64,000 nt of DNA, taken from NCBI GenBank assembly GCA_903907075.1, contig CAIVMQ010000009.1:1-64000 (forward strand), read 5' to 3'. The first letter of the stretch is position 1. The number at the start of each line of letters is the position of its first letter. Shown here in pieces: positions 1 to 64,000 of the stretch. Under the pieces are notes generated by a model. That model saw nothing but the letters and a program-made list of their open reading frames with translations. It ran no database searches and had not been told where the DNA came from. The stretch comes from an uncultured Bacteroidia bacterium. GTDB lineage: Bacteria > Bacteroidota > Bacteroidia > Bacteroidales > Prolixibacteraceae. The translations under genes were made by a program, and so were the position numbers.

Positions 1-174
1 GATATGCTGTTTGAAATCAGCCAATATCGCTTCATATCCCCGTTCAACTTTCGTTTCAAAGAAGATTTTTTTCTTAATCGTGAAGGAGGAATCTCCAACG
101 ACAACGGCACATTTAGTGCCGCCAATATCTAAACCCAGGTATATATCTTCGTGGATTGGATTCGTTAAGGCCAT
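1..174 (-). CDS. ROK family sugar kinase, N-terminal part (cut by window edge)
   Basis: The minus strand is open from an ATG at 174-172 to the window edge, giving 58 codons; the rest of the gene lies outside. Residues 13-21 read LGLDIGGTK, the phosphate-binding motif that opens ROK-family sugar kinases and repressors. No helix-turn-helix precedes it, so this is a kinase rather than a NagC-type repressor. ROK kinases phosphorylate glucose, GlcNAc, ManNAc, fructose or allose in the cytoplasm. Beside NagA- and NagB-like genes elsewhere in the locus, a hexosamine kinase is a reasonable inference, but the specificity region is not visible. The gene follows the LacI regulator after 49 bases and has its own promoter-like box and palindrome in that gap. 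Confidence 0.85.
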   Translation of the reverse strand, partial: MALTNPIHEDIYLGLDIGGTKCAVVVGDSSFTIKKKIFFETKVERGYEAILADFKQHI

Positions 175-193
175 ATTATTTTTTGTTGAATTA

Positions 194-207
194 CTAAATC
201 GTTTTAG
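194..207 (-). promoter_or_regulatory. Candidate LacI-family operator before the ROK kinase
   Basis: On the minus strand the bases read CTAAAACGATTTAG, a 14-bp near-palindrome with 5-bp arms and a central CG. It sits directly 3' of a TATTTTTG box, where transcription should start. LacI-family proteins whose hinge helix carries a leucine usually bind palindromes with a central CpG, and the neighbouring LacI protein has such a hinge (PNRIAQGL). That the two interact is inference. Confidence 0.45.
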
Positions 208-215
208 CAAAAATA
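208..215 (-). promoter_or_regulatory. Bacteroidota-type -7 box for the ROK kinase gene
   Basis: TATTTTTG on the minus strand matches the TAnnTTTG -7 consensus exactly. A weak CTTG at 237-234 lies 18 bases upstream in the -33 position. The ROK start codon is 34 bases downstream. The box lies just past the lacI stop codon and its -33 partner inside the end of lacI. Confidence 0.5.
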
Positions 216-223
216 TAAAATTT

Positions 224-1252
224 TTACGATCCGCAAGATTTTCGAATAATTAAATCAGTTTTTAAAATAATCTTCTGGATTTTACCCGGTCCATCAGAGC
301 GTTTAATATCGCTAAGCAGTATCTGCACTGCTGTTTTTCCTATCTCTTTGAGCGGCTGATTGACTACCGTTACCGGACTGACACAAATCTTATAGGCATC
401 GGGATTATCGAAACTAACAATAGCAATATCATCAGGAATTTTTAGTCCCAAAGCGGAGATTGACTCAATGCCGTTAATCCCTAATTTACTGGTAGAAAAT
501 AAAATTGCATCTGCCTTATGTGGTGACGACTTGTTTACCAAATCTTTTATTGCTCTGGCGACCAATTTATTGTCGTGCGAAAAAGGTAGTATCTTGATTA
601 GGCTCTCCTCGACGGGAATATTGGCATCGCGTAAAGCTTGTTTATACCCCTCGGTACGATCAATCATATTTATCAGATCGAGATTTATGGTCACATTGGC
701 AATCCGCCTACGACCTAATTTAAGGAGATGATTTGTGGCTTTATAGGCCGCATCAAAATTATCGACCATAATCTGATTGCATTCAATTTCAGGAAAATAA
801 CGGTCGATAAGCACAAATGGCACATTTCCTTTGGACAAAGCCAGAATTTGATCTTCACTATTCTTTGGAGGAGAGATAATATAGCCATCAACAAGTGTCT
901 GTTGCATCATGGCAATTTGCGCCCTTGACTTATCGGGATTTTCATCCGAGCTACAGAAAATAACCCGATAGCCATGTTTAGCTGCTTCCTGCTCTATCTC
1001 GCGTCCCAGAATTCCAAAAAAGGGATTGGCAATATCGGCGATAATCAATCCAATGGTATTGGTCTTGCCGGTACGCAACCCCTGGGCAATTCGATTTGGT
1101 TGATAATTCAGCTCTTTGGCAACCTCTAAAACCTTCGTACAGATATCTTCGCTGATACGAAATTCCTTTGCTTTTCCATTCAGCACAAAAGAGACCAGAG
1201 TTTTGGATACACCTAAGTGCTTGGCTATATCATTAAGTGACGTTTTTTTCAT
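224..1252 (-). CDS. LacI-family transcriptional regulator
   Basis: A 342-residue protein. Residues 1-60 form the LacI helix-turn-helix and hinge: MKKTSLNDIAKHLGVSKTLV is the DNA-binding start, and LNYQPNRIAQGLRTGK holds the hinge whose leucine normally wedges into a central CpG. The remainder is a periplasmic-binding-protein-like sugar sensor (TNTIGLIIADIANPFFG, then a C-terminal lobe with IPDDIAIVSFD). The ATG at 1252 is chosen because the HTH begins there; the frame is open further upstream, but that stretch overlaps the preceding gene. It overlaps the oxidoreductase stop by four bases (ATGA), so translation is probably coupled. It is the likely local repressor or activator of this sugar locus; its effector is unknown. 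Confidence 0.93.
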   Translation of the reverse strand: MKKTSLNDIAKHLGVSKTLVSFVLNGKAKEFRISEDICTKVLEVAKELNYQPNRIAQGLRTGKTNTIGLIIADIANPFFGILGREIEQEAAKHGYRVIFCSSDENPDKSRAQIAMMQQTLVDGYIISPPKNSEDQILALSKGNVPFVLIDRYFPEIECNQIMVDNFDAAYKATNHLLKLGRRRIANVTINLDLINMIDRTEGYKQALRDANIPVEESLIKILPFSHDNKLVARAIKDLVNKSSPHKADAILFSTSKLGINGIESISALGLKIPDDIAIVSFDNPDAYKICVSPVTVVNQPLKEIGKTAVQILLSDIKRSDGPGKIQKIILKTDLIIRKSCGS

Positions 1253-2622
1253 GAGATAGGGTGATCTACAATCTCCTCTTTTTGACGATCCCAATAAAGT
1301 TTCTTCCCTTCCCGATAGCTTCGTGTGGCCATTACTGTACCTACCGAATGCCAAAAGCCAGTATGTATATTTCCGTTTGTCTTCCTGTTTCGGCTTCGCA
1401 TGCAATCGGCCCAGTTATCCAGATGAAATTTACTGTCGTCACCCAATGCAGCGGGAGGGAGCTTCATACCGTACTCTTCGGTAGTTATCATCTCGGCTTT
1501 ACCACTTTTAACAGCCTCTTTAAGCCCTTCATAAAAGTCAAATCCTCCGGTTAAATCTAGATGCTCGGGAATAAAGAACCAACGGGGACTCCCCTCCCCG
1601 CCATGGGCAAACAGGGTCCCTTCCTTACCTCGAATACACGAGTAATCACCAAACTTATTAGCATAACTAGATGAATAGGAGTATAATAAATTTGCTTCAG
1701 TATAGGTTGCCAATGCCTGGAAGGTATCTGGATTTTCACGTAAATCGGGCCATCCGAAAATACCTCCATTTGCTACCATCGTATCAGGGATTGCAGTATC
1801 AGTATAAAAATGGACCAGACCTATTGCATGGCTCATCCACTGAGAGGTTATTCCTCCCGAATAATCTTTAAAGATTCGAAATTCACAATATTTCCATGGG
1901 TCGAATGGGACCACCGGTTTATCGAGAAGCCATTTTTCCCAATCGGTGTCCTGCTCACGGATAGCGGCCACATTAGGGTTATTGGGATTATGCCAGCGAG
2001 GACCATTGTCATTCCAAACCTGTTCGATCTTTGTTATCTGTCCTAACCTGCCAGAGCGGACTATCTCGCGCACCTTTCGTTGCACAGGATCACTAACCCA
2101 CTGCGAACCCATTTGGACAATCTGATTTGAACCCAATACGGCTTTTCGCGCAAGCTTAGCATCATCAACGCTATCGGCCATCGGTTTTTCGCAATAGCAA
2201 TCCTTCCCTGCTCTAACTACCTCAGCCAAAATCTTAGCATGTTGAAAATCGCCCGTAGCAATCATCACCGCATCAAGGCCGGGCATAGCCAATAATTGAT
2301 CAAAATATTTAAACTGTTGTACTTCAGAACCAAACATCTCCTTACACCTTGCCGCGGTATTCTCTCTGTTTCGCGTCCACAGATCACAAACAGCAACGAC
2401 ACCCAGGTTTTTATCTTTTTCCGACATCTTAACCATATTCTGATGTCCATGACTGCGTGCTCCACATCCCAGAAAAGCGATATTAATGCGCTCATTTGAT
2501 CCCATAATACGGTTATAGGAAGCCGTATTCATCGCATTGGCTCCTGTAGAGACTGCTGCTGCTGCAATGCCTACTGCAGTTTTTCCCATGAATTTCCTTC
2601 TTGAAATACGCTCCGTTGTCAT
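1249..2622 (-). CDS. Tat-exported Gfo/Idh/MocA family oxidoreductase
   Basis: A 457-residue NAD(P)-dependent oxidoreductase. The N-terminus carries a twin-arginine signal (SRRKFMGK at 7-14, then an alanine-rich stretch to about 30), so the protein should cross the inner membrane folded with its cofactor. The Rossmann fold follows, with LGCGARSHGH at 51-60 and the family EKP motif at 144-146. Family members oxidise or reduce sugar hydroxyls, and some (GH109 and related) cleave glycosides through a transient 3-keto sugar. The gene lies 51 bases after the S41-like gene and overlaps lacI by four bases. The substrate cannot be read from the sequence. Confidence 0.9.
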   Translation of the reverse strand: MTTERISRRKFMGKTAVGIAAAAVSTGANAMNTASYNRIMGSNERINIAFLGCGARSHGHQNMVKMSEKDKNLGVVAVCDLWTRNRENTAARCKEMFGSEVQQFKYFDQLLAMPGLDAVMIATGDFQHAKILAEVVRAGKDCYCEKPMADSVDDAKLARKAVLGSNQIVQMGSQWVSDPVQRKVREIVRSGRLGQITKIEQVWNDNGPRWHNPNNPNVAAIREQDTDWEKWLLDKPVVPFDPWKYCEFRIFKDYSGGITSQWMSHAIGLVHFYTDTAIPDTMVANGGIFGWPDLRENPDTFQALATYTEANLLYSYSSSYANKFGDYSCIRGKEGTLFAHGGEGSPRWFFIPEHLDLTGGFDFYEGLKEAVKSGKAEMITTEEYGMKLPPAALGDDSKFHLDNWADCMRSRNRKTNGNIHTGFWHSVGTVMATRSYREGKKLYWDRQKEEIVDHPIS

Positions 2623-2673
2623 ACTGATTCTGTTTTAAGTATACTCAATCAATTTTAAAACCTACTCTATCAA

Positions 2674-3996
2674 TCAACGTAAAATATAGTGCATTAACTC
2701 GTCTCCTGATCTTAAAACATCAGGATCGACACCAATAGAATTGAGACTTTTTCCTTCACCCGTAAAAAATTCAGAACCGGACAGTAACAAGTCATATTCA
2801 CCGTTGATTTTAAAATACTCCGCCCAAAAAGTGTTCCCGGCAGTTTTCTGACCCACAATAGTACCAATTTTATTATTTTTTACCGCATAGGTAATCATTT
2901 CAGCGACTCGCGCGGTTTTAGAATCTGTCAACAGGTAGACTTTCCCCTTGAAATTATTTTTAGAAGGGATTACATTAAGGTACCTCCCTTGTTCTTTACT
3001 AAATAATTCAGAGGAAAAGTCAGTATCCATAAATGATTTAAACACCTTTTTATAGTCTTCGGATTTAGGGATTACCAAACCGGTATCGCGCCACTTTCTG
3101 GTTAAATAAGCTCCCGCAAGAAATGGCTTATTGGCAATATAATTAAGCAGTAAATTTGCTGAAGCCGGACTAATTCGACTATTCCCTCGCAGATCAATCA
3201 CCAACTTCGCATACCTTTTTGTGCTAATTATCATAGCAATACTATCCATCTCATTTTGATTTAAAGGGAGTGAATTCCCCTCCAATATAGCCACTGACGA
3301 ATTTTGTTCACGTATTCTGGCTCTGTTTCTTCTGTTATTAGGCTTATTATGAGGGCGGCTTTTCGTTAGCTCATAGGGTGAAAAAGGGAGTTTCTTACCC
3401 AGCCAGAAGAACGTCGCCGCAAGCTCATAATCATCCGATATCTTAGTCTTCAAACTATTGACCTTATTTTTAAAATCATGCCATTCATCCGAACGTATCC
3501 AAGCCGGGTTTACAAGACTGTTTTCAGTAATTTGAAATGCCAAATTTATCAAGGAAGCATAATCATTTATCGGTTTAACATCAGCCATTTTCACCCCTTG
3601 TAAAGAGTGTGATTTTCCTTTGGGATCGAGATATTTGCCATTGAATTGATTTCCAGCCAATGAGGCGGAGAAGGGGAATTGCTTGTCGAAATAATTAAAT
3701 GTGCCATTTAACAATAAGGTGTCTTTAGAAGAACGGGTTGTCCCCTCAATAAATACAATCTCGGGATATTTAAGCTTTCCTGCGGCTTTAGCCAAAGTAT
3801 AGGTAAAAACTCCGGCAAGTTCTTTAAGGGCATCTTTGCGAGAGAATGCGACAAAGGTATTCTTCTCCTTATTTACCTCAACGGTAAGTAAGATTTCATC
3901 CTCATGTTCATTCTCTATCTTCCAATAGGTTTGAGAAGAAACAATGAATGGTTGGAATAGCAGCACTACAAAAAAAAGTAATCTAAATCTATCCAT
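2674..3996 (-). CDS. Secreted S41-like (tail-specific protease fold) protein, nucleophile apparently lost
   Basis: A 440-residue protein with a signal peptide (MDRFRLLFFVVLLFQPFIVSSQ). The C-terminal half has the layout of the S41 catalytic core: KLVIDLRGN, then VYLLTDSKTARVAEM and IGTIVGQKTAGN. In active S41 peptidases the nucleophile Ser lies three residues before a conserved Glu (Ser-x-x-Glu). Here Glu366 is kept but the matching residue is Arg363, so the protein may be inactive or use other chemistry. No PDZ domain was recognised, and the N-terminal half is unassigned. A GC-rich hairpin separates it from the upstream GH20-like gene. The S41 assignment is good; activity is doubtful. Confidence 0.75.
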   Translation of the reverse strand: MDRFRLLFFVVLLFQPFIVSSQTYWKIENEHEDEILLTVEVNKEKNTFVAFSRKDALKELAGVFTYTLAKAAGKLKYPEIVFIEGTTRSSKDTLLLNGTFNYFDKQFPFSASLAGNQFNGKYLDPKGKSHSLQGVKMADVKPINDYASLINLAFQITENSLVNPAWIRSDEWHDFKNKVNSLKTKISDDYELAATFFWLGKKLPFSPYELTKSRPHNKPNNRRNRARIREQNSSVAILEGNSLPLNQNEMDSIAMIISTKRYAKLVIDLRGNSRISPASANLLLNYIANKPFLAGAYLTRKWRDTGLVIPKSEDYKKVFKSFMDTDFSSELFSKEQGRYLNVIPSKNNFKGKVYLLTDSKTARVAEMITYAVKNNKIGTIVGQKTAGNTFWAEYFKINGEYDLLLSGSEFFTGEGKSLNSIGVDPDVLRSGDELMHYILR

Positions 3997-4018
3997 CAGG
4001 TACTAACGGTTCTTAATA

Positions 4019-4058
4019 TGGGCGGGTTGTCCTTCAGTCTAAAAGAACTACCCGCCCA
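4019..4058 (-). terminator. GC-rich hairpin between GH20-like and S41-like genes
   Basis: TGGGCGGGT at 4019-4027 pairs perfectly with ACCCGCCCA at 4050-4058, with further pairing inside (GT/AC, CTT/AAG). It sits in the 126-base gap after the GH20-like stop. There is no strong T run on either side, so this may be an attenuator or an mRNA-stabilising hairpin rather than a full terminator. Confidence 0.4.
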
Positions 4059-4122
4059 CTAAATTAACTATTCTGAGATCGAATTACGGTGCACAAAGAG
4101 AATCACAAAATCTGCCTTATTT

Positions 4123-6759
4123 CTATTTTGTAAGCCATGTTCTCCCTGTCCAGTTTACCTCCCCAGTTTCGGCCAGACCAAATGAGCGATCATCGCTATA
4201 CCATTCAGTATGCATGAGTCCCATAAAATTAGGGTTGCGCCTGTTTTGAAGTAATATGCGTTCCCAGGCCTGATGATTTACAAGATGATCCCATGGGGAG
4301 CCATAGGTTCTAAATCCACTGCTGAGGAAAAATTCTGTTCCCTTCTCCAGTAGATCACGTTGTTGATAATTTTCAGCGGTATAAAACCAATGAGCCATAA
4401 TAATATCCTTATATAACAACTCACCGACCTTCTCGAGCAACTTCAAGCCTGCATTATGATACGGATTCACGCAGTCTGCCCACATTATCATATCGACCTT
4501 AGGATCGTGTTTTTTGATGATATCTCTCATCCTGTTAATCTGGTAGGCAACAAGCTGGTATTCCTTTAAGTTCCGTTTTTTGCATCGACTATCGCTATTC
4601 ACTAAGCCAATTTCGTCGTGATTAACATGTAGTTTCTGCGGCTTCAGTATCTTGATGATAAGCCCTGAGAGGCGATCAAATTCAGTATAGGCAAGCTCTT
4701 CGGAGGGGCACGTTTTTGAAAAGCGGTGTGCCCGCGCATCAATAATATCGCCTGTAAAAAATAGTTTTCCATTTTTGGGAATCCGTCCCGTGGCTATCCG
4801 CTCAATAACCGGAGGGGCATCGGAAATAATCTTGTAATCTTTACCCTGTTCGTAACTTATTCCACCTTTGGCTGCTGAGCGAAAAACAGGGCGAGAGCTT
4901 TCGATATTTACAAGTCGCTGAAATTTAAGCTCTACTTTATCTCCCTGAAGTGTTATTGGTTCATTCTCGGTAAAAAATCCCTCTTCCCACGCTGGGTCAG
5001 CAGTGATCCAAAGCAAAGGAATAGGTTCAATCTGAAAGCTTTTAAGATAATCGAAATACTCGATCATCTCTTTTTGAATCTGAGGATCATCCATTTTACG
5101 GTAGTCAGATGAGCGGACTACGATTTCGTTATATTTCAGATCGATATATTCAAGTATCCGTGCTTTACTCTTTTCAGTCATAGGCACTGGAAGGTACTGA
5201 AAAGTAGCGCGATGTGCAGCAACAGGATAGTCGAGAAGGTCAACAGATGGCAAAGGAACCTTCATATCCAACAATTGTTTTAAGGTAACCAACCCAAAAT
5301 GGAGTCCTCTGATATCGGCACCAATAACTTTGATTTGGTTATTATCTACAATCAGCCTGTAAGCCTCATTATTTTGAAATGAGAACCCTTTTGCCTCGGG
5401 AAAGTCGCGTTGTAAACCCAGCAATACAGTTCCATGATCTGATTTTTTCCAGGAAATACCCCCTTTTTCTGCGAGTGATTTTTCGATCCGTCCAAGATCT
5501 GCCTGTACTACTCCCGAGGTATAATCGGTAAAGGTCAACTCTTTACCAACGACCATCCCCTCCTTACCTGTTAATTCAATTTGCTGAATCTCGGGGTACA
5601 CCTTATGATAGGGTGAAGGGGCATTTTTTTGTTGGATAATCCATTTTTCATAACGGTCGGACACCTCTTTTTGTGTCCAGGAGTCCATCGGCTCGAGATT
5701 GCCAGCTTTCACATCGTCGGCTAATTGAAAGGCCAAGCATTTTGTGTTTTTCAGTGCCTCCTGACCATGAAAAAGTGTTGTGTCGGGAAGTGGGATAGTC
5801 AGAAAATGGTTATAAGTCTGCGCAATATCAGGGGCTTTACCCACGAAGATGTAATTTCGCAGTAACGATTGTTTTCCATTAGGAAGGTTTATTGAGCAGG
5901 AGACAGGATGGAGACCATCGATCAGATTTAGCTCACTCTTTTTGATTTTTATCGTCTCACCCAAATTAGTTTGATAAGAGGCAATAACGTGATTTTCATC
6001 CAGGTCCATAATAGTTATCGTTGCCGGAATTTTATGTTTTAAGAGCTCTACCTTATAACGTTGGCCAGCGAAAATCTGAAAATCCTCAGGCGTTTCAGTT
6101 ATCTCAGGACGGGTATACAAATAGGCACTCTCCTCAACACGCTTTATAGTTTTTTCTAAATCAAGAAAACGAAACTGGAAACTCCACTTCCCAAACCCTT
6201 GAGAGATCTTCACACAAAACTGATTTTCCCCCTTTTTAAGCAGTACAGGAACCAGATCACGGTCGGGCTCCTCTGAACCCATGGTGTTATGTTCCAAAAT
6301 CCTTTCCCCATTTTGCCATATCCTGATACCGTCGTTAGAGGTTACTGAGAGGACCATTTTCTGATCCTTTTCGACTGTTACAACACATGCAGCATAAGCT
6401 ATTGTCTGATCTTTGGGAGTTAAAATTTCGTCGAGCGGGATCAATCCAAATGGGCTACTATACCGATTCCATTTTACACTATGACCGTCAGGGTGGGTAA
6501 CCTCCATCCCCTCAAAAGGGCGGATCTTCCCCTCGCCTCCGTATTGCATCAAATAATCCTCGTAATGACCTAATGATGTTGAGTCGAACCGATAATCATT
6601 GATCCCTTTAGGGAGTGGATTTGGAAACGGACCGCACAAAAGCCAATCGCGTAAAAATTCACCCGACTTGGGATTCGCGTAAACAGGACCGTTTTTAACA
6701 GCCATGGCACTTGTGGTTGCCAGCAACAAAAACAGGATTAATCGAAGTGTTTTTTTCAT
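4123..6759 (-). CDS. Secreted GH20-like beta-hexosaminidase-type hydrolase
   Basis: An 878-residue protein with a Sec signal peptide (to about residue 20). Residues of roughly 30-200 form a PA14-like beta domain (DWLLCGPFPNPL). A GH20b-type alpha/beta domain follows at about 390-500 (IRGLHFGLVTLKQLLD), then a TIM barrel starting at DLLDYPVAAHRATFQYLP. The barrel carries Asp715-Glu716 in LHVNHDEI, matching the catalytic Asp-Glu pair of GH20, where the substrate acetamido group acts as nucleophile. The usual GH20 H-x-G-G-D-E context is changed, so it is a divergent member. Likely substrate: terminal GlcNAc or GalNAc. It is followed by an S41-like gene and preceded by a GH78 gene on the same strand. 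Confidence 0.75.
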   Translation of the reverse strand: MKKTLRLILFLLLATTSAMAVKNGPVYANPKSGEFLRDWLLCGPFPNPLPKGINDYRFDSTSLGHYEDYLMQYGGEGKIRPFEGMEVTHPDGHSVKWNRYSSPFGLIPLDEILTPKDQTIAYAACVVTVEKDQKMVLSVTSNDGIRIWQNGERILEHNTMGSEEPDRDLVPVLLKKGENQFCVKISQGFGKWSFQFRFLDLEKTIKRVEESAYLYTRPEITETPEDFQIFAGQRYKVELLKHKIPATITIMDLDENHVIASYQTNLGETIKIKKSELNLIDGLHPVSCSINLPNGKQSLLRNYIFVGKAPDIAQTYNHFLTIPLPDTTLFHGQEALKNTKCLAFQLADDVKAGNLEPMDSWTQKEVSDRYEKWIIQQKNAPSPYHKVYPEIQQIELTGKEGMVVGKELTFTDYTSGVVQADLGRIEKSLAEKGGISWKKSDHGTVLLGLQRDFPEAKGFSFQNNEAYRLIVDNNQIKVIGADIRGLHFGLVTLKQLLDMKVPLPSVDLLDYPVAAHRATFQYLPVPMTEKSKARILEYIDLKYNEIVVRSSDYRKMDDPQIQKEMIEYFDYLKSFQIEPIPLLWITADPAWEEGFFTENEPITLQGDKVELKFQRLVNIESSRPVFRSAAKGGISYEQGKDYKIISDAPPVIERIATGRIPKNGKLFFTGDIIDARAHRFSKTCPSEELAYTEFDRLSGLIIKILKPQKLHVNHDEIGLVNSDSRCKKRNLKEYQLVAYQINRMRDIIKKHDPKVDMIMWADCVNPYHNAGLKLLEKVGELLYKDIIMAHWFYTAENYQQRDLLEKGTEFFLSSGFRTYGSPWDHLVNHQAWERILLQNRRNPNFMGLMHTEWYSDDRSFGLAETGEVNWTGRTWLTK

Positions 6760-6819
6760 AGTTAGTTGGTTTTTAAAATCATGAAAGCTCAGTTAGTTAA
6801 AGTATTAGAATAGGCAGTT

Positions 6820-9800
6820 CTATTTTTGAAACAGAACGATTGCCGGAACATCTTGTTTTTCAATCCCGGGACCGGTATACTGCACGCGCAGGTACATCCC
6901 TCCGCCGGCTTGAAAATAGTTTAGTTTTATCGGATAAATACCTGGTGACAACGTTATTTTTCCCGTTGCCTCAATATCTGCACCATGAGGGCCATCGTGA
7001 TCGACAACCAACTGATTGTTAATGAATAATTTACTCCCGTCATTCGACTGAATAAAAAATTCATAACTCCCCGCTTTATGAATCTGAATCTTGCCATCAA
7101 ACGACATCGCAAATTCATCGCGGGTCGAGATAATATCATCAAGGGAAAACTTATAGACGATTCCAGATTTAGTAGAAGTAAGCTTAGAATAATCAGGTAA
7201 CATCATCCATTCTCCTTCGTAATATTTATACGATAACCCATTCAGCTTCGGATTAATAAAATCGATATAATTGGTTTTAATAAAGCTTGGCTCATAACCA
7301 TCGAGCATTGCCTTAGCTCGAATATAGGTTGGTTTACTAACATAAAATGGTTTCGTAAATACCGTTGACGTGCTCTCCGGATTTGTACCATCCACCGTAT
7401 AATGGATCTGAGCTTCGGCCACATCTGAGGTTATACTTACCTTAATGGAGTCGTGCACTTGCACCAGGGTGTCTCCCGGATGAATGATCGGATTGGAGAG
7501 TATGGTATTTTTTAGCATATTTTTCGAACCTTTCGATACGAACTTATAATCACCTGAAGCGACCTCAAAAACGGCATACTTTCCATCACTACGCAAATAT
7601 TTAACCTGCGAATTGTTAACTGTTGACTTACCACTCTCGGTTACATGACTAACATCCAAGGCTAAAACGTAAACCGTAGCTGAACTATTTGCCGGTATTG
7701 AGACATCGAGTTGATAATCGCCTTGTTCAAATTTCCAGGATGTGCTAATTGTTCCAAACAACGACTGGTAGGAGGTTTTTGCATAGGTAAGGCTACTCAC
7801 CGGTGTTGGTTTAATGATAACATGTTTAAATCCCGGCGACGCAGGATCGGGTGAAATACCACCCAGGCTTTGATAGTACCAGGCACATATGCTTCCGAAC
7901 ATCGGGTGGCTGTGCGATACATCGCCTTGAAAAGTCTCCCAGATTGTAGTTGCACCCTTCTCAATCATCCAGCCAAAGCCCGGAAAGTCGCGTTGGTTCA
8001 TCAGTGTATAGGCAAGATCGGCTCGGTCCATTGCTGTGAGTACCTCCAACAAAAGTGGTGTCCCTAATATACCGGTATCAAAATGGGCCTTATTATCAGT
8101 AACAACATTTTTAACCAAGCTATTAAAGACCGATTGTACATTTTTATCTTCTGCTATACCGAAGCCAATTGGATAAATATTAGCCCCTTGTCTTCCGATC
8201 GAATAACTCGATTTATCGGCATGATAATAGATCGTATTGATAGCTTTTTGTGCTTGTATGGCCAACTGGGTAAAATAGTCCTTATCCTCATTTTTGGATA
8301 GGGCTGCCGATATTTTAATCATAAGCTGACAATTATAGAAATAGTAACAGCTATTTACAAAGTCTGCCGGAATATCAACGATTTCCGGAGGAACCCACTC
8401 ACCAAGACCCTGACTCGCGAGAATACCATCTTTGTTAAGTGAATTTTTCAGGTAATCAATCCAATGCTTCATCCCTGCATAATGATTCTCAAGAATTCGT
8501 GTATCGCCATAATATTGATACATATACCACGGAATAATCACATAAGCAGAGCCCCATGCTGTTCCACCACCTCCATCCTGATAGGGGGTGGTATTAGGGA
8601 CATATCCGGTTTTATGATTCTGACCGTCAGAGATATCATTTAGCCACTTGGTATAAAACTGCGACATATCGAAATTATAAATCGCTGCGCGTGCCGAGAT
8701 CTGACCATCCCCGGTATATCCCCGTCGTTCGCGATGGGGACAATCACTAGGTACACCACCGTGGACATTTCCGAGCTGGGTCCATTGGTAATTATCAAGT
8801 ATCTGATTCAACAGCTTATTTGATGATTCAAAAGTTCCTGTTTTCTTAATATCGGTATTAACAACTCTTCCCTCAATATTTTCAATCGTTAACTTGGTAG
8901 GAGACCCAAACACGTCGACATACCTAAACGCATGCCAGGTAAATCGGGGTTCCCAAATCTCGAGGCCCTCGCCCTTGAGAATATAGGTATCGGTTTGATT
9001 ATATGTTGGACCAAACTCCTCGATAAATCGAAGTTTAATTTTTGTCCCTTTAGGTCCCGAGAGCTTTATGCGGGCCCAACCTGAGAATAACCGTCCCATA
9101 TCAAACCGGTAGACCCCTTTATCGGGTTCTATAACCGATAATGGCTGAATGGTTTGTGTAACCCTGTCGGGAGGCGAAATCTGCCCCTTTAAAGTTCCTG
9201 TCGGTGTGCGCACAGCAACGGCATTGAGCCATTTCGAGGCGTTGAATCCACTCTCGCTCCACCCTTTCTGTTCCAAACGAGCATCGTAGATCTCACCCGT
9301 ATGTAGCCCATTGTAAAGAATTGGGCTCAACGACGTCTGCCACTTCTCGTCGCTAATTATCACATCACTAGTACCATCTTCATACTCAATTTTAAATTGC
9401 GCAATAAGTCGTGGGGTGTCGTACCAAAGCATGGTATCGTTGGGTCTATCGGCCTGTATATACCATCCATTACCCACTATTATACCTACCGCATTTCCTC
9501 CATCTTTTAGGGCAGAGGTGATATCAAAAGTCTCATACAATACTGTAGAGGTCATATTTCCGATTCGCTGCTCAGACCATTTTTCAACTTTTTGACGGTC
9601 ATAATTAGTCTGATTGGGAGAAAGGACATGGTCTCCAATTTTTTTCCCATTGAGGTATAGTTCATAATATCCGAGGCCAGTTACATAGGCGCTCGCCTGT
9701 TTTATTTTCTTTGAGACTGTGAACTCGCGTCTAAACTCAGGGGAGGCATTTTTTAAGTCGCCTAAAGTTAACGATTCGGGGGCTCCGATCCATTTGGCTT

Positions 9801-10230
9801 GCCACTGTTGTGCAGTTAACAATCCCATCTCCCACGTGGAGATTGCACTCCAGGTAGATTGTTTTTTCTCCTCATCCCAGATCTGAACTTTCCAGCTTAC
9901 CTTCATCCCCGGCGTGAGTGGTTTACCACCATAGACAACCTGGTTCGACTGATCAGATTCGGTTTTCCCCGAATCCCAGAGATCGGGATTATTACCTTCC
10001 AAGAGTTGATTACTTGTTGCCACTAAAACTCGGTAAGCAGTCTGCCGGGCTCCCCGAACCTCTTTTTTCATTTGCCATGAAAGACGCGGAGCAATTACAT
10101 CCATTCCTACCGGATTTTCGAGATATTCTGTACGCAGATTAATTACCTCAGGTGGAGCTGTGGTTTTTGAAGATTCGCAACTGACCAGAACAAGGATCAG
10201 CAGAATCAAGTTAATGAAACGCATTTTCAT
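6820..10230 (-). CDS. GH78 alpha-L-rhamnosidase lipoprotein with CHB_HEX-like and PA14 domains
   Basis: An 1136-residue protein. A lipoprotein signal with Cys18 (LVLVSCESS) suggests outer-membrane anchoring. GH78 beta domains occupy roughly 27-450 and the (alpha/alpha)6 barrel about 460-800. The family motif DCPHRERRGYTGDGQ lies near residue 500 and includes the conserved acidic residues. After the C-terminal beta domain (GGISPDPASPGFKHVIIKP) come two extra modules: a chitobiase C-terminal/FN3-like domain at about 905-980 (IHYTVDGTNP) and a PA14 domain at about 985-1136 (GSYEFFIQSNDGSKLFINN). PA14 modules bind carbohydrate. The reaction is hydrolysis of terminal alpha-L-rhamnose. It sits 33 bases after the broken propeller gene. 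Confidence 0.93.
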   Translation of the reverse strand: MKMRFINLILLILVLVSCESSKTTAPPEVINLRTEYLENPVGMDVIAPRLSWQMKKEVRGARQTAYRVLVATSNQLLEGNNPDLWDSGKTESDQSNQVVYGGKPLTPGMKVSWKVQIWDEEKKQSTWSAISTWEMGLLTAQQWQAKWIGAPESLTLGDLKNASPEFRREFTVSKKIKQASAYVTGLGYYELYLNGKKIGDHVLSPNQTNYDRQKVEKWSEQRIGNMTSTVLYETFDITSALKDGGNAVGIIVGNGWYIQADRPNDTMLWYDTPRLIAQFKIEYEDGTSDVIISDEKWQTSLSPILYNGLHTGEIYDARLEQKGWSESGFNASKWLNAVAVRTPTGTLKGQISPPDRVTQTIQPLSVIEPDKGVYRFDMGRLFSGWARIKLSGPKGTKIKLRFIEEFGPTYNQTDTYILKGEGLEIWEPRFTWHAFRYVDVFGSPTKLTIENIEGRVVNTDIKKTGTFESSNKLLNQILDNYQWTQLGNVHGGVPSDCPHRERRGYTGDGQISARAAIYNFDMSQFYTKWLNDISDGQNHKTGYVPNTTPYQDGGGGTAWGSAYVIIPWYMYQYYGDTRILENHYAGMKHWIDYLKNSLNKDGILASQGLGEWVPPEIVDIPADFVNSCYYFYNCQLMIKISAALSKNEDKDYFTQLAIQAQKAINTIYYHADKSSYSIGRQGANIYPIGFGIAEDKNVQSVFNSLVKNVVTDNKAHFDTGILGTPLLLEVLTAMDRADLAYTLMNQRDFPGFGWMIEKGATTIWETFQGDVSHSHPMFGSICAWYYQSLGGISPDPASPGFKHVIIKPTPVSSLTYAKTSYQSLFGTISTSWKFEQGDYQLDVSIPANSSATVYVLALDVSHVTESGKSTVNNSQVKYLRSDGKYAVFEVASGDYKFVSKGSKNMLKNTILSNPIIHPGDTLVQVHDSIKVSITSDVAEAQIHYTVDGTNPESTSTVFTKPFYVSKPTYIRAKAMLDGYEPSFIKTNYIDFINPKLNGLSYKYYEGEWMMLPDYSKLTSTKSGIVYKFSLDDIISTRDEFAMSFDGKIQIHKAGSYEFFIQSNDGSKLFINNQLVVDHDGPHGADIEATGKITLSPGIYPIKLNYFQAGGGMYLRVQYTGPGIEKQDVPAIVLFQK

Positions 10231-10263
10231 AAGTTTAGTATAAATTATCGTTTAGTTTGGTTT

Positions 10264-12142
10264 TTATGGTTTCTGAATAATCTCAAGATAACGGGCCATC
10301 CAATAGGGGCAGAGCCAAAATACCGGTTCTCTAACTTTTGTCAGATCACCTTGTATGGCGGACCAAGGATTTCGGTCCCATCTCACCGTTGGGCGCTCAC
10401 TCGCGGGGGGAAGCTCTGTTATCTGAACCTCCTCGAGAACAGGACTTCTCACCACATGAACATCTTCGCGCAAGGTGTGATCAACGGGCCAGTCCAACAG
10501 ATCAAGAGGAGTATCTCGAAGAAAATCAATCGTTTGTGGAATATTTATTTTCTTTCCTGTCGCGAAGGCGTAATTCAGGTTATTCATGAGGTTTTCCCCT
10601 GCCGGCTGAATGGACATCCACTCCTCGATTAACTGGTTATAAAATAATTTTAGCTTTGGATCTTTCTCGTACCGCAATAGAATTGGGAATAGATAACCCT
10701 CTAGCGTGCGGTCAAAATAGATCTGCCATGCCGGGTTTTTCTTGTTCAGCCGGGAGACATTATCCAGATACCCCTCATCTTTAATCAACCGTCGATACTC
10801 CTTCTCATATTTCTGATCGCCTGTTAAATGGAACGCAAACTTAAGGTAGGCAAGCAGTTCAAACGAGTTAATACTTCGTTCGGAGGACCAATCAGGATCG
10901 CAGTTAAGCTGATCTGGAGACCAAACGGCCCAATGGGTATGTGTTCCGTCAACATCAATCAAATTATAATTTGTTTTTATCAACTGGTCCATAATTTTTT
11001 TCACATGGTTGCGGATAAGGATCTTCTCCTCTGCACCTGCAGCATATTCATAATAATAGAAATAACCCATCATATGGCCATCCATCTCATCAGGACTGGT
11101 ATCGTTCTTCCAAAGCCATTTTCCATCTGCTGTTTTATGCCATCTTATTTCGACAGGTTTAAACCGTGGATCAGCTACCAGCTCCTCAGCCAGTTCCTTC
11201 TTTGTATAGGTTTTATTCATATCGTTTACCTGAGTCCAATTAGCAGGAACGATGGATCGTGCAAAGAATCCCTCCGTCCCGGTAATGGTTTGAAGCGACT
11301 TTAAAAAATCAAATGCTTTGCGCGCTTTCACTTTAGCATCCGGATCTTTTGTAGCGGCGTACCGAAAACTCTCCATCACGAGATAACCACTGGTATACTC
11401 CCCATCGTTATCGTCATCTGAATTATGCCAGGAGGCAGTATCTCCGGGAATATCCAATCTTAACGAACCACAAATCCATGGTTCACGCATATTTTTTGTC
11501 ATAAGCTGATGGTAAAAATTATCAGCCTTGTTTGCCAAGGTCATCTGGCGCGCGTGTATTTTACTTACCCCTTTGGCAGTAGCAATCCAGGCATCTCCAT
11601 CCCGATCAAAAGTGATATCGTTAACTTTATTATCTGTTAACCATCGCTTTGTAAATCGAAGTGAGTGGGACCCATCCTTTAAATACCGGACCACACCCAT
11701 ATTGGTACCAACCCACATTGTTCCATCAGGCGATTGTCGAATACAGTTAATATGGACCGATGGGATACCCTCAGAAGGGGTAAGATTTTTCATAAGCCTA
11801 TCTTCCTTAAGAATAGAGACACCCCCCATCACACCGGCCCAGATATTACCCTGTGGATCAACAGATACTGCTCTGGCATAGCAACTGATTAGTTCCGAAA
11901 CATCCTGAAATAATCTGCTTTTACCATCAGTAAACCTGTAAAGGCCATCTTGGGTGGCAACCCACAGATTTCCTGATGTATCTGTAATTGCATCCCTTAC
12001 AGTACGGGCAACCTTAAGATTTTGCTTCACCCATTTACCCGACAAATAACGCCAGATTCCATTGGGACCTAATGCATAATTGCCACTCCCATCTTTACAG
12101 ATCTTAGAAATAGGGGCCTCGACCCCTTCTTCTTTGGTTAAT
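10264..12142 (-). pseudogene. Propeller plus all-alpha domain protein, 3' part of a frameshifted gene
   Basis: The coding frame runs from the frameshift near 12150 to a stop at 10264; the only in-frame start near the break is a TTG at 12045, inside a propeller blade, so the piece has no natural beginning. It contains further two-component-regulator-type propeller blades (NLWVATQDGLYRF, TMWVGTNMGVVRYL, DAWIATAKGVSKI). From about the middle it continues as a helical domain of roughly 400 residues that resembles (alpha/alpha) barrel enzymes (WHNSDDDNDGEYTSGY, DEMDGHMMGYFYYYEYAAG). No histidine kinase or response regulator domain follows, so it is not a hybrid two-component sensor. Joined to 12143-12538 it would form one exported protein of about 757 residues. 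The function of the helical domain was not recognised. Confidence 0.75.
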
Positions 12143-12538
12143 TTAGCATCTCAACCGGTAAATACCATCCCAGGTACCCAGTAAAACATCTCCGTCATCG
12201 TTAGCGATCACGCTATAAGCGGGACCCCGATCTTCGCCTGTAATAATTGGCTCCCAATTGCGTGTTCCCGGCTGTTTACGAAAAACTCCCGATGCGGTAG
12301 CTATCCAGATATTACCCAATTTATCACTTGTGATACCCCTTACCTGATTATCCAAATGGTTAGTGCCTATCTGATAACCATCATGAAACTCCTGAGCAAA
12401 AGGGAGATCCTGATACGCGAGGGTATCGCTTTGAGATTCTTGTTTTTGCAATGGCTGCGCAGTTGCCGGCATTAATAACAGCGAGCCCACAAGTAGGGTA
12501 ATAATTTGTTTGAGAAACTCTCTTTTAGAATTCAACAT
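12143..12538 (-). pseudogene. Propeller plus all-alpha domain protein, 5' part of a frameshifted gene
   Basis: This 131-codon frame starts with a signal (MLNSKREFLKQIITLLVGSLLLMPATAQ; KREFLK is a weak twin-arginine-like motif) and two propeller blades (NIWIATASGVF, LLGTWDGIYRL). It ends prematurely at TAA 12145-12143, two codons after GIYRL. Removing one base in the stretch CGGTTGAGATGCTAAA (minus strand, about 12148-12153) restores a continuous frame reading GIYRLDAKLTKEEGV and on into the downstream piece. A one-base insertion, real or a sequencing error, is therefore the simplest explanation. Confidence 0.75.
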
Positions 12539-12548
12539 GAATATTTAC

Positions 12549-13136
12549 TTATTTTAAAAACTTATTACTTAATCTTTGATTTACTATAAAATTTCCGTCA
12601 TGACGAATACGCTCATAATGAACTTGTACAAGTCCTTTCTCAAAATGTGTTGCATTAATGAGTTTTAATGAACGTTCAGTATTCCCATTCTTAAACAAAA
12701 CTATTCCTTCTCCCAGAAGAATTGGAATTATTGATATAACAAACTCATCAATCAAATCCTCCCTAAGCAACTCATTCACGATTTCGGCACCTCCATCACA
12801 ATAGATATTCTTACCAGGTTTGGATCTTAATTCTGCAACCAATCCTTTTAAACTTCCGGTGTAATAGTTAAAAGTTCCATTTTTTAGTTGGGATGTGCGT
12901 GATATGATATACACTTCCTTATCGCGATGAGGATATTCGTGACCCATTGCAATAACTCTGTCATAGGTCTTTCTACCAATTAGTATCGTATCAATTGATT
13001 TGATAAAATCTAAATATCCATAATCCTCTCCTTGCTTCTCAACTAAAGATAAAAAATCAATATCATCATTTTGTTTTGCGATGTAGCCATCAAGACTCAT
13101 TGCAATGTAAAGAACTACCTTTCGGGTTTCTGCCAT
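12549..13136 (-). CDS. RibD C-terminal/dihydrofolate-reductase-like protein
   Basis: A 195-residue cytoplasmic protein of the DHFR-like RibD C-terminal family (YyaP/YwjB type). The N-terminal strand KVVLYIAMSLDGYIA and the later KNIYCDGGAEIVNELLREDLIDEF are the nucleotide- and substrate-cleft motifs of this family. Members bind NADPH; most have no proven substrate, and true DHFR or riboflavin reductase activity should not be assumed. The gene lies 10 bases before the broken propeller gene and 8 bases after the DUF1349 gene. It looks like a passenger within the hydrolase cluster. Confidence 0.85.
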   Translation of the reverse strand: MAETRKVVLYIAMSLDGYIAKQNDDIDFLSLVEKQGEDYGYLDFIKSIDTILIGRKTYDRVIAMGHEYPHRDKEVYIISRTSQLKNGTFNYYTGSLKGLVAELRSKPGKNIYCDGGAEIVNELLREDLIDEFVISIIPILLGEGIVLFKNGNTERSLKLINATHFEKGLVQVHYERIRHDGNFIVNQRLSNKFLK

Positions 13137-13144
13137 ATTATATT

Positions 13145-13735
13145 TTACTGATGTTCATGCCAGATGCAACTCCCGAGTTGAAAATTTGAGAAATCTGCTT
13201 TAAAAGAGAAACTCAAGGGGCTACATGCATAAATACCAATTCGGGAGACAACGATCGGATTATGCATGTGAAAAATTCTCATCTGCTGATATGCCACTCC
13301 ATCCGATGAATATTCGATACAGAAATCTTTACTTCGACGACTAATTCGGTACCACATCGAGTGAATATCGGTTGAAATATCTGTCGATCCCCAATCGGAG
13401 AATCCAAGATTTGTCACCACTGATCCTAGTCGGGCAAATTGCTTATTCTCATATTCTACAGATGCCTTTACCCAATTATCACTATCCTGATAAAGGATAA
13501 TACCACATTGATCGTATTGACCACACGGTTCAAAATCGGTTTTTACCACAAAGGTAAAATCACCTTCAACCTCCTTAACAAAAGCATGGCCGTTGTCATT
13601 CTGAAACCCATAATAGGTGCGCTGCCAGAAATCGGTCACCGGATCGGTAATAATAGTCAGGCGATCTGTTCCCAGAGAAAAATTCTCTGGTGGGTTGATC
13701 AACTTAAAATCAGAAAGATTTAATTTATTCTCCAT
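13145..13735 (-). CDS. DUF1349 concanavalin-A-like protein
   Basis: A 196-residue protein without a signal peptide. Motifs match DUF1349: DFWQRTYYGFQNDNGHAF, GDFTFVVKTDFEP, QCGIILYQDSDNWVKASVEY and the C-terminal IGIYACSPL. The family has a concanavalin-A-like beta-sandwich, is small and cytoplasmic in many bacteria, and has no agreed enzymatic role; related folds bind sugars. It is likely cotranscribed with the DHFR-like gene (8-base gap). The 288 bases upstream of it hold a mannosidase relic rather than a gene. Confidence 0.85.
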   Translation of the reverse strand: MENKLNLSDFKLINPPENFSLGTDRLTIITDPVTDFWQRTYYGFQNDNGHAFVKEVEGDFTFVVKTDFEPCGQYDQCGIILYQDSDNWVKASVEYENKQFARLGSVVTNLGFSDWGSTDISTDIHSMWYRISRRSKDFCIEYSSDGVAYQQMRIFHMHNPIVVSRIGIYACSPLSFSFKADFSNFQLGSCIWHEHQ

Positions 13736-13775
13736 CCTTTAATCGGTTTTTTCATCTAAAAATTTGCATCGATCT

Positions 13776-13955
13776 TCAATTTTGCCCCATCTCAAATTCA
13801 AGAACACCTCCCATTTGGAGCTCATCATATGTGATATAATTCCGATCCATCCTTTTCCCATTCAATTTAGCCGATTTAAAATAACAATTTTCTTTTGAAA
13901 CATTACGCGCCGCCGCAGTTCCTGAGTTTCCATTGCCAAGCTTAATTTTGACATT
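13776..13955 (-). pseudogene. C-terminal relic of a GH92 alpha-mannosidase
   Basis: Between DUF1349 and the second GH78 gene the minus strand encodes 59 codons and a stop, with no start and with in-frame stops about 40 bases further upstream. The translation includes NVSKENCYFKSAKLNGKRMD and then MGGVLEFEMGQN. These are the final strands of GH92 enzymes; the intact GH92 gene at 43832-46087 has AKENKYIQSAKLNGETLN and ATIELEMGPYPNKKWG at the same place. About 90 percent of the gene is gone. No insertion sequence is visible. Confidence 0.8.
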
Positions 13956-14023
13956 TTTAATTAAGCAAACCCCTAAAAGACAAAATTATCAAAATCTAAT
14001 ACTAAATTATTCTCTCTCCTCAG

Positions 14024-16909
14024 TTATCTCTTTTGGGCAGTAAACAGATAATTCCCTGAATGCACTTTTACGATAAAGGCTCCCTCCTTAAAGCCCAAAT
14101 TCTCAATCTCGTTAAGCTGTCTAATCGCAATACCGCTTTCAAAAAGTTCGTCATTTGGTGATCCCGGGATAAAAACGGTAGCGGTAGTATTGAAGGGGAC
14201 ATCAACAAACAAAGTAAATAGTCCCTTCACCTTCTTCCATTCTGTTGAAATCGATCCTCTCATTGTTTCGATATGGGCTTTAGAAGATCCCAGGGAATCT
14301 AGCAGCAATGGCTTAACCAGAAAAGTGGCGAATGCCTGGCTCTTCTTATCCAACTGAATACCTGCGATATATTTATAAAACCAAGCATCAATACTGCCCA
14401 TCATCACATGATTCTTTGACTGTTTTAAAGTCCAGAATTCGCACATCGTGGTATAGAAATTCATCATTGCATTCCAGCTGGGAGCACTTTTTTGCGTAAT
14501 AATTCCCCAGGCTACATCAGCGCGCCCCATCATCGCAAGTGCTTCAGGCATATATTTAGTCCCTAAAACACCTGTCGTAAGATGCGTGTTATTTTTCTCA
14601 ACAATATCAGTAATTAAATTCTTCAGCACCCGATCTTTGAGGCTATCGGGGGCAAGGCCCAGAAAAAGGGGAAAAGCATTAGCCATCTGACTACCATCAT
14701 TATAATTGGCCGTATAGGAATTCAAATAAGATTTATTGTATTTATCCTTTATTTCAGACGATAGTTTTTTAAAATATTGCTCGTCCTTTCTATTACCCAA
14801 GACCCTGGCTGCATCTGACATAATTGTTGCATTGAGGAAATAGAACGCTGTTGGAACTGAGGACGGCTCACCCTCTTTCCACCCTTTTACCATACTCCCC
14901 CAGTCGCCAATCCATCCTTTGGGAAGGATTAAATCTGTTGACAGATGATCAAGAAAATCCATATACTTCTTCATCGTTGAATAATGCCGGGCCAATAACC
15001 GCTGATCACCATAGTGGTTATAAAACTGCCACACCATTAAAAGATAGGTACTGCTCCACTCTACGCCCTGATCAGGAATATAAGGGCGCGGTGAGATAAT
15101 GGGGATATCTCCAGTGTTCTGGTCCTGATTTGCCTTAATTCCTTCAAACCAGTTTTGGTAAAAAAGCGCCATATCGAAGTTATACATTGCCTCTTCGGCA
15201 GTAACCTGCGCATCCCCAAACCATCCGAGCCGTTCATCGCGCTGAGGACAATCCATGGGATACCCGATCATATTGCTCTTTTGCGACCACACCGTTGCCT
15301 TGTGAATTTTATTCACCAATATATTATCAGATTCAAAATTACCTTCTTGTGAATTATCAGAATAGACCGCACGTCCCTCTATTCCGATGATATTAAGGGG
15401 ACCATTTTGAGCAGAAACCTCCACATATTTAAATCCAAAATAGGTAAAGGCAGGCTCGTAGGTTTCAATCCCACCGCCGTGCATGTGGTATTGGGCAGTC
15501 GCATTGGCAAATTCATTACTGGTAATATCGATGTTACCATCTTTTGTGAGATCTTCCGCAAAACGGATCTTAAGGATAGTGTTCTTATTACCTGAGGCTT
15601 TTAGTTGAACCCATCCCGCAAAATTCTGACCCATATCATAGACTCGCACATTTTCTTTTGTCCCTTTAATTTCAGTGGGTTTAAACGTTTCATGAACTTT
15701 AATTGGGGGCATCCGATGAGCCACCAGCCTGGCTTTTGATTGGTTTAGAATGGTTACTTTTCCCCACAACGAATCGTCATAACCATTCGTATTCCAACCC
15801 CTATGATCCTGATTTGAATCATAAACCTCACCGTCGTATACACAATTATAGGTTACCGGTCCATCTGTCCATCGCCAGCTACTATCCGTAACAATGGTCT
15901 GGGCCGTTCCGTCGGTAAATAGCACCTGAATTTGGGCAATTGCTTTTTTCGATCCAAACCATTGCATGCGGTAATCATTCCACCATTTTTTATAGGGGTT
16001 ATACCAACCGTTTCCTAAATGTATTCCGAAGGTGTTGGATCCTTGTTTTAAGAGTGAGGCCACATCATAGCTATCGTATAAGATGTAGTTATGATAGGGG
16101 GTCTTAGCCGGTGCTAAGACATAGTCGCCTACGCGAGCGCCATTGATATAAAACTCATAAAATCCCATGCCGGTAATAGAGGCTTTTGCCGACTTAATTC
16201 TTCTCGGAAGGCTTGTTTCCTTCCTAATTAACAATGATTTACCTTCGTGAATGATGCTATCTGCAAATTGCAATTGTTCCTTTGTATCTTTATAAAATCC
16301 CTGAGAAGGCAAAGGGTAAACGGAAGAATCTTTTCCAATCCACTCCCCTTTCCACTCACCATCAGATAAAAACGAAGTTTCAAATTTTGCGATTGGACTC
16401 TCATAGGGGAGGAGGGTAGTATCCCAAAAAATAACTTTCCAATAATAGGTGCAATTAGATTTAAGGTTTGAATTTCTGTATTCATGCTGGATAGTTTCTG
16501 ATGATTCGACCTTTTGAGAATCCCAAAGATCACCGTGGTCAGCCATTAAATTAGCTTTTGATGACGAGACTAAAATCCTGTAACTCTTTTGCATCTGGCT
16601 CCTATCTTTAGAAGCGATAATCCATGAAAACCGTGGGTGCGGCTCATCAATATTAATGGGATTTTCACTATATTCAACAAGCATTTTCCGAAACGTAAAT
16701 TTCGGCTCAAGGGGCTTCGAGAAGGCAGAAATAGAGATAAAAAATAACATTCCGAAAAAGGGAAGTCTGAAAATATTTACGCTTGCAGGAAGAGCGAAAA
16801 TAACCCCATTGCTAAATGATGGCAGTAAGCCGTACAGACCAGAAAGAAAAATCTTAATTGCCTCAATATGTTTCTCTTGTATCGCTATCCACCTCTGAAA
16901 TATTGCCAT
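14024..16909 (-). CDS. GH78 alpha-L-rhamnosidase (second copy)
   Basis: Up to 961 residues. The GH78 layout is clear: an N-terminal FN3-like domain (MLVEYSENPINIDEPHPRFSW), the lectin-like domain (GMGFYEFYINGARVGDYVLAP), and the catalytic (alpha/alpha)6 barrel with DCPQRDERLGWFGDAQ at about 550-568. It hydrolyses alpha-L-rhamnosides. It lacks the added C-terminal modules of the first copy and shares only family-level identity with it. The start is uncertain: the first 53 residues before Met54 (16750) are not GH78-like, and a short hydrophobic stretch (MLFFISISAFS) begins at Met54, so export and the exact start need checking. It is followed downstream by the mannosidase relic. Confidence 0.9.
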   Translation of the reverse strand: MAIFQRWIAIQEKHIEAIKIFLSGLYGLLPSFSNGVIFALPASVNIFRLPFFGMLFFISISAFSKPLEPKFTFRKMLVEYSENPINIDEPHPRFSWIIASKDRSQMQKSYRILVSSSKANLMADHGDLWDSQKVESSETIQHEYRNSNLKSNCTYYWKVIFWDTTLLPYESPIAKFETSFLSDGEWKGEWIGKDSSVYPLPSQGFYKDTKEQLQFADSIIHEGKSLLIRKETSLPRRIKSAKASITGMGFYEFYINGARVGDYVLAPAKTPYHNYILYDSYDVASLLKQGSNTFGIHLGNGWYNPYKKWWNDYRMQWFGSKKAIAQIQVLFTDGTAQTIVTDSSWRWTDGPVTYNCVYDGEVYDSNQDHRGWNTNGYDDSLWGKVTILNQSKARLVAHRMPPIKVHETFKPTEIKGTKENVRVYDMGQNFAGWVQLKASGNKNTILKIRFAEDLTKDGNIDITSNEFANATAQYHMHGGGIETYEPAFTYFGFKYVEVSAQNGPLNIIGIEGRAVYSDNSQEGNFESDNILVNKIHKATVWSQKSNMIGYPMDCPQRDERLGWFGDAQVTAEEAMYNFDMALFYQNWFEGIKANQDQNTGDIPIISPRPYIPDQGVEWSSTYLLMVWQFYNHYGDQRLLARHYSTMKKYMDFLDHLSTDLILPKGWIGDWGSMVKGWKEGEPSSVPTAFYFLNATIMSDAARVLGNRKDEQYFKKLSSEIKDKYNKSYLNSYTANYNDGSQMANAFPLFLGLAPDSLKDRVLKNLITDIVEKNNTHLTTGVLGTKYMPEALAMMGRADVAWGIITQKSAPSWNAMMNFYTTMCEFWTLKQSKNHVMMGSIDAWFYKYIAGIQLDKKSQAFATFLVKPLLLDSLGSSKAHIETMRGSISTEWKKVKGLFTLFVDVPFNTTATVFIPGSPNDELFESGIAIRQLNEIENLGFKEGAFIVKVHSGNYLFTAQKR

Positions 16910-17129
16910 CTATTGTATTGTTCGAACTAATCAAAGAAACAACAGAAAAATAGTTAATATGTGTCAATTTTTGCCCGATTCCTATACAATTTTAACCGCG
17001 CCAAGATAGCCCCTAGGTAAACTGGTGAGGGCAAAACTAGGCTAGATCTTTTTGTTGCTTTTTCATATCCGACTTCAGAAGTTCAAATGAAATCGTCTTA
17101 TAGGGGCTCAGAACTGCAGTACTAAAAGA
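16910..17129. other. Intergenic stretch between GH78 and araC-type gene
   Basis: These 220 bases show no convincing coding remnant. AGCCCCTA at 17008-17015 can pair with TAGGGGCT at 17101-17108 across an 85-base loop, which is too distant for a terminator. A TTTCTTTG on the minus strand just upstream of the GH78 start is one mismatch from a -7 box. Confidence 0.4.
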
Positions 17130-17981
17130 TTACTTAAATTCCTTCCTGTATTCTGAGGGAGTTTTCTTCATGATCACCCGGAAATAATGGTTGAAATTTG
17201 CTAGGTTATTATAGCCACATTCGTAGCAAATCTGGGTAATTTGCTTTTCCGATTCTGCAAGCAACTTTGCGGCCATTCCGATTCTAACATTCTTCACATA
17301 ATCCATGAATGTTTGATTGGTTTTCTTTTTAAAATAGCGACAAAATGAGCCGGGTTCCTTATAAACCAATGCAGAAGCCTCTTTTAATTTAATTCCTGTC
17401 TGAATATTATTAAAGACATATTCGTAGATTTTATTAATCTGGTCCTGGTCAGTCTCGAACGTATTATTCATTGCCGAGGGAAGAGCCAAATTTTCGCGAT
17501 CTTCAATTTCGAGTAAGAGTTGAAATACCTTAAGAAGCTCAATATATCTTTCAAGTCCTTTTAGGGCGACCATTTTCTTAAGGGTCTGACCAACTTTCTC
17601 AGTTTTTTTCCCTTTAAACCAAATACCGTTATTGGCATTCTTAAGTAAATTAACCACCTTCTCAAGTTCCGGGATATTAAAAAAGTCGGAACTGATGATA
17701 TTTTCGTTGAAATGGGTCACAATGCACTCTGCTTCAGAGCCCTCTTCGGTCTCCAAATTATCCCAGCAATGAGGAATATGCGGGCCAAGGAGAACCAGGT
17801 CCCCCTTAGTATAACCCGAAATACTATTCCCAACGATCCTTTTTCCCGATCCAGAGGCAATATAATTCAACTCGAAATTCCGATGCGAATGAATCTTGGT
17901 GATATTCGAGGCGAGTTGTAACTTCCTGGTTATAAATGAATAGTTATGAGAAACAAAGATCTTCTCATAGATTATTTCCAT
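17130..17981 (-). CDS. AraC-family transcriptional regulator with cupin sensor domain
   Basis: A 283-residue protein. Residues 1-150 form an AraC-type cupin sensor (ITKIHSHRNFELNYIASGSG; GDLVLLGPHIPHCW). Residues of about 185-283 carry two helix-turn-helix motifs with the family signature (ITQICYECGYNNLANFNHYF, then FRVIMKKTPSEYRKEF). The ATG at 17981 is preferred over an upstream one because a -7 box lies at 18016-18023, leaving a leader of about 28 bases; the longer version would run over the promoter. It faces the divergent aldolase gene and probably senses a locus sugar. Confidence 0.92.
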   Translation of the reverse strand: MEIIYEKIFVSHNYSFITRKLQLASNITKIHSHRNFELNYIASGSGKRIVGNSISGYTKGDLVLLGPHIPHCWDNLETEEGSEAECIVTHFNENIISSDFFNIPELEKVVNLLKNANNGIWFKGKKTEKVGQTLKKMVALKGLERYIELLKVFQLLLEIEDRENLALPSAMNNTFETDQDQINKIYEYVFNNIQTGIKLKEASALVYKEPGSFCRYFKKKTNQTFMDYVKNVRIGMAAKLLAESEKQITQICYECGYNNLANFNHYFRVIMKKTPSEYRKEFK

Positions 17982-18015
17982 CTTTTCCCGATTTAATATT
18001 CTTAACTTAAAAACA

Positions 18016-18023
18016 CAAATATA
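18016..18023 (-). promoter_or_regulatory. Bacteroidota-type -7 box for the araC-type gene
   Basis: TATATTTG on the minus strand matches TAnnTTTG exactly, 34 bases before the chosen ATG. No clear TTTG -33 box was found about 20 bases upstream, which fits a promoter that depends on an activator or is regulated. Confidence 0.5.
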
Positions 18024-18033
18024 AACGTTTATA
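18020..18033. promoter_or_regulatory. Palindrome over the araC-type promoter, LacI-operator-like
   Basis: TATAAACGTTTATA is a perfect 14-bp palindrome with the AAACGTTT core common in LacI-family operators. It overlaps the -7 box and spacer of the araC-type promoter in the divergent araC/aldolase gap. It shares AAACGnTT with the palindrome before the ROK gene. Binding by the LacI protein of this window is inference. Confidence 0.5.
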
Positions 18034-18192
18034 ATCAGATAACAGTTAAAATACAATGCAAATAGAACAAGATTATAGAAGTATTAAAGAAGGCGATCCT
18101 TTTAATTTGTATAAGGATATGAATTTTAAGATATCACCCACTCGTTGTGTGCAAAATTCAGCTTAGACTATAAAATATTATATTATTTAATT

Positions 18193-19101
18193 ATGAAATT
18201 ACCTTTAAGGGGGATTATTCCTCCAGTTGTTACGCCTCTTCTTGACAACAACACATTAGATGTAAAAGGGCTTGAAAAGCTTGTTGAGTATCTTATCGAG
18301 GGAGGAGTGCATGGCTTGTTTATCTTAGGAACTACAGGAGAAGCGCCGAGTCTCAGTTACGAGCTTCGCAAAGAGTTTATCAAAAAGACATGCGAACTTG
18401 CCAATCACCGTGTTCCGGTGATGGTGGGAATTACCGATACCTCGTTTGAAGGATCTTTGGATATCGCTGAATATTCGCACAAAGTTGGTGTCGATGCAGT
18501 GGTTGTTGCCCCTCCCTATTACATGCCAATTGCACAATCAGAACTTGTTTTTTACTTACAAAATTTAATTCCTAAACTGCCTTTACCTGTTTTATTATAC
18601 AATATGCCGAGTCATACTAAACTCCACATGGATTTAGAGACGGTTAAAATTGGCCAAGCATTGGGTGCAATAGGGATTAAGGATAGCTCGGGTGATATGT
18701 TTTATCAAACGAATTTGATTGAAGCATTTAAAGACAAGCCTGAATTTGCCATTATTACGGGTACTGAGCTTTTCCTTCCTGAAACGATCTTACAAGGTGG
18801 ACATGGAGCAATTGCAGGTGGCGCCAATATATATCCTAAATTATTTGTTGCCATTTACGAGGCTTCCTTAGCTCGTGATTTTGAAAAAATTGCCAAATTA
18901 AGAGAGATAAATATTCAACTTTACAATACTATTTATGCGGTATCTGGAAATAGTTCCAGATATATCAAAGGACTAAAATGCACCTTGGCATCAATGGGTA
19001 TCTGCAATGACTATGCTGCCTTACCACTGACAAAATACGAAGGTGAAGATCGCAAAAAAATAGAAAAATTCGTTGCTCAGTTTAAAGGGATACTCGATTA
19101 A
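18193..19101 (+). CDS. DapA/NanA superfamily class I aldolase/lyase
   Basis: A 302-residue (beta/alpha)8 aldolase. GTTGE at 46-50 binds the keto-acid carboxylate, Tyr136 lies in LYNMPS, and Lys163 in GIKDSSGD is the expected Schiff-base lysine. The family includes dihydrodipicolinate synthase, N-acetylneuraminate lyase and several 2-keto-3-deoxy sugar acid aldolases. GTTGE rather than the NanA GSTGE, together with KDSSGD, argues against a textbook NanA; a 2-keto-3-deoxy-acid aldolase is at least as likely. The ATG at 18193 begins the conserved MKLPLRGIIPPVVTP; an upstream in-frame ATG at 18145 adds non-conserved residues. It is divergent from the araC-type gene and closed by a strong terminator. 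Confidence 0.88.
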   Translation: MKLPLRGIIPPVVTPLLDNNTLDVKGLEKLVEYLIEGGVHGLFILGTTGEAPSLSYELRKEFIKKTCELANHRVPVMVGITDTSFEGSLDIAEYSHKVGVDAVVVAPPYYMPIAQSELVFYLQNLIPKLPLPVLLYNMPSHTKLHMDLETVKIGQALGAIGIKDSSGDMFYQTNLIEAFKDKPEFAIITGTELFLPETILQGGHGAIAGGANIYPKLFVAIYEASLARDFEKIAKLREINIQLYNTIYAVSGNSSRYIKGLKCTLASMGICNDYAALPLTKYEGEDRKKIEKFVAQFKGILD

Positions 19102-19185
19102 TGACAAAATTATGCTTAGTTTCTGCACGAACTAAGTATCACTAATTATAGCATAGTCACTCAATCTTATCAAGCGTTATACATT

Positions 19186-19234
19186 AGCTTCGATATGCCT
19201 AACAAACATCAACTAGTCATATCGAAGCTTTTTT
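19186..19234 (+). terminator. Rho-independent terminator after the aldolase gene
   Basis: AGCTTCGATATG at 19186-19197 pairs perfectly with CATATCGAAGCT at 19218-19229, a 12-bp stem followed by six T. It separates the aldolase gene from the downstream hydrolase operon. Confidence 0.85.
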
Positions 19235-19350
19235 CACCTAATAAAGCCTGCTAATTATTCAAAAGAAACCAATAAAGATTAAAAATCGGACCTAACCAAC
19301 AAGGTAAAACTGACCATTTTACTTCTATCTTTTTAAATTAGCTAACCATC

Positions 19351-21009
19351 ATGTTGAGAAAAACGATAAGTCTACTTATTCTTGTTATCATTTCCCTGCT
19401 TCACGTAGGTTGGACAAAACAAGGGGCCAAGCATGTTGACGTTATAATTTATGGTGGCACTTCAGCTGCCGTAACAGCTGCCGTACAAGTTGTTAGAATG
19501 GGGAAATCGGTAGTGATAATATCGCCTGAAAAACATCTGGGAGGCCTTTCTGCGTCCGGCCTTGGCTTTACCGATTCTGGCGAAAAATCGATTGTTGGTG
19601 GTTTAGCACGTGAGTTTTACCAACGAATCTATACCTATTATCAAAATCCCGCTGCTTGGCCTTGGCAAGAGAAGAATGAATTTGGGATTACCGGGCAAGG
19701 TCACCCCACTGACGATGGGACCAAGCCTACCATGTGGCTCTTTGAACCTCATGTGGCAGAAAAGGTCTTTGAAGATTTCATCACGGAATATAAGATCACG
19801 GTTCGCCGTAATGAATGGCTAGATAGAGTGAATGGCGTACAAAGAAACAACGGAATCATAACTTCAATAAAAACACTCTCGGGTAACACATACAGAGGGA
19901 CGATATTTATTGATGCAACCTACGAAGGTGATTTAATGGCAGCAGCAGGGGTGTCATATCACATTGGAAGGGAAGCAAACAGCACATATAATGAGACATG
20001 GAATGGGATTCAAACCGGCGACCTACCTGTGAAATTTCACAGCTTTAAAAATCTGCATGTGAGCCCTTATACTATCCCTGGCGATCCTAAAAGTGGTCTG
20101 CTGCCTCTTATCTCAACTGCGGATCCTGGTATCAGAGGTGAAGGCGACAAAAGAATTCAAGCCTATTGTTTCCGCACATGTCTTACAAAAAATGAACAAA
20201 ACAGGGTCCCCTTTGCTAGACCAACAGATTATGACTCCACACAGTATGAGCTATTAATTCGCATACATAATAGTGGCTGGACAGCCACTTTTGGTGGATT
20301 TGCATCAATACCGAATTTAAAAACTGACGTTAACAATAAGGGACCCTTCAGCTTTGATAACATCGGCAAAAATTATGACTATCCTGAAGCAACCTACGAA
20401 AGGCGCAAAGAAATAATCAAACAACACGAGAGTTACCAAAAAGGATTATTGTATTTCATTTCGCATGACTCACGAATGCCGCCTGAGATTAGAGAACAAA
20501 TGAATCAATGGGGCCTTTCGAAAGATGAGTTTACCGACAATGGCAATTGGCCCTATCAGCTATATATTCGCGAGGCCCGACGAATGATTGGTGCCTCTAT
20601 ACTCACAGAGAATGAAATAATAGGAAAGAACAAAGTTATTCATCCCATCGCAATGGGATCATACAGCATGGATTCGCATAACACTCAACGACATGTAACT
20701 CCTGAAGGGTTCGTTGAAAATGAAGGTGATATTGAGGTGAAAATTCCTCCCTATCAGGTTGATTTAGGTTCTATAATCCCAAAAAAATCTGAGTGTAAAA
20801 ATTTACTAATCCCGGTAGCCTTATCTAGCTCGCATATCGCCTATGGATCGGTTCGAATGGAGCCCGTTTTTATGATATTAGGACAAAGCGCAGCAACAGT
20901 AGCCGTTCTTTCCTTGCAACATAAAACAGGACTTAATGATCTGGCGTATGACGTAATCAGATCAAGGCTTATTCAGGATAACCAGGTTTTAGAATATAAA
21001 ACTCATTAA
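19351..21009 (+). CDS. Secreted FAD-dependent oxidoreductase
   Basis: A 552-residue protein of the FAD_oxidored (PF12831-like) family. A hydrophobic signal at residues 3-20 is followed by DVIIYGGTSAAVTAAVQVVR, a Rossmann dinucleotide-binding motif, and HLGGLSASGLGFTDSG. Members are common next to glycoside hydrolases in Bacteroidota and Planctomycetes, but few have a proven substrate. The signal predicts an extracytoplasmic location, odd for a flavoprotein unless FAD is loaded outside or the protein is membrane-tethered. It begins the run of plus-strand genes after the terminator at 19186-19234. Confidence 0.88.
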   Translation: MLRKTISLLILVIISLLHVGWTKQGAKHVDVIIYGGTSAAVTAAVQVVRMGKSVVIISPEKHLGGLSASGLGFTDSGEKSIVGGLAREFYQRIYTYYQNPAAWPWQEKNEFGITGQGHPTDDGTKPTMWLFEPHVAEKVFEDFITEYKITVRRNEWLDRVNGVQRNNGIITSIKTLSGNTYRGTIFIDATYEGDLMAAAGVSYHIGREANSTYNETWNGIQTGDLPVKFHSFKNLHVSPYTIPGDPKSGLLPLISTADPGIRGEGDKRIQAYCFRTCLTKNEQNRVPFARPTDYDSTQYELLIRIHNSGWTATFGGFASIPNLKTDVNNKGPFSFDNIGKNYDYPEATYERRKEIIKQHESYQKGLLYFISHDSRMPPEIREQMNQWGLSKDEFTDNGNWPYQLYIREARRMIGASILTENEIIGKNKVIHPIAMGSYSMDSHNTQRHVTPEGFVENEGDIEVKIPPYQVDLGSIIPKKSECKNLLIPVALSSSHIAYGSVRMEPVFMILGQSAATVAVLSLQHKTGLNDLAYDVIRSRLIQDNQVLEYKTH

Positions 21010-21163
21010 ATGCATTTGGAAAAAAGGGAACCAACTTTTATCCATTAGAAAAATAACGATTATATTTAGTGAAGAAATTACTGAATTACAGAGAATAGCA
21101 TAACAGAAAATAATCTTTAGAATCTATCTTCATATAATTCGACCTAAAACAAGCTAACTACGA

Positions 21164-22255
21164 ATGAAAAAAATTAATGCTTTTATACTGCTGCTGCTAA
21201 TCGGGAATGCATCTTTTGGAGAAAATCCATATAAGGGGAGCGCGGCTTTAGTAACAAGCGAGTTGATTTTCGGGGCACAGGATGTTCCTTTTGCCAGTTG
21301 TCATGCCTCCACAATAGCAGAGATCACGGATGGACTTATTGTGGCATGGTTTGGAGGTACAAAAGAGAAAAACCCCGATGTTGCAATTTGGTCCAGCAGA
21401 TATCTGGATGGAAAATGGACCATTCCAATTGAATTGGCAAATGGCAAACAAGTAAAAGGCAAAAGATTTCCAACCTGGAATCCAGTATTATACAATGCAG
21501 GATCTGAGCTTCTCCTATTTTATAAAGTTGGTCCAAATTGTTCCGACTGGTGGGGCGAATTAATCACCTCAAAAGACAATGGCCTAACGTGGACTAAGCC
21601 CCGACGGCTACCCAAAGGGATCTGGGGACCTATCAAGAATAAACCGGTAATGCTTTCCAATGGGGAACTATTATGCCCTTCGAGCACTGAGATTAAAGGT
21701 GATAGGGTTCATCTAGAAACAACTTCCGATCTTGGGCTTACCTGGAATAAGACAAAACCACTTAACAGTGGGAAGAGACTATCAATCATCCAACCAACCA
21801 TCCTTATTCATACTAATGGAGAACTGCAAATCTTATGTCGTAGCAATAGTAAAGTAATACTAACCTCATGGTCTTCGAATAATGGGATTAGCTGGAGTCC
21901 ATTTGAGCCTACGACACTGCCAAATCCGGATTCCGGAATCGATGCGGTTACCCTTACGAATGGATTAAATCTCTTGGTTTACAACCATTTTAATCCAAAA
22001 TACGACTGGGAATCAAGAAATATCCTAAATATTGCAGTCTCAAAGGATGGGCTCAATTGGGATGCAGCCGTCTTATTGGAAAACGACCCTGATCCTGATA
22101 GCGAATATTCATATCCTGCAGTTATTCAAACCGATGATGGTTTAGTACATATTACCTATACCTGGAATAGAAGATCAATCAAACACGTTATCATTGATCC
22201 TAAGCTACTTATACTAGTGCCTATATACAATAGCATCTGGCCTGAAGAATTATGA
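21164..22255 (+). CDS. Secreted BNR-repeat (predicted neuraminidase, COG4692-type) protein
   Basis: A 363-residue protein with a signal peptide (MKKINAFILLLLIGNASFG). The six-bladed sialidase-like propeller shows Asp boxes: SKDNGLTW near 136, TSDLGLTW near 187 and a weaker SSNNGISW. The N-terminal blade has CHASTI and AWFGGTKEKNPDVAIW, typical of this family. The F/Y-R-I-P arginine motif of GH33 sialidases is absent, so a sialic acid substrate is not assured. The next gene, 23 bases on, is a distant homologue; both end with SIKHVVID or IKHVIIDP. Confidence 0.85.
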   Translation: MKKINAFILLLLIGNASFGENPYKGSAALVTSELIFGAQDVPFASCHASTIAEITDGLIVAWFGGTKEKNPDVAIWSSRYLDGKWTIPIELANGKQVKGKRFPTWNPVLYNAGSELLLFYKVGPNCSDWWGELITSKDNGLTWTKPRRLPKGIWGPIKNKPVMLSNGELLCPSSTEIKGDRVHLETTSDLGLTWNKTKPLNSGKRLSIIQPTILIHTNGELQILCRSNSKVILTSWSSNNGISWSPFEPTTLPNPDSGIDAVTLTNGLNLLVYNHFNPKYDWESRNILNIAVSKDGLNWDAAVLLENDPDPDSEYSYPAVIQTDDGLVHITYTWNRRSIKHVIIDPKLLILVPIYNSIWPEEL

Positions 22256-22278
22256 ATGCAAACTAACTTAAATAAAAA

Positions 22279-23469
22279 ATGAAAAAAACACTTTATACAT
22301 TACTTGCATTTCTCATCATTTTGAATGTTTCTGCACAGACACGTGATGAGAAAAAAGCTATTGTGAGTGAAGAGATCCTCTTCCCTGTGCAACCAGACCA
22401 TACACATGGCAGCAGCATTGTGCAATTACCAGATGGGGATCTGCTGGCTGTTTGGTTTCAGGGGAGTGGGGAAAGAACAGCCGATGATGTGCGGGTTATG
22501 GGTACTCGATTAAAGAGGGGAGAAAAAACATGGCGGACACCATTTTTAATGGCCGACACCAAAGGTATTCCCGATTGCAATCCTGTTCTCTTTCTAAACC
22601 GCGAGGGTAAACTCTTTCTTTTTTGGGTTGCTGTCCAAGCAAATAAATGGGAAAATGCCATATTGCGATTCAGAACATCTACGAAATATACCGGTAATGA
22701 TGCACCTGTATGGGAATGGCAAGACGATATTTTGTTTAAACCTGACGAAAGTTTTGTTAAAGAGGTGGAGAAGCGATTTAAGGAGATGTCCGAAACAAAT
22801 GCCGGATGGGCTGCCTATGCCCCTGTATATGACAACATGATCAAAGAGGCAAGTAAAGATCTACTAAAGAGAAGCTTAGGATGGATGGGGCGTATACACC
22901 CTAAAACACTCGCAAGCGGACGAATATTGTTACCGCTTTATAACGATGGCTTTAACTTCTCGATGGTCGCCATTTCTGACGATAACGGATTATCGTGGAG
23001 GCCAAGCCTCCCAATTGTTGGTCGGGGACCAATCCAACCGGCATTGGCAGTAAAGAAAAATGGGGACATCGTGGCCTATATGCGCGACAGTGGTGATGCT
23101 CCCAACAGGGTTCAAAAAAGTATCTCGACAGACCAGGGAGAATCGTGGAGCACTGCCGTAAAAACTGAAATACCGAATGAAGCCAGTGTTGAACTATGCG
23201 TACTTAAAGATGGGAAATGGGCATTTGTGGGCAACGATATAAATGATGGCCGCTATCAATTCTCCCTCTATCTCTCAGATGATGAAGGAGCCACCTGGAA
23301 ATGGAAAGAGCTGATTGAATATGACTCAACAAAAAAAGGGAGCTTCTCCTACCCTTGTCTTATCCAAACGATTGATGGACTTTTAAATATCACCTATTCC
23401 TATTCATTAGGCTCACATATGGAGTCTATTAAACATGTCGTTATCGATCCGGCTAAAATCACGAAATAA
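22279..23469 (+). CDS. Secreted BNR-repeat/sialidase-like protein
   Basis: A 396-residue protein with a signal peptide (MKKTLYTLLAFLIILNVSAQ). Asp boxes are SDDNGLSW near 232, STDQGESW near 283 and SDDEGATW near 333, which support a sialidase-type propeller. The N-terminal blade (HTHGSSIVQLPDGDLLAVWF) again lacks the RIP arginine. It is a tandem divergent paralogue of the preceding gene and leads into the ChbG gene after 33 bases. The tandem order suggests two related exo-acting steps on one glycan; the substrate is unproven. Confidence 0.85.
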   Translation: MKKTLYTLLAFLIILNVSAQTRDEKKAIVSEEILFPVQPDHTHGSSIVQLPDGDLLAVWFQGSGERTADDVRVMGTRLKRGEKTWRTPFLMADTKGIPDCNPVLFLNREGKLFLFWVAVQANKWENAILRFRTSTKYTGNDAPVWEWQDDILFKPDESFVKEVEKRFKEMSETNAGWAAYAPVYDNMIKEASKDLLKRSLGWMGRIHPKTLASGRILLPLYNDGFNFSMVAISDDNGLSWRPSLPIVGRGPIQPALAVKKNGDIVAYMRDSGDAPNRVQKSISTDQGESWSTAVKTEIPNEASVELCVLKDGKWAFVGNDINDGRYQFSLYLSDDEGATWKWKELIEYDSTKKGSFSYPCLIQTIDGLLNITYSYSLGSHMESIKHVVIDPAKITK

Positions 23470-23502
23470 AATAATAATCTTTACTTAAAATAAAAATTTA
23501 AA

Positions 23503-24588
23503 ATGACAACGAACACGACCCAATTAAGTGAGAAATCAGGTTTTGATTTCCAATTCAGCAAAAAGCTAAAATATGTTATTGCCCTTTCTTTGGCGATAGC
23601 CTTATTTGCATCTCCTGCGTTGTTATCAGCAAGCAAACGTGCAACTGATACAAAAGTGAAATCGTCATCAATTTCAGGATCAACACAGAAAGAGCAGAGC
23701 TGGGCCGAAAAACTAGGATTCCCATCCGGTAAAAGAGTGTTATTGTTACATATTGACGATGCCGGGATGTGCCCCGAAGCAAACACCTCGACATACAATT
23801 ATATCGAGAAAGGTTTTTTAAATTCTGCGGCTGTAATGATGCCGTGTCCCAATGCTGAAGCGATCATTAAATGGGCTAAAGGTCATCCAAAAGCAGATAT
23901 TGGTCTCCATTTAACCCTTACCAGTGAGTGGACGAATCATCGTTGGGGACCGATTTCAGATCCGGCAAAAGTTCCCGGACTAATCGATCCCGATGGGAAA
24001 TTATGGCATGAAGTACCTGATGTGGTGATGCATGCATCGGCACAAGAGGTGGAGACAGAGATCCGTGCACAGATCGAAAAATCTATTGCACTTGGATACC
24101 GCCCAAACCATATCGATACCCATATGGGAACACTCTATGGATCTCCTGATTATGTGAACGTATTCTTAAAAGTTGCTCAGGATTATCATATCCCGGGTAA
24201 TATAATCAATGTGGCAGACCCTGAAATTGCGGAGAACTTTAAGAAAGCTGCCGGATACCCCATCACCGAAGAAGTAATCAGCAGCATCCGTAGTTACAAC
24301 ATGCCAAAACTTGATAACTTCACAAGCGTAGGCCCCGGAGATACCTACGAAATCAAACGAACAAACTTTTTTACCCTGGTGAAATCACTAAAAGAGGGTC
24401 TGACAGAAATTATTTTCCACCCTTCGGTACCAACAGAGAACCTAAAATCAATAACAGGGACCTGGCAACAACGAGGTTGGGAAGGTGACCTGTTTGCTGA
24501 TCCTGTAGTCATAAATTTTCTTAAAGACCAAGGGGTGATTATTACTGACTGGAAAGAGATTATGGCTCGTTTTGACAAAAAGAAATAG
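23503..24588 (+). CDS. ChbG/YdjC-type carbohydrate deacetylase, membrane-anchored or exported
   Basis: A 361-residue protein. Residues of about 25-45 are a hydrophobic signal or anchor, followed by a Ser/Lys-rich linker. The ChbG/YdjC domain runs from about 70 to 360: the metal-binding HIDDAGMCPEAN near 83, IDTHMGT near 204 and the late IIFHPS near 304. Family members remove an N-acetyl group from amino sugar oligosaccharides. Its domain is highly similar to the C-terminus of the next protein, including the long shared end from IIFHPSVPTENL onward. Most changes between the two copies at DNA level are synonymous, so both seem maintained by selection. Confidence 0.88.
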   Translation: MTTNTTQLSEKSGFDFQFSKKLKYVIALSLAIALFASPALLSASKRATDTKVKSSSISGSTQKEQSWAEKLGFPSGKRVLLLHIDDAGMCPEANTSTYNYIEKGFLNSAAVMMPCPNAEAIIKWAKGHPKADIGLHLTLTSEWTNHRWGPISDPAKVPGLIDPDGKLWHEVPDVVMHASAQEVETEIRAQIEKSIALGYRPNHIDTHMGTLYGSPDYVNVFLKVAQDYHIPGNIINVADPEIAENFKKAAGYPITEEVISSIRSYNMPKLDNFTSVGPGDTYEIKRTNFFTLVKSLKEGLTEIIFHPSVPTENLKSITGTWQQRGWEGDLFADPVVINFLKDQGVIITDWKEIMARFDKKK

Positions 24589-24627
24589 CTGTAAAACAGC
24601 ATCAGCATCCGATTTTAATTTTTTAAA

Positions 24628-27600
24628 ATGGCACTAACCATGACTCGAAACTCAACTAAATCACTTTCCGGGCTTCCCTTTCTTAAGAAGATAACCCCAA
24701 TTGGAATCATTATGCTAATAGCTGCAATTGGCATAATCCCACAGATGCTCTCTGCTCAGAAATTGAACCTCCCCTTAAAATGGGCAACCAATCAGAAGAG
24801 CTTTATTGAAAGTGCTGCCACCGTTGCCGATGTGAACAATGATGGATTGGACGAAGCGGTTATTACCACACAAGAGGAGGTCGTCGTTATTGGAAAGACG
24901 GGGTCGGATCTTTGGCGATGGCGTTCTAAAGGGCGGTTTATGACTTATCCAACAGTGCTAAAACGGGCAGGAAAATCGGCCTTAATTTATGCTGCCGATA
25001 ATCGAGGAAACGTTACTTGTCTCGATGGAGTGGGGAAAGTAATCTGGCAAGCGACCCTAGAGTCGGGCACAGATTGGTCAGCCGGAGTTATTGCCGATCT
25101 TTATAACAATGGTCATCAAGAGTTAATTCAGACTGATGCAACTGGAAATATTTGGATTTTTGATGCACTCAATGGAACGGTTTTAAAGAAAACAAAGATC
25201 GCAGGACAACCTGTTAGTCCATCTGTAGGAGATCTGGATGGAGACGGGAAGTTAGAGCTTGTCGTTGCTACCACAGATGGTTCAATCACGGCCTTAACAA
25301 GTGATCTCTCAACCATCTGGCGCCTTAAAATTGGTGGAGAATCTGAATCATGGTCTTGCTCCGCACCTGTTATGTTTAGTGCTTCAAATAGCCAAGTCTA
25401 TATCATTGCAGCTTCCAGCACGGGAGAAATATTCTGTCTCGACGCTAAGGGTAAGACCGCATGGCAATACCCTACCAATGTTCCGGTATCATCGTCAATC
25501 TCAATTGGCGATTTCGACCAGGATGGCGAGGCCGATATTTTCTTAATCACCCATTCCGGAATAATCTATCGATTTGATGAACGAGGAAATGTTGTATGGA
25601 ATATCGATATGCAAGGGCGCTCGTTAGCGCCCGGTGCTATTGCAGATGTTAATGGGGACGGAAAATTAGAATATGTTGTAACAACTCAGGTGGGTCATAT
25701 ATTCGTATTTAACAATCAAGGTACTGTGATCTTTGACCATCAACTGCCATCAAGGGCTATCAATGTAACGGCTTCGCTTGGTCATGTGACTGGCGACAAT
25801 GATAAATTGGATCTGGTTTTAACAGGCGGTGAATCAGGGATGACCTATTGCTTTCAAACTCCAAGTCTCAAGAATCCAAAGTTACAATGGACCAATTACA
25901 GATCAAATATTCAGAATACGGGCTCATGGTTTGGGTTAACTAAATCAGATGAATTACGAATGGTACCGCAAAATTTAGCGTGGAATAAGGTTCTTAATGG
26001 TGAAAAAATTCAATTTAACATCACCAATCCTAAGCCAAGTACGAGTCCTTTAAAAGCACAAGCTCAATGTATTAGTCCAAATGGAACTAAAAACTATGCT
26101 ATTGCATCGATATACAACAAAGAGGGCCAACTTTATCTCCCAGCCAATTTTACAATGCCCGGAAGTTATCAGTTTAGCTGGTCTGTTTTTGATTCAAAAG
26201 GAACAGAGTTATTATCGGGTTCCCGAAGCGTAACCTTACAGCCCTTTGAAAACGATCGTGCTTTGGCTTCACTAGCAATAAAAGCTTTAAATAGCAGTGC
26301 CGAAACAGTCTCTGCTGTCTTGCCATTATCCGCATTAGCATTGCGCAAAGAGGCTACTAATATTGAGGCAGAAGCAACGAATCTGGCCGTAGAGCAGGTG
26401 AAAATTCCTCAAAGCAACTCCGTCAGTATTGAGTCAATGATTAAATCAACAGGCTCCTTAAACAAAGCATCAAAGCGTGCAATTGCAATAAGTGAGATTG
26501 TTACCAAGTCTGCTAACTTAGGCTCAGGAACAAGTATTATTGCATTTGAAGGGAATAAATGGGACAACCGCAATGTAGACAGGCAACTGCCTGTGGCAAT
26601 AGAAAATCCGATAAACTTAAATCATCTGGCAGTCCCGGGTGAACACCATCCGATACCTATCGTTCTATTTAATATTACAGATCATTTGCTCAATGGCAGA
26701 GTAGTGCTAGTGAATCAAGTGCCCGGAATAAAAGTTACACTTTTGCATGCGATTAATATAGCCACTTCTCTTGGCGAAGAGTCGTGGGATGCACTGCCAG
26801 AGCTTGATGAGTCTGGCGTTATTTCCATTCCGGCCCTCTCAAGCAGAGAGGTGTGGATAGATCTCGAAATTGAATCCAATGCGATAGGCAAACAGAATCT
26901 CGAGTTTACAATCCAAGCACTTAATGGTGCCGGAGTCTTAGATGCCCCTACAAATCCGCATGACGTGCCGGCTCCTGAAACGAAAGTAAAAGTGGCACTC
27001 GACATTTTGCCATTTACTATGGCTTCCTCATCTGACTTTAGAATGTGTACCTGGTCACCTTCAACAGGGCCTGAGATTCCATCACTATTAGCCCATGGAA
27101 ATAATGTATTCTTATTAACAAATCCAATTTTTAAATATACTGATAAAAATGAATTAATAGGATTTGATTATACTGTCCAGGATAAAATCCTCGAGCAATT
27201 TAGAGGTAAAGAGGTCTTTTTATTAATCAATGGCTTGCCAGGAATTAATGCAGAATTTGCCAGTGATGGATACAAAAAACAATTCAATACGTATCTAAAA
27301 GATCTTGTAAATCATTTATCTAGCTATGGATTTAGCACTAATCAGTTTGCACTTTATCCAATAGACGAGCCTGGAGGCAATGGATGGAATGCTGTTAACC
27401 AGGTTGTTAAATTTGGGGCGATTGCCAATTCCGTGAATCCGGATGTGATGATTTACCAGGATGGCGGTGGTGAATTACCAATGTTTCAGGCGATGTCTAA
27501 GTCGGTTAATGTGTGGAGTCCCACCATTGATTGGATTGCAGACAAGACACCGGAGATGGATATTATGCGGACAAAGAAAAAATTCCTCTGGTCGTACAAT

Positions 27601-28992
27601 TGCTCATATGCCTCTTCAAGGCCTGTGGGTCCTAACATAAAAAATATCAATTTGATTTATGAATTCCGCACAGCCGCCCTGCTTGCCCTACGCAATGGAG
27701 CCTCTGGAATAGGTTTCTGGTGCTACAATCTGGGCGCTGAAAATCCATGGTCTCGAATAAAACAAGAATATAATCTTGTCTATCCCGGAAAAACAAAATC
27801 AATCACAAGTCGTCGTTGGGAAGCGGTAAGAGAGGGTATTGAAGATTATCGGATTTTAGAAGCGTTGAAATCTGCTCAAAATGATGCAACACTTGATCCT
27901 TCCGTGATACAGAGTATCGATCATCTGATAAACACCAGTCTACCCGAGTTCGTAGATCCGGGTTATCAAGCGATGAAACTGGGATTTTCTCGGGAGGTTT
28001 TTGATTTTATAAGTAGTGATTTAAAAATGACAAATTTTAGAGCTGAAATGATGAGTTGTATTCAGCTATTAAATTCTGTCAAGCACGCAAAAAAGCTTAA
28101 AACATCGGCAGAAAAACTGGGCTTTCCTTCCGGCAAAAAAATAATCCTTCTTCATATCGATGATGTTGGGATGTGCCCTGAAGCAAATACGTCAACCCAA
28201 AATTACATCTCCGGAGGATTTCTTAATTCTGCCGCAGTGATGATGCCATGTCCCAATGCCGAGTCGATTATTAAATGGGCTAAAAGTCATCCGTCAGCAG
28301 ACTTTGGACTCCATCTGACCCTCACAAGCGAATGGGTAAGCCATCGCTGGGGGCCGGTTTCAGACCCCGCCAAAGTTCCAGGATTAATCGATCCGGATGG
28401 TAAGTTATGGCCCGAAGTTCCTGATGTCCTCTTGCATGCCTCCGCGGCAGAGGTAGAAACAGAGATTCGGGCGCAGATCGAAAAATCACTAAAAATGGGT
28501 TACCGTCCAAACCATATCGATACACATATGGGAACTCTCTATGGATCTGAAGGATATATAAAAGCGTTTCTGAAAGTTGCTCAAGAATATCATATCCCGG
28601 GTAATATCATCGATTTTTCAAATCCCGAAACGGCTAATGCCTATCGCAAAACTAGAAGCTTCCCTATTACGGAAGAGGTAATACAAAGTATTGAGCATTA
28701 CAAGATGCCGAAACTGGATAATTTTACCAGTGTGCAGCCCGGAGAGACGTATGAAATCAAACGGACTAACTTTTTCACCCTCGTTAAATCACTTAAAGCA
28801 GGATTAACAGAAATAATTTTCCACCCTTCAGTGCCAACAGAAAACCTAAAATCAATCACAGGAACCTGGCAACAGCGGGGTTGGGAAGGTGATTTATTTG
28901 CTGATCCAGTAGTAATAAAATTCCTTAAAGATGAAGGGGTAATCATTACAGACTGGAAAGAGATTATGAAAAAATTTGATCATATCAATTAA
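24628..28992 (+). CDS. Giant fusion: FG-GAP propeller, DUF4091/GH123-like domain, ChbG deacetylase
   Basis: A 1454-residue exported protein (hydrophobic signal about 23-43). Residues 50-430 form an FG-GAP/PQQ-like propeller with repeats such as VADVNNDGLDEAVI and GDLDGDGKLELVV, which resemble calcium-binding loops. After a linker of about 350 residues, DUF4091 occupies about 790-1145: LYPIDEPGGNGWN holds the likely acidic pair and SRRWEAVREGIEDYRILEAL is the DUF4091/GH123 end signature. From about 1160 a complete ChbG deacetylase domain follows with HIDDVGMCPEAN, IDTHMGT and IIFHPS. GH123 enzymes act on beta-GalNAc, so a hexosaminidase-deacetylase pairing is plausible. The stop is directly followed by the next ATG. 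Confidence 0.88.
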   Translation: MALTMTRNSTKSLSGLPFLKKITPIGIIMLIAAIGIIPQMLSAQKLNLPLKWATNQKSFIESAATVADVNNDGLDEAVITTQEEVVVIGKTGSDLWRWRSKGRFMTYPTVLKRAGKSALIYAADNRGNVTCLDGVGKVIWQATLESGTDWSAGVIADLYNNGHQELIQTDATGNIWIFDALNGTVLKKTKIAGQPVSPSVGDLDGDGKLELVVATTDGSITALTSDLSTIWRLKIGGESESWSCSAPVMFSASNSQVYIIAASSTGEIFCLDAKGKTAWQYPTNVPVSSSISIGDFDQDGEADIFLITHSGIIYRFDERGNVVWNIDMQGRSLAPGAIADVNGDGKLEYVVTTQVGHIFVFNNQGTVIFDHQLPSRAINVTASLGHVTGDNDKLDLVLTGGESGMTYCFQTPSLKNPKLQWTNYRSNIQNTGSWFGLTKSDELRMVPQNLAWNKVLNGEKIQFNITNPKPSTSPLKAQAQCISPNGTKNYAIASIYNKEGQLYLPANFTMPGSYQFSWSVFDSKGTELLSGSRSVTLQPFENDRALASLAIKALNSSAETVSAVLPLSALALRKEATNIEAEATNLAVEQVKIPQSNSVSIESMIKSTGSLNKASKRAIAISEIVTKSANLGSGTSIIAFEGNKWDNRNVDRQLPVAIENPINLNHLAVPGEHHPIPIVLFNITDHLLNGRVVLVNQVPGIKVTLLHAINIATSLGEESWDALPELDESGVISIPALSSREVWIDLEIESNAIGKQNLEFTIQALNGAGVLDAPTNPHDVPAPETKVKVALDILPFTMASSSDFRMCTWSPSTGPEIPSLLAHGNNVFLLTNPIFKYTDKNELIGFDYTVQDKILEQFRGKEVFLLINGLPGINAEFASDGYKKQFNTYLKDLVNHLSSYGFSTNQFALYPIDEPGGNGWNAVNQVVKFGAIANSVNPDVMIYQDGGGELPMFQAMSKSVNVWSPTIDWIADKTPEMDIMRTKKKFLWSYNCSYASSRPVGPNIKNINLIYEFRTAALLALRNGASGIGFWCYNLGAENPWSRIKQEYNLVYPGKTKSITSRRWEAVREGIEDYRILEALKSAQNDATLDPSVIQSIDHLINTSLPEFVDPGYQAMKLGFSREVFDFISSDLKMTNFRAEMMSCIQLLNSVKHAKKLKTSAEKLGFPSGKKIILLHIDDVGMCPEANTSTQNYISGGFLNSAAVMMPCPNAESIIKWAKSHPSADFGLHLTLTSEWVSHRWGPVSDPAKVPGLIDPDGKLWPEVPDVLLHASAAEVETEIRAQIEKSLKMGYRPNHIDTHMGTLYGSEGYIKAFLKVAQEYHIPGNIIDFSNPETANAYRKTRSFPITEEVIQSIEHYKMPKLDNFTSVQPGETYEIKRTNFFTLVKSLKAGLTEIIFHPSVPTENLKSITGTWQQRGWEGDLFADPVVIKFLKDEGVIITDWKEIMKKFDHIN

Positions 28993-30081
28993 ATGAATAA
29001 ACCAGAACGAATACTTTCAGTCGATATCTTTAGAGGAATCGTTATTTCTATGATGATCATGGTCAACTATCCCGGATCATGGGGTTATATGTACGAGCCA
29101 CTTACGCACTCTGCATGGAACGGCATAACCCCAACAGACATGATCTTCCCATTTTTCATCTTTATCGTTGGAGTCTCCATCGCACTCTCCTTCTCCCGCC
29201 AAATCGAATCGTCAGTACCTCGCAATGAGATGGTCAAAAAGATATTCATACGCGGAGTAAAGATCTATCTCCTGGGTTTCTTGCTGCACTACCTGCCGGA
29301 ATTTGATTTAACACGTGTAAATCTTTTTGGTGTATTACAACGGATTGCCGTCGTTTATACCATTTCGGCCCTTTTATTTATCTATACAAACTGGAAAACA
29401 CAAGTTTATCTTGCTACCTCAATACTGCTACTCTATTGGATAACGATGCTATTTATTCCAACCTATGAGTTTAGTGCAGGAACAATGGAGCCAGGGGCCA
29501 ATCTTGCATTTTATATCGACCGTATCCTTTTCCCTGTGCAGATGATCGGCAAACATGGTTGGAGCGCAGAAGGTTTCTACTCTACATTCCCCGCCATTGT
29601 TACTGCAATATCAGGCATGATAGCCGGAAGGGTGATGCTCACCAAAAAAATAACCGAAAATACAGTTATCTGGATACTGTTAGCCGGAGTACTGTGCGTG
29701 ATAGCCGGCTTAGTTTGGAACTGGCATTTCCCAATTAATAAAAAAATATGGTCAAGTTCATTTGTCCTTTTCACCTCTGGATGGGCAGCTATCATTTTGG
29801 CATTAACACTGTTCTTGGTTGATCTTAAAGGATTTAAAAATACCCTACTGGCACGATTCGGAATTATCTTTGGAAGTAATGCAATCGCGATTTATGTGGT
29901 TGCTGATCTCTTTGAAACTACCTATAAATATACCCATATCCATGATTTGGTGTACGAAGGATTGACAAATAGTGGAATGAAGGAGGTCAATGCATCGCTA
30001 ATCTGGTCACTGATCTCCGTCGCCTCATGCTTCGTAGTCGGAGTTTTTTTATACCGAAAAAAAATATTCTTTAAAATCTAA
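28993..30081 (+). CDS. NagX-like DUF5009/acyltransferase integral membrane protein
   Basis: A 362-residue polytopic membrane protein with roughly ten hydrophobic segments. The start, MNKPERILSVDIFRGIVISM, and TPTDMIFPFFIFIVGVSIALS match the heparan-alpha-glucosaminide N-acetyltransferase-like family (COG4299), called NagX when near GlcNAc genes. The human homologue transfers acetyl from cytosolic acetyl-CoA to glucosamine across the membrane. Here it follows two deacetylase domains with no spacing at all, so it could re-acetylate free amino groups or act on transported glucosamine. That role is inference. Confidence 0.88.
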   Translation: MNKPERILSVDIFRGIVISMMIMVNYPGSWGYMYEPLTHSAWNGITPTDMIFPFFIFIVGVSIALSFSRQIESSVPRNEMVKKIFIRGVKIYLLGFLLHYLPEFDLTRVNLFGVLQRIAVVYTISALLFIYTNWKTQVYLATSILLLYWITMLFIPTYEFSAGTMEPGANLAFYIDRILFPVQMIGKHGWSAEGFYSTFPAIVTAISGMIAGRVMLTKKITENTVIWILLAGVLCVIAGLVWNWHFPINKKIWSSSFVLFTSGWAAIILALTLFLVDLKGFKNTLLARFGIIFGSNAIAIYVVADLFETTYKYTHIHDLVYEGLTNSGMKEVNASLIWSLISVASCFVVGVFLYRKKIFFKI

Positions 30082-30098
30082 ATCTTAAAGTCGCGACG

Positions 30099-31454
30099 AT
30101 GCAGGTTAAAGTTTTATTTATATCGGTTGTTTTAATCCCCATTCTGGGATGTTCACAACAACAGGGCAATGTTGAAAAATCAAACGATCTGAGAATTATA
30201 CAGCTCGATCCAACCCATAGCCATGCTGCCGCGGCCCAAAGCGAACAGTTACCCCATATTGATTCCAATATTTATCTCTATTCATCCAATCAAAGTGCCG
30301 TTAGTGCCTATCTTCAGCAAATAAACTCGTTCAATACCAGAAAAGAAAATCCAACAAAATGGAATGAAATTGCCTATTACGGAGAAGATTTTTTGGCTAA
30401 AATGGTTGCCGAAAAAAAAGGAGATATCGTGGTCTTGGCAGGAAATAACCGGGTTAAGATTGATTACATCGAACAATCGATAAATGCCGGAATGAACGTA
30501 TTCTCCGACAAACCCATGGTAATCAATACCGATGGATTTAAGCGACTCGAAAAAATCTATCCGGTGGCTCAACAAAAAGGGGTAGTTCTGTTTGATATGA
30601 TGACCGAAAGGTATAGCCAGATTAACAGTGTACAAAAAGCCTTGATGCAAGACACATTGCTTTTTGGAAGATTACAAATGGGCTCAGCCAATAATCCTGC
30701 AATTCAGGAGTCGAGTGTGCATCATTTCTACCGCGGAGGAAAAGGGTCGAGACCTGCATGGTATTTCGATGTTCTGCAGCAAGGAGAAGGTATTGCGGAT
30801 GTGACCACCCATTTAATTGACTTAACATTCTGGAAAGCATTTCCTAATCAAACAATTGACTATCGAGTAGACGTAAAAATTATTAATGCGAAGCGTTCAC
30901 CTGTGCGGATTTCAAACAGTGAATTTAAGGCAGCGACTTCCTTGCCCGGTATTCCGGCTTCGCTAAATGGATATTTAAAAGATTCTACCCTTGAAGTTTA
31001 TGCCAATGGTTCGATCACCTATGTACTTAAAGGAGTCTATACCAATGTTGAAGTAGAATGGCGTGCGGCAACACCCTTGAACGGAAATGATCTCCGAAAT
31101 GCCTATACACGGGGAACAAAGAGCACCCTATTTATTGCTCAACAATATGGTCAAAAGCAGCCTAAGCTTTGCATTAAAAATGGGAATCTGCTCAGCACCA
31201 AAGAATTCAACCGCCTGCTTATCGAATCATTAGCACGACTTCAAGCTGAATTCCCAGGAATATCATCTTCCACGGATAATCAAACTGTTGAAATTATTCT
31301 ACCTTCGGAAATAAAAAAATCCTACGATCCAACGTTCAAAACATTCATCACCCATATCCGAAATAAAGATTTGCCCAAATGGGAAGTGCCAAATACAGTA
31401 GCAAAATATTTCATTACAACTACAGCGCTAGAAATGGCTAAAGGGAAAAACTAA
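30099..31454 (+). CDS. Gfo/Idh/MocA-like lipoprotein oxidoreductase
   Basis: A 451-residue lipoprotein: lipobox ILGC with Cys18. The N-terminal half is a modified Rossmann domain (DIVVLAGNNRVKIDYIEQSI and NVFSDKPMVIN, where DKP stands for the family EKP). The C-terminal half matches the putative oxidoreductase C-terminal domain, starting near GIADVTTHLIDLTFW. It lies 17 bases after the nagX-like gene and 10 bases before another Gfo/Idh/MocA gene, so the pair is probably cotranscribed. Lipid anchoring puts NAD(P)-type chemistry outside the cytoplasm unless the cofactor is tightly bound. Confidence 0.87.
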   Translation: MQVKVLFISVVLIPILGCSQQQGNVEKSNDLRIIQLDPTHSHAAAAQSEQLPHIDSNIYLYSSNQSAVSAYLQQINSFNTRKENPTKWNEIAYYGEDFLAKMVAEKKGDIVVLAGNNRVKIDYIEQSINAGMNVFSDKPMVINTDGFKRLEKIYPVAQQKGVVLFDMMTERYSQINSVQKALMQDTLLFGRLQMGSANNPAIQESSVHHFYRGGKGSRPAWYFDVLQQGEGIADVTTHLIDLTFWKAFPNQTIDYRVDVKIINAKRSPVRISNSEFKAATSLPGIPASLNGYLKDSTLEVYANGSITYVLKGVYTNVEVEWRAATPLNGNDLRNAYTRGTKSTLFIAQQYGQKQPKLCIKNGNLLSTKEFNRLLIESLARLQAEFPGISSSTDNQTVEIILPSEIKKSYDPTFKTFITHIRNKDLPKWEVPNTVAKYFITTTALEMAKGKN

Positions 31455-31464
31455 CGATACAACC

Positions 31465-32805
31465 ATGACTACAAGACGCGAGTACATCAAAAAAACAGCT
31501 GTTGGATCTGCTGCCTTAACCTTTGGAGGTATTTTACCCGGGTTTAGTGCTAAAAGCTACAGCAACATAATCGGAGCTAATGAAAAGGTCAGGCTCTCTA
31601 TGATCGGTGTTAATTCAAGAGGGAATTCATTGGCACAGAATTTCGCAAAACTGGGAACCTGCGAGATAATCCATATTTGTGACGTCGATTCACGGGCGAT
31701 TGAGAAATGCAGCAATAATGTAGAAAAGATAACCGGTGAGAGGCCTAAAGGATTTAAGGATTTCAGAGAATCTCTGAAAAGTCCTGATGTTGACGCCGTA
31801 GTCGTTGCAACACCTGACAACTGGCACGCTCCGGCTGCCATGCTCGCCATGAAAGCCGGGAAGCACGTCTATCTGGAGAAGCCGTGCAGCTATGCTCCGG
31901 CTGAAGGTGAGATGCTGGTAGAGGGTGCAAAAAAATATAACAAGGTGATGCAGATGGGTAACCAGCGTCGGTCGTGGCCCAATATCGTGCAGGGGATGAA
32001 AGAGCTTAAAGATGGAGCGATTGGACGTGTCTACTTTGCAAAAGGGTGGTACAGCAACAACCGTCAATCGATTGGAATCGGCAAGGAGGCTCCTGTACCC
32101 TCTTGGCTCGACTGGGATCTATGGCAGGGACCGGCTACGCGTATGCCTTATAAAGATAATTATGTGCATTATAACTGGCATTGGTTTTGGCACTGGGGAA
32201 CAGGCGAAGCCCTAAATAATGGTACGCATATGGTAGATCTGATGCGCTGGGGATTAGGTGTCGACTACGCCGCCAAGGTGACCTCTGCAGGTGGCCGGTT
32301 TCGCTTTCAAGACGACTGGCAAACCCCAGACACACAGGTTATCGGAATGGAATTCGCGAACAATACGGCCCTCTCCTGGGAAGGACGCAGCTGTAATCCT
32401 CATAAAAGCGAGGGTGCCGGCGTTGGGGTAACGTTCTTTGGAGAAAAGGGATCGATGGTAACACAAGGAGGCGATGATTATACCTTTTATGGCCTCGACG
32501 ATAAAGTGATAAAAAGCGTCGCAAGCGATATCAAAATTGACACCTCTAACCTTATGAATCCCGGAGAAAAACTGGATGCACTACATCTTCAAAATTTCCT
32601 CGATGGCATAACTAAAGGGACACCATTAAATTCAGATATCGTTGGTGGACATAAGAGTACGTTACTGGTTCAGTTAGGGAATATTTCACAACGCACCGGC
32701 AGAACCCTCAATATCGATCAACAAAATGGGCATATTCTTAACGACCCTGATGCCATGAAATTATGGTCACGCGAGTATGAAAAAGGGTGGGAAATGACCT
32801 TGTGA
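31465..32805 (+). CDS. Tat-exported Gfo/Idh/MocA family oxidoreductase
   Basis: A 446-residue protein. TTRREYIKK at 2-10 plus a neutral hydrophobic run gives a Tat-type signal. The Rossmann domain begins at VRLSMIGVNSRGNS, with LEKPC at about residue 140 as the family catalytic-loop motif. The C-terminal domain carries HYNWHWFWHWGTGEALNNGT, a stretch typical of the exported members in Bacteroidota. It is similar to the protein at 40325-41707 (both have SAKSY and an IIGAN motif before the Rossmann fold), so these are paralogues within the locus. Substrate unknown. Confidence 0.9.
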   Translation: MTTRREYIKKTAVGSAALTFGGILPGFSAKSYSNIIGANEKVRLSMIGVNSRGNSLAQNFAKLGTCEIIHICDVDSRAIEKCSNNVEKITGERPKGFKDFRESLKSPDVDAVVVATPDNWHAPAAMLAMKAGKHVYLEKPCSYAPAEGEMLVEGAKKYNKVMQMGNQRRSWPNIVQGMKELKDGAIGRVYFAKGWYSNNRQSIGIGKEAPVPSWLDWDLWQGPATRMPYKDNYVHYNWHWFWHWGTGEALNNGTHMVDLMRWGLGVDYAAKVTSAGGRFRFQDDWQTPDTQVIGMEFANNTALSWEGRSCNPHKSEGAGVGVTFFGEKGSMVTQGGDDYTFYGLDDKVIKSVASDIKIDTSNLMNPGEKLDALHLQNFLDGITKGTPLNSDIVGGHKSTLLVQLGNISQRTGRTLNIDQQNGHILNDPDAMKLWSREYEKGWEMTL

Positions 32806-32919
32806 TAAAGCGCAAGCGATTACTAATATTCCTACTAGTTTAATTTTCTAGAAACACCAATACAAACAGGGTTTGCGTACACAATTAACCTAACCTTATT
32901 AAAACAAAAAAGATTTAAA

Positions 32920-33885
32920 ATGAAAATAGTCGTACTTGATGGATATACATTAAATCCTGGTGACCTAAGTTGGAATGGATTAAAAGAACTGGGTAACCTG
33001 ACGGTTTACGATCGGACGGAGAAAATCAGCTCCGACATAGTAACTGCCATCGGCAATGCAGAAATAATCTTCACCAATAAAACTCCGCTCTCGGAAGAAG
33101 TACTCAAACAGGTTCCAAACTTGACGTATATTGGCGTTTTGGCCACAGGTTATAATATCGTAGATACCGCAGCAGCTAAAAATCTTGGTATTACCGTTAC
33201 TAATATACCAACCTATGGAACAATGGCAGTGGCACAGATGACCTTTGCCTTAATTCTCGAATTATGTCATCACGTGGGAGACCATAGCCGATCTGTTTAC
33301 GACGGAGAGTGGAGCAAGTGCCCCGATTTTTGTTTTTGGAACACACCCCTAATTGAACTCTCAGGAAAAACCCTCGGAGTTATCGGATTTGGTCGTATCG
33401 GTCAAGCAACGGCAAAAATAGCTCTGGCATTTGGGATGAAAGTAGTGTTTACCAGCAACACTAAGCGTGCTGAATTAGAGGGTGAAAATTGCACCTTTCT
33501 TTCACTCGATGAATTATTCGCTAAATCAGATATCATATCACTGCATTGCCCATTAACCGAGAGCAATACCGGAATCATCAATAAAGAAAATATTTCTAAG
33601 ATGAAAGATGGAGTACTGATTATAAACACCTCACGCGGTCCTCTTGTGAACGAACCCGATTTAGCAGAAGCGCTTAACAATGGAAAAATCGGCGGTGCGG
33701 CGCTCGATGTAGTTTCTATTGAACCAATAAAACGTGAGAACGAATTACTAAATGCAAAGAACTGCATCATCACACCTCATATTGCCTGGGCCCCAAAAGC
33801 TTCGAGAGAGAGATTGATGCATACCGCTATTGAAAATCTACTTCTCTTTCTCAAGGGGACACCACAAAATCGTGTAAATCCATAA
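32920..33885 (+). CDS. D-2-hydroxyacid dehydrogenase (glycerate dehydrogenase-like)
   Basis: A 321-residue cytoplasmic NAD-dependent dehydrogenase. The nucleotide-binding motif GVIGFGRIGQA starts near 153. The catalytic set is Arg in NTSRGPLVNE near 240, Glu in SIEP near 267 and His in TPHIAW near 286. The C-terminal TPHIAWAPKASRE is typical of glycerate dehydrogenases/hydroxypyruvate reductases. It precedes an RraA-type and an HpcH/HpaI-type gene, implying breakdown of a sugar-derived 2-keto or 2-hydroxy acid. The 114-base gap before it may hold a promoter. Confidence 0.9.
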   Translation: MKIVVLDGYTLNPGDLSWNGLKELGNLTVYDRTEKISSDIVTAIGNAEIIFTNKTPLSEEVLKQVPNLTYIGVLATGYNIVDTAAAKNLGITVTNIPTYGTMAVAQMTFALILELCHHVGDHSRSVYDGEWSKCPDFCFWNTPLIELSGKTLGVIGFGRIGQATAKIALAFGMKVVFTSNTKRAELEGENCTFLSLDELFAKSDIISLHCPLTESNTGIINKENISKMKDGVLIINTSRGPLVNEPDLAEALNNGKIGGAALDVVSIEPIKRENELLNAKNCIITPHIAWAPKASRERLMHTAIENLLLFLKGTPQNRVNP

Positions 33886-33926
33886 CGTTAGACAACAAGA
33901 TTATACTAAATTCAAAATTTAAAGAA

Positions 33927-34664
33927 ATGTTGCCATTAAGTGATTTATTAAAACTAAAACGTTGGAATACTCCAACCATCTACAATGGATGGGAACAAAT
34001 TACCCAAAGAGACAGGACCAAAGGGTTTAATCTTGAGGAGACAACCGATTTTATGCCCGAATTTGGTCCGATGATTGGTTATGCGGTAACGGTAACGATT
34101 CAACCCTCTACGCCGGGATCAAATCCAAATGCATGGGCCGAATACCGCGAGTATATCGCATCGCTGCCCGGCCCTAAAATCATTGTGATGCAAGATCTTG
34201 ACAAGCCCACTACGATTGGCTCTTTCTGGGGAGAGGTAAGTGCGAACAGCCATAAATCATTGGGTTGCGTAGGCGTTATCGTTGATGGCGCAATACGTGA
34301 TCTTGACGAGATGAAATGTGCAGGTTTTAAAGCACTTGCACGTCGATTATGCGTTGGTCATGCTTATGCTGCACCAATTAGCTGGGGACAACCTGTTGAA
34401 GTATTTGGAACGAAAGTTAAAACGGGAGATTTAATACATGCCGACAAACATGGATTTTTAATCATTCCAGAAGAGGATCAACCTCGTATTCTTGAGGCAT
34501 CCTTATTTATGGATAATAACGAATGTGATACCGTGATCAAAGCGGCACTAAAATACGATCAAATCGACGAACAAGTAAAAATCGCAGGCGCTATGAACGG
34601 AGCCGCTAAAGCATTTGGTCAAGCAGCAGTAAATGCTCTTGGCAAGGAAGGAGAATGGAAATAA
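33927..34664 (+). CDS. RraA-fold aldolase/decarboxylase-like protein
   Basis: A 245-residue cytoplasmic protein of the RraA/4-hydroxy-4-methyl-2-oxoglutarate aldolase family. GEVSANSHKSLGCVGVIVDG and AIRDLDEM form the metal- and pyruvate-binding loop. True RNase E inhibitors are shorter (about 160 residues); this longer form, next to a dehydrogenase and a class II aldolase, points to keto-acid metabolism. Its stop overlaps the next gene's start region. The exact reaction is unknown. Confidence 0.85.
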   Translation: MLPLSDLLKLKRWNTPTIYNGWEQITQRDRTKGFNLEETTDFMPEFGPMIGYAVTVTIQPSTPGSNPNAWAEYREYIASLPGPKIIVMQDLDKPTTIGSFWGEVSANSHKSLGCVGVIVDGAIRDLDEMKCAGFKALARRLCVGHAYAAPISWGQPVEVFGTKVKTGDLIHADKHGFLIIPEEDQPRILEASLFMDNNECDTVIKAALKYDQIDEQVKIAGAMNGAAKAFGQAAVNALGKEGEWK

Positions 34665-35497
34665 TGGTAGGACAAGCATTTCGAGACGCACTGCGCTCAG
34701 GAAAAAATGTTTATGGAACAATGATCACATCAGCATCTCCCAAGATGTTTGATGTTACACTTAGCTTAAATCTCGACTACGTCTTTTTCTGCGACGAACA
34801 TGTCTCGTATAACCCCGACACCTTAAGCTGGATGTGCCGTGCCTATAAAGCCGCTGGAATCACCCCTATCGTTCGTATCCTGGAGCCCAGTCCGTTCCTG
34901 GCCACTAAGGCTCTCGATGCTGGTGCGGGAGCAATCCTGGTCCCATATATCGAAAAAATCGAAGATGTCTATGAGCTAATTGGTGCAGTAAAATACCGCC
35001 CGCTAAAAGGGGAGAAACTTAAACGGATACTCTATGGTAAAGAGAAGCCAACACCAGAACTCGAGACTTATTTAAAAAATCACAATAAAAATCATACCCT
35101 ATTATTAAATATCGAGAGTCCTGCGGGTGTTGCAAACATGGAAGAGTTCTTCAAGATACAATCTGTTGACGGACCCGGTGTTGATGGTATCGTCTTAGGT
35201 CCTCACGACCTCTCCACATCGTATAATATGCCAGAGAAATACCTGAGTAAAGAATTCCTCGAGCTAAGTTGTGGAATTATCCAAAAAGCCAGAGCTTGCG
35301 GAGTGGCTGCTGGAGGTCATAATGGATCCAGAGGAACATTAGATCTCCAATCAGCATGGGCAAAAGCAGGAGCAAATATCATTATGCATAGCTCCGACAT
35401 GTTCCATTTTGCAGATAAGATGCAGGATGATCTAAATAGACTCCGTGAAATCAAAGGTGACAAACTAAATACCGAACGTTCGACTGAAAGTATTTAA
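34655..35497 (+). CDS. HpcH/HpaI-family class II aldolase
   Basis: A TIM-barrel aldolase of 280 residues if begun at the ATG at 34655, or 277 if begun at 34664. GGAG at 34650-34653 lies only one base from the first ATG but ten from the second, and the second overlaps the rraA-type stop as TAATG, so 34664 is the better start. Metal ligands are expected at Glu in LNIESPAGVANMEEF and Asp in VLGPHDLS. Relatives cleave 2-keto-3-deoxy acids (for example L-rhamnonate-derived) to pyruvate and an aldehyde. With rhamnosidases in the locus, a rhamnose-acid route is possible but the dehydratase is not seen. Confidence 0.88.
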   Translation: MEIMVGQAFRDALRSGKNVYGTMITSASPKMFDVTLSLNLDYVFFCDEHVSYNPDTLSWMCRAYKAAGITPIVRILEPSPFLATKALDAGAGAILVPYIEKIEDVYELIGAVKYRPLKGEKLKRILYGKEKPTPELETYLKNHNKNHTLLLNIESPAGVANMEEFFKIQSVDGPGVDGIVLGPHDLSTSYNMPEKYLSKEFLELSCGIIQKARACGVAAGGHNGSRGTLDLQSAWAKAGANIIMHSSDMFHFADKMQDDLNRLREIKGDKLNTERSTESI

Positions 35498-35553
35498 AGA
35501 ATTGAACTGTAAAGATGCACATAGTGAAGAATTGAAGTAAAAAATCTAACTAA

Positions 35554-37791
35554 ATGAAGAACAACATTCTATTCGGTATACTTCTTTTCATTGCAGCCGG
35601 ATGTAAGAACTCACCTACAATCAATCTGGTAAACAATGGAGTTAGTCCGTATTCCATAATTATTCCACCCAAAGCAACAGAACAGGAGAACCGCGCTGCA
35701 TCTTTACTTCAAAAATATATAAAGGAAATCTCAAGTTGTGAGCTGCCAATTAAACAGGAAATAACCCGAGGCAGTAAAGGAATTATTATTCATGAATCTG
35801 CAGGATTACAATACGACGGATACAAGCTAAAAACTTCTGAAGACGGTTCTATTACAATTCTGGGCGGGAAACGAAAAGGGTGCGTATATGGTGCAATTAC
35901 ACTACTCGAAACATATCTTGGTTGTCATTTATACAGCCCAACATTCAAAGTTATCCCTGCAAAAACGGATCTTATTTTGCCGATTATCAATATTGCCGAC
36001 TCATCGGTAAACAATTATAGGATCGTTAACTATTTCTCACCTGCGTATCAGAACGACGAAGATTTAATGGACTGGAATAGGCTATACAGTAGCTATATCT
36101 TTGCCTCACACTCCTTTGACTGGCTGGTCCCTTGGGAGACCTATTTCAAAAAACATCCGGAATATTATGCGTTACGTGAAGGGAAACGCCTCCCTACGCA
36201 GTTGTGTCTGACTAATCCTGAAGTGCTGAAGATTGCCATTGAAAAATTACGTAAAGAGATCGCGGCTAATCCAACGCAGCAATATTGGTCAGTTGCTCAA
36301 AATGATTTTGGGAACCCCTGCCAATGTGAAAATTGCCTGAAGATTGAAAAAATCGACAAGAGCCTCTCGGGACCAATCATAAATTTCGTGAATCAGATCG
36401 CGAAAGAGTTTCCCGATAAAATGTTCTGTACCTATGCCTACAGCTATAGTCAGTCTGCACCTGAGGTAACAAAACCCATTGACAATGTTCACATTACGCT
36501 ATGCTCTATTGAAACTGACAGGAGTAGAGCTATTGCTAACGACACTTCTAAGGCAGCCCGGCAATTTGTGAAGGATATTGTCGATTGGGGTAAGATAAGC
36601 AAACATATCGCCACCTACGACTACACGATCAACTACCACCATTTCATTTCACCCCATCCAAACCTGTTTGTGCTTCAACCCAATATTCAGCTATTTGTGA
36701 AGAATAATGTCTTCGATCATTATCAACAGTCCGATATCGCTGAGGGGCACGAGTTTGTCGAACTTAGGCTTCATCTAATCTCTAAATTACTGTGGAATCC
36801 CAATATCAATGTCTCGGCTACCATCGATGAATTTCTTGCCAATTTTTATGGCGCAGCATCACCTTCTATCCGAAAATATATCGATGAGTTGCAAAATGAC
36901 CTGGTTAAATCTGGTGATAGGTTAAATATCTTTGGCCCACCCTCTTTTCATCAAACAACCTATCTAACGGCAAAAAACCTTGAGAAGTATGGGCATTATT
37001 TCGATCAGGCCGAGTCATTCGTTAAAAATGACACTACCTATCTACACCATGTCGAAATTGCGCGACTTCCATTAAGTTATGCTATCATTGAGATTGCCAA
37101 AGCCAATATTATTGGACCTCGTGGATGGTGGGATACCACAGGTACGGTAAGATCGACTAAGATAGATTCTATTCTCGATAAGTTTTATGATGTAATGACA
37201 CGCGAAAAAATCGGTGTGATGAGCGAACATAACCTTACAGCCAAAGAGTATTACGAGATGAGCCGAAATACGGCCAGTAAGGTTTATGTCCAAAATAACC
37301 TTGCCTTCCATAAACGGGTTGTCACCATTCCAATACCCAATTCTTTAAATAAATATAATCATGCCGATTTATCACTCCTTACCGATGGAGGTATTGGTGA
37401 TCTTAATAAATCGAAGCCACTATGGATTGGCTGGGAAGAAGAACATGTCGAGCTATTGTTAGATTTAGAAGCAGTTACAAAAGCCTCTTCGATTGAGATT
37501 ACCTCTCTTTGGGATACTAAAACACGACGAATACTTCATCCCTCACGAATCGAATGCTTGGTCTCTGAACGAAAAGATAACGGATATATTTCAATTGGCA
37601 CGATTAAAAACAAGGGTATTCAACTTGAGGAAAAAAGCATTAAAACACATTCGTTTACGATCTCAAACTCTGTGAAACCTTTTAGGTATGTGAAGATAGA
37701 ATTAAACGGAGCTAAGTTTATGCCTCCACCCTATTCGACCGTCGGACAGAGAGCTCAATTCTTTGTAGGGGAATTAGCAGTTACAAAATAA
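35554..37791 (+). CDS. DUF4838 lipoprotein with C-terminal discoidin-like domain
   Basis: A 745-residue lipoprotein (IAAGCKN, Cys17). An alpha-glucuronidase/GH20b-like N-terminal domain at about 25-140 includes KGCVYGAITLLETYLGCHLY. The DUF4838 barrel carries WSVAQNDFGNPCQCENC. The C-terminal 150 residues look like an F5/8-type (discoidin) carbohydrate-binding domain (HVELLLDLEAVTKASSIEIT). DUF4838 proteins are hydrolase-like but mostly uncharacterised; the CxCxxC set could bind a metal or form disulfides. It follows the aldolase gene by 56 bases. Confidence 0.82.
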   Translation: MKNNILFGILLFIAAGCKNSPTINLVNNGVSPYSIIIPPKATEQENRAASLLQKYIKEISSCELPIKQEITRGSKGIIIHESAGLQYDGYKLKTSEDGSITILGGKRKGCVYGAITLLETYLGCHLYSPTFKVIPAKTDLILPIINIADSSVNNYRIVNYFSPAYQNDEDLMDWNRLYSSYIFASHSFDWLVPWETYFKKHPEYYALREGKRLPTQLCLTNPEVLKIAIEKLRKEIAANPTQQYWSVAQNDFGNPCQCENCLKIEKIDKSLSGPIINFVNQIAKEFPDKMFCTYAYSYSQSAPEVTKPIDNVHITLCSIETDRSRAIANDTSKAARQFVKDIVDWGKISKHIATYDYTINYHHFISPHPNLFVLQPNIQLFVKNNVFDHYQQSDIAEGHEFVELRLHLISKLLWNPNINVSATIDEFLANFYGAASPSIRKYIDELQNDLVKSGDRLNIFGPPSFHQTTYLTAKNLEKYGHYFDQAESFVKNDTTYLHHVEIARLPLSYAIIEIAKANIIGPRGWWDTTGTVRSTKIDSILDKFYDVMTREKIGVMSEHNLTAKEYYEMSRNTASKVYVQNNLAFHKRVVTIPIPNSLNKYNHADLSLLTDGGIGDLNKSKPLWIGWEEEHVELLLDLEAVTKASSIEITSLWDTKTRRILHPSRIECLVSERKDNGYISIGTIKNKGIQLEEKSIKTHSFTISNSVKPFRYVKIELNGAKFMPPPYSTVGQRAQFFVGELAVTK

Positions 37792-37941
37792 TGGATTCCA
37801 AGGCATGAAATCGCGTCGCTTATTCTTCAAGAAAATTAGGACCTGTGTCACCCTAGAAGCCCTAGGTTTTACGTCTATAATTATATCTTGCAAAGATGAG
37901 AGCTTGGTAATTGTGCTCAAACCTTAATCTTCGACGTTATT

Positions 37942-39180
37942 ATGACCAAACTCTATCATACACCCATCGTTTACTTAATTACTTTCTTTTTTATGGTTAT
38001 GACAACTGCGTCATTGGCACAGGCCACGGTTGAAGGACTTTGGTATCTAACGAAAAAACCCGTCTCAGTAGAGATGAAAGATGGAAAAATTTTTAAGATA
38101 ACTCCGATAAAGAAACTTTCTAACGAGGCTCATCCTGCTTTTATCGCCCCAGGTCTAATCGACAATCAAGTAAATGGCTTTGCAGGTGTTTCTTTCTGCT
38201 TAGCTGGTGGGGAATTAACTAAAGAGGGAATCATAAAGGCGACGCACGAACTTTGGAAAAAGGGAGTCACCACCTATCTTCCAACACTTACCTCGAACAG
38301 TCGGGAGGTATTAGTGCGCAATTTCACCCTGTTAGCCAAAACAAAAAATGACCCTGAGCTAAATGGATCAATCGTGGGATACCATCTTGAAGGTCCTTAT
38401 ATCTCTCCGATTGATGGTTTTCGAGGGGCTCATCCACTGCGGCATATGCGCAAGCCAGACTGGAAAGAGTTTATGGAATTTTACGAGGCCTCAGGCAGAA
38501 ATATTACCACTGTCACGGTAGCACCAGAACTAGAGGGCGCCATTGACTTCATCAAAAAATGTACCGAGATTGGGATAACTGTAGCCATTGGACACCACAA
38601 TGGGAGTAAAGAAATTATTGAAGAGGCAGTCGCCAATGGTGCAAAAACAACCACACACCTCGGAAATGGATGCTCAAACATGATCAATAGACATGTTAAT
38701 CCTTTATGGCCTCAACTAGCCAACGATAAGCTTATGGCTAGTCTAATTTGTGATGGATTTCATCTTCGCGACGAAGAGATTATTGTCTTTTATAAAGCAA
38801 AAGGTCCAAATAGAACCATCATAACCTCCGATGTTACCCACTATGCCAACCTTCCACCAGGAGAATATAAAAATGATGAGGGAGAAACAATACAACTAAC
38901 CAAAGAAGGAATGGTTCGTTTAGCTTCACAGAATGTACTCTACGGCTCGGCATCACCGTTATCAAGAGGCGTTGCGCATATGATAAAAGTTACAGGCTGC
39001 TCGCTGGGAGAAGCCATTCAGATGGCAAGTACAAATCCAGCAAAATTATATGGATGGAAGGATCGTGGAGTTCTTGCCCCAGGCAAACGTGCCGACCTAA
39101 TTCTATTCGAAGTTGGAGAAAATGACCTAACGATTAAAAAAACCTTTGTTGCTGGGAAATTGGTTTACGAAGCTCAATAG
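37942..39180 (+). CDS. NagA-like N-acetylglucosamine-6-phosphate deacetylase with a signal peptide
   Basis: A 412-residue amidohydrolase. Residues 1-27 (MTKLYHTPIVYLITFFFMVM, then TTASLAQA) are a clear Sec signal, after which the usual NagA start GLWYLTKKPVSVEMKDGKI appears. Metal and catalytic motifs are HLEGPY near 150, GHHNGS, THLGNG and SDVTH near 297. NagA normally works in the cytoplasm on GlcNAc-6-phosphate; a phosphorylated substrate is unlikely outside. The export signal therefore suggests deacetylation of a free or glycosidic N-acetyl sugar. The gene stands 150 bases after DUF4838 and 110 before the isomerase gene. Confidence 0.87.
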   Translation: MTKLYHTPIVYLITFFFMVMTTASLAQATVEGLWYLTKKPVSVEMKDGKIFKITPIKKLSNEAHPAFIAPGLIDNQVNGFAGVSFCLAGGELTKEGIIKATHELWKKGVTTYLPTLTSNSREVLVRNFTLLAKTKNDPELNGSIVGYHLEGPYISPIDGFRGAHPLRHMRKPDWKEFMEFYEASGRNITTVTVAPELEGAIDFIKKCTEIGITVAIGHHNGSKEIIEEAVANGAKTTTHLGNGCSNMINRHVNPLWPQLANDKLMASLICDGFHLRDEEIIVFYKAKGPNRTIITSDVTHYANLPPGEYKNDEGETIQLTKEGMVRLASQNVLYGSASPLSRGVAHMIKVTGCSLGEAIQMASTNPAKLYGWKDRGVLAPGKRADLILFEVGENDLTIKKTFVAGKLVYEAQ

Positions 39181-39290
39181 CATCTTAAAGCAGTGAATTA
39201 GTGCAGCTAAACTTATTGCCTAAAGCAGACGATAAAACTTGAATTCAAATAAAACTAACGAATTATAAACCATAACAGACCAAATTAACC

Positions 39291-40289
39291 ATGAAAAGAA
39301 AATTAGTATTATTGACATTGCTTGTCGTTCTAGGGGTTATCTCGAGCGATGGGCAAAAGGCACCTACGGGAAATCCAAAAGATTTTAAAATAAAAACCTG
39401 CCTTCATTCAGTTAGTTACAGTGGAGCATGGAGAGGACAGGCATTACTCACCGTTGATCAATTCCTTGTAAAAGCAAAAGAGCTGGGCTTTGATGGTGTT
39501 GAACTTGGCACCAAACGTCCTCATGTGTCATTAATTGATTATGATGACGCGGCACGGAAGAAATTAAGAGCTCGGATTAAAGAGCTTGGATTAGAATTAG
39601 TTTGCCTCGCAGGATACAATGATTTTTCTGCTGGTGTGGATAAGTCAGGCATTCCAAACGTAGAAATCCAGGCCATTTATATTGGAGAACTAGCCCGTTT
39701 AGCAAGTGACCTTGGAACCAATATGGTTCGAGTATTCACTGGTTACGAGCGAACTGGAATACCTTTTGACAAACAGTATGCGCTTGTGGTAGAAGGATTG
39801 CAAATGGCTGGAAAAATTGCTGCCACGTACGGCGTTACACTTGTGGTTCAAAACCACCACGATATCGCTGTTCATCATGATGTGATGAGATGGCTATTAG
39901 ATGAAGTAAACCTTCCGAATGTAAAAGCAGCATTCGACTGCTGGGCACCCACCATGCAGGGATTATCGAAGGATGAGATTAAAAAGGCCATCCATATCAT
40001 GAAGCCAGATATTCTGCTGACTACTGTAGCCGATTACGAAAAACTTCCTCGATACAGATACGAATCTTCACAAGTCAATTATGTAGAGGAACTTGCTGAA
40101 AATAGAATGGTTGCCACAGGAGAAGGTTATCTCGACTACAAAACATTTATCTCCACGTTAAAGGAGATCGGCTATCAAGGTTATATTTCATATGAAATGT
40201 GTGCCCCATTAAAAGGAGGAGGTAGCATTGAAAATCTTGACAAGAACGCAAAGGTGTTTCTAAATTATTTAAAACAATTTGAAAAATAA
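39291..40289 (+). CDS. Secreted TIM-barrel sugar isomerase/epimerase-like protein
   Basis: A 332-residue protein with a signal peptide (MKRKLVLLTLLVVLGVISSD) and a xylose-isomerase-like (AP endonuclease 2) TIM barrel. KELGFDGVELGTKRP is the strand-1 motif, VVQNHHDI and YEMCAP hold likely metal ligands. Cytoplasmic members isomerise sugars; exported ones next to Gfo/Idh/MocA oxidoreductases are candidates for 3-keto-glycoside elimination or hydration. Here the partner is 35 bases downstream, supporting a joint role. Confidence 0.87.
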   Translation: MKRKLVLLTLLVVLGVISSDGQKAPTGNPKDFKIKTCLHSVSYSGAWRGQALLTVDQFLVKAKELGFDGVELGTKRPHVSLIDYDDAARKKLRARIKELGLELVCLAGYNDFSAGVDKSGIPNVEIQAIYIGELARLASDLGTNMVRVFTGYERTGIPFDKQYALVVEGLQMAGKIAATYGVTLVVQNHHDIAVHHDVMRWLLDEVNLPNVKAAFDCWAPTMQGLSKDEIKKAIHIMKPDILLTTVADYEKLPRYRYESSQVNYVEELAENRMVATGEGYLDYKTFISTLKEIGYQGYISYEMCAPLKGGGSIENLDKNAKVFLNYLKQFEK

Positions 40290-40324
40290 GTTATTTCATA
40301 AATTTTCCAAAAAATAGAATTGTC

Positions 40325-41707
40325 ATGACAAAAAGAAGAGACTTTATAAAGGCTAATATCTTAGGATCTGCAGGTATTGCTATCGGTGGGATTGGATTCA
40401 GTGCTAAATCATATGGCTCAATTATAGGAGCCAACGACCGGCTTAATATTGCCCTTGTCGGATTGCGCAGTAGAGGTAAATCGCATTTGGAAGAGTGGTG
40501 TACATTAAAAGACAAGCAAAACCTCAGACTAGTTGCATTGTGCGATACCGACTCCCAGTTTTTTGCAGAACGTGCAAAAACAGTATTTGACGCAACAGGG
40601 GTTATGCCAACAACAGATTGGGATATGCACAAAATATTAAACAATCCCGACATCCATGCAGTATCGTTTGCAACACCAAACCACTGGCATGCCTTAGGAA
40701 CAATCTGGGCTTGTCAAGCTGGGAAACATGTCTATGTTGAAAAACCTGCCTGTCATAGCATTTTCGAAGGACGAAAAATGATTGAGGCGGCTAGTAAATA
40801 TAACGTGCGCGTTCAAGTTGGCCACCAGGGGCGTTCCTATCAGAATGTGCAAGAAGCCATGAAATTTTTACATGATGGAGGAATTGGCAAAGTATATATG
40901 GCTCGTGGACTTTGTTACAAACCCCGCGAATCATTTGGTATCGCCAAAGACAGCACACCACCTGAAACATTGAAATATGAACGTTGGCTTGGACCCGCCT
41001 TATGGCGAGAATACAATGAAAAGAAAAGTCACTACAACTGGCATTGGCATTGGGATACTGGAAATGGAGACAGCGGTAATCAGGGGGTTCACGAATTTGA
41101 TTTTGCGCGTTGGGGATTGAATAAAAATGAACATCCAATCTCTGTTTATTCAACAGGTGGCATTTATGGCATAAGTCCAGATGAATGTTCTCAAGAAACA
41201 CCAAATACACAAACATCGGTCTTTAAATACAAAGACGGCACGATGCTTGAATTCGAAACCAGAGGTCGATATACAAATCAAGAAGGGGGTCAGAACATAA
41301 ATATCGGTAATGTATTTTATGGTACAGAAGGGTACTTGGAGATGCAGGCTTGGGAAAATCGCGGTGGTGAATGGCAAGCCTTTCGCAAAAAGGAGAAAGT
41401 GCCATTTGCAGGCTCCAGCATAAAAGACAAAGAAAAACTTGGCGCAACTTTGTTGGGTCCGGAGAGTACTGAGCATTTTTCTAATTTTATTGATGCTATA
41501 AAAGCAGGAAAAAATGACGGACTAAACTGTAACGTGCATGAAGGATTCTACTCTGCTGCACTTCCTCATTTGGCGAATATCTCTTACCGTCTTGGTCATG
41601 AATTAAAATTCAATCCTGAACAAGAGAAATTTGCTGGCAATCCAGAGGCTGATGCCATGCTTAGAAGGAATTACAGAAAGCCGTATATCATTTCAGATAA
41701 AATATAG
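40325..41707 (+). CDS. Tat-exported Gfo/Idh/MocA family oxidoreductase
   Basis: A 460-residue protein with a Tat-type start (MTKRRDFIK) and Rossmann motif ALVGLRSRGKSH. The family motif is HVYVEKPACHS. The C-terminal domain includes HYNWHWHWDTGNGDSGNQG, like its paralogue at 31465-32805. It lies 35 bases after the secreted TIM-barrel gene and 50 bases before the MFS transporter, as part of a tight operon. An oxidation of a sugar hydroxyl outside the cytoplasm is the family-based expectation. Confidence 0.9.
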   Translation: MTKRRDFIKANILGSAGIAIGGIGFSAKSYGSIIGANDRLNIALVGLRSRGKSHLEEWCTLKDKQNLRLVALCDTDSQFFAERAKTVFDATGVMPTTDWDMHKILNNPDIHAVSFATPNHWHALGTIWACQAGKHVYVEKPACHSIFEGRKMIEAASKYNVRVQVGHQGRSYQNVQEAMKFLHDGGIGKVYMARGLCYKPRESFGIAKDSTPPETLKYERWLGPALWREYNEKKSHYNWHWHWDTGNGDSGNQGVHEFDFARWGLNKNEHPISVYSTGGIYGISPDECSQETPNTQTSVFKYKDGTMLEFETRGRYTNQEGGQNINIGNVFYGTEGYLEMQAWENRGGEWQAFRKKEKVPFAGSSIKDKEKLGATLLGPESTEHFSNFIDAIKAGKNDGLNCNVHEGFYSAALPHLANISYRLGHELKFNPEQEKFAGNPEADAMLRRNYRKPYIISDKI

Positions 41708-41757
41708 TAGCCTAATTTCTCATATTGGAGAACCTGAAACGAACTGAATAAAACCAA

Positions 41758-43059
41758 ATGACAGAGCAAAAATATACCGTTGGCACTTACCGCTATCGCA
41801 TCCTGGCTTTGGTCTTTATGGCTACGACCATAAATTATTTCGATCGAAGCATTATTGGGGTTATGGCCCCAACCTTGCAAAAGCTTTTCGACTGGTCGAA
41901 TAAAGATTATGCGTTCATCATGGTCTCCTTCAAAGTAGCTTATGGCATTGGATTATTGTTTATGGGGAGTATCATTGATCGTTTTGGGACCAAAACTGGT
42001 TATACCCTATCTATTGTAATCTGGAGTATTTTTGGAATGCTGCACGCCGCCATTCGTCCAGCTTTTAGTCTAATTGGTTTTATCACAGCCCGCTTCGGAC
42101 TTGGGATTGGCGAATCGGGTAATTTCCCCGCGGCCATCAAGACGGTAGCAGAATGGTTCCCAAAGCGGGATAGAGCATTTGCAAATGGCATTTTTGACGC
42201 CTCTACAAGTGTCGGTGCTATTTTAGCTCCATTTATTGTTGGAGCCATCGTAACCGTAGAAGGCAAAAACTGGCAGATTCCATTTCTATTTACTGGCGTT
42301 CTGAGTGCCATATGGGTCTATCTCTGGGTTAAAACCTATCAAAAACCGGAAGAGCATCCTCAACTATCGAAAGAGGAATTAAAGTATATAAATAGCGACT
42401 CATCCGAGGAGAGTATTGAAGGAATACCATGGCTTAAACTTTTGCCAAAGCGCGAGACCTGGGCATTTGCCTTAACAACAATTACGGATGGTGTTTGGTG
42501 GTTCTACCTCTTCTGGGGAGCTAAATTCTTAGCCGAACAATTTGGGGTCGACATCAAAAACATAGGTCCACCATTCTTGGTGATCTTCATCATGGCTGAC
42601 ATAGGATCACTTCTGGGGGGATATACCTCGGGTGCATGGATAAAAAAAGGGTGGTCCATTAACAAGGCGAGAAAAATCACCATGTTGATATGCGCTATCA
42701 TCATTCTCCCTGTTGCCTTTGTCCCAGTAATAACAAGCAAATGGCTTGCGGTATTCTTAATCGGTCTTGGAGCAGCAGGTCATCAATCATGGTCTATCAA
42801 TGGCTATACACTTGTGCCAGACGTATTTCCTAAAAAAGCTGTTGCCTCCGTAATCGGCATAGGCAAAATGGTGGGCGTTGTGGTAGCCGTAATTGCCGAC
42901 CTCGCACTTGGAGCCGTATTAGACAAAGCAGGCAATACAGGCTATTTCTGGGCCTTTATCATTGCAGGACTCTCCTACTTAACTATTCTAGGCTTTGTGC
43001 ATCTTTTGATGTCTAAGATGACACCAATGGACGATAATTTAGATTATATTAAAGCATAA
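41758..43059 (+). CDS. MFS transporter of the anion:cation symporter (hexuronate/ExuT-like) family
   Basis: A 433-residue protein with about 12 membrane spans. The start (YRILALVFMATTINYFDRSI) and GLGIGESGNFPAAIKTVAEWF match the ACS family, whose members import hexuronates, sugar acids or sialic acid. As the only sugar permease in the locus, it probably takes up the released product, and the acid preference of the family fits the keto-acid enzymes upstream. The nagB-like gene follows after 17 bases. Confidence 0.92.
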   Translation: MTEQKYTVGTYRYRILALVFMATTINYFDRSIIGVMAPTLQKLFDWSNKDYAFIMVSFKVAYGIGLLFMGSIIDRFGTKTGYTLSIVIWSIFGMLHAAIRPAFSLIGFITARFGLGIGESGNFPAAIKTVAEWFPKRDRAFANGIFDASTSVGAILAPFIVGAIVTVEGKNWQIPFLFTGVLSAIWVYLWVKTYQKPEEHPQLSKEELKYINSDSSEESIEGIPWLKLLPKRETWAFALTTITDGVWWFYLFWGAKFLAEQFGVDIKNIGPPFLVIFIMADIGSLLGGYTSGAWIKKGWSINKARKITMLICAIIILPVAFVPVITSKWLAVFLIGLGAAGHQSWSINGYTLVPDVFPKKAVASVIGIGKMVGVVVAVIADLALGAVLDKAGNTGYFWAFIIAGLSYLTILGFVHLLMSKMTPMDDNLDYIKA

Positions 43060-43076
43060 AATAATTGAATTAACAG

Positions 43077-43811
43077 ATGGAGATAATCATCTCAGATACA
43101 AAACAAGAACTTGGTTTAAAAGCGGCCCAAGCTGGAGCCTTACTAATCCGAGAGGCTATCAAGGCGCGTGGAGAAGCGAATATCATTGTGGCAACAGGAG
43201 CATCACAATTCGAGATGCTACAAGAACTTGTTAAAGAAGAACTTAACTGGTCAGTCGTTACTGCTTTTCACCTCGATGAATACATTGGGATCAATGAGCA
43301 GCATCCCGCTTCATTTCGAAAATATCTAAAAGAACGATTTGCTGATTTAGTCTTGCCAAAAACGTTTAACTATGTCAATGGTGATAGTGATCCCTATCAA
43401 GAGTGCCAACGGTTAGATAAGCTAATCCAATCTTTCCCGATTGATGTGGCTTTTGTAGGGATTGGAGAGAATGGTCACTTGGCGTTCAATGATCCACCTG
43501 CGGATTTCGAAACAGAGGAAGCATACCTTGTGGTTGAATTAAACGAAGCCTGTCGTAAACAACAGCTTGGCGAAGGGTGGTTTAAGACTCTTGAACAGGT
43601 TCCAAAACAAGCAATCAGCATGTCGATCAAGCAGATTTTAAAATCAAAATTTATTATTTGCAGCGTGCCAGACCAGCGAAAAGCGCAGGCAGTATTTGAC
43701 ACTGTGACTTGTGAAATTTCACCCGAGCATCCGGCTTCGATCTTACGAAACCATCCAAATACGATGGTCTACCTAGATAAAGATGCAGCATCATTACTTA
43801 AGAACTTTTAA
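43077..43811 (+). CDS. Glucosamine-6-phosphate deaminase-like protein
   Basis: A 244-residue cytoplasmic protein of the NagB/6-phosphogluconolactonase family. [10 protein letters not shown] near 62-71 and [14 protein letters not shown] near 127-140 are the active-site loops; the Asn in GENGH occurs in short Bacillus-type NagB too, so it is not a defect. FNDPP for the usual FNEP is a small change. It would convert glucosamine-6-phosphate to fructose-6-phosphate and ammonia. It lies 20 bases before the GH92 gene. An authentic NagB elsewhere in the genome cannot be excluded. Confidence 0.87.
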
Positions 43812-43831
43812 TAAATCAACCTATCAATAAC

Positions 43832-46087
43832 GTGAAAACAAATTTTTCTAGACTACTGACCTTCGGATTTCTTACAATCCTAATTTGTGCCTTTGCACCT
43901 GCTCCGGAAAAGAAATTGAACCTCGATTATGTCGATCCTTACATTGGGGGGATGGGTCATCTGCTCCATCCAACTAGGCCAAATGTGCAACTGCCTAACC
44001 AGATGATCCGGATGCATCCGATGCGTGCCGACTTCCTCGATGATCAGATCAGCTTCTTTCCCTTGTCGATAATCTCTCACCGTAATGGAGAACTCTTTGG
44101 TATTCTTCCCGGAACAGGAAAACCAGAAGCAGGAACCTGGAAAGAGCGCCAAACCTACGATCACGATCTTGAAATTGTAAGACCTTACTATTTTTCTACT
44201 TACCTAATCGATGAGGATATCAAGGTTGAATTTACACCTGGGAACAAGATCGGCTTCTTCCGATTTAGCTTCCCTTTTCAGAGCGATAAAACACTGAGGC
44301 TTCAGATAAATCAGGAAGGGCATTGGGATGTAATCTCAAAAAACAGCATTGCAGGCGAAGAGCAATTTAACGGGATGAAGGGGTACGTTTATGGCGAGTT
44401 CAACTACGATTTTAAAGCGGTGATAAAAAAAGAATCCCGGCTGATCAAAAAGACTAATAAAACAAAGCAGGAAACAACTGCCTGGATTGAATTTCCAAAA
44501 GATGAGATAAAACCCATAGAATTCAAATATGCCATTTCCTATATCAGTGCAGAACAAGCAAAAATAAATCTCCAGAATGAGATCTCTGACTGGCAGTTTG
44601 AGGCGCTTAAAGATAAGGGAGAGAAAATCTGGTCAGATGCTGTAAATCAAATCGAGGTAAAAGGGGCAACAGATGGGCAGCGGCGCTCTTTCTTCACCTC
44701 GCTGTACCGCACCTACGAACGGATGGTAAACATCAATGAGTATGGCAGTTACTACAGTGCCTACGACCATCAGGTTCATAAAACTGACCGCGATTTTTAT
44801 ATTGACGACTGGGTCTGGGACACCTACCTTGCCAACCACCCGTTACGTATGATTCTGCAGCCTCAAAAGGAGGCAGACATGCTTAATTCATATACCCTAA
44901 TGTATGAACAGGGTGGGTGGATGCCCCAATTCCCACTACTTTATATCGATAATCCCGCGATGAACGGATTCCATTCCACGATTGTCTTTCTCGATGGTTA
45001 TCGAAAAGGGATCCGCGGTTATAATGTGGATAAAGCATACGAAGGGGTAGCGAAAAATGGCTACCAGGCTACTATGTTACCTTGGAGAAACGGACCCACG
45101 ACATCGTTAGATACTTTTTACCGCGAAAAGGGATATTTCCCGGCCCTGGCACCTGGAGAGGTGGAGACAGTAAAGGAGGTCGACAGCTTCGAGAAGCGGC
45201 AGAGTGTAGCGATAACCCTCGGGGCAAGCTACGATGACTGGGCTCTTTCGGAAATGGCCAAGGAGCTGGGGCATAAAAACGACCAGGAATATTTTCATAA
45301 ACAATCAACAAACTACCGAAATTTATACCGCCCCGATAAAAAACTTATGTGGCCAAAAAATGCCAAGGGAGATTGGATTGATATTGACCCGAAGTTTGAT
45401 GGCGGTCCCGGTGGACGTGACTATTACGACGAGAATAACGGATACACCTATCAGTGGCAAGTACAAGAAGATATTCACGGATTAGTAAAGCTAATGGGTG
45501 GACGGGAGAAGTTCACCGCCAATCTCGATCAGCTGTTTCGTGAAGATCTTGGTCGTTCTAAATTTCAGTTCTGGGCTAAATTTGCTGATGCTACTGGCAT
45601 GGTGGGTCAGTTTTCGATGGGTAACGAACCTAGTTTCCATATCCCATGGCTGTATAATTATGCAGGTGAACCATGGAAAACACAAAAAAGAGTACGCTTC
45701 TTGCTCGACGTGTGGTTTCAAGATAATATTTTTGGAATCCCTGGCGATGAAGATGGAGGGGGTATGACAGCCTTTGTAGTCTTTGCTTCAATGGGTTTCT
45801 ATCCTGTCACCCCGGGATTACCCATCTATAATATTGGAAGCCCGGTCTTTGAAGAGGTCAAAATAAAACAAACCAACGGCAAGACCTTCACTATTAAAGC
45901 GCATAATTATGCAAAGGAGAATAAATACATCCAATCGGCAAAATTAAATGGTGAGACCTTAAATAAACCCTGGTTCACCCACACGGATCTGTTAAACGGA
46001 GCGACAATAGAGTTGGAAATGGGTCCTTATCCGAACAAGAAATGGGGATCATCTCCCGAGGATGCACCACCTTCTTTGATTGACTAA
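43832..46087 (+). CDS. GH92 exo-alpha-mannosidase (intact)
   Basis: A 751-residue protein that starts at GTG 43832 with a signal peptide (to about residue 22). The beta-sandwich begins at VDPYIGGMGH. The (alpha/alpha)6 domain holds WDTYLANHPL near 329, QEDIHGL near 546 with the candidate acid Glu, GNEPSFHIPWLYNY and GIPGDEDGGGMTAF near 637 with the likely base aspartate. GH92 enzymes are calcium-dependent inverting alpha-mannosidases acting on N-glycans and yeast mannan. The stop region SAKLNGETLN is what allowed recognition of the relic at 13776-13955. Confidence 0.93.
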   Translation: MKTNFSRLLTFGFLTILICAFAPAPEKKLNLDYVDPYIGGMGHLLHPTRPNVQLPNQMIRMHPMRADFLDDQISFFPLSIISHRNGELFGILPGTGKPEAGTWKERQTYDHDLEIVRPYYFSTYLIDEDIKVEFTPGNKIGFFRFSFPFQSDKTLRLQINQEGHWDVISKNSIAGEEQFNGMKGYVYGEFNYDFKAVIKKESRLIKKTNKTKQETTAWIEFPKDEIKPIEFKYAISYISAEQAKINLQNEISDWQFEALKDKGEKIWSDAVNQIEVKGATDGQRRSFFTSLYRTYERMVNINEYGSYYSAYDHQVHKTDRDFYIDDWVWDTYLANHPLRMILQPQKEADMLNSYTLMYEQGGWMPQFPLLYIDNPAMNGFHSTIVFLDGYRKGIRGYNVDKAYEGVAKNGYQATMLPWRNGPTTSLDTFYREKGYFPALAPGEVETVKEVDSFEKRQSVAITLGASYDDWALSEMAKELGHKNDQEYFHKQSTNYRNLYRPDKKLMWPKNAKGDWIDIDPKFDGGPGGRDYYDENNGYTYQWQVQEDIHGLVKLMGGREKFTANLDQLFREDLGRSKFQFWAKFADATGMVGQFSMGNEPSFHIPWLYNYAGEPWKTQKRVRFLLDVWFQDNIFGIPGDEDGGGMTAFVVFASMGFYPVTPGLPIYNIGSPVFEEVKIKQTNGKTFTIKAHNYAKENKYIQSAKLNGETLNKPWFTHTDLLNGATIELEMGPYPNKKWGSSPEDAPPSLID

Positions 46088-46156
46088 ATTATAAAAATGA
46101 TAGTGTACAGCCGTAAAATTTTAAGGCTGTGTTGAAACAGAAAAAACAGCAAACAG

Positions 46157-47941
46157 ATGGATAACCGCAGAGAATTCCTCAAGAAAGGTGCAATAGCCGG
46201 AATCCTTCTATCGGGAGCTACGGGCTTTAGTCGTAATCTTATAGCAGGGGAGAAATCAGAATTAAAGATAGAACTGGAAAATAAAGATTCTGGTACTACC
46301 TTTAATTCAATAGTCTTTATTACGTCTGCAGATCCGGATACCCTCGTAGAAAAAGCAACCAAGATTTTCCTCCGAATTCTCACCGAACGTACAGGGATAA
46401 ATTTCACAATATTGGGTAGTAGCCAACTGAGTATTCGGTTAAGAATTGTAGCTCAATCGATGCCACCCGAAGCCTTCCGGATTGAGAAATCGAAGGAAAA
46501 TAGCATAACCATAACCGCCAGCGATTCAAACGGCATCTTATATGGACTTGGAAAACTGTTGCATTCATCGGTCATCACAGAAAAAGGGTTTGCACCGGGA
46601 AACTGGCAGGGATTATCCGTTCCTGAGAAGCCGAAACGCAACATCTATTTTGCTACCCATTTTCATAATTTCTACCACACCGCCCCTGTTGAAAAGGTAA
46701 CCAACTATATCGAGGAGCTTGCCCTCTGGGGATATAACACGATTGAAGTTTGGTTTGACATGCACGGTTTTGAAGGAATTCATGATCCTAAGGCTATTGC
46801 AATGCTAGATCGGTTATCGTTCATCCTAAAAGCAGGCAAGAATGCAGGGATGAAAGTTGCGATCTGTATGCTAGGTAACGAAGGTTTCAACTCATCGCCA
46901 AAGGAATTACGGGCAAAACCTCCCAGGCAGATCAGACTGCGCGGATGTTACGGAGTTGAGATATGTCCTTCACAACCGGGAGGGACAGAATTGATTCTAA
47001 CACAGGTTGCAGATGAATTGGACGCATTCAACAATCGGGGGGTCATCGTTGATTATATCGTGATATGGCCTTATGATCAGGGTGGCTGCGGGTGCGACAA
47101 GTGTACGCCTTGGGGAAGTAACGGTTATTTAAAATTATCGAAGAAAATAGCTGAACTAGCCCACCAAAAGATCCCCGGTGTAAAAACCATCCTCTCCACC
47201 TGGCTTTTTGACTGTGTTGAAGACGAAGGTGAATGGTCCGGGCTGGCAGATGCCTTTGCGAACGAAAAACCCTGGGTCGATTATATCCAGGCCGATTCGC
47301 ATGAAGCGTTTCCAAAATATCTGAAAGCAAATCCGGTACCTGGAAATTTGCCGCTTCTGAACTTTCCTGAAATCAGCATGTGGGAGTCGTGGCCATGGGG
47401 TGGATTCGGGGCAAATCCTTTGCCTTCGAGGTTCCAGCGGTTATGGGATGAGGTTAAGGATAAAACCGCAGGTGGCGCTCCGTACTCAGAAGGGATCTTC
47501 GAAGATATCAATAAGGTGATTTATAGCCAGTTTTACTGGTCACGTGACAAACCTGCCACGGAGACAATCAGGGAATATATCGCATTCGAATTCTCACGGG
47601 ACCATGTCGATGAAATTAGTGAAGCAATTACCATATTGGAAAAAAATCATGGATTAAGGGGCACATTTAAAGCAGGATCAGTCGTAAAGTTCAATGTCCC
47701 CAAGGCTGATTTTGGTGCAGGAAAGGCTTTTAATCTGCTTAAATCTGTTGACGAAAAGCTTTCCGAAATGATCAAAAATGGATGGCGGTGGCGTATCCTG
47801 CTGCTGCGTGCCATGTTTGATTATGAACTACGTAAAAGTGGAGGCATACCCAATGAAGTTGTAGAAAACGGATTTCGGGAGTTATCAGCGATGTATTATG
47901 CAGAGCAGGCGGATGATTCGGTTCGACCACCGGCAAACTAA
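46157..47941 (+). CDS. Tat-exported GH67/GH20-like hydrolase, family not resolved
   Basis: A 594-residue protein with a Tat-type start (MDNRREFLKKGAIAGILLSG). A GH20b/alpha-glucuronidase-type N-terminal domain (NGILYGLGKLLHS) precedes a TIM barrel (NTIEVWFDMHGFEG; YIVIWPYDQGGCGCDKC). The CGCDKC stretch followed by WGSNGY resembles barrels of the GH67/GH115/DUF4838 kind. The exact catalytic pair was not fixed. It is the last gene of the plus-strand hydrolase run and follows GH92 by 69 bases, so it probably acts on the same glycan. Confidence 0.75.
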   Translation: MDNRREFLKKGAIAGILLSGATGFSRNLIAGEKSELKIELENKDSGTTFNSIVFITSADPDTLVEKATKIFLRILTERTGINFTILGSSQLSIRLRIVAQSMPPEAFRIEKSKENSITITASDSNGILYGLGKLLHSSVITEKGFAPGNWQGLSVPEKPKRNIYFATHFHNFYHTAPVEKVTNYIEELALWGYNTIEVWFDMHGFEGIHDPKAIAMLDRLSFILKAGKNAGMKVAICMLGNEGFNSSPKELRAKPPRQIRLRGCYGVEICPSQPGGTELILTQVADELDAFNNRGVIVDYIVIWPYDQGGCGCDKCTPWGSNGYLKLSKKIAELAHQKIPGVKTILSTWLFDCVEDEGEWSGLADAFANEKPWVDYIQADSHEAFPKYLKANPVPGNLPLLNFPEISMWESWPWGGFGANPLPSRFQRLWDEVKDKTAGGAPYSEGIFEDINKVIYSQFYWSRDKPATETIREYIAFEFSRDHVDEISEAITILEKNHGLRGTFKAGSVVKFNVPKADFGAGKAFNLLKSVDEKLSEMIKNGWRWRILLLRAMFDYELRKSGGIPNEVVENGFRELSAMYYAEQADDSVRPPAN

Positions 47942-48045
47942 TTTGAAAATAAATTAGGATTAACCTGAAAACTTCGGTCTTTTGGACTATATTCCTGAAT
48001 TATTCTATAAACCCATTTTTTATACTAAATCTTAACGAAGCCAAA

Positions 48046-48792
48046 ATGATCCTTAAAATCTTTTATACAATACTCCCGCTATTTATGGGAATCCTTGTAA
48101 TCCTATTAATAAATTTCGTAAAAAAAGGAAGGTTCGGTAAATTAGGAGACTTACAACCTCCTTATATTATGGTGATTGCACTTCAATTTGCGCTTTTCTC
48201 AAGCCTTATTTATACTGAAGTATGGCAACGAAGTAACCGGGTTAATGCCTTACTTATTCAGGAAGCAAGCATGTGCCGCGGTTTATTGCGGATAACCGAA
48301 TCTTTACCGGAAGCAGCCACTCTGAAAATTTGTATTCGAAAATTACTAAATGACATCAAAAAACAGGAGTTAGGAGACACTATTCTGGTTGAAAAATTGA
48401 TTTTAAATAGCGAAACAGATGTATTCTCAAAAGCAATCTGGAGTAATATCTATCGTATTGCGTCATCAAGAGATTCGATGTTTAATGGTAATACAACAAC
48501 TCAAATGGTATTTTATAATTTAGTAGAATCTCTTCGACAAGCATGGTTTGAACGAAAACAACTTCGAAAAGCGCATCTCCCTAAACAAAAATTATACTTT
48601 TTATTTCTTTTTGGGCTTTTTACTCAAATTTCAATTGGGTTTGCATTTTTCTCGGATTCAGGAAAGCGATTTGTGGGAATTATATTATTTAGCCTGGTTT
48701 TTGCTTCCGCAATCGGAGTTCTGACTGTTGCCGATGACCCCTTTTCAACCTCGTATCTAATTAATGCTTCCTCGTTTGAAGATGTGCGATAA
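48046..48792 (+). CDS. DUF4239-like membrane protein
   Basis: A 248-residue protein with four hydrophobic segments (about 5-27, 38-58, 184-203 and 207-227) around a helical middle region. The pattern and the bestrophin-like layout match DUF4239, whose function is unknown. It is probably separate from the hydrolase operon (104-base gap) and ends against the terminator shared with infB. Confidence 0.65.
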   Translation: MILKIFYTILPLFMGILVILLINFVKKGRFGKLGDLQPPYIMVIALQFALFSSLIYTEVWQRSNRVNALLIQEASMCRGLLRITESLPEAATLKICIRKLLNDIKKQELGDTILVEKLILNSETDVFSKAIWSNIYRIASSRDSMFNGNTTTQMVFYNLVESLRQAWFERKQLRKAHLPKQKLYFLFLFGLFTQISIGFAFFSDSGKRFVGIILFSLVFASAIGVLTVADDPFSTSYLINASSFEDVR

Positions 48793-48841
48793 TAAATTCA
48801 ATAGGATAATAATCCAGGATAACTCATAATGAAAGTATAAA

Positions 48842-48870
48842 AAAAGCCCCATTCGGGGAATGAGGCTTTT
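48842..48870. terminator. Bidirectional terminator between DUF4239 gene and infB
   Basis: AAAAGCC...CATTC pairs with GAATG...GGCTTTT around a GGG loop (one C/A mismatch). The A run on one side and T run on the other let it work in both directions, which suits two convergent genes. Confidence 0.85.
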
Positions 48871-48892
48871 AACTATATTTATTTTACGTTTC

Positions 48893-51800
48893 TTAATCCA
48901 GTGTTTTGGCAACAGATACCTGTTCGAAGGCTTCGATAAAGTCACCCTCTTTTAAATCGTTATAACCACGGATATTCAGACCGCACTCATAACCCTTGGC
49001 AACATCTTTCACATCGTCCTTAAATCGTTTCAATGATTCCAAGTCGCCAGTAAAGACTACGATACCATCTCTGATAAGTCGCACCTTCGAATTACGTAAA
49101 ATCTTTCCATCCCGCACAATACATCCTGCAATGGTACCAACTTTAGTAATGTTAAAGACATTAAGAATCTCTGCAGTACCTTTGATCTCCTCCTTAATTT
49201 CGGGAGCAAGCATCCCTTCCATAGCCGATTTAACTTCGTTGATCGCATCATAGATGATCGAGTATAACCGGATATCGATCTCTTCTTTCTCAGCCAGTTT
49301 TCTTGCGCTGAGTGAAGGGCGGACCTGGAAGCCTACAATAATAGCATTGGATGCTGAAGCAAGCATAATATCTGACTCGGTAATCTGTCCAACAGCCTTA
49401 TGAATAACATTTACCTGGATCTCACCAACCGATAGTTTGATTAATGCGTCAGCCAAAGCTTCAATTGATCCGTCAACGTCACCCTTAACGATAATATTAA
49501 GTTCCTGGAAGTTTCCGATTGCGATTCGACGTCCAATCTCATCGAGCGTAATATGTTTTTGTGTCCGCAGACCTTGTTCGCGTTGCAATTGTTCCCGTTT
49601 ATTGGCAATCATACGAGCATCACGCTCACCTTCCATAATATTGAATTTATCGCCCGCCTGTGGAGCACCGTTTAATCCTAGAATTAATACCGGTTCAGCA
49701 GGGCCTACCTCTTCAACACGTTGATTACGTTCGTTGAACATCGCCTTTACGTGACCAAAATGAGGACCAGCAAGGATCACATCACCCACTCGTAATGTTC
49801 CGTTCTGAACAAGAATAGTGGCAACATAACCACGACCTTTATCCAATGAAGATTCAATAACTGAGCCTACTGCACGTTTATTTGGATTTGCTTTTAGCTC
49901 AAGCATATCAGCCTCAAGCAATACTTTTTCGAGCAACTCTTTAACTCCTAGCCCACTCTTGGCAGATATATCCTGCGATTGATATTTCCCTCCCCAGTCT
50001 TCAACAAGGAAGTTCATTGTTGCGAGTTGTTGTTTTATTTTTTCAGGATCTGCAGCATGCTTATCTACCTTGTTGATTGCGAAGATAATTGGAACCCCTG
50101 CAGCGGTAGCATGATTTATCGCCTCTACGGTCTGAGGCATTACATCATCATCGGCAGCCACAATGATAATTACAATATCAGTAACCTGAGCTCCACGAGC
50201 ACGCATCGCTGTAAAGGCTTCGTGACCCGGGGTATCGAGGAATGTTATTTTACGTCCATCTTCTAGGGCTACATTATAAGCGCCGATATGCTGAGTGATA
50301 CCACCCGCCTCACCGGCAATAACATTTGCTTTACGGACATAATCGAGTAACGAAGTCTTACCATGATCAACGTGACCCATAACCGTTACGATCGGTGGTC
50401 TGGAAACAAGTTCCGTTTCAAGATCCTGCTCTTCCACAATAGCCTCCTGAACCTCTACAGAGATAAATTCAACTTTAAAGCCAAACTCATCGGCTACAAC
50501 AGCCATAGTTTCTGCATCAAGCCGTTGATTAATGGACACAAATAAGCCCAGTGACATACAGGTAGCAATAATTTTGGTAGGCGGAACATCCATCATTGAG
50601 GCCAATTCATTGACCGAAACAAATTCTGTTACTTTAATAATGCTCTTGTCCATCTCGTCGCGGGCACTTTGCTCTGCGAGTTTTTCGGTAAATGCCAGAC
50701 GTTTATCGCGTCGATATTTCGAACCCTTCGTCTTTTGACCTTTGGTGGTCAAACGTGCTAAGGTCTCCTTTATTTGTTTTTGTACATCTTCATCTTTAAC
50801 CTCCTGTTTGACAGGAGATTTTTTCTTAACAACCAAAGAGATTTTTTTCTTTAGTTTATCAGATTTTTCGAGTTTAACCTCTTTGGCAGGTTCAGCGCTC
50901 TTATCAGGCAGTAATTCAACACGGTCCTTACCATCCTTAGTTACACGTTTACGTTTTTTCTTATTCCTCAGTTGATTATCATCAGCCCTAACAGGCTTTT
51001 TCTTCTCTTCAACAGGTAAATCAATTCGACCTATCACAGTAGGACCCGATAATTTTTTACGGTCAAGTTTAAATATCTCATCCTGATTATCGTGATCTCC
51101 TCCATTTAAATCATCACGCTGTGGCTCGACTGCCCTTTCTCTCTCCGGATGAGCCTTAACAGCTTCTTCGGAGGTTTTACGGATAATTAATTTCTTTTTT
51201 ACGAGTTCCCGATCAACACGTTCTGCCGACCTTGGGGGATTGAGATCTATTTTGCCAATTACCTTTATTGTATTTTCGATCTGAGATATATTAGAGACCA
51301 TCTCAGGTTTTGTTTCAACGGCATTAGGTTCAATTGGTGACGTTTCAGACTCGGTTTTTTTCGATTTAGTGTTAGATTCAGAGGCTATGCCAACCTGCCC
51401 TTGTTGAATTTGATCATCTGTTTTTGAAGCCGAAGCACCTTTTTCTGTCGTTGCCTTATCCTTTTTTACTCCACTATCCGCCTTCTCCTCTTTACTCTTA
51501 GGCTTCCGGCTGAGGCTATCTAGGTCAACTTTGCCAACAACAGTTATTTGAGGTTTATCTTCTCCTTTTAATTCAGGTGTAAATACAGGATTAACACTAG
51601 AAGCTAAGTCTTCAGCTCCACTTTTCTCTGGCCGCTTATCTTCTTTATAATGGTGAAGACTATGATCCTTAATCAATATAGAATCGTCATCGCTTTCCGA
51701 TTCATCAACATCCTTTTTAGTCGATTGCACATCGGATATTGAAACTGCTTCATTTTTGGGATGGTGATGTCGAAGATTGAGCTTGTCGGCTTCAATTCTG

Positions 51801-51982
51801 GCTTCATGATCCTTTCGGAATTGCTTCTCGAGAAGCTCATGCATATCAGCTTCAATTTTAGTATTTGGATCAGTCGAGATTTTAAACCCCTGCTTATGCA
51901 AAAAATCTACCAACGTAGTAATTCCTACATTAAGCTCACGAGCTATTTTACTTAATCTTGATCCTTTTTCCCCTGTAATCAT
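48893..51982 (-). CDS. infB: Translation initiation factor IF-2
   Basis: A 1029-residue GTPase that places initiator fMet-tRNA on the 30S subunit. The IF2_N domain is at the start (RLSKIARELNVGITTLVDFL), followed by a long lysine/glutamate-rich variable region to about 430. The G domain shows GHVDHGKTS near 530, DTPGHEAF near 584 and NKVD near 637. Domains II, III and the fMet-tRNA-binding C-domain complete it. It is the last gene of the rimP-nusA-infB operon, 66 bases after nusA. Confidence 0.97.
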   Translation of the reverse strand: MITGEKGSRLSKIARELNVGITTLVDFLHKQGFKISTDPNTKIEADMHELLEKQFRKDHEARIEADKLNLRHHHPKNEAVSISDVQSTKKDVDESESDDDSILIKDHSLHHYKEDKRPEKSGAEDLASSVNPVFTPELKGEDKPQITVVGKVDLDSLSRKPKSKEEKADSGVKKDKATTEKGASASKTDDQIQQGQVGIASESNTKSKKTESETSPIEPNAVETKPEMVSNISQIENTIKVIGKIDLNPPRSAERVDRELVKKKLIIRKTSEEAVKAHPERERAVEPQRDDLNGGDHDNQDEIFKLDRKKLSGPTVIGRIDLPVEEKKKPVRADDNQLRNKKKRKRVTKDGKDRVELLPDKSAEPAKEVKLEKSDKLKKKISLVVKKKSPVKQEVKDEDVQKQIKETLARLTTKGQKTKGSKYRRDKRLAFTEKLAEQSARDEMDKSIIKVTEFVSVNELASMMDVPPTKIIATCMSLGLFVSINQRLDAETMAVVADEFGFKVEFISVEVQEAIVEEQDLETELVSRPPIVTVMGHVDHGKTSLLDYVRKANVIAGEAGGITQHIGAYNVALEDGRKITFLDTPGHEAFTAMRARGAQVTDIVIIIVAADDDVMPQTVEAINHATAAGVPIIFAINKVDKHAADPEKIKQQLATMNFLVEDWGGKYQSQDISAKSGLGVKELLEKVLLEADMLELKANPNKRAVGSVIESSLDKGRGYVATILVQNGTLRVGDVILAGPHFGHVKAMFNERNQRVEEVGPAEPVLILGLNGAPQAGDKFNIMEGERDARMIANKREQLQREQGLRTQKHITLDEIGRRIAIGNFQELNIIVKGDVDGSIEALADALIKLSVGEIQVNVIHKAVGQITESDIMLASASNAIIVGFQVRPSLSARKLAEKEEIDIRLYSIIYDAINEVKSAMEGMLAPEIKEEIKGTAEILNVFNITKVGTIAGCIVRDGKILRNSKVRLIRDGIVVFTGDLESLKRFKDDVKDVAKGYECGLNIRGYNDLKEGDFIEAFEQVSVAKTLD

Positions 51983-52048
51983 ATCTTCCCAAACAGTTAA
52001 TTATCCTATTATCCCAACCGAGTTTAACTCATTTTTTCACAAAAATAA

Positions 52049-53287
52049 TTATTCAAACTCCGCTTTAAATATGCGCAACACCTCGTCTACAGTTTCCTCT
52101 TCGAGATCAGTACGCTTAATCAGATCTTCACGCGTGAGACTCAATACGTTTTTAGCCGTATCACAGCCTATTGCCTTAAGTTCATCTATGATCCAACCTT
52201 CAATTTCATCAGAGAACTCATCCAGATTCACATCCTCCTCATCAACAGCTTCACGATCACGATATACATCAATATCATATCCGGTAAGCTGACTAGCCAA
52301 TTTAATGTTCAATCCCCCTTTTCCAATAGCGAGTGAAACCTCTTCAGGCTTAAGAAAGACTTCTGCCCGATTTTCGCTGGCGAATAATTTTATAGAGGAT
52401 ATCTTAGCCGGATTTAAGGCCCGCTGAATATATAGTTGCAGGTTATTGGTAAAATTAATGATGTCGATATTCTCATTGCGAAGTTCGCGCACAATACCAT
52501 GGATACGAGATCCTTTCATCCCTACGCAAGCGCCTACCGGATCAACCCTTTCGTCATAAGACTCAACAGCAACCTTGGCGCGCTCTCCAGGAATCCGGAC
52601 TATCTTCTTGATGGTGATAAGACCATCAAAGATCTCAGGCACTTCAAGTTCAAAAAGTCTCTCCAGAAAAATTTCAGAAGTACGTGAAAGGATAATATAA
52701 GGACTATTATTACGCATCTCAACACGAATAATCACAGCCCTAACACTATCCCCTTTTCTGAAGAAATCGGTTGGGATCTGCTCAATTTTAGGTAGTAACA
52801 ACTCATTACCTTCATCGTCTAGCAAAAGAAGTTCCCTTTTCCATATCTGATAAACCTCCCCGGTAACGATCTCCCCAATTTTATTCTTATATTTTGTATA
52901 TACGTTATCTTTTTCAAGCTCTAAGATACGGGTCGCTAGATTCTGTCGAAGATTGAGTATCGCTCTTCGGCCAAAATCAGAAAACTTTACCTCATCGGTT
53001 ACTTCCTCACCAATATCATAATCTTCACCTATCTTCTTAGCTTGCGAAAGTGTAATTTGCAAATTCGGGTCGGTAAATTCGTTGTCTGCAACAACGGTTC
53101 GGTTACGCCAGATTTCAAAGTCTCCTTTGTCAGGATTAATGATAACATCGAAATTCTCATCTGTACCAAACTGTTTCTGAAGAACACTTCGGAAAGAATC
53201 TTCAAGAACGCTCATCATGGTAGCCCGATCGATGCTCTTCAGATCTTTAAATTCCGAAAACGTGTCAATCAAGTTAAGGTTATCCAT
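52049..53287 (-). CDS. nusA: Transcription termination/antitermination factor NusA
   Basis: A 412-residue protein: NusA N-terminal domain (FSEFKDLKSIDRATMMSVLE), S1 domain at about 130-200 (IGEIVTGEVYQIWKRE), and two KH domains (VGACVGMKGSRIHGIVREL; VSLAIGKGGLNIKLASQLTG). A single helix-hairpin-helix remains at the C-terminus; it is shorter than the E. coli protein, as is usual in Bacteroidota. It binds RNA polymerase and controls pausing and termination. Confidence 0.97.
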   Translation of the reverse strand: MDNLNLIDTFSEFKDLKSIDRATMMSVLEDSFRSVLQKQFGTDENFDVIINPDKGDFEIWRNRTVVADNEFTDPNLQITLSQAKKIGEDYDIGEEVTDEVKFSDFGRRAILNLRQNLATRILELEKDNVYTKYKNKIGEIVTGEVYQIWKRELLLLDDEGNELLLPKIEQIPTDFFRKGDSVRAVIIRVEMRNNSPYIILSRTSEIFLERLFELEVPEIFDGLITIKKIVRIPGERAKVAVESYDERVDPVGACVGMKGSRIHGIVRELRNENIDIINFTNNLQLYIQRALNPAKISSIKLFASENRAEVFLKPEEVSLAIGKGGLNIKLASQLTGYDIDVYRDREAVDEEDVNLDEFSDEIEGWIIDELKAIGCDTAKNVLSLTREDLIKRTDLEEETVDEVLRIFKAEFE

Positions 53288-53303
53288 ATCTTCAGGATTA
53301 TAT

Positions 53304-53759
53304 TTAAAAAGAGATTACTATTTTAACTGTCTTGATTTGATCATACTTATAAGGTATTAATTTCGCAGTTGCGACCTTTTTACCCGCTATTTTTTCTTTT
53401 AAAATCGTTTCTAACTCAAAGCTTGTTGAATCTGCAGATTTGAGAATCCCCTTTTGTTTTTCGCCGTTTAGTGTTACCACTTCAACTTCGCGCCCTATAT
53501 TCTTAGGATACTGACGGACGACTTTAAGGGGAAAAGAGAGTCCGGGAGATGATACTTCCAGGGAAAAATCCTCCTCTTCACGGTCCAGGCTATGTTCAAT
53601 ATGCCGGCTAATCTCAACACATTCTCCCACACTTATTCCTGAATCACTGTCGACTAAAACTAAAATTACATTCCCTGCTCCAACTGTAATATCAACAATA
53701 AACTGATCTACTAACAATACTTCCTGAGCAAGAGACTGAACCTTTTCCTTTGTTATCAT
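53304..53759 (-). CDS. rimP: Ribosome maturation factor RimP
   Basis: A 151-residue protein of the RimP family (VDITVGAGNVILVLVDSDSG; LEVSSPGLSFPL), needed for 30S subunit maturation. The ATG at 53759 is chosen since a canonical promoter lies at 53820-53851 and a hairpin at 53777-53797; a longer frame would be translated across both. First gene of the rimP-nusA-infB operon, 16 bases before nusA. Confidence 0.95.
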   Translation of the reverse strand: MITKEKVQSLAQEVLLVDQFIVDITVGAGNVILVLVDSDSGISVGECVEISRHIEHSLDREEEDFSLEVSSPGLSFPLKVVRQYPKNIGREVEVVTLNGEKQKGILKSADSTSFELETILKEKIAGKKVATAKLIPYKYDQIKTVKIVISF

Positions 53760-53776
53760 TTTTACTACCAATAAAA

Positions 53777-53797
53777 TAGGGGACTTCTCGTCCCCTA
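53777..53797 (-). promoter_or_regulatory. Leader hairpin of the rimP-nusA-infB operon
   Basis: TAGGGGAC and GTCCCCTA form a perfect 8-bp stem with a 5-base loop in the short mRNA leader, followed on the minus strand by TTTTATT. It lies 17 bases before the rimP ATG and about 15 bases after the expected transcription start. It could attenuate transcription or block initiation; NusA feedback is a guess. Confidence 0.55.
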
Positions 53798-53819
53798 ATC
53801 CTTCGATTATTCTCCTTTG

Positions 53820-53851
53820 CAAAAGTAAACCTTTTGAGTTAAAAAACCAAA
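53820..53851 (-). promoter_or_regulatory. Promoter of the rimP-nusA-infB operon
   Basis: On the minus strand TTTG (53851-53848), a 20-base spacer and TACTTTTG (53827-53820) match the Bacteroidota -33/-7 consensus exactly in sequence and spacing. Confidence 0.8.
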
Positions 53852-53932
53852 TAAAATCTACCTGTAATTTGAATATGATTTTTTAAATGAGCAAGTTGTA
53901 AATCTGAAGGGTTAAAAAAGAAGAACATTTCT

Positions 53933-53940
53933 TAGCTTTG
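53933..53940 (+). promoter_or_regulatory. Bacteroidota-type -7 box for the HD hydrolase gene
   Basis: TAGCTTTG matches TAnnTTTG, 29 bases before the GTG start at 53969. No clear -33 TTTG lies 19-21 bases upstream. Confidence 0.5.
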
Positions 53941-53968
53941 AACTTTTAATTCATCAAAGGAATCAAAA

Positions 53969-55219
53969 GTGAAAAGCTCAACAAATAAGATTGTAAACGA
54001 TCCGGTATGGGGATTTATCGAACTCAATTCACAACTTCATATAGAACTTATTGAGCATCCATATTTCCAGCGCCTTAGGCGTATAAAACAACTGGGACTC
54101 TCTTCATTGGTTTACCCCGGAGCAAACCACACGCGCTTTGAACATGCTATTGGAACGATGCATCTTGTGCGTTCTGCTGTTGATGTGTTGAAGAAAAAAG
54201 GGAATAAAATAACCCCGGAGGAAGAGGAGGGAGTTATCGCAGCCCTTTTATTACACGATATTGGTCACGGCCCTTTCTCGCATGCCCTCGAGCAAAGCAT
54301 TGTCCAGGGAGTTTCGCACGAGGAACTTTCACTCATCTTTATGGACGAACTAAACAACCAGATGAACGGACGTTTATCGATGGCCATTGAGATCTTTCTG
54401 AATAAATACCACAAAAACTTCCTGCACCAATTAGTTAGCAGTCAATTGGATATGGACCGTCTTGATTTTTTAAAGCGGGATAGTTTTTACTCTGGCGTTT
54501 CTGAAGGGGTGGTCTCCTCAGAGCGAATTATACAAATGTTGAATGTAAAAAATGATCAATTGGTTGTCGAAGTAAAGGGAATCTATTCTGTCGAAAAATT
54601 TCTGATTGCACGTCGACTTATGTATTGGCAAGTATATCTGCATAAAACAGTTATCTCAGCCGAGTTTATGATGATTAAATTATTGCAACGCGCATCCGAC
54701 CTTGCCTCGTCAGGGCAGGAGGTTCCTACGGTGGGTTATCTTACCTTATTTTTAAATAAATCAATTACGGCTAATGAGTTCCACTCAAAAGATCTGAAGG
54801 TTCGAAAATCAGCTATTGACCATTTCACCTACCTCGATGATGCCGATCTTATCTGCACAATTAAAGGGTGGATGAATCATCCTGATCCTATTCTCTCTCA
54901 TCTCTCTGCGTCATTAATTAATCGAAAGCTGTTTAAAATAAAGCTCTCCACTACCCCATTCTCAGCGAGTAAACTAAACAATCTCAAAGAGTTGTCTGTT
55001 GATACGTTCAATATAAATCAAGAGGAGGCAGATTTCTTTGTAATTGACGGTGAGATTACCAATAATGCCTATAATGCTGAGGTTGGGAGCATTCAAATTC
55101 TCTACAAGAATGGCAAATTAAAGGAGATAAAAGAGGCTTCAGACATTAATTTAGAAGGACTTACAAAAATTGTCAGGAAACATTTCCTCTGTTATCCGGA
55201 AGAAATCTTAACAAGGTAA
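53969..55219 (+). CDS. HD-domain phosphohydrolase (dGTPase-like)
   Basis: A 416-residue cytoplasmic protein beginning at GTG, preceded by AAAGGA. HD-domain metal ligands: NHTRFEHAIGT near 53, LLHDIGHGPFSH near 95-106 and Asp in LDMDRLDFLKRD near 161. It resembles dGTP triphosphohydrolase/SAMHD1-type enzymes, but true substrate is unproven in this subfamily. Divergent from rimP with a 146-base gap, and upstream of lpxD by 42 bases. Confidence 0.88.
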   Translation: MKSSTNKIVNDPVWGFIELNSQLHIELIEHPYFQRLRRIKQLGLSSLVYPGANHTRFEHAIGTMHLVRSAVDVLKKKGNKITPEEEEGVIAALLLHDIGHGPFSHALEQSIVQGVSHEELSLIFMDELNNQMNGRLSMAIEIFLNKYHKNFLHQLVSSQLDMDRLDFLKRDSFYSGVSEGVVSSERIIQMLNVKNDQLVVEVKGIYSVEKFLIARRLMYWQVYLHKTVISAEFMMIKLLQRASDLASSGQEVPTVGYLTLFLNKSITANEFHSKDLKVRKSAIDHFTYLDDADLICTIKGWMNHPDPILSHLSASLINRKLFKIKLSTTPFSASKLNNLKELSVDTFNINQEEADFFVIDGEITNNAYNAEVGSIQILYKNGKLKEIKEASDINLEGLTKIVRKHFLCYPEEILTR

Positions 55220-55228
55220 TTATTTTAT

Positions 55229-55236
55229 TATTTTTG
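55229..55236 (+). promoter_or_regulatory. Bacteroidota-type -7 box for the lpxD operon
   Basis: TATTTTTG matches TAnnTTTG and is followed by CACCG, a common start-site context in this phylum, 26 bases before the lpxD ATG. A clean -33 box was not found. Confidence 0.55.
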
Positions 55237-55261
55237 CACCGTAAAATTTAAAGACCAACGA

Positions 55262-56299
55262 ATGGAGTTTTCGGCAAAAGATATTGCAACCCTATTAGAT
55301 GGGACAGTCGAAGGGGATAGCAATGTCAGAGTGAATAATCTGTCTAAAATTGATCAACCTGTTACTGGCACCTTGACTTTCCTCTCAAATCCAGCATACA
55401 CAAAATACATTTATACCACAACAGCCTCAATTGTTATTGTAAATAACGACTTTAAGGCTGAGCGGGAGCTATCCTGTACATTGATTAGGGTAGCAAATGC
55501 CTATGGTGCATTAGCCAAGCTTCTTGATTTTTATGTAAAATCAAAGCCAGTTAAAGTTGGTATTGAGCAGCCATGCTTTATTCACAATTCAGCTACTATT
55601 GGGGATGAGGTTTATATTGGAGCCTATGCTTACATTGGCGAAAATACACAAATAGGAAACAATGTAAAGATATATCCTCATGTTTATATTGGAGACAATG
55701 TGAAGATTGGGGATCACACGATTCTCTATTCCGGGGTTAAGATATATGCGGATTGCGTGGTTGGCTCAACAGGAATTATCCATTCGGGTGTAGTTATTGG
55801 TTCGGATGGATTTGGCTTTGCCCCTAATGATGGTGCTGCATATTCAAAGATTGAGCAAATTGGTAATGTAATCATTGAAGATAATGTTGAAATTGGGGCA
55901 AATACCACAATTGATCGTGCGACAATGGGTTCAACAATCCTGCGCAGTGGTGTAAAGCTCGATAATCTGATTCAGATTGCCCATAATGATGATATTGGCG
56001 AGAATACTGTGATGGCTGCGCAATCGGGTGTTGCTGGATCTACCGTGATAGGAAAAAACTGTCTCTTAGGTGGCCAAGCGGCTATTTCTGGACATATTAC
56101 AATTGGAGATGGATCGAAAATCGGACCAAAAACAGGGGTTATGTCGTCATTGAAACCCAATTCGGTTGTCTTAGGGACACCCGCAGAAGAATTTAAAGCT
56201 ACAATGAAGTCCTATTCCATCATTCGTAATCTTCCGAAATTACGCGAGGAGATTATCGAGCTTCAAAAAAAGATAAAATTAATCGAAAACAACGAATAA
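55262..56299 (+). CDS. lpxD: UDP-3-O-acylglucosamine N-acyltransferase LpxD
   Basis: A 345-residue protein with the LpxD N-terminal uridine-binding domain (1-100) and a left-handed beta helix of hexapeptide repeats ([20 protein letters not shown]). The catalytic histidine is in [11 protein letters not shown]. It adds the N-linked 3-hydroxyacyl chain in lipid A synthesis in the cytoplasm. It opens the lpxD - lpxC/fabZ - lpxA operon. Confidence 0.96.
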
Positions 56300-56317
56300 A
56301 AAATAAAATTTCTTGAA

Positions 56318-57715
56318 ATGATAAGTATTAAACAAAATACTATTGAAAGAGAGTTCTCTATTTCTGGCAAAGGTTTGCATACCGGGGCTGAAGTCACCAT
56401 AACCTTTAAGCCTGCACCTGAAAACTTCGGATTTAAATTCAAGCGCATTGACCTTGAAGGAGAGCCTATCATTGAGGCTAACGTCTCTAAAGTAAAAGGA
56501 ACTTCACGAGGAACTGTATTGCAAGAAGGTGAAGTAGTGATCAGCACAATTGAACATGTGATGGCTGCCCTTATCGGAACAGAAATAGACAATATATTAA
56601 TGGAGCTGGATGGACCTGAGGCGCCAATTCTTGACGGTAGTGCAATTGCGTATGTTAACGCACTTATGGCTGCTGGATTGCAGGAGCAGGATGCCGATCG
56701 CGAATATTTTGAAATCAAAAAAAAGATTGTTTATCGCAATGCAGAGACCGGAACTGAACTAATTGCCTATCCTGATGATGATTTCAGTCTCGATGTGATG
56801 ATCTCGTATAATTCAGCAGTGCTCGATAACCAATATGCCACCTTCGATAGCACGACGAATTTCGCAAAGGAGATCGCCCCTTGCCGCACGTTTGTTTTTG
56901 TCCGAGAGCTTGAAACGCTACTGAAAAATAACCTGGTCAAAGGAGGTGAGGTCGATAATGCTATTGTTATTATGGATCAGCCAATGGAGCAAGATGAATT
57001 AGATAGAATTGCTGACTTGTTCCATCAGAAACATATTGAAGTAAATAAGATTGGGATACTTAATAACCTTACCCTTCACTACGATAACGAATGTGCCCGA
57101 CATAAACTCCTCGATGTTATCGGTGATCTGGCCTTAATCGGGAAACGGATAAAAGGTAGAATCGTAGCCAAGAGGCCTGGGCACGGACCGAATACCGAAT
57201 TTGCCAAGATGCTTCAGAAGGAGTATCTTAAAGGCATTTCCGAGAGTACAGCTCCTGAATATGACCCAAACAAGAGCCCTTTATACGATGTGAATCAGAT
57301 AAAGAAAATGTTGCCGCATAGGAATCCATTCCTTTTGCTTGATAAGGTCCTCGAGAAAGGGGTTGATCATATCATTGGGGTGAAAAATGTAACCATGAAT
57401 GAGCCATTTTTCGTAGGCCATTTTCCTGAAGAACCCGTAATGCCGGGAGTACTTATAATAGAGGCAATGGCACAATGTGGCGGAGTCTTTGTAATTAGCT
57501 CACAACCTGCCGACGGCGACTATTCAACCTATTTCATGACCATGGACAACATAAAATTCAGGAAGAAAGTTATTCCGGGCGACACCCTGGTTTTCCGACT
57601 TAAATTACTTGGCCCAATACGCCGTGGAATTGCCAACATGAGAGCGATCGCATTTGTTGGCGACACAATAGTATGCGAAGGAGAATTTATGGCTATAATT
57701 GCAAAAACAAAATAA
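56318..57715 (+). CDS. lpxC: Bifunctional LpxC deacetylase / FabZ dehydratase fusion
   Basis: A 465-residue fusion typical of Bacteroidota. Residues 1-305 are LpxC (ISGKGLHTGAEVTITFKPAP; STIEHVMAALIG with a zinc-binding histidine), which removes the acetyl group of UDP-3-O-acyl-GlcNAc. Residues of about 320-465 are FabZ (LPHRNPFLLLDKVLE; GHFPEEPVMPGVLIIEAMAQ), the 3-hydroxyacyl-ACP dehydratase. Its stop overlaps the upstream extension of the lpxA frame, but not the chosen lpxA start. Confidence 0.96.
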   Translation: MISIKQNTIEREFSISGKGLHTGAEVTITFKPAPENFGFKFKRIDLEGEPIIEANVSKVKGTSRGTVLQEGEVVISTIEHVMAALIGTEIDNILMELDGPEAPILDGSAIAYVNALMAAGLQEQDADREYFEIKKKIVYRNAETGTELIAYPDDDFSLDVMISYNSAVLDNQYATFDSTTNFAKEIAPCRTFVFVRELETLLKNNLVKGGEVDNAIVIMDQPMEQDELDRIADLFHQKHIEVNKIGILNNLTLHYDNECARHKLLDVIGDLALIGKRIKGRIVAKRPGHGPNTEFAKMLQKEYLKGISESTAPEYDPNKSPLYDVNQIKKMLPHRNPFLLLDKVLEKGVDHIIGVKNVTMNEPFFVGHFPEEPVMPGVLIIEAMAQCGGVFVISSQPADGDYSTYFMTMDNIKFRKKVIPGDTLVFRLKLLGPIRRGIANMRAIAFVGDTIVCEGEFMAIIAKTK

Positions 57716-57761
57716 GAAAAATCCCTTTATCGGAATTTTAGTCTCTATAAAAATTTCAACA

Positions 57762-58544
57762 ATGAATCAACCTTTAGCAAATATTCATCCAGATGCAAAA
57801 ATAGGTGTAGGTGTAACTATCGAACCTTTCGCTACAGTATCGAGCGATGTAATCATTGGAGACGGAACATATATTGGACCAACAGCAGTAATCTTACCCG
57901 GTTGCAGAATTGGTAAAAACTGTAAAATTCACTCAGGTGCCGTTATCGGAGGTGAGCCGCAAGATCTTAAGTTCAAAGGTGAATATACGACAGTCGAGAT
58001 TGGCGACAATACCACCATTAGAGAGTGCGTAACCGTAAACAGAGGAACGGCAGCCCATGGGAAAACCGTAATCGGAAGTAACTGTTTGATTATGGCCTAT
58101 GTACATGTTGCTCACGACTGTGTTGTAGGTGATAGCGTAATAATAGTAAATTCTGTTGCCTTAGCCGGAGAAGTTATTGTTGATGATTTCGCTATTATCG
58201 GGGGCCATACAGGCATCCATCAGTTCTGTCATATTGGAAAACATGTGATGTTATCCGGAGGATCCTTGGTCCGTAAAGATGTCCCGCCCTATATTAAAGC
58301 AGGTCGCGAGCCTCTTTCATACGCCGGGGTAAACTCAATTGGTCTTCGACGCAGAGGATTTTCAAATGAGGTGATCTGTCAGATACAGGATATCTACCGT
58401 ATCATCTACCAAAAAGGGTATAATAATACACAAGCTCTCGAGGTTATTGAGGCCGAAATGCCAGCTTCGCGTGAGCGAGATGAGATATTATTATTTCTTA
58501 AAGATTCAAAAAGGGGAATTATCAAAGGTTACTTTCCCGATTGA
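57762..58544 (+). CDS. lpxA: Acyl-ACP--UDP-N-acetylglucosamine O-acyltransferase LpxA
   Basis: A 260-residue protein with hexapeptide-repeat beta helix and helical C-terminus. The catalytic histidine is in YVHVAHDCVVGD. It starts lipid A synthesis by O-acylating UDP-GlcNAc. The ATG at 57762 (MNQPLANIHPDAKIG) fits the family start; an upstream in-frame ATG at 57699 overlaps lpxC/fabZ and adds non-conserved residues. Confidence 0.96.
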   Translation: MNQPLANIHPDAKIGVGVTIEPFATVSSDVIIGDGTYIGPTAVILPGCRIGKNCKIHSGAVIGGEPQDLKFKGEYTTVEIGDNTTIRECVTVNRGTAAHGKTVIGSNCLIMAYVHVAHDCVVGDSVIIVNSVALAGEVIVDDFAIIGGHTGIHQFCHIGKHVMLSGGSLVRKDVPPYIKAGREPLSYAGVNSIGLRRRGFSNEVICQIQDIYRIIYQKGYNNTQALEVIEAEMPASRERDEILLFLKDSKRGIIKGYFPD

Positions 58545-58563
58545 TCATCGTCGAATTAAATCC

Positions 58564-58606
58564 AAATAAACCCTCACGATCCTATAAATCCTGAGGGTTT
58601 ATTTTT
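58564..58606. terminator. Bidirectional terminator after lpxA
   Basis: AAATAAACCCTCA at 58564-58576 pairs perfectly with TGAGGGTTTATTT at 58592-58604, a 13-bp stem followed by more T. It serves the convergent lpxA and DUF6427-like genes. Confidence 0.88.
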
Positions 58607-58656
58607 AAAGACCTCTTCGCATTTAAAAATAAAATCTGAAAGAAACGGACACGATA

Positions 58657-59646
58657 CTATCGATACATAATAAGAACAAAGACCGAAATAAGCACGAATA
58701 TCCAAGTCAATATCTCTTTTAGTAAGGTGTGATTATCTGAGTTAAGATACTGGGAAATAAAGTAAGCAACAGGTATAGAGGACAATGCAACAATCTCAAT
58801 ACTTATAGTTACAAACAGTAACGCTGGAATAGTTACCAAACCAAGAATCCAATAACAGATTATAAAATATTTACGCGAGCTAACCTTAATCATCTGGAAT
58901 ACTCCAAGCACAGACAAGCTTCCCAATAAAGCCAAGAGAGAAACAATAGCAGTGAGTAACAAAAAGTAGGGCTCTAAAAGATACTCATTATGCCTTGTCC
59001 AGAGCATCTCAACCATCTCTTTTCCTAATAAACGATACGATTCCGTCAAAAATGAATAGACCCCCATAAACAGCCATGGAATGCCAAATCCAAGAACTGG
59101 AATCGCCAAAAGTCTCCAGTTATCGTCTTTTTGAAGCACAAAAATAGAGATCCAAATAAGTGGAAACAGCGCTATGACCGGAAGATAAATTAAAGATCCA
59201 ATCGCTAAGAAAAATGAGGCATTAAAAGTATGGGAGATGGCAATTTTTCGATGAAAAGTATCAAAAATAAAATAGATAGAGATTAATATGAATGAGGTTG
59301 CAAGGTGAACAGGAAGAAAAGAGTGCAAGGTGTCCAGAGCAGAAACTGTAATAAGATAAACAATTCCGGGAATATAGGACCTCTTATTGAGGAAGATATA
59401 GGCCGAACCTAATTGTGATAAAAAAAACGAGTTTAGAACAACTAATAAAAAAGCCAGAAAAACTTGCCAGAAATTCGAATTACCGATAAAGTGACAAGCA
59501 AGATAATATAAAGGCATTGCTCCATTTGCCCGGCTTAGATCAAGAGGCATTGGAGACTGAAGATTGTGCCACCAAAAAACAAGCCCAATTACTGGGATCA
59601 GCAAAGAACTAAGCAGTGAATTACTCTTCAGGATGCGAAGCAACAT
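58657..59646 (-). CDS. Multi-span inner membrane protein (DUF6427-like)
   Basis: A 329-residue protein, nearly all hydrophobic, with eight or nine predicted spans. The start (LRILKSNSLLSSLLIPVIGLVFWW) and the HNLQSPMPLDL segment match a Bacteroidota membrane family found beside purD, which I believe is DUF6427. No catalytic motif is evident. It follows purD by six bases on the same strand, so they are likely cotranscribed. Confidence 0.7.
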   Translation of the reverse strand: MLLRILKSNSLLSSLLIPVIGLVFWWHNLQSPMPLDLSRANGAMPLYYLACHFIGNSNFWQVFLAFLLVVLNSFFLSQLGSAYIFLNKRSYIPGIVYLITVSALDTLHSFLPVHLATSFILISIYFIFDTFHRKIAISHTFNASFFLAIGSLIYLPVIALFPLIWISIFVLQKDDNWRLLAIPVLGFGIPWLFMGVYSFLTESYRLLGKEMVEMLWTRHNEYLLEPYFLLLTAIVSLLALLGSLSVLGVFQMIKVSSRKYFIICYWILGLVTIPALLFVTISIEIVALSSIPVAYFISQYLNSDNHTLLKEILTWIFVLISVFVLIMYR

Positions 59647-59652
59647 ACCATT

Positions 59653-60927
59653 CTATTTTAGTAGATCAATTCCTAAATCTGTTCGAAAGTACTTATTCCG
59701 AAACTGTATCGTTGCCGCATTTCGGTATGAATTTTCGAGTGCCTGTTCAATTGAAGTTCCTAATGAGCTAACTGCAATTACTCTCCCTCCATTGGTTACC
59801 ACCTTATCGCCTGAAAATTGAGTACCCGAATGAAAAAGGATACTTCCTGAGACATTATCCAAATTAGAAATAACATCCCCTTTCGCATAGTTTCCGGGGT
59901 ATCCCCCAGCAACCATCATCACAGTAGCAGCACATGCACTATCAATCTCAAGGATCCGATCAGTGAGATTTCTTTGAGCAACACCTTCAAATAAATCAAC
60001 AAGGTCCGATTTAAGACGAAGAATCACTGCCTCTGTTTCAGGATCACCCATACGGACATTATATTCAATTACAAATGGCTCTGAATCAACGCTTATTAAT
60101 CCGAAGAAGATAAATCCTTTGTAATCGATGTTATCTTGTTGTAGTCCTTTCACAGTCGGTATGATAATCCGTTGCTCTACCTTATTCATAAATACCTCAT
60201 CAGCAAATGGGACAGGAGAAATAGCACCCATGCCTCCCGTATTCAATCCGGTATCTCCCTCTCCAATGCGTTTATAATCCTTGGCAACAGGGAGGATTTT
60301 ATAATCGTGACCATCGGTAAGTGCAAATACGGAGCATTCAATACCCGACAAGAACTGCTCTATAACAACAGTTTCACTTGCCTGCCCAAACATTCCTCCA
60401 AGCATTTCACGAACAGCCTGTTCTGCCTCAGGAAGCTCCTCGATAATCAATACCCCCTTGCCGGCAGCTAATCCATCGGCCTTAAGAACATAAGGGGCCT
60501 TTAAGCTCTGAAGAAAAGCTATTCCCTGCTCCAGATTATCACGCGCAACCGAGAAATAGGCCGCAGTTGGTATTCCATGACGCATCATAAATTGTTTGGC
60601 AAAATCTTTACTCCCTTCAAGGCGAGCACCATCACGTGTAGGTCCAATAACAGGAATAGTGCGAAGTTGAGAGTCCGCTAAAAAGAAATCATGAATCCCC
60701 TCAACAAGAGGCACCTCAGGACCTACAACGACAAGCTCGATATCATTCTCAAGCACAACCTTACGGATCGCCGTAAAATCGGTAACCCCAATCTCAATAT
60801 TGGTCCCAAATTCAGCAGTCCCTGCATTACCAGGTGCAATAAATAGTTTATTTACTTTAGGGCTCTGGCTAATTTTCCATGCAAAAGCATGCTCACGACC
60901 TCCGGAACCAATAATAAGTATATTCAT
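59653..60927 (-). CDS. purD: Phosphoribosylamine--glycine ligase PurD
   Basis: A 424-residue ATP-grasp enzyme of purine synthesis. MNILIIGSGGREHAFAWKIS is the N-domain start, LKADGLAAGKGV and FSGIECSVFALTDG-like loops the ATP-grasp fold, and NVRMGDPETE the metal-binding site. It joins glycine to phosphoribosylamine. Standard length, start and motifs. Confidence 0.96.
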   Translation of the reverse strand: MNILIIGSGGREHAFAWKISQSPKVNKLFIAPGNAGTAEFGTNIEIGVTDFTAIRKVVLENDIELVVVGPEVPLVEGIHDFFLADSQLRTIPVIGPTRDGARLEGSKDFAKQFMMRHGIPTAAYFSVARDNLEQGIAFLQSLKAPYVLKADGLAAGKGVLIIEELPEAEQAVREMLGGMFGQASETVVIEQFLSGIECSVFALTDGHDYKILPVAKDYKRIGEGDTGLNTGGMGAISPVPFADEVFMNKVEQRIIIPTVKGLQQDNIDYKGFIFFGLISVDSEPFVIEYNVRMGDPETEAVILRLKSDLVDLFEGVAQRNLTDRILEIDSACAATVMMVAGGYPGNYAKGDVISNLDNVSGSILFHSGTQFSGDKVVTNGGRVIAVSSLGTSIEQALENSYRNAATIQFRNKYFRTDLGIDLLK

Positions 60928-61118
60928 ATTACGATTTTGTATTCAAAATATATTCTGCAAAACAACTGATAACTAACCATTATTAGTCCCAACTAAAGGG
61001 AGTTATTAAACTGGATATTTCCTTGTACAAAATAAACAAATTTCGGCCTATATTTCATTTTAGAGTTGGGAATGTATATCTTCACCACATTCGCTAAAAT
61101 ATTTAATTGCTTACGCAG

Positions 61119-62009
61119 ATGGGAAAAAATTTATCGAGACGCAATTTTATTCAAACAGGAGTTATTTCAACACTAGGACTAGCCACGCTTAACCCAATAT
61201 CGGCATTAGCAAAGAGTCATAAATCAACTATTAAGCTGGGGTTGGTAACTTATCAGTGGGCCAAAGACTGGGATCTCCCCACCTTGATCACCAACTGTAC
61301 AAAGACAGGAATCCTGGGTGTTGAGTTGCGCACAATGCATGCCCACGGAGTTGAATCTACACTAAATGACATACAGCGACAAGAGGTGAAAAAGAGGTTT
61401 GCCGACAGTCCAGTCACCTGTCTGGGTTATGGCTCAAACTTCGAATACCACAGCCCAGATCCGATAAAACTCAGATGGAATATCGATCAGACAAAAACCT
61501 ATATTAAGCTTTGTAAAGACATCGGAGCCTCAGGGATAAAAGTGAAGCCCAATGATCTGCCTGCAGGGGTTGATCAAGAGCGCACGATCGCACAAATAGC
61601 CTCTTCTTTTAATGAAGTGGGGAAATTTGCAAAAGAGTTTGGTCTCGTGGTAAGAGTCGAAGTTCATGGAAATAAGACACAGGAGTTGCCAAATATGAGA
61701 GCAATTTTTAATCAGGTAACTGAAAAAAATGTTAAAATATGCTGGAACTGCAACGACCAGGATCTTCTTCCACCGGGATTAGAGGATAATTTTAGTAGCG
61801 TTAAAAAGTGGTTTGGCGATACGGTTCATGTCCGTGAATTTAATGTAGGCAACTACCCATATCAGCAACTTTTTAGGCTATTTCATGAAAATCACTATAA
61901 CGGATGGATTCTTATGGAAGCCAGAACAGAGCCCTCAGATAAGGTTGAGGCACTGAAAGAGCAACTCGTTCTATTTAATCAATTGGTTGCGAATACAAAG
62001 AATGGGTAA
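61119..62009 (+). CDS. Tat-exported TIM-barrel sugar isomerase/epimerase-like protein
   Basis: A 296-residue protein with a Tat-type signal (LSRRNFIQTG, then GVISTLGLATLNPISALA). The TIM barrel contains LGLVTYQWAKDWDLPTLI, VRVEVHGNKTQ and CWNCNDQDL, of the xylose-isomerase-like family. The ATG at 61119 is preferred; a TTG at 61107 is the only alternative. It is a second exported barrel of the type found at 39291-40289, but far from an oxidoreductase gene. Role unknown; sugar isomerisation or 3-keto-glycoside elimination are the family options. Confidence 0.85.
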   Translation: MGKNLSRRNFIQTGVISTLGLATLNPISALAKSHKSTIKLGLVTYQWAKDWDLPTLITNCTKTGILGVELRTMHAHGVESTLNDIQRQEVKKRFADSPVTCLGYGSNFEYHSPDPIKLRWNIDQTKTYIKLCKDIGASGIKVKPNDLPAGVDQERTIAQIASSFNEVGKFAKEFGLVVRVEVHGNKTQELPNMRAIFNQVTEKNVKICWNCNDQDLLPPGLEDNFSSVKKWFGDTVHVREFNVGNYPYQQLFRLFHENHYNGWILMEARTEPSDKVEALKEQLVLFNQLVANTKNG

Positions 62010-62071
62010 TGGGTAAGGTAATTAATAATCGCCTTCAAATTAAGTATCAATGAGAAACAGAGGGATTTTGC

Positions 62072-62815
62072 ATGGCGATTAAGGAGGTTTTCATAGAACA
62101 AGTTGGAGCTGTGACCATCAGCAGAAACCGCCAGGCGCTGAGGTTTAAAATTGCTATCCGTCCTGACGGCAGAATACGCGTGACTATTCCGTGGCTCGCC
62201 TCCTTTCGTACCGGGGAGAAATTCCTGATTGAGCATCTGCCATGGATCGATGAGACCCGCAGGAAGCTAGCTCTTAATCCAACAGAGCCAAAGCACATTC
62301 ACCCTGGGCACCTTTTTACTACGCGCAATTATGAATACCATATTTGTCCTGCAGAGGTAAAGAACTTACGTATTAGGTATGCCTATGCCACCAAACAGGT
62401 GTATTTCGAATATCCTGTAAATTTGGCTATAGAGGATAGTGAATTACAAAAGAGATTGGCTAAGATGATTGAAAATGTGCTCCGTTTTGATGCCAAAAAA
62501 TACCTCCCTGTAAGGATTGCCGAATTAGCTAATAAATTGGGCTATAGCTACCAAAAAATAACAATTAAAAATAACCGCTCAAACTGGGGAAGTTGCTCCA
62601 CACGCAAGAATATTAATCTTAATCTTCATCTGATGCGACTTCCGGATAAACTAATTGATTATGTTCTTGTGCATGAATTAGTCCATACCATTATACCCAA
62701 TCATGGACCTGATTTCAAAGCCACAATGCTGCATCATTTTAACGACATGGCACAAATAGATAAAGAACTAAAGAAGATAGGGACAGGGTTAGCGTCAATA
62801 GCGCAGGTGAAGTAA
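62072..62815 (+). CDS. YgjP-like (M48/DUF45) zinc metallopeptidase
   Basis: A 247-residue cytoplasmic protein. HELVHTIIPNHGPDF near residues 200-215 is the zinc motif (HExxH with a downstream His). SNWGSCSTRKNINLNLHLM is the DUF45 signature. These proteins are linked to restriction systems in some genomes, but no such genes are here. Its 3' end overlaps the convergent PiT gene by 21 bases. Confidence 0.87.
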   Translation: MAIKEVFIEQVGAVTISRNRQALRFKIAIRPDGRIRVTIPWLASFRTGEKFLIEHLPWIDETRRKLALNPTEPKHIHPGHLFTTRNYEYHICPAEVKNLRIRYAYATKQVYFEYPVNLAIEDSELQKRLAKMIENVLRFDAKKYLPVRIAELANKLGYSYQKITIKNNRSNWGSCSTRKNINLNLHLMRLPDKLIDYVLVHELVHTIIPNHGPDFKATMLHHFNDMAQIDKELKKIGTGLASIAQVK

Positions 62816-63844
62816 TCCAGCCTGGTCGGCTAATACGGTCAGGAAATAGGATAATGAGAATGCAAAGATAGGTGCGATAAACCAGATCACCCAGAGCCTT
62901 TTAACCACTTTATTGGCAAAGGTTACTCTCCACCCTTTCTTTGAAACACTAAGGGCCAGAATGGCAAAGGTATTGAGCTGCACCAATGAGGTTGGAATGC
63001 CTCGGCTTATCGAGGCTGCTAACAAAAGAGATGCCGTAATTACGGATATAATTGAAGCCTCTACCTTTCCTATATCGGTTATCTCAGTACCAGTTTTGAC
63101 GATCAATTTTCGACCAAATATAGAACTCCCAATACCAAAGGAGGGGGCTATTATCAAAGTACCAAGAATCATGATTAGCACAAAATTACTCCCTGTAGGA
63201 TCGATGTGCAACTCATTGGTTATCATTGAAGTTATTGGACCAGAGGCATTAGCGACATTATTTGAGCCAATAGAGAACGCGACATAGCAACTGGTAATAA
63301 TCACAACCCAGCGGAAAAACGATTGTCGTTTAAAAGTTTGGAAATATCCCGGATATTTCATGTCGAATCGTTTTATCGAGATATTGGCAATCAGATACAT
63401 GATTCCAAAGGAGACAATAGGGAGCAATACCCATGCAGGGATGATTTCGGTAAATAGTTTTGTCGTATTTAATTGTCCCAGATAATGTGCGGGGGCTGCC
63501 AGTGCCAATACCGTTGATTGTGACGTCGATTGCGGCACTCCTAAGAGATTAGCGAAAAGGAGTGAAAGGGCAACTGAAAATAAAATAATTGTTGTTAGGA
63601 CATAGTTAAGGCTCTCTGCAGGTATTATACCCTTGCCGAGAGTTATGGCAGTATTTTTTCCAGCGAGCAGGGCTCCTACAAGAACGCATAGTCCGAAAAG
63701 ACCCGGGATAAGATCCCTACGCAGGATACCTGAACCATAGGCCGTAGCAAAAGCAGGAGAAGTACCGCTTCCGCCCATATTAATTGCCAAAAACATAGCA
63801 ACCAAAAATGGCAAAAGCAAACCATTAAGCATTGGAGCAATCAT
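62795..63844 (-). CDS. PiT-family inorganic phosphate transporter
   Basis: A 349-residue polytopic permease. GSNNVANASGP and GVPQSTSQSTVLALAAP are the two PHO4/PiT half-repeat signatures, and TSLVQLNTFAILAL is the second conserved region. It imports phosphate or metal phosphate driven by cation gradients. It ends in overlap with the metallopeptidase gene on the other strand. Confidence 0.93.
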   Translation of the reverse strand: MIAPMLNGLLLPFLVAMFLAINMGGSGTSPAFATAYGSGILRRDLIPGLFGLCVLVGALLAGKNTAITLGKGIIPAESLNYVLTTIILFSVALSLLFANLLGVPQSTSQSTVLALAAPAHYLGQLNTTKLFTEIIPAWVLLPIVSFGIMYLIANISIKRFDMKYPGYFQTFKRQSFFRWVVIITSCYVAFSIGSNNVANASGPITSMITNELHIDPTGSNFVLIMILGTLIIAPSFGIGSSIFGRKLIVKTGTEITDIGKVEASIISVITASLLLAASISRGIPTSLVQLNTFAILALSVSKKGWRVTFANKVVKRLWVIWFIAPIFAFSLSYFLTVLADQAGLLHLRY

Positions 63845-63862
63845 AATTCAAAAAAAGTACTG

Positions 63863-63893
63863 CGAAGTTATTCAATTCGGGGCAATGCGCAAA
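63863..63893 (-). promoter_or_regulatory. Candidate promoter of the PiT gene
   Basis: On the minus strand TTTG (63893-63890), 19 bases and TAACTTCG (63870-63863; one mismatch from TAnnTTTG) form a Bacteroidota-type promoter, 19 bases before the ATG. Confidence 0.45.
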
Positions 63894-63975
63894 CAAATTT
63901 TTTAATCCTAAAAATATGTTGAACTTTGGAGCATAATATATGAGTAATTTGCACCCAGAAGGATTGCTAATTTAA

Positions 63976-64000
63976 ATGAATTATGAAATTGATTCTGTAG
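63976..64000 (+). CDS. Possible start of a plus-strand gene running off the window
   Basis: ATG at 63976 opens a frame (MNYEIDSV) to the window edge, about 20 bases after a TAATTTGC that resembles a -7 box. A competing frame (ATG 63983) stops at once. Too short to identify. Confidence 0.25.

Follow-up and report, generated by a model that had tools for sequence, protein, structure and literature searches.

A propeller, a GH123-like domain and a YdjC deacetylase in one predicted protein, beside a free copy of the deacetylase, in a Prolixibacteraceae gene cluster

Introduction

Several known enzyme families bear on the cleavage and acetylation state of amino sugars. In GH123 catalysis, the 2-acetamido group of the substrate itself takes part (PMC11087588), and SiaBb3 of Bifidobacterium bifidum is described as a GH33-GH123 bifunctional enzyme (PMC12856340). 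In the YdjC family, kpChbG acts on diacetylchitobiose (PMC9402603), while in the transmembrane N-acetyltransferase HGSNAT, H297 is the catalytic histidine (PMC9007349).

Here, we analyze a 64,000-nucleotide stretch of DNA (the window), in which one gene encodes members of two of these families in a single polypeptide. The initial annotation held that a single polypeptide able to trim and deacetylate an amino sugar would be a new enzyme arrangement, and no paper naming both DUF4091 and YdjC was found in the literature searched; it is the arrangement that is new, the component families being already known. Reading from sequence, we propose, with an even chance of being right, that the fusion belongs to an amino-sugar locus and acts in the periplasm, both cleaving and deacetylating.

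A single open frame encodes three parts

The fusion gene and its parts are as follows (limits of the propeller and the GH123-like domain are approximate):
24628..28992, + strand, fusion protein of propeller, GH123-like domain and YdjC (1454 aa)
24700..25920, + strand, FG-GAP/PQQ-like beta-propeller (about residues 25-431)
25921..26967, + strand, linker with no Pfam hit (about residues 432-780)
26968..27957, + strand, GH123-like (former DUF4091) domain (Pfam, alignment)
27364-27369, + strand, candidate catalytic pair D913-E914 (alignment)
28102..28980, + strand, C-terminal YdjC domain (residues 1159-1451)

The open frame and Pfam matches bear out a single 1454-residue protein with a propeller, a divergent GH123 domain and a complete ChbG/YdjC domain, as first annotated. 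FG-GAP_3 matches at 1.1e-16 (61.6 bits, cut-off 26.9), the PF13570 propeller at 1.3e-24 (87.6 bits, under its cut-off of 133), and YdjC (PF04794) at 4.9e-49 over residues 1173-1434. An AlphaFold2 model computed from two sequences for residues 431-1160 is too poor (mean pLDDT 43.6) to show the N-terminal domain and barrel of a GH123 fold, a point against our proposal; with low confidence, it places strands and a few long helices in the linker. A search for a frameshift or join at 27900-28150 found none, the frame being open in the window, in six aligned relatives and in three further genomes. An assembly artefact or frameshift is thus ruled out, with the intact fusion present in nine other genomes. 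Judged by eye, the hydrophobic N-terminus indicates that the fusion is probably exported, to the periplasm or the surface. Neither the fusion nor the free YdjC protein had a PADLOC match, leaving an anti-phage role unsupported.

A divergent GH123-like domain retains its candidate catalytic pair

GH123_cat (PF13320) matches the fusion at 2e-10, with 41 bits against a cut-off of 23.1, which places the domain in the family. This match is weak and partial (fusion residues 874-1079, profile positions 123-323 of 324), which weighs against our proposal. It is the only GH123_cat domain that a profile search found in the whole genome, rated 92% complete. In favor of the proposal, D913-E914 is invariant in seven of the seven aligned fusions and aligns with the DEP of 8k2j, a solved beta-N-acetylgalactosaminidase. 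The surrounding PIDEP motif also occurs in G831, G834 and G835, and likewise in the two broken copies and a G391 protein that lacks YdjC. The best match to a solved structure is 6e-06 (profile), far from characterized enzymes; at this distance, the domain does not tell GlcNAc from GalNAc specificity. The same distance speaks for a non-catalytic or differently acting relative that only positions substrate for YdjC, and one relative (G009, below) lost the GH123-like part and kept YdjC. We consider this quite unlikely, since the Asp-Glu pair is retained, as is the VYPG/Arg stretch in the conserved C-terminal part.

The fusion is a conserved family

The fusion is not unique to the window. Of 140 genomes in the family, 9 (counting the window's own) have YdjC in a frame of more than 1400 codons, and G058 has the fusion as well. 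For the long YdjC frames of G428 and G483, no ORF of at least 400 aa from the first ATG covers YdjC. A Mur ligase neighbors the YdjC region in G483.

The fused and free forms are distributed unevenly. G058, G831, G834 and G835 have the fusion without a free YdjC of this kind, and G013 and G016 have only the free gene. In G009, the propeller-GH123 part has been deleted in frame and both YdjC genes are retained, one of them joined to what remains of the fusion N-terminus (a 72-aa match). The GH123-YdjC pairing is therefore dispensable, given the loss in G009 and the lack of a fusion in G013 and G016, which tells against our proposal. Unfused single YdjC genes occur in several relatives, including G003, G008, G013, G016, G027, G906, G862 and G879. 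These single genes and the G009 deletion are in line with a chance origin, in which deletions in a tightly packed gene run join YdjC to its upstream neighbor with no benefit from a single polypeptide; the varied partners of YdjC at much the same position (below) point the same way. We regard chance fusion as possible but rather unlikely, because the joint between propeller-GH123 and YdjC persists in 10 genomes, with catalytic residues conserved and the seven aligned fusions 65-80% identical to the window protein. BNR_2-YdjC proteins on several branches of the YdjC tree, a pattern that fits repeated gain or repeated loss, also argue against it.

Free and fused YdjC copies

Directly upstream of the fusion, as the initial annotation stated, is a free copy of its deacetylase domain:
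23503..24588, + strand, free ChbG/YdjC deacetylase gene (361 aa; Pfam)

This protein, too, is probably exported, from a hydrophobic N-terminal stretch seen by eye. It matches PF04794 at 9.8e-52, and the two YdjC copies, scoring 168 and 176.9 bits against a cut-off of 29.7, belong to the family; a search of the whole genome (rated 92% complete) found no further YdjC domain. The nearest solved relative of the free copy is the YdjC protein 8jqe (2e-43). Both copies fall far below the 227-bit cut-off for chitin disaccharide deacetylase ChbG (NF002559), with 46.4 bits for the fusion and 62.8 for the free protein, which counts against our proposal.

The motifs HIDD, IDTHMGT and IIFHPS are in both copies, as previously listed, and a second histidine motif, GLHLTLTSEW, is also present. 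Candidate active-site residues of the fused domain are D1178, D1179, H1229, H1296 or H1300, and H1399, mapped from kpChbG D10, D11, H61, H125 and H206 through alignments with EF_3048 and TTHB029 and through PMC9402603; the last histidine falls in a weak alignment stretch for EF_3048, and the metal ligand is either H1296 or H1300. All 41 sequences compared carry the same residue at each of seven active-site positions, which supports our proposal; this set excludes the distant YdjC of G024 (present in a first tree) and never included the beta-lactamase-type YdjC proteins or those of G246 and G296.

When aligned, the two copies are identical at 241 of 297 residues and 672 of 891 bases. Their DNA differences are mostly synonymous, as had been noted (107 of 163 changed codons), and dN of 0.134-0.138 against dS of 1.29-1.72 (two methods) indicates purifying selection. 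The earlier claim that selection keeps the duplication holds as to purifying selection between the copies; as to the duplication itself, it is weakened by the relatives above that have only the fused or only the free form. The pair in the window shows no sign of recent gene conversion: the longest run of identical codons is 6 of 281, a length reached in 15934 of 20000 shuffles. The free and fused pairs of G004 and G006 do show such a tract, and in these relatives the domain and its free counterpart have exchanged sequence. The YdjC tree rejects a single clade of fused copies (p 0.0006) and a single clade of free copies (p 0.004); by domain half, the fused clade is not rejected by the first half (p 0.18) and is rejected by the second (p 0.002). 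A single old duplication followed by independent evolution is hard to hold given these tests, and the pairs may have originated in two independent duplications.

YdjC changes partners at a conserved locus

Upstream genes of the conserved locus are:
17130..18056, - strand, AraC-type regulator at the edge of the locus
18145..19101, + strand, DHDPS/NanA-superfamily aldolase
21164..22255, + strand, sialidase-like BNR_2 protein BNR1 (a relative is fused to YdjC in G894)
22279..23469, + strand, sialidase-like BNR_2 protein BNR2 (ten genomes have a relative fused to YdjC)

YdjC keeps its position in the locus while its fusion partner varies. Relatives of BNR1 and BNR2 are joined to YdjC at this same locus, consistent with our proposal; YdjC-BNR_2 fusions were found at 12 loci among those examined, and elsewhere in the order YdjC is fused to a 3-keto-disaccharide hydrolase domain. 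One deacetylase fused to several enzymes of one locus is a strong hint at a shared pathway, and suggests that the YdjC-fused enzymes of the cluster work on one sugar pathway. Such fusions open a testable approach to the substrate of the BNR_2, DUF4091/GH123-like and YdjC proteins, which are poorly known in these bacteria.

The 12 BNR_2 fusions and the aldolase of the locus also fit a different target for YdjC, namely another acetyl group, for example one on a sialic-acid-like sugar or a blocking acetyl on a neighboring residue, whose removal would clear the way for the BNR and GH123 activities. This is a minority possibility in our estimate: the matches to solved sialidases are weak (4.2e-4 for BNR2, 1.3e-6 for BNR1), the aldolase is under the NanA cut-offs, and kpChbG, of the YdjC family, acts on diacetylchitobiose.

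A NagX-like gene and the proposed route

Downstream lie:
28993..30081, + strand, NagX/HGSNAT-type transmembrane N-acetyltransferase (Pfam, alignment)
37942..39180, + strand, NagA-like amidohydrolase (217.9 bits, slightly short of the 225.65 cut-off)
43077..43811, + strand, NagB-like glucosamine-6-phosphate deaminase family protein (under equivalog cut-offs)

The NagX-like gene does begin at the base after the fusion's stop, ATG directly following TAA. Its product belongs to HGSNAT_cat (PF07786; 44.1 bits, cut-off 22), and its H39 aligns with HGSNAT H297. This alignment supports our proposal, as do the NagA-like and NagB-like genes in the same window and the 8 intact fusion loci, of 10, that have nagX immediately downstream. 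On the other side weigh the two exceptions, G058 and G831, and the score of the NagX-like protein, 174.6 against the NagX cut-off of 480 bits (NF046061). Promoter-like sites show no excess (37, shuffle mean 40.2), and terminator-like sites number 16 against 12.8 in shuffles. Since NagX is distantly kin to a putative N-acetylmuramate transporter (PMC9007349), the protein could instead import the amino sugar, the YdjC product entering as a free amine. Conservation of the acetyl-carrying histidine and a separate MFS transporter in the cluster make this improbable.

Our preferred reading, a periplasmic enzyme that cleaves and deacetylates, builds on the observed families, catalytic residues, gene order, conservation and YdjC fusions; from these we infer export, which activities the domains have and in what order, what substrate they act on, and the link to NagX. 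The propeller would probably bind glycan or act as a scaffold, and the GH123-like domain would carry out substrate-assisted cleavage of a beta-N-acetylhexosaminide through D913-E914. The C-terminal YdjC domain would hydrolyze an N-acetyl group; by transfer from kpChbG, D1179, H1229 and H1296 or H1300 would bind the metal, with D1178 as putative base and H1399 as putative acid. GH123 chemistry depends on the substrate's 2-acetamido group, and prior deacetylation would block cleavage of the same residue. YdjC would therefore have to follow GH123, working on the released piece, or else target another residue. The NagX-like protein may then re-acetylate the glucosamine-type sugar so released, drawing on cytosolic acetyl-CoA; after import, the sugar could go to the cluster's NagA-like and NagB-like proteins, perhaps a NagX-NagA-NagB-type route. 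If the NagX link is real, it would define a route of extracellular deacetylation and re-acetylation.

Removing an acetyl group and adding it back is wasteful unless a step intervenes, which argues against the preferred reading. A broader acetyl-off/acetyl-on cycle outside the cytoplasmic membrane is decidedly improbable: YdjC would strip the N-acetyl group, blocked linkages would be processed, and the NagX-like protein, drawing on acetyl-CoA, would re-acetylate the sugar for uptake, the exported YdjC riding on each lineage's own enzyme (GH123, BNR_2 or 3-keto-disaccharide hydrolase). If true, this would make deacetylate-cleave-reacetylate a general extracellular logic for handling amino-sugar glycans.

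Comparison with known systems

With the GH123/DUF4091 beta-N-acetylgalactosaminidases (PMC11087588; PDB 8k2f, 8k2j, 8k2l), the fusion shares PF13320, the Asp-Glu pair and the conserved C-terminal stretch; it is only distantly similar, has a propeller in front and a deacetylase behind, and its activity is predicted. With the ChbG/YdjC deacetylases (kpChbG; TTHB029, EF_3048, PDB 8jqe), it shares PF04794 and the active-site residues, whereas the window's YdjC is probably exported, duplicated, fused and below the ChbG equivalog cut-off. The NagX/HGSNAT transmembrane N-acetyltransferases (PMC9007349) and the window protein have the HGSNAT_cat domain and the catalytic histidine in common; the latter scores under the NagX equivalog cut-off, and its gene directly follows a deacetylase gene. 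SiaBb3 (PMC12856340) likewise couples a GH123 domain to a second enzyme for the same glycan. Its partner is a sialidase, whereas that of the fusion is a deacetylase; the window's sialidase-like proteins are separate, and in relatives they are fused to YdjC.

A conserved fusion protein

The fusion of a propeller, a GH123-like domain (the former DUF4091) and a C-terminal YdjC domain is real and conserved, and places known families in a new arrangement; its function we infer. In the window, it belongs to a cluster that includes the following frames:

23503-24588, + strand, free ChbG/YdjC gene (361 residues)
24628-28992, + strand, fusion frame, 1454 codons
28993-30081, + strand, HGSNAT/NagX-type acetyltransferase gene (nagX), its ATG directly after the TAA of the fusion
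46157-47941, 594-residue open frame closing the cluster, without a Pfam match at 0.001

Pfam matches to propeller repeats, GH123_cat (PF13320; 2e-10) and YdjC (4.9e-49) bear out the initial annotation, which had described a DUF4091/GH123-like part and a YdjC in one exported-type frame, a free YdjC upstream, and a NagX-like gene beginning at the base after the fusion stop. Both the fusion and the free YdjC are probably exported, judging by eye from their hydrophobic N-termini. The whole genome (3.59 Mb, 133 contigs, rated 92% complete) yielded neither a YdjC beyond these two copies nor a second GH123_cat match.

Searching 61 genomes, one of them the window's, with the fusion turned up intact copies of 65–80% identity in six relatives (G002, G004, G006, G011, G014 and G058; G-numbers denote genomes searched). 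Looking for YdjC across 140 genomes of the family added three more (G831, G834 and G835). These intact copies rule out an assembly artefact and uphold the earlier description of a single polypeptide. YdjC lies within a frame of more than 1400 codons in 9 of the 140 family genomes, the window's among them. Copies in G010 and on contig C250 of G014 are broken or incomplete. G014 carries two versions of the locus, of which C250, bearing the broken fusion, groups with the window's clade; the assembly is possibly a mixture of strains.

At E 1e-15, the GH123 part matched 3 of 393 order-sample genomes: the window's, G058 and G391, the last encoding a protein with a propeller and a GH123-like part, without YdjC and without a PF13320 match at 1e-4. 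At E 1e-12, it matched 2 of 395 phylum-sample genomes: that of the window, and G684 with a 28% match. YdjC fell in a frame of more than 1000 codons in two of 67 order-sample matches (E up to 1e-30), one being the window's own, and in one of 57 phylum-sample matches (E up to 1e-35), again the window's. G058 is classed in another family, yet two trees, one built from the front part of the fusion and one from the aldolase, cluster it with G831 and G834 (genus g18), which suggests that the locus was transferred whole.

Fusion partners of YdjC

An AraC gene, a DHDPS gene and a BNR_2 protein are common to most loci read, alongside YdjC. Ten genomes have YdjC fused behind propeller-GH123. It follows BNR2 in G005, G015, G821 (where the contig edge truncates the frame), G822, G824, G025, G026, G892, G893 and G915, and BNR1 in G894, BNR1 and BNR2 being sialidase-like proteins of the window locus; in other loci read, it is single. 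A BNR_2-YdjC protein also occurs outside the family (G296). In G008, the BNR2 gene seems to consist of two overlapping open frames (L066:9630-10822; L-numbers denote loci read from these genomes). The start of the fusion (a 72-residue match) is in frame with YdjC in G009, for which the simplest account is a deletion that left YdjC intact; the YdjC tree cannot separate fusion gain from loss.

Elsewhere, two genomes of the order (G043 and G246) join YdjC to a 3-keto-disaccharide hydrolase domain, and a more distant YdjC subgroup is joined to a beta-lactamase-type domain (G827 and G154):

L070:2930-4489 and L100:2528-4111, YdjC with 3-keto-disaccharide hydrolase
L089:5957-7786 and L101:1327-3411, YdjC with beta-lactamase-type domain

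Further YdjC frames of ~600–640 codons, in the 140 family genomes and the order sample, may be beta-lactamase-type fusions too. The window cluster encodes two Gfo/Idh proteins, with partial matches to a glycoside 3-dehydrogenase family far below cut-off.

Relation of the two YdjC copies

Between the fused and free YdjC, 241 of 297 residues are identical, as are 672 of 891 bases. Their DNA differences are mostly synonymous, as first proposed (107 of 163 changed codons), and the low dN (0.134–0.138) against a high dS (1.29–1.72), near saturation, indicates purifying selection on both.

When 41 YdjC sequences are placed on one tree, those from the window's genus, whether free or fused, cluster by organism, not by kind; a single clade is rejected for fused (p 0.0006) and for free copies (p 0.004). 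Separate duplications may have produced these pairs. Trees by halves of YdjC give a weaker, mosaic picture (p 0.18 for the first half, p 0.002 for the second), and among six pairs tested, those of G004 and G006 share uninterrupted runs of identical codons, 19 and 17 long, reached in 0 and 14 of 20000 shuffles, respectively; no comparable run was found in the pairs of the window, G002, G011 and G014. The long runs and the mosaic support an exchange of sequence between free and fused YdjC in G004 and G006; exchange earlier in the ancestry is possible.

Catalytic residues and the neighboring acetyltransferase

The D913-E914 pair of the fusion is unchanged in all seven aligned fusions and lines up with the DEP of 8k2j. 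In YdjC, all 41 sequences compared, fused and free, keep D1178, D1179, H1229, H1296, D1298, H1300 and H1399. The available text of PMC9402603 gives active-site residues of kpChbG, a characterized YdjC-family enzyme, that are also kept in EF3048 and TTHB029; transferred through alignments to the latter two, H125 of kpChbG has H1296 or H1300 as its candidate counterpart.

Thirteen loci carry nagX directly behind YdjC (G000, G002, G004, G005, G006, G009, G011, G013, G014, G016, G824, G834 and G835), including 8 of 10 intact fusion loci; the nagX start abuts the YdjC stop exactly in seven, overlaps it by one base in three and follows after 2 to 34 bases in three. It is not directly behind YdjC in G058, G831, G015, G008, G821, G822, G025, G027, G043, G302, G862, G879, G892, G893, G894, G906 and G915, and its position is unreadable in G003, G010, G014:C250 and G026 owing to contig ends or breaks.

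According to the accessible part of PMC11087588, GH123 requires the N-acetyl group of the very residue it cleaves; trimming followed by deacetylation is thus the sole possible order on a single residue. A re-acetylase next door would be sensible only if the free amine had a useful fate, or if another molecule were served. NagX has been proposed, in the available text of PMC9007349, to convert periplasmic glucosamine to GlcNAc using acetyl-CoA from the cytosol; the GlcNAc would then be imported, phosphorylated and passed to NagA. Also encoded in the window are a NagA-like protein, a NagB-like protein and an MFS transporter, each scoring under NCBIfam cut-offs.

Comparison with known systems

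The DUF4091-YdjC pairing recurs in relatives' genomes; a literature search, which missed most subscription papers, found no paper with both, and among the matches listed by related searches, no title or abstract opening mentioned a GH123-YdjC or YdjC-glycosidase protein. The nearest precedent found is SiaBb3, in which, by the available part of its description, GH123 lies inside a bifunctional polypeptide (PMC12856340).
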